Positions 1 through 30,833 of a stretch of DNA of 30,833 bases are shown piece by piece (positions within the stretch are counted from its first letter, which is position 1; each line of letters opens with the position of its first letter). The notes below the pieces were generated by a model that searched no databases, was not told the DNA's origin, and saw nothing but the letters and a program-made list of their open reading frames with translations. A program made the position numbers and the translations under genes. Origin of the DNA: a virus. The DNA lies in the IMG/VR virus record IMGVR_UViG_3300015366_000041, positions 1 to 30,833 of that record. One strand, 5' to 3'.

Positions 1-3000
1 TTAAAAAAGGATTGGGTATTTCATTAACCGATCTTCAAAAGAATTTGGGCAATGAGTTTGTTAATGATCATTTTCTTAACACAAAAGTTAATCAATATGC
101 AGCATCTCACTATGCCGACGATGCTCTACAGACAGCAGTTAAAGCTGGAACTGTAGATAAAAATACGCCAGAAGCTCTTAAATTGTTTAAACAATATGAG
201 ACTGAAGCGCTTAGCGACCCAGCAGGTATTTTAGCACCAGCTCGTGATTCTTTAATTCGCCAACCAGACGTGCTTGCAAATTACTTTAGAAAAGATTTTG
301 GCAATCAGCTTGGTTCAAACGTTCGTAAAGGCATAACTGACAGTTACGATATTGCAGATAAAAACAAACAACGTTTTTATGATGCAATGAACAATTTAAA
401 ATCAGCACATCCTGATGTTGCCGTTATGCTTCAAGATGAACATCGTAACTTATTTCATGGTTCTCGCACACAGGCAAATGTAGAAGATCTGCTAACACAC
501 GCTTTAACAGAAGACTGGGGCAAGCGTCAAACCCCATTTAATGATCTTGTTAAAAGCAAAGTTGAGGCAACCTCTTTAGGTGAAGGATTAACTCCTAGCG
601 TTTATCAAGGCAAGGCTATGCCACCTTTGTATCACACTAACTCAAGGGTTAGTGAGTATATGCCAGATCCTGCAACACTTGAGTCTACAACTCGTTATGG
701 CAAGGGTATTCGCGCAACTTCTGACCCTGCTTTTGCTGGTCGTACACACACAAACGTTTACACACTTCGTTACAATCCAGTTCAAAATGAAGAGCCATCT
801 TTCCTTGATTTGACCAAGCGAGGATCTGCTCAATCCGTTGCAGCAAAACTATCTCAAGTTCAACAAGATCAAATTGCTCGCAATGAAATGGGCTTAATGG
901 TTCCAGGCAAGGGCAAGAATACCCTTGTAGGTGTTGATAAAACTGCGTACACCAAAGAATATAAAACATTTGCCAAAATGCTTAAAAACGATAGGGACTA
1001 TAGCGGCGGAGATTTGCTAGATGCTTACCGTTCAGCACTTGCTGCAGGTGGCAAATTAAATAAAAATGAAATTGATAGCCGTATCTCAGATGTAACTAAT
1101 TCTGTTATGTCAGATAATGGTCATACTGGATTTAAATACATCGATAAAACTGGCAGGCCAATGTATGTTGTCAATAGTGATCGTGCTCTTGCCAACATGA
1201 CACAACTTGATCCAAGTTTTACAAAAGATAGCCTTATTCCAAACTACCTTACTCAGAACAATACAGTGCCACGTGGCACTCTTGGCATTGCCCGTAAAGA
1301 TACTTTTATTCAGCAAGATGCTCAAAGTGCAGCAAATGGATTTTTTAAGCGCTTGGCTAAAGCTGGCTATGGACCAGAGGTAGAGCAAGCTCAGCAAACA
1401 CTTCAATTTGAGAACCGCCGTTTGGCTAAAAACCCATCAATTGAATTAAATACACCTCTTCCAAAGTTGGACCCACAGGGCTTAGATAAAGAATCACTTA
1501 ACATACTTAATGAAGCACGTGGTATTCTCATCAAGAAGTTGGGCTTTGACTCACTTCAAGTCAACAAACTTGATCCAATTGAAGCAATATCTTTGATTTA
1601 CCGTGAATCTCATGGTTTAGCATCTGAGGCTTTTTTGCCAGCAAAAGCACCAAAGGCTGTAACCGATGCTGTTGCTCGCTTAGCAGAAAAGGGTTACCGC
1701 CCTGTTCTTGGTACTGATATTGGGCATGCTTATGAAGCGCCAATTTTGCATCCAGTTATTGCAGATCAGCGTACATCCTTGCTTCGCCGTGCAGCCCTTG
1801 CTCTCAAATTAGACCCAAGCAAGGTAAGCGACATTTCAGTAGCACAATCTAGTGATACTGCAGTTAAGCAAGAAGTTGATCGTTTATTTGCATCTGGTAA
1901 AGTTCAACCATTTGTAGGCGATAACTCAAGCACAATTGTAAATATTCTTCGTGACTATGCACGTTCTGGCGCAAGCGCAAATAGGCTTGGCGATAAAACA
2001 GCCAATGCTATTCGTGGTTGGAACCAAAGCAAGCGTGAGCAAATGATTACTCAGTTAATGGGTGATACAAGCAACCTTACAGTCAGGGAAGAAAAAGAAT
2101 TGCGCGATGCTGCAATGGCAAAGGCTAATGAAGTATTTGGTTCACAACGCCGTATGTCAGATCTTAGCTACAATCAAATGGTTAAGGCTCTTACTCAGCC
2201 AATTGCAAAGGGCGCAAAAGATTATCTTGGTGATGTAACACCACGTTATACACCAGAAGATGCTCGCAGAATTGCTAAAGCAGTAATGCTTGGACAAGCC
2301 AAAGCCCCTGGCTACACAATGGGTCTTGGTAAAGGTGAAGACTTTATTCGTGCATCTGGCGCAATTGCTACCAATGCAACAGCTTCTTTCTTTGGTAAAG
2401 TGCCACTTCTTGACAATTATAAAATTGGAGAAGGTGCAATTGCTCGCGCAATAACCTCATTGCCTAGCAACTTAACTGCACTTCGTAACCAATGGCGCTT
2501 TGATCTTAACCCTATCTTTGCAGTTCGTCGTCTTGCTAAAACAAACGTTAAGGCTGCTACTGAGGGTGTTCCGTTAACTCGTAACCCTTATGAGGCTATG
2601 ACTCGCCTTGGCATTAAAGATGATGCTTACGCCATTCTTGGCCGTACCATGCCAAAGGTATATGAGAAGGCTCAAGATCTAGACAGCCTTGATCGTTTCT
2701 TATCACAGAATGATCCATTTGGTATTTACAACCCAGCGCACAATATGGCTTGGCAGGCATATCACCTCAAGCAACTTGGAATGACCGACGCTGAGATTAC
2801 TCAGAAGTTGGAAAAGATCAATACTTACGGTGATCGTACTCCACTTGAGCGTACAGTTAACACAATATTTTACCCATTCTCATTTAACAAGGCATTGTAC
2901 AAAAACATTGGTGGCTACCTAATAGATCATCCTGGTGAAAACGCTTTGCTTAATGCAGGCTTTCAACTATACAACCACCTTGATCCAAACAATAAAAACC

Positions 3001-3908
3001 CAAACAATGGGCTGCAAAACTGGTTTAATAACCACTTGCCAATTATCCAAGATTTTCAAAAGTTAAACGCTTTTGAACATGGAACTGGGCTAGGTCAATT
3101 TGGTGGTATTAACGCACCATATCTATCTAACACACCATACATTAAAGAGTTTATGAACTTGTTTAGCCCACAGGCTATTACACCTGGTAGTGCGCCAAGT
3201 GCATTAAAAACTTTTACAAACATGGTGCCAGTACTTAATGAGTTAAATGGTCTTCTTTTTAACTACAATCTTAACACTGGTCAAAGCGGCGTTGGTGGAA
3301 TTGCTGGTGGAAGACTTGCCGAAACTGGTAAGTTTACCTACTGGTCATTGCAAAATCTTGCCGAGCACTCTGTAGATTTGTATAAACATTTTATGAATGA
3401 AAAAACAAATCGTCTTAATTACACGTCAAACCTTACAGATCAAGCACAAATCCAAAAAGGAATTGAAACGGTAAACGCCCTCAAGGTTCAACTTGCCCCG
3501 CTTCTTGGAAGTGGTATGTCATGGCCAACAACAGCAGATGTTCCAAAGGCTGTTCGTGGTTTAAAGTACAACGCAACTAGCCTTGAAGAATACGCACATG
3601 CACTATACCCAGGTTATCAAGTTGGAGCAGCAGTCGGACCAGCAGTTATGAAAGCAGCTGGAGCAACTGAATATGTACAGAACCTACAGGGAACATTTCG
3701 TTTTGATGCGTACAACACGTTTCAAACATATGCAGCATCAGCTATAACAAAACTGTCAAAAACAAAAGATCCTGCGGCTATTCAAGATATTGCAATGCCA
3801 CTTCGCGATTTGGCCGTCAATATCTCAGAACAAGATCCACAATTTCTTAAATTCTACAACAAATATTACTCAGCATCACTTGGTCCAATTGAAGGGTTTA
3901 CAAAGTAA
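1..3908 (+). CDS. Large internal virion/polyvalent protein with ADP-ribosyltransferase-like domain (5' partial)
   Basis: The frame is open from the first base, so the gene probably starts upstream; the TTG at 12 is only the first possible start seen. From that TTG there are 1298 residues. Residues about 204-395 resemble an ADP-ribosyltransferase fold of the kind found in large phage polyvalent proteins. They show a Tyr-His strand (PLYHTN, H208), a Y-G-K-G-I segment at 229-233 and an N-V-Y strand near 248. An 'HTGFKYID ... YVVNSDRAL' tail at 371-393 resembles the 'YDGIKY ... YVVF' end of such domains. No signal peptide is seen. The C-terminal half has hydrophobic and aromatic stretches (about 955-985) suggesting membrane contact. 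It is coupled (TAATG) to the next structural gene. The likely role is a capsid-internal, possibly ejected protein. The ART assignment is motif-level only, and an enzymatic role is unproven. Confidence 0.6.
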   Translation, partial: KKGLGISLTDLQKNLGNEFVNDHFLNTKVNQYAASHYADDALQTAVKAGTVDKNTPEALKLFKQYETEALSDPAGILAPARDSLIRQPDVLANYFRKDFGNQLGSNVRKGITDSYDIADKNKQRFYDAMNNLKSAHPDVAVMLQDEHRNLFHGSRTQANVEDLLTHALTEDWGKRQTPFNDLVKSKVEATSLGEGLTPSVYQGKAMPPLYHTNSRVSEYMPDPATLESTTRYGKGIRATSDPAFAGRTHTNVYTLRYNPVQNEEPSFLDLTKRGSAQSVAAKLSQVQQDQIARNEMGLMVPGKGKNTLVGVDKTAYTKEYKTFAKMLKNDRDYSGGDLLDAYRSALAAGGKLNKNEIDSRISDVTNSVMSDNGHTGFKYIDKTGRPMYVVNSDRALANMTQLDPSFTKDSLIPNYLTQNNTVPRGTLGIARKDTFIQQDAQSAANGFFKRLAKAGYGPEVEQAQQTLQFENRRLAKNPSIELNTPLPKLDPQGLDKESLNILNEARGILIKKLGFDSLQVNKLDPIEAISLIYRESHGLASEAFLPAKAPKAVTDAVARLAEKGYRPVLGTDIGHAYEAPILHPVIADQRTSLLRRAALALKLDPSKVSDISVAQSSDTAVKQEVDRLFASGKVQPFVGDNSSTIVNILRDYARSGASANRLGDKTANAIRGWNQSKREQMITQLMGDTSNLTVREEKELRDAAMAKANEVFGSQRRMSDLSYNQMVKALTQPIAKGAKDYLGDVTPRYTPEDARRIAKAVMLGQAKAPGYTMGLGKGEDFIRASGAIATNATASFFGKVPLLDNYKIGEGAIARAITSLPSNLTALRNQWRFDLNPIFAVRRLAKTNVKAATEGVPLTRNPYEAMTRLGIKDDAYAILGRTMPKVYEKAQDLDSLDRFLSQNDPFGIYNPAHNMAWQAYHLKQLGMTDAEITQKLEKINTYGDRTPLERTVNTIFYPFSFNKALYKNIGGYLIDHPGENALLNAGFQLYNHLDPNNKNPNNGLQNWFNNHLPIIQDFQKLNAFEHGTGLGQFGGINAPYLSNTPYIKEFMNLFSPQAITPGSAPSALKTFTNMVPVLNELNGLLFNYNLNTGQSGVGGIAGGRLAETGKFTYWSLQNLAEHSVDLYKHFMNEKTNRLNYTSNLTDQAQIQKGIETVNALKVQLAPLLGSGMSWPTTADVPKAVRGLKYNATSLEEYAHALYPGYQVGAAVGPAVMKAAGATEYVQNLQGTFRFDAYNTFQTYAASAITKLSKTKDPAAIQDIAMPLRDLAVNISEQDPQFLKFYNKYYSASLGPIEGFTK

Positions 3909-4756
3909 TGGCAATTAAAAAAAATACCCCTGCAATTAACCTACCAGCTGGCACTATGGAAGCGCTTGCATCAGGTGGGGCTGGTAGCAGCGGAAGCATT
4001 TTGTCAGCCAAAGCACAGGCAAATACCCCAATTAAAAATGATTATGGGTTTATTGTCAATGGAAAAATTCCAACAGTTCTTTCATTGGGTCAGCTAAAAT
4101 CTCTTCTTGGTGATTCTGTCAATAATGCCCCTGCCATTCAAAGAATGTCTTTAGATGTTTCAAAAGCGCCTGGGGCACTAGCGGGTCTTGATACAATTTC
4201 AACCGATGGAAAATTAAGTCCAGTTGAGCAAAACTTTCTTGGAAACTATGCTTTAACTGTTGTTAATCAACATAAGGGTGCAGATCCAGCATCTATTGCA
4301 GATGCTATTACCAATAGAATTAATCCTCAATCAATTAACCCATATGCCGTAAGTTCTTCAATTAATCTTAAAAGCATTGATCGACCAGATATTAGTGCTG
4401 TAAAATCAACCATCAATGATTTGTATTTACAATTGTTGGGTAAAAATGCTTCAGATGCTGAAGCTGCAAAATGGGCACAAGTGTATGATAATTATGCTGC
4501 CCAAAATCCAACATCTCAAACCGTTGGCTCAAATTCATATTCAGTAGTTCCAGTTCAAGGTTTGGGCGCTAGTGGCGTAACAAATCGTTTGCTTCGTTCT
4601 GGTCAAAATGAAACTACAACGGCAAATCAACTTAGCCTACCAGCTTTTGCAAAAAATCAAATTATTGATTCTGGTGAATATAAAGCATTTCAAGCATCTG
4701 GTGCTGCCTTTAATCTAATGAACCAAATAGCTGCTAAAGATGCTGGAGTTGCATAA
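3908..4756 (+). CDS. Hypothetical virion protein
   Basis: A 282-residue protein whose ATG overlaps the preceding stop (TAATG), so translation is probably coupled. The N-terminal 40 residues are Gly/Ala/Ser-rich and low complexity. Residues about 165-200 contain 'INDLYLQLLGKNASDAEAAKW' in outline, a helical motif that recalls repeats in other phage structural or internal proteins. No catalytic motif, signal peptide or membrane segment is visible. Position between the large internal protein and two more Gln/Ala-rich proteins, upstream of scaffold and capsid, argues for a head or internal-core component. The function is otherwise unknown. Confidence 0.6.
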   Translation: MAIKKNTPAINLPAGTMEALASGGAGSSGSILSAKAQANTPIKNDYGFIVNGKIPTVLSLGQLKSLLGDSVNNAPAIQRMSLDVSKAPGALAGLDTISTDGKLSPVEQNFLGNYALTVVNQHKGADPASIADAITNRINPQSINPYAVSSSINLKSIDRPDISAVKSTINDLYLQLLGKNASDAEAAKWAQVYDNYAAQNPTSQTVGSNSYSVVPVQGLGASGVTNRLLRSGQNETTTANQLSLPAFAKNQIIDSGEYKAFQASGAAFNLMNQIAAKDAGVA

Positions 4757-5832
4757 TGGCTGGAACTACTAAAAAAGTATCTGCTCAAGTTGCGGCAGCA
4801 GAGCCTGGTCTTTCAGGACTGCTATCGCCAGGGTCAGATTTTGCACAGATTCTTCATAATCAAAATGGCGCTCAATATGCTTTTTGGAAAAATGCAGATT
4901 CTACTTTGCCAACAATTCAAAATGGTACTGGCTATTCATTATTTCAATTTATTACTGATGCAGTTAATAATGGTTGGATTAGCGCAACAGACCCAACAAA
5001 TTTTGAATTAAATTTAAAGAAAACAGATTTTTGGAAAGCCTATGGCGCTTCAGCCATTCAGGCAGCTTCAGATAAAGCACAATCACTTGATGCTAATGGA
5101 AACGTACTTCCGAATAGTACATACGGTCAAGAACTTCAGCGTCGTATTGATGGAATTACTACCGAAGCAACAAGCATGGGTTACAAACTTACCCCAGAGG
5201 TTGCAACGTCTCTTGCAGAGGGAACTTTAAATGATGCATATGAAGGAACGATTTATAATTCAAGCAATTATCAATCTGGTCTTCAAAGTAAAATTGCTAC
5301 AACTGCTCAAAGTGCAGGTATTGCACTTAGCGGTGGAGCAAATGCAAGCACTGGAATTGGTCTTGTAAATCAACTTCGTGCCTACGCCGCAAGTCAAGGT
5401 GTTGCAATGCCTGAAAATTTTTATACAGATGCTGGTGCTAAATTATCAGATCCAAAATCTGGTATGACTTATGACACTTATGCAAACAATATTAAAGGAT
5501 ATGCAGCATCTAAGTTTTCTGGTTTTGCTAGCAGAATTAATCAAGGTGAAACTGTTGCCAACATTGCTGCTCCCTATCAACAAGAAATGCAAAATATTCT
5601 TGGTATTCCAGCAGATAGTATTGATCTAAGTGGAAATAATGGAGATAGTGCTTTAATTAATAAAGCTCTTCAAGGAACTATTGATCCAACAACTGGTTTA
5701 GGTTCACCTATGCCTATTTGGCAATTTCAACAGACGCTTCGTCAAGATCCACGTTGGAGAAGCACACCTGACGCTCAAAACTCAATGGCAAGCATTGTTG
5801 AAACTCTAGGCAAAACGTTTGGAAAAATCTAA
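4756..5832 (+). CDS. Hypothetical virion protein (internal core type)
   Basis: A 358-residue protein starting at an ATG that overlaps the previous TAA (TAATG). It is mostly helical by composition, rich in Ala, Gln, Ser and Asn, with few charged clusters. It ends with 'WRSTPDAQNSMASIVETLG' in outline, close to short motifs (W-R-x-T-P-x-A) I associate with internal virion proteins of actinobacterial phages. Several aromatic N-terminal motifs (AFWKNAD, FQFITDAV) recur loosely. No enzyme motif is visible. Coupling to both neighbours suggests equimolar production with the other three upstream structural proteins. The role is inferred from context only. Confidence 0.58.
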   Translation: MAGTTKKVSAQVAAAEPGLSGLLSPGSDFAQILHNQNGAQYAFWKNADSTLPTIQNGTGYSLFQFITDAVNNGWISATDPTNFELNLKKTDFWKAYGASAIQAASDKAQSLDANGNVLPNSTYGQELQRRIDGITTEATSMGYKLTPEVATSLAEGTLNDAYEGTIYNSSNYQSGLQSKIATTAQSAGIALSGGANASTGIGLVNQLRAYAASQGVAMPENFYTDAGAKLSDPKSGMTYDTYANNIKGYAASKFSGFASRINQGETVANIAAPYQQEMQNILGIPADSIDLSGNNGDSALINKALQGTIDPTTGLGSPMPIWQFQQTLRQDPRWRSTPDAQNSMASIVETLGKTFGKI

Positions 5833-7055
5833 TGGCAATGACAGATCGTCAAGTAGAACAACAATTACAACAAGCGGCTGTTCCAGATACTCCAGTAACA
5901 GCAGGAACTTTTGGAACCGCAACTCCCGCTGGTGCGATTGTTCTTCCAGATGGATCTAAAGCTCCAGGCAGTGCTTCAATGGCTGGACCAACTACTACAG
6001 GGGCTGGTTTATTGGGTCCTGCAACAAATTTTGTTGCAACACCATCACCAACTGTTAAAAACACAGTAGATTCTACTGGCAAAATAATAGGTGTTACTAC
6101 AACTACTTATAATTGGGATGGCACACCCAACGCTCCACAATACACACAAATTGCTTCTACGGGTCCAACAGGTTCAACTGGCTCCACTGGGCCAATGACT
6201 ACAGATTATATTTCTGCTGCTCAACAGCAGTTAATGAACTGGGGTATTCTTAACGCCAATGATCCTAACTCAACAGATCTAATGAATCAGATTACAACCC
6301 TTGCTCAACAAGGCGCACAACCAGATACAATTGCTTTAACAATTCAAAATTCTGCTGCTTATGCTGCTCGTTTTTCAGGTAACGCTGCTCGTACTGCTGC
6401 TGGTTTTTCTGCATATAGTCCAGCAGATTACATGACTGCTGAAAACAATTACCGTAGCATATTGTCAGAATCTGGTGTTCCAGATCAATATCAAACTCAA
6501 TCTTTTCTTGCGAGCCTTATTGGCAAAAACGTGGGAACGGCAACACTTCAAAACTACGTCAACATGGCAAGCCAGTTGGCGACAACCCAAGATCCTTACC
6601 TGCTTCAAACTGCATATCAACAATACGGTTTGACCCAAGGTGATCTTATTGCACACTTCCTTGATCCAAATACGGCAGTACCTGTTCTTCAACAACAGTT
6701 TGCTGGTACTCAAGTTGCGGCAGAAGCAGCTCGTCAAAACCTTGCTCTTAATCAACAAAATGCTTTGAGCCTTGCAGCACAGGGTGTTACGCAACAACAA
6801 GCCCAAACAGGCTTTACAAACATTGGTAGCCAATTGGCTCAACAACAACAGATTGCCGCATCATTGGGTGGCAATGCTGCCAACATTGGCTCTGAATTAA
6901 CTGCTGCTCAATTTAACGCAAACGTTAATGGCATTTCTGCGGCACAAGCACAGCAAGAATTAACACGTCAACGTGCAGGACTTACAAATCTTTATAGCGG
7001 ATCATCTGGTGCAGGCAAAGGTAGCCTTTACACAGAGCAATCTGGCGTAAGTTAA
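5832..7055 (+). CDS. Hypothetical virion protein with short collagen-like patch, Gln/Ala-rich
   Basis: A 407-residue protein, TAATG-coupled to the gene before. Residues 1-110 are Pro/Thr/Gly-rich and end in a short collagen-like patch ([11 protein letters not shown], about 111-121). The rest is helical and extremely rich in Gln, Ala and Asn, with coiled-coil potential from about 265 to 385. Near the end lies 'AAQAQQELTRQRAGLTNLY' in outline. It is the last gene of the first structural block and is followed by a 125-bp gap. Such Gln/Ala-rich helical proteins next to scaffold and capsid are often internal core or neck proteins; here that is an inference. No catalytic residues are recognisable. 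Confidence 0.58.
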   Translation: MAMTDRQVEQQLQQAAVPDTPVTAGTFGTATPAGAIVLPDGSKAPGSASMAGPTTTGAGLLGPATNFVATPSPTVKNTVDSTGKIIGVTTTTYNWDGTPNAPQYTQIASTGPTGSTGSTGPMTTDYISAAQQQLMNWGILNANDPNSTDLMNQITTLAQQGAQPDTIALTIQNSAAYAARFSGNAARTAAGFSAYSPADYMTAENNYRSILSESGVPDQYQTQSFLASLIGKNVGTATLQNYVNMASQLATTQDPYLLQTAYQQYGLTQGDLIAHFLDPNTAVPVLQQQFAGTQVAAEAARQNLALNQQNALSLAAQGVTQQQAQTGFTNIGSQLAQQQQIAASLGGNAANIGSELTAAQFNANVNGISAAQAQQELTRQRAGLTNLYSGSSGAGKGSLYTEQSGVS

Positions 7056-7063
7056 TTAGGTTC

Positions 7064-7089
7064 CATCACTACCCATTGGCATAGTGATG
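7064..7089. repeat. Perfect 8-bp inverted repeat in the gap before the scaffold gene
   Basis: Arms CATCACTA (7064-7071) and TAGTGATG (7082-7089) flank a 10-nt loop. No T-tract follows, so it is not a canonical terminator. It sits just after the stop of the upstream structural gene. It could be an mRNA processing or stabilising hairpin ahead of the highly expressed scaffold/capsid pair, or a protein-binding site. The rest of the gap (7090-7180) shows no convincing promoter; it ends with an AAAGGGAG ribosome-binding site for the next gene. Confidence 0.4.
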
Positions 7090-7180
7090 TGTATTTAAAG
7101 ACCAAGAGTGGGAGCTAGTACCCCTTCCCCTGGGGAGTGCTATGGCCTGCGATCAACCAACATAGAAAAGGGAGTGCCAC

Positions 7181-7672
7181 ATGGCAGACCAATACGAAGA
7201 TGATGACTTTGATCTTGAAGAAGATCAACCATCACAAACACAAGACCAGAATGGTCCAGCAAATCTACGCAAGGCTCTCAAGAGAGCAGAGCGTGAAAAG
7301 AAGGAACTGGCTGATCAGCTAGCTTCTATTCAGGCAGACCTTCGAGGACGTTCAGTCAAGGAAGTATTGGAACAGAAAGGCGTATCTTCTAAGATCGCCA
7401 AGTTCATTCCTGGCGACGTAAGTACGCCTGAGCAGATTGATGTATGGCTAAATGAGAACGCTGATGTGTTCGGATTTGCCACACCTGAAGATGCTCCGTC
7501 CAATGAACCAACACCTAATGCTCGTGAAACACAGCGAATCAATGCCTCTCTTCAAAACGCAAATACCCCATCTCGTGATGCAGATACTGCCTCGAAATTG
7601 GCTGGCGTTAAGACAAGAGAAGAGCTTGACATGCTTGTTTTTGGTCAGAAGGTTACGGGTCGCGGACGTTAA
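7181..7672 (+). CDS. Capsid scaffolding protein
   Basis: A 163-residue, highly charged protein immediately upstream of the major capsid gene. The order is an acidic N-terminus (EDDDFDLEED, residues 5-14), then a Lys/Arg/Glu-rich coiled coil (about 26-52, with the heptad-like segment RKALKRAEREKKELADQL). A conserved-looking segment 'VKEVLEQKGVSSKIAKFIP' at about 59-77 is followed by 'VSTPEQIDVWLNENADVFG'. Coiled coil, SK(I)AKFIPxDV and WL-x-ENAD-x-FG is a combination I recognise from scaffolding proteins of actinobacterial phages. The protein would template procapsid assembly and then leave. A good ribosome-binding site (AGGGAG) precedes ATG 7181. A separate protease gene was not seen, so removal may be by exit rather than cleavage (inference). 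Confidence 0.8.
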   Translation: MADQYEDDDFDLEEDQPSQTQDQNGPANLRKALKRAEREKKELADQLASIQADLRGRSVKEVLEQKGVSSKIAKFIPGDVSTPEQIDVWLNENADVFGFATPEDAPSNEPTPNARETQRINASLQNANTPSRDADTASKLAGVKTREELDMLVFGQKVTGRGR

Positions 7673-7715
7673 TTAAACCCATTCGCACACTATACCCAAA
7701 GAAAGTAGGTGACAC

Positions 7716-8765
7716 ATGGCCAATCAATATACCGACTCATTCGGTTCTACCGCTGGTATTCCAGGGTTAGTACAAACCGCTTATGACCGTTATGTAGAGT
7801 TTGCGCTCCGTGCCGTTCCTCTTATCCGCGATGTTGCAGATAAGCGTCCAGTACAGCAAGCAATGCCAGGTTCGTCTGTTGTATTCCAGATTTACACAGA
7901 CATGTCAGCCGTTACTTCTTCACTCTCTGAAGACGTTGATCCAGATGCTGTTGCTCTAGGTAACACCACTCCAATCACCGTTTCATTGCTTGAATATGGT
8001 AACGCTTCTCTAGCAACTCGTAAGCTCGAGTTGTTCTCACTATCAGATGTAGATCCAGCTATTGCAGACATTATTGCCTTCAACATGGCTGACTCACTTG
8101 ATACTGTTGTCCTCAAGACACTTGTCGGTGGACCAAACGCTATTGCTGAACTAACAGGTGGATCAACTTCTCCTGTTTCAACATATGCTGGAACATACAC
8201 CAATGGAACAACACAAGCATCTATCGATGGAACATCAGTAATTCGCTCACGCGATATTCGTACTGCTGTTGCAAAGCTACGTGCTAACAAGGCTGTTCCA
8301 CGTCAAGGCGAATACTACTGGTGTGGTATTCACCCAGAAGTTTCATACGACCTTCGCTCCGAAACTGGAGCAGGCGGATGGCGCGATGACCACAAGTACG
8401 CTGAAAATGGCGCATCTGAGTTTTGGCCAGGAACCATCGGAACTTACGAAGGAGCTATGTTCGTAGAGTCTCCACGTTTGTTCAACACAACAGATGGTAC
8501 AGGTTCTTCAGGTGCTACAGGTACATTCGGTACTTCTGGTTACACATATGCTTCTGGTGGAACACGCGTATTCCGCACACTAGTTGCTGGTAAGCAAGCA
8601 CTTGCTGAAGCGGTTGCTGAAGAGCCACATGTGGTCTTCGGTCCAATCGTTGATAAGTTGATGCGTTTCCGTCCAATCGGATGGTACGGCGTTCTAGGCT
8701 GGGCACGTTACCGTGATGCAGCTTTGGTTCGTATCGAGTCATCAGCTTCTATCCACAACTCATAA
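7716..8765 (+). CDS. Major capsid protein (HK97-fold, N4-gp56-like)
   Basis: A 349-residue protein directly after the scaffold. The N-terminus (GIPGLVQTAYDRYVEFALRAVP in outline, about 14-35) and the following 'GSSVVFQIYTDMSAVTSSLSE' region match the E-loop/N-arm style of N4-gp56-type major capsid proteins. A long helix follows ('DVDPAIADIIAFNMADSLDTVVLKTLV', about 110-136), like a spine helix. The C-terminus ends in β-rich segments (VFGPIVDKLMRFRPIGWYG). Codon usage looks richer in C-ending codons than the surrounding genes, as expected for high expression (by eye only). ATG 7716 has a plausible AGTAGGTGA ribosome-binding site. The length fits the family, and the call is supported by the scaffold neighbour. 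Confidence 0.85.
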   Translation: MANQYTDSFGSTAGIPGLVQTAYDRYVEFALRAVPLIRDVADKRPVQQAMPGSSVVFQIYTDMSAVTSSLSEDVDPDAVALGNTTPITVSLLEYGNASLATRKLELFSLSDVDPAIADIIAFNMADSLDTVVLKTLVGGPNAIAELTGGSTSPVSTYAGTYTNGTTQASIDGTSVIRSRDIRTAVAKLRANKAVPRQGEYYWCGIHPEVSYDLRSETGAGGWRDDHKYAENGASEFWPGTIGTYEGAMFVESPRLFNTTDGTGSSGATGTFGTSGYTYASGGTRVFRTLVAGKQALAEAVAEEPHVVFGPIVDKLMRFRPIGWYGVLGWARYRDAALVRIESSASIHNS

Positions 8766-8775
8766 TTGAGTTAGT

Positions 8776-8812
8776 TGTTGCCTGCTCTCGCACGTGGGGG
8801 CAGGCGGCAACA
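8776..8812 (+). other. Stem-loop after the capsid gene
   Basis: Outer arms TGTTG (8776-8780) and CAACA (8808-8812) and inner arms CCTGC (8781-8785) and GCAGG (8800-8804) form a 10-bp stem. There is a CGG bulge (8805-8807) and a 14-nt loop. It begins 11 nt after the capsid stop codon. No U-tract follows, so it is more likely a 3' stabiliser or attenuator that keeps capsid mRNA abundant than a full terminator. Confidence 0.45.
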
Positions 8813-8830
8813 CCCAATGAAAGGTAACGC

Positions 8831-9088
8831 ATGTCAAAAGTATTTAACCCGCCAACGGTTAACGAAGGTCCCGCTGGTTTTGGTATTTTGTTCTGGCGTT
8901 ACAAAATTGCTCGTGCTAACTCAATCTTAGTATTTGGAACTGCTGTAGTTAGCCAGCGTACCCCTGCGGTACAAGATACACAATCAGCAGATTATTGCTA
9001 TCTAGGTGGACACTCATATGTCCTTTCAGATGCTGAAGTAACTATTCTTACAAACGCTGGCTACGGCGCTTACATTACAACGGTTTAG
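8831..9088 (+). CDS. Small hypothetical protein downstream of capsid
   Basis: An 85-residue protein with an AAAGG ribosome-binding site 8 nt before ATG 8831. It contains aromatic and β-prone segments (FGILFWRYKIARANSILVFG, about 18-37) and a short C-terminal 'YVLSDAEVTILTNAGYGAYI' region suggesting a small α/β fold. There is no signal peptide or motif. Its place directly behind the capsid gene suggests a head decoration or completion role, but sequence alone does not show this. Confidence 0.6.
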   Translation: MSKVFNPPTVNEGPAGFGILFWRYKIARANSILVFGTAVVSQRTPAVQDTQSADYCYLGGHSYVLSDAEVTILTNAGYGAYITTV

Positions 9089-9095
9089 GAGCAAC

Positions 9096-10486
<1,391 letters not shown>

Positions 10487-10489
<3 letters not shown>

Positions 10490-10495
10490 TATAAT
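10487..10495 (+). promoter_or_regulatory. Extended -10 promoter for the glycosyltransferase
   Basis: TGATATAAT is an exact extended -10 (TG-n-TATAAT). The ATG of the next gene begins 9 nt after the hexamer, so transcription should start 2-3 nt before or at the start codon. No Shine-Dalgarno sequence precedes ATG 10505, which fits a leaderless message. No good -35 is present at 16-18 bp, as is usual for extended -10 promoters. Start-site mapping would be needed to confirm it. Confidence 0.5.
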
Positions 10496-10504
10496 GGCAA
10501 CGGA

Positions 10505-11569
10505 ATGAAAATTGCCGTCTATGCCATTGCGCTCAATGAGATACTTCATGCTGAACGGTGGGCAAAAGCAGCCGAAGGTGCCGATTATAGAATAGTAGCA
10601 GATACAGGATCTACAGATGGAACACAAGAAAAGTTACAAGAGCTGGGCGTTACTGTTCATAATATTAGCGTTAAGCCTTGGCGTTTTGATGTGGCGCGGA
10701 ACACGTCTCTTGCGCTCATACCAGAAGATGTAGATGTTTGCGTTTTTGTAGATCTTGATGAAGTAATACATAAAAATTTTTTCCAGGAAGTTCGTAAGCA
10801 ATGGCAACCAGATGCAGACGCTGGATGGGTTACATTTGATACGGGCAGTAGATGGCAAAAGGATAAGATCCATAGTCGCAAGAATTGGTTTTGGAAATAT
10901 CCAATCCATGAAGTTGCTGTCTTTTATGGTGAAGGTCAGCCAAAGTATTGCGAAATTAAAAACGCAGTCATAAGCCATAAGCCAGATGATAATAAATCTC
11001 GCGGTCAGTATCTTGGCCTGCTTGAAATGTGTGTTAAAGAGTTTCCCCAAGATCCACGTATGTGGACTTATATGGTACGCGAGTACTATTTCTACCGACG
11101 CTGGGATGATGTTCTCAAATCAGCGGAGCATCGTATGACGCTCAATGGGTGGAATGTTGAAGAAGCTGCTACTTGCAGATGGGCTGCTGAAGCAGCACAC
11201 CATCTAGGTAAAGCAGAAGAAGCAACAGTATGGGCTGAGCGTGGTGCTCAGATTATGCCCAATGAAGGCGAACCTTGGTTCTCCGTAGCGCTAGATGCTT
11301 ACCGCAATAAACGTTGGCAACAATGTTTAGATGCTTCTATCAAGGCAATTGAGTGCCATAGAAGCGTTCACTATTGCTACGACTCATCGGTGTGGGACTG
11401 GAAAGCATACGACCTAGCCAGTATTGCATCATGGGAACTAGGTTTTATTGATGAAGCAATTACTTTCTCACTTGCTGCATCTAAGGCCAATGGCCCAGAA
11501 AATGAACGCATAGTGCGTAACCTTAAATTTTTTAGACAAGCCAAGGAGAAACATGGCAAACGGAGATAA
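10505..11569 (+). CDS. GT-A family 2 glycosyltransferase with C-terminal TPR-like repeats
   Basis: A 354-residue protein. The N-terminal GT-A fold shows A-L-N-E (9-12), the nucleotide-sugar motif DTGSTDGT (33-40) and a metal-binding D-L-D-E (83-86, DxD at 83-85). 'HSRKNWFWKYPIHEV' in outline follows at about 120. The C-terminal half (about 185-345) is α-helical with TPR-like spacing (W-A-A-E-A-A-H-H-L-G-K-A-E-E-A, then P-W-F-S-V-A-L-D-A-Y-R). It probably acts in the host cytoplasm, transferring a sugar from a nucleotide donor to an acceptor. The gene sits among fibre and structural genes, so virion glycosylation, for instance of the Ser/Thr-rich collagen-like protein, is an attractive inference. 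Host envelope modification is the alternative. It has its own promoter. Confidence 0.82.
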   Translation: MKIAVYAIALNEILHAERWAKAAEGADYRIVADTGSTDGTQEKLQELGVTVHNISVKPWRFDVARNTSLALIPEDVDVCVFVDLDEVIHKNFFQEVRKQWQPDADAGWVTFDTGSRWQKDKIHSRKNWFWKYPIHEVAVFYGEGQPKYCEIKNAVISHKPDDNKSRGQYLGLLEMCVKEFPQDPRMWTYMVREYYFYRRWDDVLKSAEHRMTLNGWNVEEAATCRWAAEAAHHLGKAEEATVWAERGAQIMPNEGEPWFSVALDAYRNKRWQQCLDASIKAIECHRSVHYCYDSSVWDWKAYDLASIASWELGFIDEAITFSLAASKANGPENERIVRNLKFFRQAKEKHGKRR

Positions 11570-11885
11570 CTGCCGTACAGGTTGCTTAGAGAAGAACCAC
11601 GAAACTTATGCTGAGTGCTTGCAATCAAGCAATGTGCATGTCAATACTGGCGATGCTAATAGCAGTAAGACCATGACTAAGAAGCGCTGGGATGCGGAAC
11701 TTAACGCATACGCAGGTGCTCGTAAACAAGGTGTTCAGCCAGCTGGTACAACCATGAGGGCTGTTGCAGAGTCACTTGAAGCAAGCGATAAATTGGGCAC
11801 TGCATTTGATGCAGGCACAATGCCAGCAGCAAAACAGATTACCAAGCACAAGGCTAAGGTAATGAAAGAAGCAGGGATAATCTAA
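11553..11885 (+). CDS. Small hypothetical protein, Cys-containing N-terminus
   Basis: A 110-residue protein. It overlaps the end of the glycosyltransferase by 17 nt and has an AAGGAG ribosome-binding site at 11543-11548, which supports ATG 11553. The N-terminus has two or three cysteines (NCRTGCLEKNHETYAEC, about 6-22), a pattern that could bind metal. The remainder is helical and basic ('RWDAELNAYAGARKQGVQP', then 'QITKHKAKVMKEAGII'). No known enzyme motif is visible. It heads a series of tiny coupled genes in the structural region; a minor virion component is possible but unproven. Confidence 0.6.
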   Translation: MANGDNCRTGCLEKNHETYAECLQSSNVHVNTGDANSSKTMTKKRWDAELNAYAGARKQGVQPAGTTMRAVAESLEASDKLGTAFDAGTMPAAKQITKHKAKVMKEAGII

Positions 11886-12010
11886 TGGCAACAAAGAAAA
11901 AGATTACAAAAATTGCAGCTTATGCTGCTGCTGAAAAGGCAGAGCCAAAGGCTGAAAAAGCACGTGAACTTAAAAAGGGCATGGCTATCTTAAAGAAGAA
12001 GGCTAAGTAA
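11885..12010 (+). CDS. 41-residue Lys/Ala-rich protein
   Basis: The ATG at 11885 overlaps the previous stop (TAATG) and the gene ends at TAA 12008-12010. The product is 41 residues, about a third lysine and a third alanine (starts MATKKKITKI, ends ILKKKAK), and looks like one amphipathic basic helix. Such a composition suggests nucleic-acid or acidic-protein binding, perhaps a DNA-condensing minor virion protein. That is inference. Exact coupling on both sides makes it likely to be a real gene despite its size. Confidence 0.6.
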   Translation: MATKKKITKIAAYAAAEKAEPKAEKARELKKGMAILKKKAK

Positions 12011-12177
12011 TGGCAGCCACAAAAAAGGGCATGGGCTTTAAAGCGGCTCAAAAGTCAATTGCTAAAAAGTCTAATGTTTCAATGAAGAGCGCAGGAGCAA
12101 TTCTAGCGTCTGCTTCACGTGAAGCATCACCAGCAGCAAAGAAAAAAAATCCAAACCTAAAGAAAGTTAAGGGCTAA
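12010..12177 (+). CDS. 55-residue basic protein
   Basis: ATG 12010 overlaps the TAA of the preceding gene (TAATG), and the gene stops at TAA 12175-12177. The product has 55 residues, very rich in Lys, Ala and Ser (starts MAATKKGMGF, ends KKVKG), with a middle 'AGAILASASREASPAAKKK' region. It resembles its neighbour in composition and may be a related basic packaging or virion protein. No domain is recognised. The coupled spacing is the main evidence for expression. Confidence 0.58.
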   Translation: MAATKKGMGFKAAQKSIAKKSNVSMKSAGAILASASREASPAAKKKNPNLKKVKG

Positions 12178-12179
12178 TT

Positions 12180-12296
12180 ATGTGCGCAGAATGTGGTTGC
12201 AACGCAACAATGATCGGCAAGCCATCTGACAAGCTAGACGGAAAGCCAACAAAGTCACCTTACGGTGAATATGAAGGCGTTGGCGGAACTAAGTAA
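12180..12296 (+). CDS. 38-residue Cys-rich small protein
   Basis: The gene starts 2 nt after the previous stop and ends at TAA 12294-12296. The product begins MCAECGCNAT, a C-x2-C-x-C cluster that could bind zinc or another metal, followed by a Lys/Gly/Pro-rich tail (GKPSDKLDGKP). Three cysteines alone do not complete a tetrahedral site, so dimerisation or a fourth ligand would be needed. Its end overlaps the start of the next gene. Function is unknown. Confidence 0.5.
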   Translation: MCAECGCNATMIGKPSDKLDGKPTKSPYGEYEGVGGTK

Positions 12297-12540
12297 ATTG
12301 GCTAGCAAGGCAAACAAGGGTCAAGCCAAACAAGCAAAGATAGATTCAATTGTAATTGGTGGTCAAAAGCACACAGTTGTTAAGGCCACCAATGGCGATA
12401 TTATTGTTAATCATCCTGGCTCTAAAAAAACAACATTTAAAAAAATTGATTTAACTAAAAAAGCAGATGTAAAGACTGTTGCTGCGGGAGTGGCGGCAGT
12501 AAAAAAATGGCATAAAACACATCCAACGAAAGGTAAATAA
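12271..12540 (+). CDS. Small basic hypothetical protein
   Basis: From ATG 12271 the product is 89 residues (MKALAELSKLASKANKGQ...). A GTG at 12265 in the same frame would add two residues, and neither start has a strong ribosome-binding site. The gene overlaps the 38-residue Cys-rich gene by 26 nt in another frame, suggesting translational coupling. The protein is Lys-rich. It has a short β-like core (IDSIVIGGQKHTVVKATNGDIIVNH in outline, about 24-48) and then a basic helical tail ending KKWHKTHPTKGK. No known domain is recognised. Confidence 0.55.
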   Translation: MKALAELSKLASKANKGQAKQAKIDSIVIGGQKHTVVKATNGDIIVNHPGSKKTTFKKIDLTKKADVKTVAAGVAAVKKWHKTHPTKGK

Positions 12541-12797
12541 TGACATACAGTTACGTTTACCATCTTAATCGTTTGGCTGGAACAATAGTAAATAGCGTTC
12601 CTCAGCTAGATGAAGCAGGTGCTGCAAATAAGTGGGCTGGAACAAAAAACCTTAAAACCGTTGGCGCATTAAATGCTTTATATGCAAGCCGCCATAGTGG
12701 CTTAAATCAAGGCTTGGATCTGCAAGGTATTCTTAATGCCTTTGCTGGAACTACTGGTCTTGGTCCCAACGAGGCAGCATCAAGGATTGTATCGTGA
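12540..12797 (+). CDS. Small hypothetical protein
   Basis: An 85-residue protein, TAATG-coupled to the gene before and GTGA-coupled to the adaptor-like gene after it. It is neutral and helical, with 'YVYHLNRLAGT' at the start and 'ALNALYASRHSGLNQGLDLQGILNAFAGT' in outline in the middle. The Gly/Asn/Leu pattern recalls short structural proteins that sit before head-tail connector genes. No motif gives a function. Confidence 0.55.
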   Translation: MTYSYVYHLNRLAGTIVNSVPQLDEAGAANKWAGTKNLKTVGALNALYASRHSGLNQGLDLQGILNAFAGTTGLGPNEAASRIVS

Positions 12798-13684
12798 CTT
12801 TATTTTCAGAACTAATTGATGAGACTGCGCTGGCGCTTACTGGTTATACCAGCCGTCAAGATCAGGCTACATATCTGACAGCCCCTATGAGTGCTACAGA
12901 TTTAACCTTTACCGTTGCCGATGGCACAATCCTTACACGTGGTATTGTAGAAATTGACGAAGAGTTGATCTGGGTTGATTCATTTAACCGTACAACTAAC
13001 ACGGCAACTATCCCACCATATGGACGTGGCTTTAGAGATACAACTGCTATCCCGCATACTGCTGGTACTCGCGTAACAATTACGCCATCTTTCCCACGGG
13101 CTATGATCCGCAAGGATATTAACGAAGCAATTGATGCTATCTATCCAAGCCTCTTTGGTGTGTACTACACCACATTTCCTTTCATTGCATCACGTACAAC
13201 ATACGTACTTCCACAGGAAGCAATTGATGCTTTAGCAGTTTCTTGGCAGACCATTGGTCCATCTCTTGAATGGCTACCAGTTCGCCACTATCGTATTGAC
13301 CGTACTGCTAACCCAGTCGTTTGGAACAGCGGCAAGACAATTTCTATCTCAGATGGAATTATTCCTGGTCGCACCGTACAAGTTGTGTACACAAAAAAAC
13401 CTACACAACTACAAAACGATAACGATGACTTTACAACCAGTGGCTTGCCAGACTCAGCCCGTGAAGTAATCATCCTTGGAGCAGCCTATCGTTCAGCTGC
13501 ATATGTAGATATGGGCCGCGTGCCAGCACAATCTGCTGAAGCGTCTGCTCAAGATCAAAGCAACCCAGTTGGTTCAGCAACCAACATGAGCCGTTATTTT
13601 TACCAGATGTACCAACAACGCCTACAGGTGGAGATGGCACGTCAAGCAGAACAATATCCACCACGTACCCACTACTCCCGATAG
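12794..13684 (+). CDS. Possible head-tail connector/adaptor protein
   Basis: A 296-residue protein from a GTG start that overlaps the previous TGA. Residues about 31-96 form a β module ('SATDLTFTVADGT', 'VEIDEELIWVD', 'YGRGFRDTTAIPHTAGTRVTI') also seen at the start of the next gene's product. Residues 105-290 are mixed, with a helix 'MIRKDINEAIDAIYPSLFG', β segments, and then 'PDSAREVIILGAAYRSAAYVDMGR', ending in a Gln/Arg-rich helix. Helical bundles with an REVIxLGAAYR motif are common in phage connector or head-completion proteins. Location between capsid and tail-fibre genes fits. The specific role is inferred. Confidence 0.5.
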   Translation: MTLFSELIDETALALTGYTSRQDQATYLTAPMSATDLTFTVADGTILTRGIVEIDEELIWVDSFNRTTNTATIPPYGRGFRDTTAIPHTAGTRVTITPSFPRAMIRKDINEAIDAIYPSLFGVYYTTFPFIASRTTYVLPQEAIDALAVSWQTIGPSLEWLPVRHYRIDRTANPVVWNSGKTISISDGIIPGRTVQVVYTKKPTQLQNDNDDFTTSGLPDSAREVIILGAAYRSAAYVDMGRVPAQSAEASAQDQSNPVGSATNMSRYFYQMYQQRLQVEMARQAEQYPPRTHYSR

Positions 13685-13692
13685 GTAGATAG

Positions 13693-14523
13693 ATGACAAG
13701 ATACTACTCAGCCACCGCGCAGGATACTACTGTTTCCAGCGCTATCACCAGCTCGTCTACTACTGTTGTTGTAGGGGCTACGACAAACTTCCCAACACAA
13801 TATCCGTTTATTCTTGCCCTTGACTTTGGTGCAGCATCCGAAGAGCTGGTTCAAGTTACTGGAGCATCTGGTCTAACTCTTAGTATCTTACGCGGTTACA
13901 ACGGCAGCACTTCTCAATCTCATTCAGTCGGAGCTGTAGTTCGTCACGTAGCAACTGCTCAAGATTTTACCGATGCTCAGAACCACTATGCTGCTACTAC
14001 ATCAGTACACGGCATTTCAGATACTTCAACTTTGCTTACAGCAAGCAGCACAAATACTCTTACCAATAAGACAATCTCAGGTGCAAGTAACACTGTTACC
14101 AACTTGCCAATCTCAACAGCCATCTCTGGCCTTGGAACAGGCATAGCCACATTCCTTGGCACACCAACTTCTGCTAACCTAGCAGCGGCTGTAACCGATG
14201 AAGTAGGTTCAGGACCGCTGGTTTTTGCAAACCTTGTTATTAATGCCCAGACTGGTACTACTTATACAATCGCATCAACAGATGCTAGCAAGCTAGTTAC
14301 CCTATCTAACTCATCTGCCATAACCCTTACTATCCCATCAGCCGTATTTACTGCTGGTCAACAGATCAACATCCAGCAAATTGGCGCAGGGCAGGTAACC
14401 GTACAGGGAGATGGAACGTCTACCTTTACAGGGACTGGAACTAAGTTACGGGCACAATACAGTGCAGCCACCATTGTTTGCACAGGAACCAATACCTTCA
14501 CCTTGATTGGAGATATAGCGTAA
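13693..14523 (+). CDS. Fibre/tail protein with two β modules
   Basis: A 276-residue protein, Ser/Thr/Ala-rich, with no long helices. Residues 8-90 are the same 'EEL..V ... LRGYNGSTSQSHSVGAVV' module found in the connector-like protein just upstream. The middle has repeats typical of tail fibres (NTLTNKTISGASNT, about 121-134, and 'FLGTPTSANLAAAVTDEVGSG' in outline). Residues 183-276 are a β domain ending 'QYSAAT...FTLIGDIA', repeated as nearly the whole of the gene product at 14837. It is likely part of a fibre or spike. No enzymatic motif is visible. Confidence 0.65.
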   Translation: MTRYYSATAQDTTVSSAITSSSTTVVVGATTNFPTQYPFILALDFGAASEELVQVTGASGLTLSILRGYNGSTSQSHSVGAVVRHVATAQDFTDAQNHYAATTSVHGISDTSTLLTASSTNTLTNKTISGASNTVTNLPISTAISGLGTGIATFLGTPTSANLAAAVTDEVGSGPLVFANLVINAQTGTTYTIASTDASKLVTLSNSSAITLTIPSAVFTAGQQINIQQIGAGQVTVQGDGTSTFTGTGTKLRAQYSAATIVCTGTNTFTLIGDIA

Positions 14524-14837
14524 TGGCTACAGCATATGTCGTACTAGGAAACGTAACGCCTTCAGCGGCGGGTACCTCTACCCTCGTTACTGGCTCAACT
14601 AACGGCTCTATCGTAGGCTCTTTCAGCGCCTGCAATAAAGGCGGAACTAACGACTCAATCCGTATCAGCATCACAAAGTCTGGCGGAAGTGCTTACTACC
14701 TTTACTACAACTTCACCTTGGCTGCTAACTCCACCCTACAGGAAACACCTGGTTGGACTTTGGCTAGTGGAGATGTAGTTTCTGTCTATTCCACTACTGG
14801 AAATACTGACTACATTGCGACAGGAGTAACTCTCTAA
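14523..14837 (+). CDS. Small β-rich structural protein
   Basis: From ATG 14523, which overlaps the previous TAA (TAATG), the product is 104 residues. A longer in-frame start at 14478 would overlap the fibre gene and is not preferred. The protein is nearly all β-strand (AYVVLGNVTPSAAGTSTLV, then 'SIRISITKSGGSAYYLYYNFTLAAN', then 'GWTLASGDVVSVYSTTGNTDYIATGVTL'). The last part resembles phage tail decoration proteins of the type 'L.L..GD.I.V.....t.....TG'. It is TAATG-coupled on both sides within the fibre block. A trimer-forming fibre accessory role is an inference. Confidence 0.6.
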   Translation: MATAYVVLGNVTPSAAGTSTLVTGSTNGSIVGSFSACNKGGTNDSIRISITKSGGSAYYLYYNFTLAANSTLQETPGWTLASGDVVSVYSTTGNTDYIATGVTL

Positions 14838-15193
14838 TGGCTGTTTCACTGCTTACTAATACCAGCGTTACCCCAACGCTGGCTATCAATGCCCAGACTG
14901 CTTCATATACCGCAGTCCTTGCAGACGGTAACAATACCCTTGTTACCCTTGCTAACGCTTCGGCAAACACTTTTACAATTCCACCAAATAGTTCGGTGGC
15001 ATATCCTGTCGGCACGATTCTTAATTTTGCTCAAACTGGAGCAGGACAAACAACATTTACGCAAGGAAGTGGTGTAACTATTACATCTAACGGCGCAACT
15101 GCTACTGCTCCCAAGACTCGCGGACAATATTCAGCGGCTACTGCTATTCAGACCAGTGCAAATAACTGGTTAGTGATAGGAGATATTGCCTAA
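14837..15193 (+). CDS. β-domain fibre protein, paralogue of the C-terminus of the gene at 13693
   Basis: A 118-residue protein, TAATG-coupled to both neighbours. Residues 17-118 match residues 183-276 of the fibre protein at 13693 in order and spacing: INAQT...T, then LVTL-x-N-x-S-A-x-T-x-TIP, then 'GAGQ.T...G.G', then QYSAAT, then a W/F-x-x-IGDIA end. This indicates an internal duplication within the fibre block. The domain is Thr/Ala/Gly-rich β structure without catalytic motifs. A role as a fibre segment or as a tip or cap alternative is likely. Confidence 0.65.
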   Translation: MAVSLLTNTSVTPTLAINAQTASYTAVLADGNNTLVTLANASANTFTIPPNSSVAYPVGTILNFAQTGAGQTTFTQGSGVTITSNGATATAPKTRGQYSAATAIQTSANNWLVIGDIA

Positions 15194-16887
15194 TGTCACC
15201 AATACTCGGCATATACGCTTCACAAATCTCAGGCCATCTAGGACTTGTTACTGATTACCTTGTAGTTGCAGGCGGTGGTGGTGGTGGCGCATTAGACGCT
15301 GGTGGTGGTGGAGCAGGCGGTATGCGTTCTACAGTAACTGCAACTGGTGGTGGTGGATCATTAGAATCTGCATTAACTGTGGCTTTTAATACTTCTTTTA
15401 CAGTAACAGTTGGCGCTGGCGGTGCAGGTGCGCCTGCTGCAAGTGGTGCATCGGCAAAAGGTTCTAATTCTGTTTTTGGTTCAATCACTTCAATTGGTGG
15501 CGGAGATGGTGGTGGTCGTGCCGACGCTTCAACTTCAGGCGGTACTGGTGGTTCAGGTGGTGGCGGTGGATACGATAGTTCAGTCAGTAGTGGCGGAGCT
15601 GGCACAGCCAATCAGGGTTATGCAGGTGGCAATGGCTTTCTGCTACCTAGCACTTATGCTGCTGGTGGCGGTGGTGGTGGTGCTGGTGCTGTAGGAGCCA
15701 ATGCTGTTGTTGGTGCTGCTGGTAATGGCGGAACAGGTGTAGCAACTTCAATTTCAGGTTCATCTGTTACATACGCTGGCGGTGGTGGTGGCGGTGGAGA
15801 TACTCGTGGTTCAACTGCTGGTACTGGTGGTTCAGGCGGTGGTGGAGCTGGTAGCAGAACAACAACAGGCACAGCTGGTACAGCCAATACAGGCGGCGGA
15901 GGCGGCGGTGGTGGTTACAACGGTTCAGTCCAAGCTGGCGGCGCAGGCGGTTCAGGCATAGTTATTACTCGCTACGCTGGCGCACAACAAGCCTACGGTG
16001 GAACTGTTACAACATCAGGTGGAAATACTATTCACACATTTACATCTACAGGTGTTTTTTATACTGGCTCTGCTTACGCAACTGGTGGAACAATCTCATT
16101 TGATGGAACTTATTTTTATCACGCATTTACAGGCACATCCGTATTTACTCCAACACGCGCACTTACAGCAGATATATTAGTAGTTGCTGGTGGTGGCGGT
16201 GGTGGTACTTCTTATGGTGGTGGTGGTGGAAGTGGTGGCGTATTAGCATTTGCATCACAAAGTCTTTCTGCAAATACGGCACAAACTGTAACTGTTGGCG
16301 GTAGTGGCGCACAAGGTTCAAATGGTACAAATTCTCAATTTGCTTCTTTGACTGCCGCTATTGCTGGCGGTGCTGGTGGTGCTTATCCTTCAAATGGTTC
16401 TTCTGGTGGCTCTGGTGGTGGTGGTTCTGCTGCATTAAGTTCAACTGGTGGCTCTGGTTCACAAGGTTATGGCGGCGGTGGTGGCGGTACTGATAACGGT
16501 AGTTGGCGTAGTGCTGGCGGTGGCGGTGGTGCTGGCGGTGCAGGTAGTAACTATACTGGAACAAACGGTGGTGCTGGCGGTGCTGGTGTTAATACAGTAA
16601 CCAATTGGGGTGCGCTTGCAACCGTATTATCTACAACAGGGTTAGGCGTTAGTGGATATATTGCAGGTGGTGGTGGTGGTGACACACTAAATAATACCAA
16701 TACAAAATTTCAATCTTCTGGTGGTTCAGGTGGTGGTGGTTCTGGTGGTTCAGATGGTAGTAATGGCACAGCAAATGGTGCTGCTGGAACTGTAAACACA
16801 GGCTCAGGCGGCGGTGGTGGCTATTCTGCTACTAATACTGGCGGCGCAGGCGGCAGTGGTATAATCATAGTCCGTTATCTAAAGTAG
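15193..16887 (+). CDS. Glycine-rich tail/receptor-binding protein with two tandem modules
   Basis: A 564-residue protein. Two copies of a glycine-rich module are present. Copy one starts 'DYLVVAGGGGGG' (about 21-32) and ends 'GGSGIVITRY' (about 253-262). Copy two starts 'ADILVVAGGGGGG' (about 326-338) and ends 'GGSGIIIVRYLK' (about 553-564). Each contains many GGGG(G) runs separated by variable residues. They are joined by 'TSGGNTIHTFTSTGVF', a linker known in phage glycine-rich-domain proteins. Polyglycine sandwiches form the receptor-binding tips of some phage adhesins. The same type of domain here suggests a receptor-binding role, probably at the fibre tip. No N-terminal signal is present. 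It is TAATG-coupled to the fibre genes. Confidence 0.75.
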   Translation: MSPILGIYASQISGHLGLVTDYLVVAGGGGGGALDAGGGGAGGMRSTVTATGGGGSLESALTVAFNTSFTVTVGAGGAGAPAASGASAKGSNSVFGSITSIGGGDGGGRADASTSGGTGGSGGGGGYDSSVSSGGAGTANQGYAGGNGFLLPSTYAAGGGGGGAGAVGANAVVGAAGNGGTGVATSISGSSVTYAGGGGGGGDTRGSTAGTGGSGGGGAGSRTTTGTAGTANTGGGGGGGGYNGSVQAGGAGGSGIVITRYAGAQQAYGGTVTTSGGNTIHTFTSTGVFYTGSAYATGGTISFDGTYFYHAFTGTSVFTPTRALTADILVVAGGGGGGTSYGGGGGSGGVLAFASQSLSANTAQTVTVGGSGAQGSNGTNSQFASLTAAIAGGAGGAYPSNGSSGGSGGGGSAALSSTGGSGSQGYGGGGGGTDNGSWRSAGGGGGAGGAGSNYTGTNGGAGGAGVNTVTNWGALATVLSTTGLGVSGYIAGGGGGDTLNNTNTKFQSSGGSGGGGSGGSDGSNGTANGAAGTVNTGSGGGGGYSATNTGGAGGSGIIIVRYLK

Positions 16888-16896
16888 AAGGCGACT

Positions 16897-17100
16897 ATGA
16901 CTAAATCAAATGTAACCCCAATCAAAGATACACCTATCAGTAAAGTCTTTACCTTTCAGGTAAATATGGTTGTTCAAATTCTTGCCGAAGATGAAGATAT
17001 GGCAAAGGCTAAACTAGACAGAGATGGTGGCTATATCACTAAGCGTGATTTAGAACTTCTCAATGTGGCAGTACTTCATAACGAAACAAAGGAAAAATAA
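16897..17100 (+). CDS. Small hypothetical protein
   Basis: A 67-residue, charged protein with a GAAGG ribosome-binding site before ATG 16897. It ends immediately before the ATG of the next gene. It has a central α/β pattern: 'KVFTFQVNMVVQILAEDEDMAKAKLDRDGG' in outline, then 'RDLELLNVAVLHNETK'. This recalls small phage proteins encoded beside fibre genes that may act as assembly chaperones, but no specific family is recognised. Expression seems linked to the fibre operon that ends at the terminator at 17491. Confidence 0.55.
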   Translation: MTKSNVTPIKDTPISKVFTFQVNMVVQILAEDEDMAKAKLDRDGGYITKRDLELLNVAVLHNETKEK

Positions 17101-17475
17101 ATGGCTCATTTTGCCGAAATAGATTCTAACAGTATCGTCACCCGCGTACTAGTTGTTGATGATGCTAACGCAGCAGATGGACAAAACTTCCTTGCCAATA
17201 CTCTTGGCCTTGGTGGTACTTGGGTACAAACTTCATACAACACATCAGGTGGCGTACACGCTAACGGCGGTACCCCACTTAATAAGAATTATGCTGGCAT
17301 TGGTTACTCTTGGGATGGCACAGGATTTGCTGCCCCACAACCATATCCATCTTGGACATTGGATAAGGAAACTTATCTATGGACTGCTCCTGTGGCTATG
17401 CCTGCCGATGGTAAGCCTTATTCTTGGAACGAAGATAGCAAGTCTTGGGATGAGATAGTTCTTCCAACTGCGTAA
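17101..17475 (+). CDS. Fibre-associated small protein (MAHFAEID family type)
   Basis: A 124-residue protein starting directly after the previous stop. The N-terminus 'MAHFAEIDSNSIVTRVLVVD' is a widespread start of small proteins in aquatic phages; these proteins have no firm function but are often listed as structural. The middle has 'TWVQTSYNTSGG' and 'NYAGIGYSWDGTGFAAPQPYPSWTLD' in outline. The end is rich in Trp (YSWNEDSKSWDEI), typical of a domain that wraps short β repeats. It is the last gene before the first strong terminator, placed with the fibre genes. Function is unknown. Confidence 0.6.
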   Translation: MAHFAEIDSNSIVTRVLVVDDANAADGQNFLANTLGLGGTWVQTSYNTSGGVHANGGTPLNKNYAGIGYSWDGTGFAAPQPYPSWTLDKETYLWTAPVAMPADGKPYSWNEDSKSWDEIVLPTA

Positions 17476-17490
17476 ATAAAAGCATTACCC

Positions 17491-17519
17491 AGCCCCGCCA
17501 AGTGCGGGGCTTTTTTATT
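17491..17519 (+). terminator. Rho-independent terminator after the fibre block
   Basis: Perfect 8-bp GC-rich arms AGCCCCGC (17491-17498) and GCGGGGCT (17504-17511) enclose a 5-nt loop. The arm runs into a T-tract (17511-17516, then ATT). It lies 15 nt after the stop of the gene at 17101. It should end transcripts of the capsid/fibre block and separates them from the tail/lysis block. Confidence 0.9.
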
Positions 17520-17531
17520 GGAAACAAGCCT

Positions 17532-17569
17532 GATGCAATAAATTGCATCTAGCGTTCAACAAGTTGAAC
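17532..17569. promoter_or_regulatory. Two adjacent perfect palindromes before the tail/lysis block
   Basis: The first dyad has arms GATGCAAT (17532-17539) and ATTGCATC (17542-17549). The second has arms GTTCAAC (17554-17560) and GTTGAAC (17563-17569). Both have an AA centre, and the centres are 21 bp apart, two helical turns, so bound dimers would lie on one face of the DNA. They fall between the terminator and the ribosome-binding site of the next gene. A weak TAAATT (17539-17544) could be a -10 inside the first palindrome. An operator or activator site is the best guess; this is inference from symmetry and position. Confidence 0.5.
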
Positions 17570-17583
17570 TATAAGGAGTATAG

Positions 17584-19872
17584 GTGGCACTAACCAACAT
17601 TGATGGTTTTGGACATATTGCTGAACGTCCTGTTGATCCAATTGGTCAACCCAGCGTAGCTGGTAATACCTTCACCAATACTTCTAATACCTATGACTGT
17701 GCTATCGCAGGTCTACCATTCTTCTTTGCTGTCAACGATAAGTATCCATCAAAGCGAGAAACTGCACAATATCGTAAGCAACAGATCGATCAGCAAAAAG
17801 AGCCTGGCGAACAGACATTAACAGGATGGTGGCTACGCTCACAGTCTAGCTTCCACTACGGTTCTGGTATTCGTTACGAAGAGCCAGTTGAGGGCGAGAC
17901 TGTTAACCTTCGCTTCAACAAGTCTGCTGGCATTGATCCATTCAACATTGGTCGCGTAGATCTTCTACCAGATGTAGATCAACTGTACTCAACCAGCGGC
18001 ACAAACATTATGTTTGAAGGCGGCAATGATGGCACAAATGACTTTGCCCTTGTAGCCGATGGGTCTGCTGTTAAAAAGGTTATTCAAGGATCGGCTCCAA
18101 CTACCGTTACATGGGGTGGCTCTGGTGCAATCCTAGATATTACTCATGATGGAACGTATTACTATGTGGCTAATGCCACTGGTATTTACAAAGGTCCTTT
18201 GGATCTATCTGTCAGCGGCACTTCTGTATTTACTCATCCAACTTCATACACTGGCACTGTTACTAAAGTCAAAATGAACTGGGTTAAACAACGCCTTATT
18301 GCTGCCGTTAATAACTACCTTTTTGAAATTACTCCTATTGTCAGTTTTACTGTTACTCAAACCATCCTTGGTCAATACTCACACGGGTCATTAAACTACA
18401 CAGGCAACGTGGCGGTCATTAACACTCAAGGCAACCACAACTTTAGCATTGGCTCATTGGTAACTGTCTCATCTGTTGGCTCTCCTTACAACGGCACATG
18501 GCAGGTCATTGACGTACCAGCCCCATATCAAGTGGCTCTTAATATTCAAAACGCTGACGTGGCTCCTAATACTTCAGCCAGCGGATCTATTGTTCTAGCG
18601 TCTAACAACACAACGCCTATCTACAACCATCCAAACCCAGCATGGATATGGACTGGTATTTGTGAAGGCCCAAATGCTATTTATGTTTCAGGTTACGTTG
18701 GAGATGTATCTAGTGTGTATCGCCTTTCCCTCGATACAACAGGTGCAGTTCCACTTCTTAACAAAGCACTAACTGCTGCTGATATGCCACGTGGTGAGAT
18801 TATTCTCAGCCTTGGTTCATATGTAGGCAAATACATGGTCTTTGGAACTAACCGCGGTGTGCGCGTAGGACAGATCGACACGTCAGGCTTTGTCTCTTCT
18901 GGCTATATTACCTACGGTCCAATGACAGTTATTACTGCTGGTTACGATCCAGCCACAGGCACTTACCGTACTCCAGCAGGACAAGATGGCTGGGTCAATT
19001 ATGTAACATTTAATGACCGTTATGCTTATTGCACCGTCACAAACTACATTGACAATGGTGATGGCACATACTCATCTGGTCTAGTTAAACTAGATCTAGG
19101 TAAGGAAGTTGCTACCAATCAAGTAGCTTGGGCTACCAACCTTCGTGCCCCAGCAGGTATTACTGCTCAGACACAGGATGCTGCGGTTTATGGCAAGTCT
19201 AATCGCCTTATGTTCTCTGTTCAAGGTTATGGCATTTACATTGCAACAGATCCAACCAACTCTAATTCAAGTGGCAAACTTTGTGCATCTGGTTACATTC
19301 AAACAGGTCAGATCCGTTACCTTACTCTTGAAGACAAGCACTTTAAGTACGTCAAGGCTCGCCTTACAAACCCAATCAATGGAAGCGTTGTAGTTCAAGC
19401 CGTTGATCCAACAGGTAGCGTCAACAGCCTTGTAACTATTACCAAAGACTTTGACATTAATCAAGATATTTCTACTGGTATTGCTACCCCTCTTGAGTCT
19501 ATTGGCTTTAGATTTACTATCTACCCAACCAGCGATCAACTATCAGCAACCACTTTCAATGGCTATCAACTCAAATCATTGCCAGCTGTTGCTCGTGAGC
19601 GTGAGATTGGCATACCAGTCCTCATGTTTGACTTTGATATGGACCGTTACAACATGGTCATTGGCTATGAAGGTCGCGCTAAAGATACTCTTTTTGCCCT
19701 TGAGACTGTCGAATCAAACGGCGACGTTGTAGTACTTCAAGATTTTACTACTGGTGAGCAGGTTCAAGGAGTAATCGAATCTCTCTCATTTGTTCGTATG
19801 TCCCCACCAGATAAGCGCTTCTCAGGTTTTGGCGGCGTTTGCATGGTTCAATTCCGTACCGTTAACGCATAA
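17584..19872 (+). CDS. Large tail protein, probable β-propeller-like
   Basis: A 762-residue protein with a GTG start and an AAGGAG ribosome-binding site (17573-17578). The N-terminal 110 residues (GFGHIAERPVDPIGQPS, then 'PSKRETAQYRKQQIDQQKEPG', then 'TGWWLRSQSSFHYGSGIRYEEP') belong to a type I associate with tail proteins of actinobacterial phages. The rest is β-rich, with repeats around aromatic Gly-x-Y/W motifs (GTYYYVANATGIYKGP; WIWTGICEGPNAIYVSG; GKYMVFGTNRGVRVG) suggesting propeller blades. No membrane segment or catalytic motif is visible. It may form the tail nozzle or hub in a short-tailed particle; a minor tail protein in a longer tail is the alternative. It opens the second late block. 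Confidence 0.65.
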   Translation: MALTNIDGFGHIAERPVDPIGQPSVAGNTFTNTSNTYDCAIAGLPFFFAVNDKYPSKRETAQYRKQQIDQQKEPGEQTLTGWWLRSQSSFHYGSGIRYEEPVEGETVNLRFNKSAGIDPFNIGRVDLLPDVDQLYSTSGTNIMFEGGNDGTNDFALVADGSAVKKVIQGSAPTTVTWGGSGAILDITHDGTYYYVANATGIYKGPLDLSVSGTSVFTHPTSYTGTVTKVKMNWVKQRLIAAVNNYLFEITPIVSFTVTQTILGQYSHGSLNYTGNVAVINTQGNHNFSIGSLVTVSSVGSPYNGTWQVIDVPAPYQVALNIQNADVAPNTSASGSIVLASNNTTPIYNHPNPAWIWTGICEGPNAIYVSGYVGDVSSVYRLSLDTTGAVPLLNKALTAADMPRGEIILSLGSYVGKYMVFGTNRGVRVGQIDTSGFVSSGYITYGPMTVITAGYDPATGTYRTPAGQDGWVNYVTFNDRYAYCTVTNYIDNGDGTYSSGLVKLDLGKEVATNQVAWATNLRAPAGITAQTQDAAVYGKSNRLMFSVQGYGIYIATDPTNSNSSGKLCASGYIQTGQIRYLTLEDKHFKYVKARLTNPINGSVVVQAVDPTGSVNSLVTITKDFDINQDISTGIATPLESIGFRFTIYPTSDQLSATTFNGYQLKSLPAVAREREIGIPVLMFDFDMDRYNMVIGYEGRAKDTLFALETVESNGDVVVLQDFTTGEQVQGVIESLSFVRMSPPDKRFSGFGGVCMVQFRTVNA

Positions 19873-19881
19873 AGGATAATC

Positions 19882-20136
19882 ATGTCAGTCGATACAGCCA
19901 CCATTGTCTACTCATATTTCTTTGTAATCGCAGCGTTGCTTGCTGGTATTAGCCTTATTGCTAAGCACACCATTGCCAAGCACACTGACGATTTAAAAGA
20001 TAAATTATCTAAAATTGAGTATGCACTATACAACGATGGTAAGACTGGTCTTATTAACAAGGTTGAGGAACTGCTAGAAAATCAACAATTAATAAAGATT
20101 GATGTAGAAGTAATGAAGGCCAAGGTTGAGCAGTAA
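19882..20136 (+). CDS. Small membrane-anchored protein with coiled coil
   Basis: An 84-residue protein with an AAAGGA site before ATG 19882. Residues about 7-26 form one hydrophobic transmembrane helix (IVYSYFFVIAALLAGISLIA). Then comes a charged helical tail (KHTDDLKDKLSKIEYALYND, then 'KVEELLENQQLIKIDVEVMKAKVEQ') with coiled-coil character. This fits small lysis-cassette proteins that assist holin or spanin function. It is TAATG-coupled to the holin-like gene. No signal peptidase site is seen. The lysis role is inferred from context. Confidence 0.55.
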   Translation: MSVDTATIVYSYFFVIAALLAGISLIAKHTIAKHTDDLKDKLSKIEYALYNDGKTGLINKVEELLENQQLIKIDVEVMKAKVEQ

Positions 20137-20330
20137 TGCACCGTTGGGCATGGAAGAAAATCAATGCCATTACGCGGGTGTGGTTTGAATCATTCCTTGC
20201 AGTTGAAATAGGTATTCATCTTAAAGATTTTGCTGATTGGAAGTTGTTTATATCGGCAACCGTAGCGGCAGTAATCCCTGTAGCCCTTCGTTGGCTTAAC
20301 CCAAGGGACAGTTTTCCAGAGGAGAAATGA
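20136..20330 (+). CDS. Holin-like membrane protein 1
   Basis: A 64-residue protein. It has an amphipathic N-terminus with three Trp, one clear transmembrane segment (about 36-52, LFISATVAAVIPVALRW), and then 'LNPRDSFPEEK'. The 'xxPVxxRxxNPxDxxF' end recurs in the protein at 21891 and is seen in small phage holins next to endolysins. One visible TM (or one plus a weak N-terminal one) is compatible with a class II or III holin or an antiholin. It is coupled upstream (TAATG) and downstream (ATGA). It would act in the cytoplasmic membrane to time lysis. Confidence 0.55.
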   Translation: MHRWAWKKINAITRVWFESFLAVEIGIHLKDFADWKLFISATVAAVIPVALRWLNPRDSFPEEK

Positions 20331-20806
20331 TGAGTTATGAACCTAGACTTGGTGATTACGGATGCGTTAAAACCAGTGGTTTTTTTGGTTGGCTTATTCG
20401 CCTTGGTACTTTTTCTCGTTGGAACCATGCTGTCATATATGTCGGCAACGGAGAGATTGTTAGTGCGGATCCACGTGGCATAAAGAAAAAGCCAGTGACT
20501 GAATATCCACGCATTGCCTGGAACCAGCATGAAGAACTAGATGACAACCAACGTATGCAGATTACCAACGCTGCGCTTGAAGCAGTCGGCAAGCCATACG
20601 ATTTTTTTACTATTGCAGATCTTGCTTTTCGTATCCTTGGCTTAAAGGTTCTAACCGCTGGCTTGCTTGGCCGCTTGGCAAGGAACCATGGCTACATCTG
20701 TTCTGAACTTGTAGCTGAGTGCTATCGCAAGGGTGGGCTAGTAGTAGCCAAAGAAGATTATTTGTGTACCCCAGGAGACTTGGCTGAGAGGCTGATCTGG
20801 CAATGA
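20327..20806 (+). CDS. Permuted papain-like (NlpC/P60-superfamily) cysteine peptidase/amidase
   Basis: A 159-residue protein; the first two codons are both ATG (20327, 20330) and either could start it. Residues about 5-45 contain G-D-Y-G, a hydrophobic 'FFGWLIRLGT' and 'RWNHAVIYVGNGEIV' with the likely catalytic His at 34. The likely nucleophile Cys is at 125 in 'GYICSELVAECY'. Histidine before cysteine is the order of circularly permuted NlpC/P60-type enzymes (YiiX/YebB-like, LRAT-related), not the usual CHAP order. Its place between a holin-like gene and the endolysin suggests a role in lysis or peptidoglycan processing, though permuted members can also cut lipids or amides. No signal peptide is present. 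Confidence 0.7.
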   Translation: MMSYEPRLGDYGCVKTSGFFGWLIRLGTFSRWNHAVIYVGNGEIVSADPRGIKKKPVTEYPRIAWNQHEELDDNQRMQITNAALEAVGKPYDFFTIADLAFRILGLKVLTAGLLGRLARNHGYICSELVAECYRKGGLVVAKEDYLCTPGDLAERLIWQ

Positions 20807-21660
20807 GTAGCGGCTTAGATATAGTCAACATTGCTCAAAAGCAGATTGGCTTTATCGAAGGACCTAACAACGAAAACCCATATGGCACTTGGTATGGCAT
20901 GCCTAACCAAAGTTACTGCGCCATGTTTGTTAGTTGGGTATTTGATCAAGCAAAGTTATCTGCGCTAGTAGCCGCTGAAACACCCAAGGGATTTAGTTAC
21001 TGCCCAGTAGGTTTAAGTTGGTTCCAGAAACATGGACAGATAGTTCCTAAAGGAACAGGCCGTCCTGGCGACATTGTCTTCTATGATTTTTCTGGCAAAG
21101 GTGTAGCTGAGCATGTAGGTATTCTGGAGAACTGCTCAACGGCAGGACTAACAGTTATTGAAGCAAACACCAGCCCTGACCATGCCACTGGCAGTCAAGC
21201 AAACGGCATAGGTGTGTTTCGTAGGCACCGCCCATGGCTCAACATCATTGCCATTGCTAGACCAAACTACCCAACACCTGTTAAGCCTTCTACGCCTACC
21301 AAAAACAAGGTGCTAGCAACGGGAGTTGCAGGCGCTACAGCCCTTGGTGGTGGTGGAATGGCCCTAAGTAATAATCTTGGCTCAACTACGCCTAGCGTCA
21401 AAGCTCCGACTGTTATCGTAGCCCCGCCATTCCCTGGCACAGCAGCCTTTAAAGTGGGTTATAAGACCGCAGCAGCCCTGATTGTAGAGAGGGCACTAGC
21501 CAACGCTGGATTGCTACCTCAAAATCAAATTTTAGGTACATTGACAGCTGAGGATCTAGCCCTTGTGCCTGTCTATCAGAGCAAATATCCTGGGCTTAAA
21601 AAGGAAAAGGGCATTGGCCCATTCACCTACTCGTCTATGACGGCAAAGGCTGGCTCATAA
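20803..21660 (+). CDS. Endolysin: CHAP amidase/peptidase with C-terminal binding domain
   Basis: A 285-residue protein, ATGA-coupled to the peptidase gene before. Residues 1-145 form a CHAP domain with Cys39 in 'SYCAMFVSWVF', the 'GRPGDIVFYDF' strand (86-96), His104 in 'AEHVGILEN' and the third residue in 'VIEANT' (118-123). A Pro/Thr-rich linker (154-168) follows, then an Ala/Gly hydrophobic stretch (about 170-189). The C-terminal part (about 221-281) has 'AAALIVERALANAG' and 'KEKGIGPFTYSSM', resembling the helical repeats of PG_binding_1-type domains. It should cut peptide bonds in host peptidoglycan after release by the holin. The hydrophobic stretch could be a membrane anchor; that is uncertain. 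Confidence 0.8.
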   Translation: MSSGLDIVNIAQKQIGFIEGPNNENPYGTWYGMPNQSYCAMFVSWVFDQAKLSALVAAETPKGFSYCPVGLSWFQKHGQIVPKGTGRPGDIVFYDFSGKGVAEHVGILENCSTAGLTVIEANTSPDHATGSQANGIGVFRRHRPWLNIIAIARPNYPTPVKPSTPTKNKVLATGVAGATALGGGGMALSNNLGSTTPSVKAPTVIVAPPFPGTAAFKVGYKTAAALIVERALANAGLLPQNQILGTLTAEDLALVPVYQSKYPGLKKEKGIGPFTYSSMTAKAGS

Positions 21661-21890
21661 TGCCATTTAAGTTTGATATGACAAACCCAAAGACCGCTTT
21701 CCTCGGCGGTACGGCGGGTCTTCTAGTATGGAAAGCAAGCAACTTCGCAATAGATCCTGTACACTTGGGTATGGTTGCAACGGCAGTCGCTACTGGCTCC
21801 GCTTCACCCAAGCCTTATGGTTCACCATTAAGTGATCCAGAGGCTAGTCATATGAATACTCCATATGTTGACAATGTAGAGGAAGAATAA
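21660..21890 (+). CDS. Small hypothetical protein with hydrophobic N-terminal half
   Basis: A 76-residue protein, TAATG-coupled to the endolysin gene. Residues about 12-24 and 33-46 are hydrophobic (AFLGGTAGLLVW and 'HLGMVATAVATG'), each perhaps a short membrane or buried helix. They are followed by a Pro/Ser-rich tail ending EEE. Its position between endolysin and the second holin-like gene suggests a lysis accessory or a small membrane protein. No known domain is seen. Confidence 0.5.
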   Translation: MPFKFDMTNPKTAFLGGTAGLLVWKASNFAIDPVHLGMVATAVATGSASPKPYGSPLSDPEASHMNTPYVDNVEEE

Positions 21891-22118
21891 ATGAAAATAT
21901 CATCACGTGAAAAGGCTCTTATTGAGCATTACCTATATGCGACTATCGCTGCTGGCGTTGCTATTTATCAAACTGGCAACCATAATCTCAAGCATGTTGC
22001 TTGGGCTGCTCTTGTTGGTGTGCTTGGTCCAATCGTGGCTCGCATCAACCCATACTCACTATTCAATAAGACACTACCGCCAGTAGATCACAAGATTGTG
22101 CCTGCTAGCACCAAGTAA
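21891..22118 (+). CDS. Holin-like membrane protein 2
   Basis: A 75-residue protein starting directly after the previous stop. It has two hydrophobic segments (about 14-28, YLYATIAAGVAIYQT; about 36-51, VAWAALVGVLGPIVAR) and then 'INPYSLFNK' and a polar tail. The 'GPxxxRxNPxS' end mirrors 'IPVALRWLNPRDS' of the protein at 20136. Two TM helices with a short loop is the usual layout of class II holins, and neighbouring the endolysin strengthens the call. It is the last gene before a terminator. Confidence 0.65.
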   Translation: MKISSREKALIEHYLYATIAAGVAIYQTGNHNLKHVAWAALVGVLGPIVARINPYSLFNKTLPPVDHKIVPASTK

Positions 22119-22133
22119 AACTTAATAACAAAT

Positions 22134-22167
22134 AGCCCCTCGCTAACGCGGGGGGTTTATTTTTTTT
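22134..22167 (+). terminator. Rho-independent terminator after the lysis cassette
   Basis: Arms 22134-22143 (AGCCCCTCGC) and 22148-22157 (GCGGGGGGTT) pair with two G-T wobbles around the loop TAAC. A T-rich tract follows (22156-22167 with one A). The stem starts 15 nt after the last lysis-block stop codon. It should end tail/lysis transcripts before the replication block. Confidence 0.85.
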
Positions 22168-22189
22168 GCCTAAAATTAACAGTGAGGTT

Positions 22190-22226
22190 TTGACACAAAC
22201 CTACTAGTATCGGTAGGAAAGTGTCA
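22190..22226. promoter_or_regulatory. Compound dyad with TTGACA in the intergenic region
   Basis: Outer arms TGACAC (22191-22196) and GTGTCA (22221-22226) and inner arms CCTAC (22200-22204) and GTAGG (22213-22217) share an axis. They are separated by AAA on both sides, and the central 8 nt are 22205-22212. TTGACA at 22190-22195 is a perfect -35 consensus; TAGGAA at 22214-22219 could be a weak -10 at 18 bp. A promoter with operator-like arms, or a folded RNA with a symmetric A-rich internal loop, are both possible. Promoter function is unproven. Confidence 0.5.
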
Positions 22227-22395
22227 GAGCTATCCTTAAACCCAAAGAATGATTATCGGGCGCGGGGCGCCCTATCCATTAACTCGCTTCCATGCTTACG
22301 CTCGTAGTCTACTCACAGGAAAATTTTTCTGTCAAATTGAGAGCCACTGGCGTGTCTCATTTCAGCCCATAGGCTCAAGGTATATCACGCCGTGC
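22227..22395. other. Non-coding stretch with several small hairpins
   Basis: No credible gene lies here; an in-frame upstream extension of the next gene from 22249 has unlikely protein content. A very stable hairpin has arms GGGCGC (22258-22263) and GCGCCC (22267-22272) with a GGG loop. A weaker A/T hairpin lies around 22315-22333. GAGCC (22341-22345) and GGCTC (22372-22376) form a longer-range pair. The region could be a small RNA, a leader or a replication origin. No tRNA cloverleaf was found. Confidence 0.4.
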
Positions 22396-22401
22396 TACAC
22401 T
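22393..22401 (+). promoter_or_regulatory. Extended -10 promoter giving a leaderless replication-operon mRNA
   Basis: TGCTACACT is an extended -10 (TG-n-TACACT). The ATG at 22408 begins 6 nt after the hexamer, where transcription should start. No Shine-Dalgarno precedes that ATG, as expected for a leaderless message common in Actinobacteria. No clear -35 is visible. This favours 22408 as the true start of the following gene over the longer frame opening at 22249. Confidence 0.5.
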
Positions 22402-22407
22402 TCACCC

Positions 22408-22611
22408 ATGACAACAGAAACAGAGACAACGATTAATCACAGGTCATTCTCGTCCTTCGCTTCGTGGGTACGATGTGGCAAAGCATGGCAATTAGAGCGC
22501 GGGTTTTCCGTGCAAACAGAACCAGCTTGGTGGTTCGTAGCAGGTTCAGCATTTCACACAGCAGTGGAGCGTTACTTACGTGAACTTCATGCCACGCAAA
22601 AAGAACAATGA
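22408..22611 (+). CDS. RecB/Cas4-like nuclease, N-terminal fragment
   Basis: A 67-residue protein that matches only the first part of a phage RecB/Cas4-like exonuclease. It has an S-F-S-S-F helix (13-17), a Cys at 23 (W-V-R-C-G-K-A-W-Q-L) and 'PAWWFVAGSAFHTAVERYL' (39-57) with the G-x3-H motif I (G46, H50). It stops at TGA 22609-22611 where the family would continue. The rest of the enzyme is encoded at 23201-23884, 589 bp further on, with three small genes between. The fragment has a clear promoter and intact frame, so it may be a working subunit supplying one iron-sulfur cysteine and motif I. It could instead be a decaying remnant. Confidence 0.7.
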   Translation: MTTETETTINHRSFSSFASWVRCGKAWQLERGFSVQTEPAWWFVAGSAFHTAVERYLRELHATQKEQ

Positions 22612-22825
22612 GCCAACTCCTATTAAGAATCTCGTGGTTCTTCATGGGGAGAAAGCGGATTACACGAGCCTTGGCCCGATCCGTGTATGCCCATGTGGGT
22701 CCGATACGTGGCATGTAAAAGTGAAGTTTGCTGAAGACGACACGATTGGTTTTTATTTCTTAGACATGCAATGTGTGCTATGCTCTTCTCTCGCACAAGC
22801 ACCTATGCCAGATTGGGGACACTAA
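22589..22825 (+). CDS. Small zinc-ribbon protein
   Basis: From ATG 22589 the product is 78 residues; a GTG at 22580 would add three. It overlaps the end of the RecB-like N-terminal fragment by 23 nt in another frame. Residues 34-36 (V-C-P-C-G-S) and 62-65 (Q-C-V-L-C) are two cysteine knuckles, typical of a zinc ribbon around a β-hairpin (WHVKVKFAEDDTIGFYFLDM, about 41-60). Proteins of this layout are common small genes in actinobacterial phages, with no established role. It is the first of three genes that separate the two nuclease parts. Confidence 0.6.
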   Translation: MPRKKNNEPTPIKNLVVLHGEKADYTSLGPIRVCPCGSDTWHVKVKFAEDDTIGFYFLDMQCVLCSSLAQAPMPDWGH

Positions 22826-23019
22826 TGATTGAAAAAACATATCCTATTCGTTGCTTTATTGAATCTTTTTTTGTAAAGATTGGTGAATACATTAGCCGCA
22901 TTGGGTGGCTAGCAACCAATGGTATTCCAGATGAATACTTTGAAGAAAAATTTTTTAATAAGTTTGGTTACCATGAGGATGACTGGATGAAAAGCCATTG
23001 GGAAGATGATGAGTGCTAA
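22825..23019 (+). CDS. Small hypothetical protein
   Basis: A 64-residue protein, TAATG-coupled to the zinc-ribbon gene. It is acidic and aromatic-rich, with 'IRCFIESFFVKIGEYISRIGWLATNG' in outline, then a tail rich in Glu, Asp, Phe and Trp (YHEDDWMKSHWEDDEC). It has no membrane segment or known motif. The strong acidity could make it a DNA mimic or inhibitor, but this is speculation. It lies inside the split nuclease locus. Confidence 0.5.
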   Translation: MIEKTYPIRCFIESFFVKIGEYISRIGWLATNGIPDEYFEEKFFNKFGYHEDDWMKSHWEDDEC

Positions 23020-23208
23020 ATGGGTAAGCAACGCGCAAAGATAATTACTAAGACCGCATTTGAAAAGGCTTTTGTTGAAGCTGAAATTCTTATGCGCAAG
23101 GCTCTTGGCGATATGATCGCTAAAGAGATACTTAAAGAGACTAATCCTGCAACTATTGTTGGGTTAAAAAAGGCGCAAGAAATAGTCATAGGACAAAAAG
23201 TTGAATAA
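23020..23208 (+). CDS. Small helical hypothetical protein
   Basis: A 62-residue protein starting directly after the previous stop. It is almost wholly helical and charged (TKTAFEKAFVEAEILMRKAL, then 'GDMIAKEILKETNPATIVGLKKAQEIVIGQ'). No motif identifies it. Its last codons overlap the TTG start of the nuclease C-terminal gene by 8 nt, so the two may be translationally coupled. It is the third gene in the split nuclease interval. Confidence 0.5.
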   Translation: MGKQRAKIITKTAFEKAFVEAEILMRKALGDMIAKEILKETNPATIVGLKKAQEIVIGQKVE

Positions 23209-23884
23209 TCTAAAACAGATTTGGGAAGAGTCATTCCTGTCTGAGATTGGTGCAGTTGAAAACAGGACTGGCACTAACCCAGTGGACTGGCGCGTTGGTG
23301 GACGTGAGTCTAAAGCCAACCCAGATAAAGAGAACAAGGTCTGGTGGGATACTAACGGCCTTGATATGTTTGAGAAGTTTGTTCAATCATTTACCAATAA
23401 CAATTGGAAAGTTTGGATTGCTCCAGATGGCACACCAGGAATTGAACTTGGCTTTGATCTAATGTTTGGCAAGGTAAGAATTAAAGCCTATGCCGATCTA
23501 GTTCTTGAGAATGAAGATGGTTCTATTACCGTGGTGGATCTGAAGACAGGCTCTTACACTCCTGACTCTGCTATGCAGCTTGGTGTTTACGCTTCCTGTA
23601 TTGAGATGCAGTACGGCATACGTCCAGCCTATGGTGCGTACTACAAGGCACGTAGCGCTGTGCTTGAGCCAAGTCCAGGACTAGACCTGTGGAGCATAGA
23701 AGTTCTTACAGAACTTTTTGCTCAGTTTGAACGGGGTATTCAGGCCGAAATTTTTTTACCCAATTTAAATATGATGTGTGGAAGTTGCGGGGTTAAAGAG
23801 TATTGCTATGCTTATGGCGGTAGCCTTGCTCACACGGTAGATCCACTAGCACAAATAAATTTACAAGCAAACAACAACAAATAA
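23201..23884 (+). CDS. RecB/Cas4-like nuclease, C-terminal catalytic part
   Basis: A 227-residue protein. An in-frame TAG at 23189-23191 leaves TTG 23201 as the only good start. It begins in mid-family: 'WEESFLSEI', then 'GTNPVDWRVGGRESKANPDK' (24-43) and 'WWDTNGLDMFEKFV'. It carries the PD-(D/E)XK core with D99 in 'KAYADLVLE', D113 and K115 in 'VVDLKTG', and Q126 in 'QLGVYA'. Three cysteines follow at 193, 196 and 202 (MMCGSCGVKEYC). With the cysteine in the separate N-terminal part these make the four ligands expected for a Cas4/AddB-type iron-sulfur cluster. Predicted role: 5'-to-3' or 3'-to-5' DNA exonuclease in recombination or repair. The split is discussed in the findings. Confidence 0.75.
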   Translation: MNNLKQIWEESFLSEIGAVENRTGTNPVDWRVGGRESKANPDKENKVWWDTNGLDMFEKFVQSFTNNNWKVWIAPDGTPGIELGFDLMFGKVRIKAYADLVLENEDGSITVVDLKTGSYTPDSAMQLGVYASCIEMQYGIRPAYGAYYKARSAVLEPSPGLDLWSIEVLTELFAQFERGIQAEIFLPNLNMMCGSCGVKEYCYAYGGSLAHTVDPLAQINLQANNNK

Positions 23885-23895
23885 GGAGAAAGAAA

Positions 23896-24291
23896 ATGGC
23901 AGCACCAGATAGCACAAAGCTCCAAGTCAACTTTAAGTTGGCTGATGGAACTTTGATTAACATATACGCAACAACACAGGCTGAACTTGAAGCAAACCTT
24001 CAATCAATCAGCGATCTAGCACAACTTATTCTCGCCACTGGCGGGGACTTAGGCAAGGGTGCAAACGTTGCTTATGCAACCAAGGCTCTTGGTGGCACAG
24101 TAGTTGACGAGCCAGTATGGGCAGCTAAGTCTGCACCCGCTGCTCCTGCTGGTTCAGTACCAACATGTGTACATGGACCAATGAAGCACGTTCCAGGTGG
24201 AGTATCCAAGAAGACAGGAAAGCCTTATGACGCTTTCTATTCTTGTGTAAGTTCTGACCGCGACAATCAGTGCAAAACTAAGTCTGCTTAG
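23896..24291 (+). CDS. Hypothetical protein with C-terminal zinc-finger-like motif
   Basis: A 131-residue protein with a strong AAGGAG site (23883-23888). Residues 1-50 form an α/β segment (KLQVNFKLADGTLINIYATT, then 'LEANLQSISDLAQLILATGG'). An Ala/Pro-rich linker follows, then 'CVHGPMKHVPGG ... KPYDAFYSCVSSDRDNQC' (about 91-127), with Cys/His ligands (C91, H93, C117, C126) suggesting a zinc finger. This layout is found in actinobacterial phages beside RecB-like exonucleases. A single-strand-binding or annealing partner is plausible but not shown. Confidence 0.6.
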   Translation: MAAPDSTKLQVNFKLADGTLINIYATTQAELEANLQSISDLAQLILATGGDLGKGANVAYATKALGGTVVDEPVWAAKSAPAAPAGSVPTCVHGPMKHVPGGVSKKTGKPYDAFYSCVSSDRDNQCKTKSA

Positions 24292-24295
24292 TTAA

Positions 24296-25132
24296 ATGTT
24301 ATCGCTGTCTCAGGCAGCAGTAAAAAGTAGTCACGACCATGCTATCCTGCCAGACCTTTTTCCAACATTGCAAAATGAAGGAATAAGGTTTAGGCGTGGT
24401 CAACTAACAATGATCGCTGGCGCTCCTAATGCTGGTAAATCATTGTTAGGACTACATTTTGCTGTTCATATGCAAGTACCAACACTGTATATCAGTGCTG
24501 ATACTGATGCTTATACGACTGCGATACGCGCTGCTGCCATGATTAGTGGCCATAGAGTAAGTACAGTTGAAGAAGGATTTGCTACACCAGATGGCGCTCA
24601 GTTTTATGCTGACCAACTGGCAAGTATCAAGCATCTACAATTTGACTTTGCCCCATCTCCCACTCTTGATGAAATTGATTTATCTATACAGGCTTATGCT
24701 GAAGCATATGGCGAATACCCTCACCTTTTAATTGTAGATAATGCTATGAACGTAGTATCTATGCACGAAAACGAATGGTCTGGACTACGCGAGATTGCCA
24801 AGGCTATGCACCATATAGCTAGAGAGACTGATGCAGCAGTATTCTTGCTACACCACACCAGTGAAGGTGAAGGTGCGCCAGATATGCCACCTAGTCGTAA
24901 GTCCATCCAAGGCAAGATCAGTCAATTGCCAGAGATGATTATCACCGTTGCTCTACTACCGTGGACAGGTGAGTTTAGAATTGCTGCGGTTAAGAATCGT
25001 TTTGCAAAGAACAGCGCGAGTGGCAAACAGTATGTATCATTATGGTCAGACGCTTCCCGAATGTCGGTCTGGAACTATAAACAGACAGAACAACACGATT
25101 GGCGACATGATCAAGAAGAAGAGGAATTTTAA
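24296..25132 (+). CDS. RecA/DnaB-family replicative ATPase (helicase-like)
   Basis: A 278-residue protein with a RecA-fold core: Walker A GAPNAGKS (42-49), 'LYISADTDAY' (64-73), Walker B 'LLIVDNA' (144-150), 'AVFLLHHTSEGEGA' (181-194, H-motif/sensor) and 'AVKNRFAKN' (231-239, basic finger). It resembles the C-terminal domain of DnaB-type SF4 helicases but lacks an N-terminal helical domain, so it may work as a ring of ATPase domains or as a loader. RadA/RecA-like recombination use is an alternative. It neighbours a resolvase and a primase, which supports replication. An acidic tail (EEEEF) ends the protein. Confidence 0.8.
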   Translation: MLSLSQAAVKSSHDHAILPDLFPTLQNEGIRFRRGQLTMIAGAPNAGKSLLGLHFAVHMQVPTLYISADTDAYTTAIRAAAMISGHRVSTVEEGFATPDGAQFYADQLASIKHLQFDFAPSPTLDEIDLSIQAYAEAYGEYPHLLIVDNAMNVVSMHENEWSGLREIAKAMHHIARETDAAVFLLHHTSEGEGAPDMPPSRKSIQGKISQLPEMIITVALLPWTGEFRIAAVKNRFAKNSASGKQYVSLWSDASRMSVWNYKQTEQHDWRHDQEEEEF

Positions 25133-25491
25133 TGAGTACATACGGTAAGCGTAAAGGCGCTCAATTTGAAACAGATGTTCTTCGGTGGTTCAGGGGAAGA
25201 CTACCGAAGGCAATAACAGAAAGGCTTGCTCGTGCGGGGGCAAATGACGAGGGTGATTTGGTTCTCATTGTCGCGGGCAAGCCCTATGTGTTTGAATTAA
25301 AAGCAAGAGCCAAGTTAGATCTACCTCAGTTCTGGCGTGAAGCTGTGCTTGAATCTCAGAATTATGCAAAGGCACGTGGACTTGAAGAAGCTCCACCATC
25401 CTACGTTATTGTTAAGCGTCGTATGGCTGGCATTGAAGATGCTTGGGTTATACAAACGCTAGACCAGTGGGCAATGATACATGACGAATAA
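25132..25491 (+). CDS. Hjc-like Holliday-junction resolvase (PD-(D/E)XK)
   Basis: A 119-residue protein, TAATG-coupled to the ATPase. Catalytic pattern: E13 in 'RKGAQFETDV', D42 in 'ANDEGDLVL', and E55 with K57 in 'YVFELKAR', typical of archaeal-type Hjc/RuvC-independent resolvases and small phage endonucleases. Basic residues at 21-34 (RGRLPKAITERLAR) could bind DNA. It ends with 'YVIVKRRMAGIEDAWVIQTL' in outline, a β strand pair usual for the fold. It would resolve branched DNA before packaging. Confidence 0.75.
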   Translation: MSTYGKRKGAQFETDVLRWFRGRLPKAITERLARAGANDEGDLVLIVAGKPYVFELKARAKLDLPQFWREAVLESQNYAKARGLEEAPPSYVIVKRRMAGIEDAWVIQTLDQWAMIHDE

Positions 25492-25852
25492 ACCAGATCT
25501 TGGCGCAGTGCTTGAAGCATATGGACTAACAGTTCAAGAGCGTTACGGTTGGGTTGCTTGTAAGTGTGTTGTCCATGAGGATAGCCATGCAAGTGCAGCA
25601 TATAATTTAGATAGACAGCAGTACAATTGTTTAGTGTGTCAACTACTAGGTGATGTTTATGATCTAGTAGCTCGTAAGGAAGACCTAAAGGAGTTTAAAG
25701 ATGTTAAACGCAGAGCAGAAAGCCTCGCTAACGGAAGCAGCAGACAGGTACGCAGACCGCATAAGTCCGCTGGCTCTGTCTTACCTACAGGCTCGCGGCA
25801 TAAGCCAACAGGTGGCAAATTCTTACCGTCTTGGAAGCGTCGTGGAGCCTAG
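25481..25852 (+). CDS. DNA primase zinc-binding part (CHC2-like)
   Basis: A 123-residue protein that overlaps the resolvase end by 11 nt. Residues 22-60 match a DnaG zinc-binding domain: C29-x2-H32 in 'CKCVVHEDSHASAAYN', then C50-x2-C53 in 'QYNCLVCQLLGDVYDLV'. The remainder (about 75-123) is basic and lacks a fold. Its last 152 nt overlap the TOPRIM gene in another frame, so that part may be constrained by the overlap rather than by its own function. It would recognise the template for primer synthesis, acting with the TOPRIM part. Confidence 0.7.
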   Translation: MTNKPDLGAVLEAYGLTVQERYGWVACKCVVHEDSHASAAYNLDRQQYNCLVCQLLGDVYDLVARKEDLKEFKDVKRRAESLANGSSRQVRRPHKSAGSVLPTGSRHKPTGGKFLPSWKRRGA

Positions 25853-26336
25853 CGTTGGTCACGAGCATGCAGTGGGGATGCTTAGTATTCCTTACCTTAC
25901 TCCTTCTGGCGTAGTTGGAATAAAGTTTCGCCGCTTAGATGACGGCACACCAAAGTACCTATGGCCCACAGGTCAGAAGATTGGATTGTTTAATGTTCAA
26001 GATCTACATAAATCCTCAGACACAATCGCGATCTGTGAAGGGGAAATTGACACGATTGTTTTATCTGGTTGCGTTGGTATTCCTGCTGTTGGGGTTGCTG
26101 GCGTATCTCAATGGAAAGCCCACTTTCCGAAACTTTTTGAACCGTATACGAGAGTCTTAATCTTTGCTGACAATGATATAAAAGATGATGGTCGCAACCC
26201 AGGACAGGAATTAGCCAAGCGGATTAAGGAAGACTTGCCAGCAGCAATTATTGTCGGATTACCAGGCAATCAGGACGTTAATGATCTATACTTAGCGCAT
26301 GGCAAAGACTGGTTTGATGAGCGACTAGCGGCATGA
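25701..26336 (+). CDS. DNA primase TOPRIM part
   Basis: A 211-residue protein. Its own AAGGAG site (25688-25693) and ATG lie inside the zinc-domain gene, and an in-frame TAA at 25686-25688 rules out an upstream extension. Residues 27-70 hold 'LSYLQARGISQQVANSYRLG', usual for the primase RNA-polymerase subdomain. TOPRIM residues follow: E113-G-E115 in 'AICEGEIDTIV' and D157-N-D159 in 'LIFADNDIKDDG', with a last piece 'VNDLY'. With the zinc part it would synthesise primers. The two frames differ by +1. The good ribosome-binding site argues for separate subunits, not frameshifting. Confidence 0.75.
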   Translation: MLNAEQKASLTEAADRYADRISPLALSYLQARGISQQVANSYRLGSVVEPSVGHEHAVGMLSIPYLTPSGVVGIKFRRLDDGTPKYLWPTGQKIGLFNVQDLHKSSDTIAICEGEIDTIVLSGCVGIPAVGVAGVSQWKAHFPKLFEPYTRVLIFADNDIKDDGRNPGQELAKRIKEDLPAAIIVGLPGNQDVNDLYLAHGKDWFDERLAA

Positions 26337-26355
26337 GTAAGCCACGCTTGCTGCA

Positions 26356-26445
26356 ATGGCAGATTTCTGCCCATCGTGCAGATTGCCAGTTATCAAAGGC
26401 ACTCGTTTTTGTCCAAGATGTAATACACAGATAGGCGCAAAATGA
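26356..26445 (+). CDS. 29-residue zinc-ribbon microprotein
   Basis: A 29-residue gene between the primase and the Mom-like gene. It contains two C-P-x-C knuckles: 'DFCPSCRLPVIKG' and 'RFCPRCNTQ', spaced as in a minimal zinc ribbon (C5, C8, C19, C22). Its TGA overlaps the next ATG (ATGA). A different frame from 26333 gives 33 residues without motif and is rejected. There is no good ribosome-binding site, so re-initiation after the primase stop 20 nt upstream is likely. It probably binds DNA or a partner; function is unknown. Confidence 0.6.
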   Translation: MADFCPSCRLPVIKGTRFCPRCNTQIGAK

Positions 26446-27071
26446 GTAATTACTGGGTTGATAAAATTCCATCAAAATTGGGCAAAGAATTTGTAAAAAC
26501 TTATCATTATTCACACGGTATTCACAACGGACCAATGACTTATGGGATGTTTGACGGCTTGGATTTGGTTGGGGTGTGTGCATTTGCAAACCCTTGTAGT
26601 GAAGCGGTATGTGCAAGCGTATTTGGTTTTGAGCAGAAAAGATCAGTTACCGAATTGCACCGCCTTGTTTTGTTAGATGAGGTGCCTAAAAATAGTGAAT
26701 CTTGGTTTATAGTTCGGGCATTAAAAGCACTTAAAAAAGATCGCCCTAACTACAATGCAGTTTTATCTTTTGCTGATGCAACTGAAGGGCATTTGGGAAC
26801 GATTTACCAAGCAACAAATGCTATTTACACAGGTACTTCAGGCAAAGCAACATTTTATTTAGATCAAAATGGCAGACTCAGGCACCCACGCCAAAATGGT
26901 GTGAACATAAAACCTGCTGATGCAAAAGAAATGGGCTGGCAACCAGTCAAACGCGAAGGCAAGCATAGGTATTTATATTTACTGGCTAATGGCAAGAACC
27001 ATAAAAAGACATTATTAAAGCAATTGCAGTTAGAAAGTAAGCCGTATCCAAAAGGGGATTTGCCATTATGA
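26442..27071 (+). CDS. Mom-like DNA-modification acyltransferase
   Basis: A 209-residue protein that resembles the phage Mu Mom family (GNAT-like acyltransferases that modify adenine). Supporting motifs: 'KTYHYSHGIHNG' (19-30), 'VGVCAFANP' (43-51), 'ELHRLVLLDEVPKNSES' (71-87), 'AVLSFADATEGHLGTIYQAT' (106-125), 'YTGTSG' (129-134), 'RLRHPR' (145-150) and 'KHRYLYLL' (174-181). In Mu, Mom adds a carbamoylmethyl group to adenine N6 and protects DNA from restriction. The same role is inferred here. The neighbours, a zinc microprotein, an Ntn hydrolase and an Nmad1-like gene, fit a modification island. Confidence 0.8.
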   Translation: MSNYWVDKIPSKLGKEFVKTYHYSHGIHNGPMTYGMFDGLDLVGVCAFANPCSEAVCASVFGFEQKRSVTELHRLVLLDEVPKNSESWFIVRALKALKKDRPNYNAVLSFADATEGHLGTIYQATNAIYTGTSGKATFYLDQNGRLRHPRQNGVNIKPADAKEMGWQPVKREGKHRYLYLLANGKNHKKTLLKQLQLESKPYPKGDLPL

Positions 27072-27148
27072 AAATAGAACTTGAAGGTTTGTGTTATGCA
27101 AATCAATATCTCACCGATGGCTACCTGGCTAACGCGGCAATCAATTGA
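27068..27148 (+). CDS. Possible 26-residue microprotein or translational bridge
   Basis: ATG 27068 overlaps the Mom-like stop (ATGA). The frame runs to TGA 27146-27148 and would encode 26 residues (starts MKIELEGLCY). No motif is visible. Its main use may be to carry ribosomes across to the Ntn hydrolase gene 13 nt downstream. A coding role is uncertain. Confidence 0.3.
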   Translation: MKIELEGLCYANQYLTDGYLANAAIN

Positions 27149-27161
27149 GGGAGCAACTAAC

Positions 27162-27731
27162 ATGACAACTATTGCCTGCATTGAAGGACCCGAATGGGTA
27201 ATGATCGGGGCAGACTCGCAATCATCTAGTGAAGATGGATTTTCAATCAACATTCCTAACGGAAAAATTTTTAGAAATAATAGCGTTGTTTTTGCTATGG
27301 CAGGATCAGTGCGTGGCATTAATATCCTTGAACATGATTATGTGCCACCGCAGGTTAGCGGCAAGGACATAGATAAATACGTTACTCGTCAACTTATCCC
27401 ATCCATTCGCAAGTCCTTCATGGAAGCGGGTTATGAGTTTAGCAAGGCTGAAGCAGCCGTTGAGCATGACAACATTATTATCGTAGTAGTTAAGGGCAAG
27501 GTCTATTGCATCAATGAGGACTACTCATGGGAGCGTAGCGTAGACAACATGTATGTGGCTGGCAGTGGTGAGAAGTTTGCTCTTGGCGCTATGACAGCTC
27601 TTGCTGGTGGCTTGGTAGATGATCCTGCAAAAGCCCGTAAAATAGTCACAAAAGCCTTACAAATCGCTAGTAAATACGATGCTTATACAGGTGGCAAGAT
27701 CACTGTATCTTTAATTCAGGAAAGCAAATGA
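27162..27731 (+). CDS. Proteasome β-like Ntn hydrolase
   Basis: From ATG 27162 (GAGGGAG site at 27147-27153), 189 residues. A longer frame to 27081 is not favoured, because 27162 has the site and puts a Thr at the mature N-terminus. Motifs: M-T2-T3-I-A at the start, D18 in 'MIGADSQ', K35 in 'NGKIFR', G48 in 'AMAGSV', 'VAGSGEKFALGAMTAL' (132-147) and D173 in 'YDAYTGGKI'. These match the N-terminal Thr, Asp17, Lys33, Gly47, Ser129 region and Asp166 of proteasome β/HslV-type peptidases. Self-compartmentalising proteolysis is likely. An Anbu/HslV-like ring is a possibility. Its place in a DNA-modification operon is unusual. Confidence 0.75.
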   Translation: MTTIACIEGPEWVMIGADSQSSSEDGFSINIPNGKIFRNNSVVFAMAGSVRGINILEHDYVPPQVSGKDIDKYVTRQLIPSIRKSFMEAGYEFSKAEAAVEHDNIIIVVVKGKVYCINEDYSWERSVDNMYVAGSGEKFALGAMTALAGGLVDDPAKARKIVTKALQIASKYDAYTGGKITVSLIQESK

Positions 27732-27958
27732 CCCGCGGATACGATCCAACATTCATAGGTGGACCTTATGATGGTGGACGTGTATCGCTAGCGTTCTGGG
27801 TGCTAGACACAATTGAAGTACCATATGAGTATTTCGACACACATACGTCATTTGTCTGTTATGATATAGATCCTAAGACTAAGAATTATGTGTACAAAGG
27901 ACAGCGCGATATACCGAAGGGTAGGCCCAATGATCGAGAGAGTACAAGTGACGAGTGA
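27728..27958 (+). CDS. Small hypothetical protein (GGPYDGG type)
   Basis: A 76-residue protein, ATGA-coupled to the Ntn hydrolase. It begins 'MTRGYDPTFIGGPYDGGRVS', where G-G-P-Y-D-G-G is a recurrent motif in small unassigned phage proteins. It then runs through a short β-rich part ('VCYDIDPKTKNYVYKG') to an acidic end. It overlaps the next gene's start by 29 nt. No known enzyme motif is visible. Its position in the modification cluster suggests an accessory role, unproven. Confidence 0.5.
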   Translation: MTRGYDPTFIGGPYDGGRVSLAFWVLDTIEVPYEYFDTHTSFVCYDIDPKTKNYVYKGQRDIPKGRPNDRESTSDE

Positions 27959-28241
27959 ATCAGACAACTTTATTGTTTCCATGTGGGAAGTGTTTGACGG
28001 GGCAGGTAACCTACTACTCAAAAAACACGCTGACTACGGACCAAAAAACATCTCACAAGCACCTGGCGGTGCACTTAACGGTCTACGTGTGCGCATGTGG
28101 GACAAGCTCGCAAGGATCAATAACCTTATCGAAAATGATGCAACCCCAGAAAATGAATCTCTTAGAGATAGTTTCCTAGATCTATTAAACTATAGCGCTA
28201 TTGCTTTAATGGTGCTGGACGGGGCGTGGCCTAAAGAGTGA
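27930..28241 (+). CDS. Nmad1-like (DUF1599-type) protein
   Basis: From ATG 27930 the product is 103 residues; an in-frame GTG at 27888 would overlap more of the previous gene and is less likely. The pattern 'LLKKHADYGPKNIS' (29-42), 'RVRMWDKLARINNL' (53-66) and 'ESLRDSFLDLLNYSAIALMV' (76-95) is that of the nucleotide-modification-associated domain 1 family. Helical members of this family accompany DNA-modification enzymes in phages. It lies two genes after the Mom-like and Ntn genes, which is consistent. Its biochemical activity is not established. Confidence 0.75.
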   Translation: MIERVQVTSESDNFIVSMWEVFDGAGNLLLKKHADYGPKNISQAPGGALNGLRVRMWDKLARINNLIENDATPENESLRDSFLDLLNYSAIALMVLDGAWPKE

Positions 28242-28975
28242 AAAGTACTGTAGTAATATCAGACTTACAAGCACCTTACCATGATGAGAAGGCAGTAGAT
28301 GCTATTGCTAAGTTCATCAAGTGGTACAAGCCAGACAATGTAGTATCTGTTGGCGATGAAATTGATCTACCGCAAATCTCACGTTGGGAAGAGGGACGTG
28401 GCGGAGAGTGGAAATATGATCTTGGTAAGCACCGCGACATTACAGTAGAGATACTCAAGAAATTGCAAGTACGTCATATTTCCCGCAGTAATCACTCAGA
28501 TCGTTTGTACAATAAGATTAATAATAAGGCTCCAGGATTACTAGGATTGCCTGAACTTGAATTAGAAAACTTTTTAAGACTACCCCAGCTTGGCATAACC
28601 TATCATAAAGAACCGTTTGAACTTGCACCTAATTGGCTGTTGGTTCATGGTGATGAAAGTAACGTGCAACCTACTGCTGGTGCTACTGCTCTTGGTCTTG
28701 CTAAGCGCAGCGGAATGTCTATTGTGTGTGGTCATACTCACCGCATGGGTCTAACTCATTACACCACTGGCTGGTCTGGTAAGACTCGTACTGTGTGGGG
28801 TATGGAAGTTGGTAACTTGATGGACTATAAGCATGCTCGTTACATTAAAGCAGGTTTATTCACATGGAATAAAGGATTTGGTTTGCTTCATGTAGATGGA
28901 CAGACTGTTATGCCACAACTTGTTCCTATCGTGAATAACTCATTCACTGTGGATGGTCGGGTATGGCGCTGGTAG
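28238..28975 (+). CDS. Calcineurin-like metallophosphoesterase
   Basis: A 245-residue protein with a GTG start that overlaps the previous TGA. Metal-site motifs in order: D9 in 'VISDLQAPYHD', where the usual D-x-H is D-x-Q and H15 follows; G-D-E-I-D (39-43); 'RSNHSDR' (83-89, in place of GNHE/D); 'LVHGDES' (136-142); and 'CGHTHR' (164-169). This is a phage-type variant of the calcineurin-like fold and could be a nucleotide or DNA 3'-phosphatase/nuclease related to Mre11. The substrate is unknown. It is placed after the modification genes. Confidence 0.8.
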   Translation: MKSTVVISDLQAPYHDEKAVDAIAKFIKWYKPDNVVSVGDEIDLPQISRWEEGRGGEWKYDLGKHRDITVEILKKLQVRHISRSNHSDRLYNKINNKAPGLLGLPELELENFLRLPQLGITYHKEPFELAPNWLLVHGDESNVQPTAGATALGLAKRSGMSIVCGHTHRMGLTHYTTGWSGKTRTVWGMEVGNLMDYKHARYIKAGLFTWNKGFGLLHVDGQTVMPQLVPIVNNSFTVDGRVWRW

Positions 28976-29433
28976 AAGTAAAACTTACTATTGCTGATGT
29001 AACCTATGCAACGATTGAAGCAGTAGAGCGTTACAACTTCAACCGTGATATGGGTAACGATTCGTCTAAGGTAAGTAAGACATGGCCAGAAGCTATTGCT
29101 CGTGAGATTAATGGCGTAATTGCTGAGATAGCAGTAGCCAGGTGGAAAGATAAATACCCAATTACTCTCTTTGCTGATCGCAAGAGTGGAGATGTGGGCG
29201 AGTTTGAAGTGCGTTCAACTGCCTATTCTTATGGCAAGCTCTTGTTCCAGTCAGATGATAATAAGAACCGCAGATACTTTTTTGTGACAGTAGATGGGCA
29301 TTACAAGGCTAATATCGTAGGCTGGCTCTGGGGCTGGGAAGGCATACAGGATCAGTTCTGGGATACAAACATGCCAGTGCCGTGCTATGCAGTACCGCAA
29401 AGTCTTCTCCACGATCCAGAGGAATTAGATTGA
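28963..29433 (+). CDS. Possible PD-(D/E)XK-fold protein
   Basis: A 156-residue protein overlapping the phosphoesterase end by 13 nt. A helix with E55 (INGVIAEIAVARW) is followed by 'ADRKSGDVGEFEVRSTAYSY' (71-90). There D77 and E82-V-R84 could be the D...ExR/K signature with Arg in place of Lys. Then β strands run 'RRYFFVTVDG' and 'ANIVGWLWGWEG' (116-127). I have seen this layout in unassigned phage genes, but cannot name a family. A structure-specific nuclease or a DNA-ligand protein is possible. Treat the fold call as tentative. Confidence 0.5.
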   Translation: MALVEVKLTIADVTYATIEAVERYNFNRDMGNDSSKVSKTWPEAIAREINGVIAEIAVARWKDKYPITLFADRKSGDVGEFEVRSTAYSYGKLLFQSDDNKNRRYFFVTVDGHYKANIVGWLWGWEGIQDQFWDTNMPVPCYAVPQSLLHDPEELD

Positions 29434-30062
29434 CTTGGTTAGATGAAGCGCAAGAAGTTGCACACACGGTTGCAAGGCAAGTCCACCGAAAATACACAAC
29501 TTACTTTGATGCAAGCGATGTTAGGAATGAACTTATTGTCTGGGTCTTACGGCGCGAGACGAAGGTCAAGGAATGGCTTGAGCATGATAAAGATACTGAA
29601 GATTATCGTGTTGGTATTAGGATGTTGGCCAAAACTCTTCAACGCCATGCGGATAAGTATTGTCGCAGAGCTAAAGCGCAAGCGGCAGGCTATGAAGTAA
29701 GAGATGAGATATTCTACAACGCTGAAGTATTAGAGCAACTGCTCCCGTTTGTCTGGAAAGACACTGTGCCTACTACCAATCCCACTGGCGAGAAGGTAAG
29801 TGGTGGTGGCAATCCCGCTGAAGGCGGTAACTATATCATCTCACTATTTGATGTGCGTAAGGCTAAGAATAAACTAGAACCTGACGATCAACTATTGCTC
29901 CATATGAAATATGTAGAAGCTATGACTTATGACCAGATTGCTGAAAGTCTGGTAATATCCAAGTCATCAGCAGAGCGCAAGGTTAAGGCTGCTTTACGCA
30001 GGCTTATTAAACAGTTAGGCGGAGAAGATCCTTGGGTAAGGAAGAAAAGGGTAGAAGATTAG
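29430..30062 (+). CDS. Sigma-factor-like HTH protein
   Basis: From TTG 29430, which overlaps the previous TGA and has an AGAGGA site 8 nt before it, 210 residues. A longer frame from 29382 is disfavoured. The N-terminal half is helical and basic (ARQVHRKYTTYF, then 'ASDVRNELIVWVLRR', then 'HADKYCRRAKAQA'). Residues 150-197 form a sigma region-4-like HTH ('LEPDDQLLLHMKYVEAMTYD', then 'IAESLVISKSSAERKVKAAL' and 'RRLIKQLGG'). This is the only sigma/HTH-type regulator seen, so it may switch transcription of late genes. Direct DNA binding as a repressor is an alternative. Confidence 0.7.
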   Translation: MTWLDEAQEVAHTVARQVHRKYTTYFDASDVRNELIVWVLRRETKVKEWLEHDKDTEDYRVGIRMLAKTLQRHADKYCRRAKAQAAGYEVRDEIFYNAEVLEQLLPFVWKDTVPTTNPTGEKVSGGGNPAEGGNYIISLFDVRKAKNKLEPDDQLLLHMKYVEAMTYDQIAESLVISKSSAERKVKAALRRLIKQLGGEDPWVRKKRVED

Positions 30063-30241
30063 TGGCTCATTATGATTATCGTTGCCAAATATGCAACATG
30101 GAAAATACTGTTGAACGATCTATGTTCGAAGAAGGTCCAGATCCTATTTGTTGTGGCATGAATATGCGTAGGATCTTTGGCTCACCGCCAGTAAAATTTA
30201 ATGGCTCTGGGTTTTATACAACTGATAACCCAAAGAGATAA
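30062..30241 (+). CDS. FmdB-like zinc-ribbon protein
   Basis: From GTG 30062, which overlaps the previous TAG, 59 residues. 'YDYRCQIC' (4-11) and 'DPICCGMN' form the ribbon, and 'FGSPPVKFNGSGFYTTD' (38-54) is the distinctive FmdB/zinc-ribbon-8 tail (F-x-G-S-G-F-Y-x-T-D). Such proteins are small regulatory zinc ribbons of unproven function. Coupling to the sigma-like gene suggests a joint regulatory role; this is inference. It is the last + strand gene before the terminator. Confidence 0.8.
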   Translation: MAHYDYRCQICNMENTVERSMFEEGPDPICCGMNMRRIFGSPPVKFNGSGFYTTDNPKR

Positions 30242-30249
30242 ATAAAAAA

Positions 30250-30281
30250 CCCCACCTTTCCACGGGTGGGGCTTTCTTTTT
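30250..30281. terminator. Bidirectional terminator between convergent operons
   Basis: Arms CCCCACC (30250-30256) and GGTGGGG (30265-30271) flank an 8-nt loop. A T-rich tract follows on the + strand (30273-30281) and an A-rich tract precedes it (30241-30249), giving a T-run on the - strand. It can stop the + replication operon and also the - strand genes that converge from the right. Confidence 0.85.
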
Positions 30282-30313
30282 GCGTACCTTTATGCTAACC
30301 CTAGCCTTGTTGA

Positions 30314-30393
30314 CTGTTGCCAACAGAATTAATATAGCACAAAGCCCCCGTGGATAGGACACAGGGGCATTGGCGTGTCGTGAGCAACGACAC
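30314..30393. other. Three further hairpins between the terminator and the minus-strand gene
   Basis: One has arms CTGTT (30314-30318) and AACAG (30322-30326). One imperfect stem joins GCCCC-C-GTG (30344-30352) and CAC-A-GGGGC (30360-30368). One is a perfect 7-bp stem with arms GTGTCGT (30375-30381) and ACGACAC (30387-30393), loop GAGCA, and touches the stop codon of the minus-strand gene. No promoter for either strand is evident. Weak T-runs on the minus strand after the middle stem make it a possible secondary terminator. Confidence 0.45.
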
Positions 30394-30677
30394 TATTGCG
30401 CGGAAGGATCGCGTACAGTTGCAATAATACCATAACTATCGTCTACTTGTGCAACATGCTTAGCATAATCTTTTTGTAGCTGATTAAGCGTGTTGTAAGG
30501 ACCAACTGCAATGGCTGTTTTAAGGCTTGGGTAGACCGCTACGGCCATGTACTGATCGCGCTTGGCAGTTAGTTCCTCTACCAATTCCCAGACCTTCTTA
30601 GCCATATCCTCGCTTGACTCTGCTTCTTCATCAAGTAGGGCAGCCATCTTCTTTATCTCGCTAGGCTTGGCTTTCAT
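30393..30677 (-). CDS. Small hypothetical protein, minus strand
   Basis: From an ATG at 30677 preceded by GAAAAGGAG, 94 residues; a longer frame to 30713 lacks such a site. The N-terminal half is a charged helix (KPSEIKKMAALLDEEAES, then 'EDMAKKVWELVEELTAKRDQ') with coiled-coil features. The C-terminal half is a small α/β segment (YMAVAVYPSLKTAIAVGPYN, then 'NQLQKDYAKHV'). No known motif is visible. The start overlaps the upstream minus-strand gene (ATGA). The opposite strand from the rest of the window suggests an early or differently regulated operon. Confidence 0.6.
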   Translation of the reverse strand: MKAKPSEIKKMAALLDEEAESSEDMAKKVWELVEELTAKRDQYMAVAVYPSLKTAIAVGPYNTLNQLQKDYAKHVAQVDDSYGIIATVRDPSAQ

Positions 30678-30833
30678 CCCAACTCCTTTTCTATAGCTCG
30701 AATGGTTGGGCAAGGTAGCAGTTGAGCAGGTTCGTTATATTCTTCAATAAACCCACAACCTCTGCAAAATATCCCTGATGGCTTATGTAATTCCACTACT
30801 GCACGAAGGGCTTTAAGATAGGCAGTAAGCACT
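30674..30833 (-). CDS. Zinc-finger-like small protein, minus strand (5' partial)
   Basis: The frame is open to the window end, with 52 residues visible, ending at TGA 30676-30674. Visible features are a helix (LTAYLKALRAVVELHKP), then 'FCRGCGFIEEYN' and 'QLLPCPTIRAIEKELG'. C-x2-C plus the 'PCPTIRAIEKELG' ending is a layout I recognise from small Cys-containing actinobacterial phage proteins, probably a zinc finger. It overlaps the next minus-strand gene by ATGA. Function is unknown. Confidence 0.55.
   Translation of the reverse strand, partial: VLTAYLKALRAVVELHKPSGIFCRGCGFIEEYNEPAQLLPCPTIRAIEKELG

Follow-up and report, generated by a model that had tools for sequence, protein, structure and literature searches.

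The window, by which we mean the whole stretch of 30,833 nucleotides of the virus record IMGVR_UViG_3300015366_000041 that was analysed here, holds an exonuclease of the Cas4/RecB type whose two parts lie in separate genes, called exoN and exoC, with three small genes between them. The following features were annotated, with positions counted from the first letter of the window:

22386..22407, + strand: extended -10-like element TGCTACACT, recognised from the sequence, ending 6 nt 5' of the exoN start codon
22408..22611, + strand: exoN, putative N-terminal subunit of the Cas4/RecB-type exonuclease, 67 aa, ATG to TGA, matching phrog_1870 at 13-67 (E 6e-10)
22580..22825, + strand: zinc-ribbon gene, 78-81 aa, CxCG...CxxC, starting at GTG 22580 or ATG 22589 and overlapping the end of exoN
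22825..23019, + strand: gene of a small acidic protein, 64 aa, lineage-specific (family FAM5, 8 loci, closest relatives only)
23020..23208, + strand: gene of a small, presumably helical protein, 62 aa (family FAM1, 63 loci), with an 8-nt overlap with the exoC start
23189..23200, + strand: Shine-Dalgarno-like AGGA, recognised from the sequence, 7 nt 5' of the exoC TTG
23201..23884, + strand: exoC, putative C-terminal subunit, 227 aa, TTG to TAA, matching phrog_1870 at 77-293 (E 4e-38)
23896..24291, + strand: mycobacteriophage L5 gp49-like protein, the next gene of the module (Pfam: PF25690, E 8e-13)
24296..25132, + strand: DnaB-like helicase (phrog_243, E 2e-66)
25132-25491: RusA-like resolvase gene (phrog_244, E 8e-20)

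The two complementary parts are 589 nt apart, exactly where a preliminary description of this DNA, made from the sequence alone, had placed them. As stated there, neither half is interrupted by an internal stop codon, and the three genes in between are tightly joined to both parts, each touching or overlapping its neighbour. These three open reading frames (ORFs) are real reading frames, and the zinc-ribbon and the helical one are kept in relatives. The DnaB-like and RusA-like genes which follow exoC provide a replication and recombination context. An ORF similar to the L5 gp49-like one is also located 3' of the exonuclease in the phage LanE43AprF5 and in L116, a relative with an intact exonuclease.

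Besides these genes, the primase is apparently also present in two ORFs of the window (25481-25852 and 25701-26336), which overlap in different frames; in this candidate a DnaG-type zinc-binding domain (Pfam: PF01807) is found on one ORF and a Toprim domain (Pfam: PF13362) on the other. Further along the window we found a Mom-like DNA modification protein (26442-27071; Pfam: PF25680, E 2e-40), a homologue of the Proteasome/HslV-type peptidases (27081-27731; Pfam: PF00227, E 8e-6; phrog_1040, E 5e-31) and a sigma-70-like factor (29382-30062; Pfam: PF08281, E 7e-8). A sigma-70 factor has also been reported for isolated Planktophila phages (PMC10202952).

ExoN and ExoC match complementary stretches of one profile. 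This holds for phrog_1870 and for the Pfam family PDDEXK_1, in which ExoN covers positions 3-54 with an E-value of 0.0055, below the Pfam cut-off, and ExoC covers positions 113-246 with an E-value of 4e-11. With phrog_1870 matched by each of them, the parts belong to the same family and not to two different ones. The RecB motifs GxxxH, D, DxK and QxxxY are all present and are shared out between the two proteins: ExoN carries Cys23 and motif I (G46xxxH50), and D99, D113xK115, Q126xxxY130 and Cys193/196/202 are located on ExoC, which confirms the assignment of residues made previously. Twelve positions (S15, C23, G46, H50, D99, D113, K115, Q126, Y130, C193, C196 and C202) are invariant: 189 of 189 split enzymes share them, and so do 24 of 24 intact ones, the four cysteines included. 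The pattern of one N-terminal and three C-terminal cysteines is kept across two polypeptides in all 189.

The RecB-like fold was found in the structure models of both the intact relative L116 and ExoC alone. The AlphaFold2 model of L116 (pLDDT 93.4) is similar to AdnA (Z 17.4 over 226 residues), ACE1 (16.6), AddB (14.9), Dna2 (13.6) and a type I-C Cas4 (13.6). ExoC alone (pLDDT 86.9) reaches a Z of 10.1 over 174 residues with AdnA; it matches the same structures less well, as would be expected of a fold that lacks a piece. Aligning the halves with intact relatives, a check that had been proposed for the preliminary description, showed that they join without a gap and that nothing is lost. In every one of the 189 enzymes measured, the N-half stops 10-25 residues past GxxxH. 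On the L116 model this places the cut in the loop 60-65, which links the helix of motif I (43-59) to the one after it (66-78). L116 also has, at about 400-460 and upstream of its intact exonuclease gene, a CT-type simple repeat that is read in ORFs as SLSLSL or RERERE.

The relatives of the locus were collected from exoC, profile and follow-up searches, which gave 233 loci (some contigs were fetched twice) and, after clustering at 93%, 90 representatives. The enzyme is split at the same homologous point in 195 of these 233 loci, so that the split is not a matter of single genomes; 19 loci are intact and 19 undecidable, the latter mostly because of contig ends and including two only weakly related loci (L149 and L150). 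The exoC search of viral contigs detected 76 relatives with 47-100% identity, and the N-half is present in a separate frame wherever the contig reaches far enough. A later search from an intact relative added 24 split and 14 intact loci (a count that includes locus L239), and a scan of genome contigs gave two relatives, both intact. In an independent search with the N-half, a separate-frame C-half was found in 79 of 80 loci, the last of which ends too soon, and none of the 79 testable loci had an orphan N-half.

Intact forms are found in cultured Mycobacterium, Gordonia, Rhodococcus and Cutibacterium phages, at two loci of bacterial genomes and in a few metagenomic clades. LanE43AprF5 (OX376641) and LanE43AprE7 (OX376640), two isolated phages which are lytic on 'Ca. 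Planktophila' LanE-43 (PMC10202952), have the split and no insert. Assembly error was considered as a source of the split and is ruled out, since many independent samples as well as isolated phages show it. The viruses with the split enzyme are aquatic, infect bacteria and form a large group that is mostly uncultured.

In trees of the joined halves the outgroups are intact, split enzymes are found all across the tree of the group, and the distribution of split and intact enzymes needs two or three changes. Uniting all split enzymes in one clade is not rejected by the AU test (p 0.436 and 0.491; the tree built last omits the long-branch rows L080, L100, L144 and L238). One fission would be the simplest account of this pattern. 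The intact L116 group sits inside or beside the split group and may be either its sister or a re-fusion, both of which fit the trees.

The boundary between the halves holds different genes in different lineages. The zinc-ribbon family (FAM0) was detected in 76 loci with C34, C36, C62 and C65 invariant, and the helical family has 12 invariant columns. Other families take the slot of the acidic gene in other lineages, where the boundary as a whole is occupied by at least five other gene families, among them FAM4, FAM7 with or without FAM8, and FAM15-18 as single cases. A possible kinship of FAM1 with FAM4, the other family of helical inserts, has a probability of 38% over 26 columns in hhalign. 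The zinc-ribbon protein of the window has no Pfam match, one member of its family reaches a treble-clef model with an E-value of 0.13, and no credible relative was found in the PDB (best E 0.27). None of the three inserts of the window has a Pfam or PHROG match, and no homing endonuclease was recognised among them; the inserts of other lineages were inspected by reading, and in the no-insert forms no gene separates the halves. In the loci L352-L358, at about 1797-2198, the same zinc ribbon makes up the C-terminal portion of a longer protein, whose N-terminus is hydrophobic and whose gene lies downstream of a proteasome-like ORF.

One of the two origins considered in the preliminary description was the insertion of an accessory cassette that made the enzyme two-subunit. 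This origin is not supported, in view of the many relatives, LanE43AprF5 and LanE43AprE7 among them, in which the halves overlap and no gene lies between. About 100 further loci show such a direct overlap, of 1-20 nt. Since the halves overlap without an insert, and several of these genomes have the zinc ribbon at another place, the split is independent of the cassette. A stronger form of this account, in which the cassette created the split and a multi-subunit nuclease needs the zinc-ribbon and helical proteins as additional subunits, is unlikely, even though the zinc ribbon is present and conserved in most of the window's clade and the helical gene is nearly always there. Against it stand the relatives that are split without an insert, including the three loci L093-L095, which group with the zinc-ribbon clade in the tree; the zinc ribbon was therefore either gained within this group or lost from these three. 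Moreover, the clade of L059-L072 lacks the helical gene, the zinc ribbon is also located elsewhere in a phage with an intact exonuclease, and unrelated genes (FAM4, FAM7/8, FAM15, FAM16, FAM17 and FAM18) are found in the same boundary. The zinc-ribbon, acidic and helical genes thus most likely moved later into a boundary that was already there, as one of several such settlements, and the cassette may act as a later-acquired helper.

A start codon of exoC was found in all 195 split loci, chosen as ATG in 144, GTG in 26 and TTG in 25; the choice was scripted and some of these starts are imperfect, as in the L104 type, where an upstream in-frame ATG overlapping the N-half stop (TAATG) is likelier, with the class unchanged. 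The TTG start stated earlier for the C-terminal part is found in the window genome, but is a local choice only. Shine-Dalgarno-like tetramers precede exoC in 43 of 75 representatives (57%) versus a background of 15% (p 4e-17). The extended -10-like element directly upstream of exoN was found in 27 of 27 representatives of the zinc-ribbon clade, compared with 0.7% at random positions, and in only 7 of the 48 other representatives. The element suggests that exoN begins a leaderless early transcript in the zinc-ribbon clade.

The separate starts also bear on the idea that the halves are joined again at the RNA or protein level, by a self-splicing intron or, in the overlapping forms, by programmed ribosomal frameshifting, which we regard as very unlikely. 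Some forms overlap by just 4-14 nt, and there a slip could fuse the frames. However, the overlapping forms use two relative frames, +1 in 88 loci and +2 in at least 12, which one frameshift mechanism cannot serve, and inserts of 186-955 nt exclude slipping. As for an intron, the Rfam search of positions 22300-23500 (E up to 5) found no group I or group II core between the halves; in 12 loci the gap of 194 nt is filled by a zinc-ribbon ORF of 216 nt that overlaps both neighbours, and thus there is no room for an intron core. The start codon of exoC's own in every split locus and the excess of Shine-Dalgarno-like tetramers speak against both versions. One sub-threshold Rfam match in the interval, to PrfA (E 3.4), was disregarded.

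To compare selection on both parts, as had been suggested, we calculated dN/dS by the Nei-Gojobori method for pairs with a dS of 0.05-1.2 and with overlaps trimmed. The median is 0.21 for exoN and 0.10 for exoC (0.16 and 0.11 in the no-insert group), 0.15 for the zinc ribbon and 0.11 for the helical gene. These low values indicate that both halves are under purifying selection; relaxed selection did not appear in either.

The other origin proposed at first was decay, that is, a remnant broken by insertion with both pieces drifting. Pseudogenes often look like such split genes and the TTG start of the window genome is weak-looking, but the reading is highly improbable in view of the twelve invariant positions of the 189 split enzymes, the low dN/dS of both halves, the spread of the split form across the whole tree, its occurrence in isolated lytic phages (PMC10202952), the lack of orphan N-halves in the testable loci and the finding of the two halves, but of no other nuclease of this family, in the 8 records searched with PDDEXK_1. 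Just as improbable is that the halves took separate new functions and merely stay neighbours. They are separate genes with their own starts and a variable distance, and the motifs would also be conserved if each half had been selected for a new role of its own. Such roles, however, would need every motif residue of both halves to be kept, motif I and Cys23 have no evident use outside the whole fold and yet are invariant together with their partners, and in the N-half search the halves were never found apart.

Taken together, ExoN and ExoC are very probably the two subunits of one PD-(D/E)XK 'iron-staple' exonuclease of the Cas4/AddB/AdnA/Dna2 class. The invariant motifs, the low dN/dS and the absence of orphan halves support what the preliminary description considered unusual, a functional two-subunit enzyme with its cysteines on different polypeptides, rather than a relic. 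An ancestral single gene would have undergone one cut, in the loop that follows the motif I helix (GxxxH) and leads to the next one, and the lineage would since have kept two separately translated chains. ExoN would probably be made first, from the leaderless transcript, and ExoC from its own start codon, either by coupling or from its own ribosome site. The small subunit would contribute motif I and one cysteine and the large one D, DxK, QxxxY and three cysteines, and the conservation of both suggests that the chains reassemble into the standard fold of an active enzyme. The embedded zinc-ribbon, acidic and helical genes would have settled there later.

The Cas4 relatives that consist of a single chain use one N-terminal and three C-terminal cysteines to bind a [4Fe-4S] or [2Fe-2S] cluster, for which a role as a staple of the nuclease domain has been proposed (PMC4176176). 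If the fold is the same as in these relatives, the cluster of the split enzyme would be ligated by both chains, 1+3, and would hold them together. Loss of the cluster abolished the activity of one Cas4 protein, and cysteine mutants of two others stay nuclease-active (PMC4176176); the cluster may therefore be structural and not essential. The enzyme would presumably serve phage replication and recombination by resecting DNA ends, with its genes next to the DnaB and RusA-like ones.

The closest known systems are the intact Cas4/RecB-type exonucleases of cultured actinophages (phrog_1870 and phrog_69), for example Gordonia phage Soups gp81, Rhodococcus phage RER2 Orf49 and Mycobacterium phage TipsytheTRex gp73. 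They share family, motifs and cysteines with exoN/exoC, and in Mycobacterium and Gordonia phages they are located a few genes upstream of DnaB, as in the window, but they are single polypeptides, whereas the enzyme of the window is encoded by two genes cut past motif I. The 'iron-staple' nucleases AdnA, AddB, Dna2 and Cas4 (6ppu, 9np6, 4cei, 5eax, 4ic1 and 4r5q) and ACE1 (9iac) share the fold (Z 13-17 versus the intact relative). The catalytic motifs and the pattern of one N-terminal and three C-terminal cysteines (as in PMC4176176) are also the same. In characterised Cas4 proteins, however, the cysteines are on one chain, and in exoN/exoC on two.

Phage enzymes in pieces are known from the Aeh1 NrdA, the T4 topoisomerase gp39/gp60 and the gene 43A/43B DNA polymerase, and Aeh1 NrdA and the 43A/43B polymerase reassemble to active enzymes (PMC2988022). 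All three resemble exoN/exoC in that a replication or nucleotide enzyme is present as two polypeptides, and the gene 43 case may likewise be a split that was later invaded by another gene (PMC2988022). As in such genes in pieces, one ancestral gene is found here as two polypeptides which are translated separately and keep its order, judging from the gap-free join, the separate starts and the intact outgroups. The splits of Aeh1 NrdA, gp39/gp60 and 43A/43B are marked by homing endonucleases or an untranslated spacer, whereas a tie to a homing endonuclease, which is typical though not strictly defining of this kind of enzyme, was not recognised in exoN/exoC. Their split is common to a large divergent group, often as a plain overlap, and, unlike in these three examples, its boundary holds several unrelated families of small genes.

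We found no split Cas4-like phage exonuclease and no Fe-S nuclease across two polypeptides in the literature searched, which is weak evidence of novelty. As far as this literature shows, the following are new among phage enzymes in pieces: the enzyme class, a split that became fixed in a large and divergent group with no homing endonuclease recognised, a set of Fe-S ligands shared out between two chains, and a boundary that holds several different gene families.

The annotation of many uncultured actinophages may miss exoN with its 67 aa, and may label exoC as a truncated nuclease. We think it somewhat more probable than not that this lineage of aquatic actinophages has an obligate heterodimeric nuclease in which one cysteine of a subunit of ~65 residues and three of a subunit of ~210 residues ligate the Fe-S cluster, with the cluster as an assembling clip and the boundary as a landing site for accessory genes. 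If this is true, the assembly of the heterodimer would depend on iron or redox state. The Fe-S cluster of the Cas4/AddB/Dna2 type is thought to staple both ends of one chain, and a two-chain staple enzyme would allow a direct test of whether the cluster holds the fold together and whether it controls activity. Furthermore, a core phage enzyme would here survive as two genes through large sequence divergence, with the internal boundary of an enzyme used for insertions like any other gene boundary.
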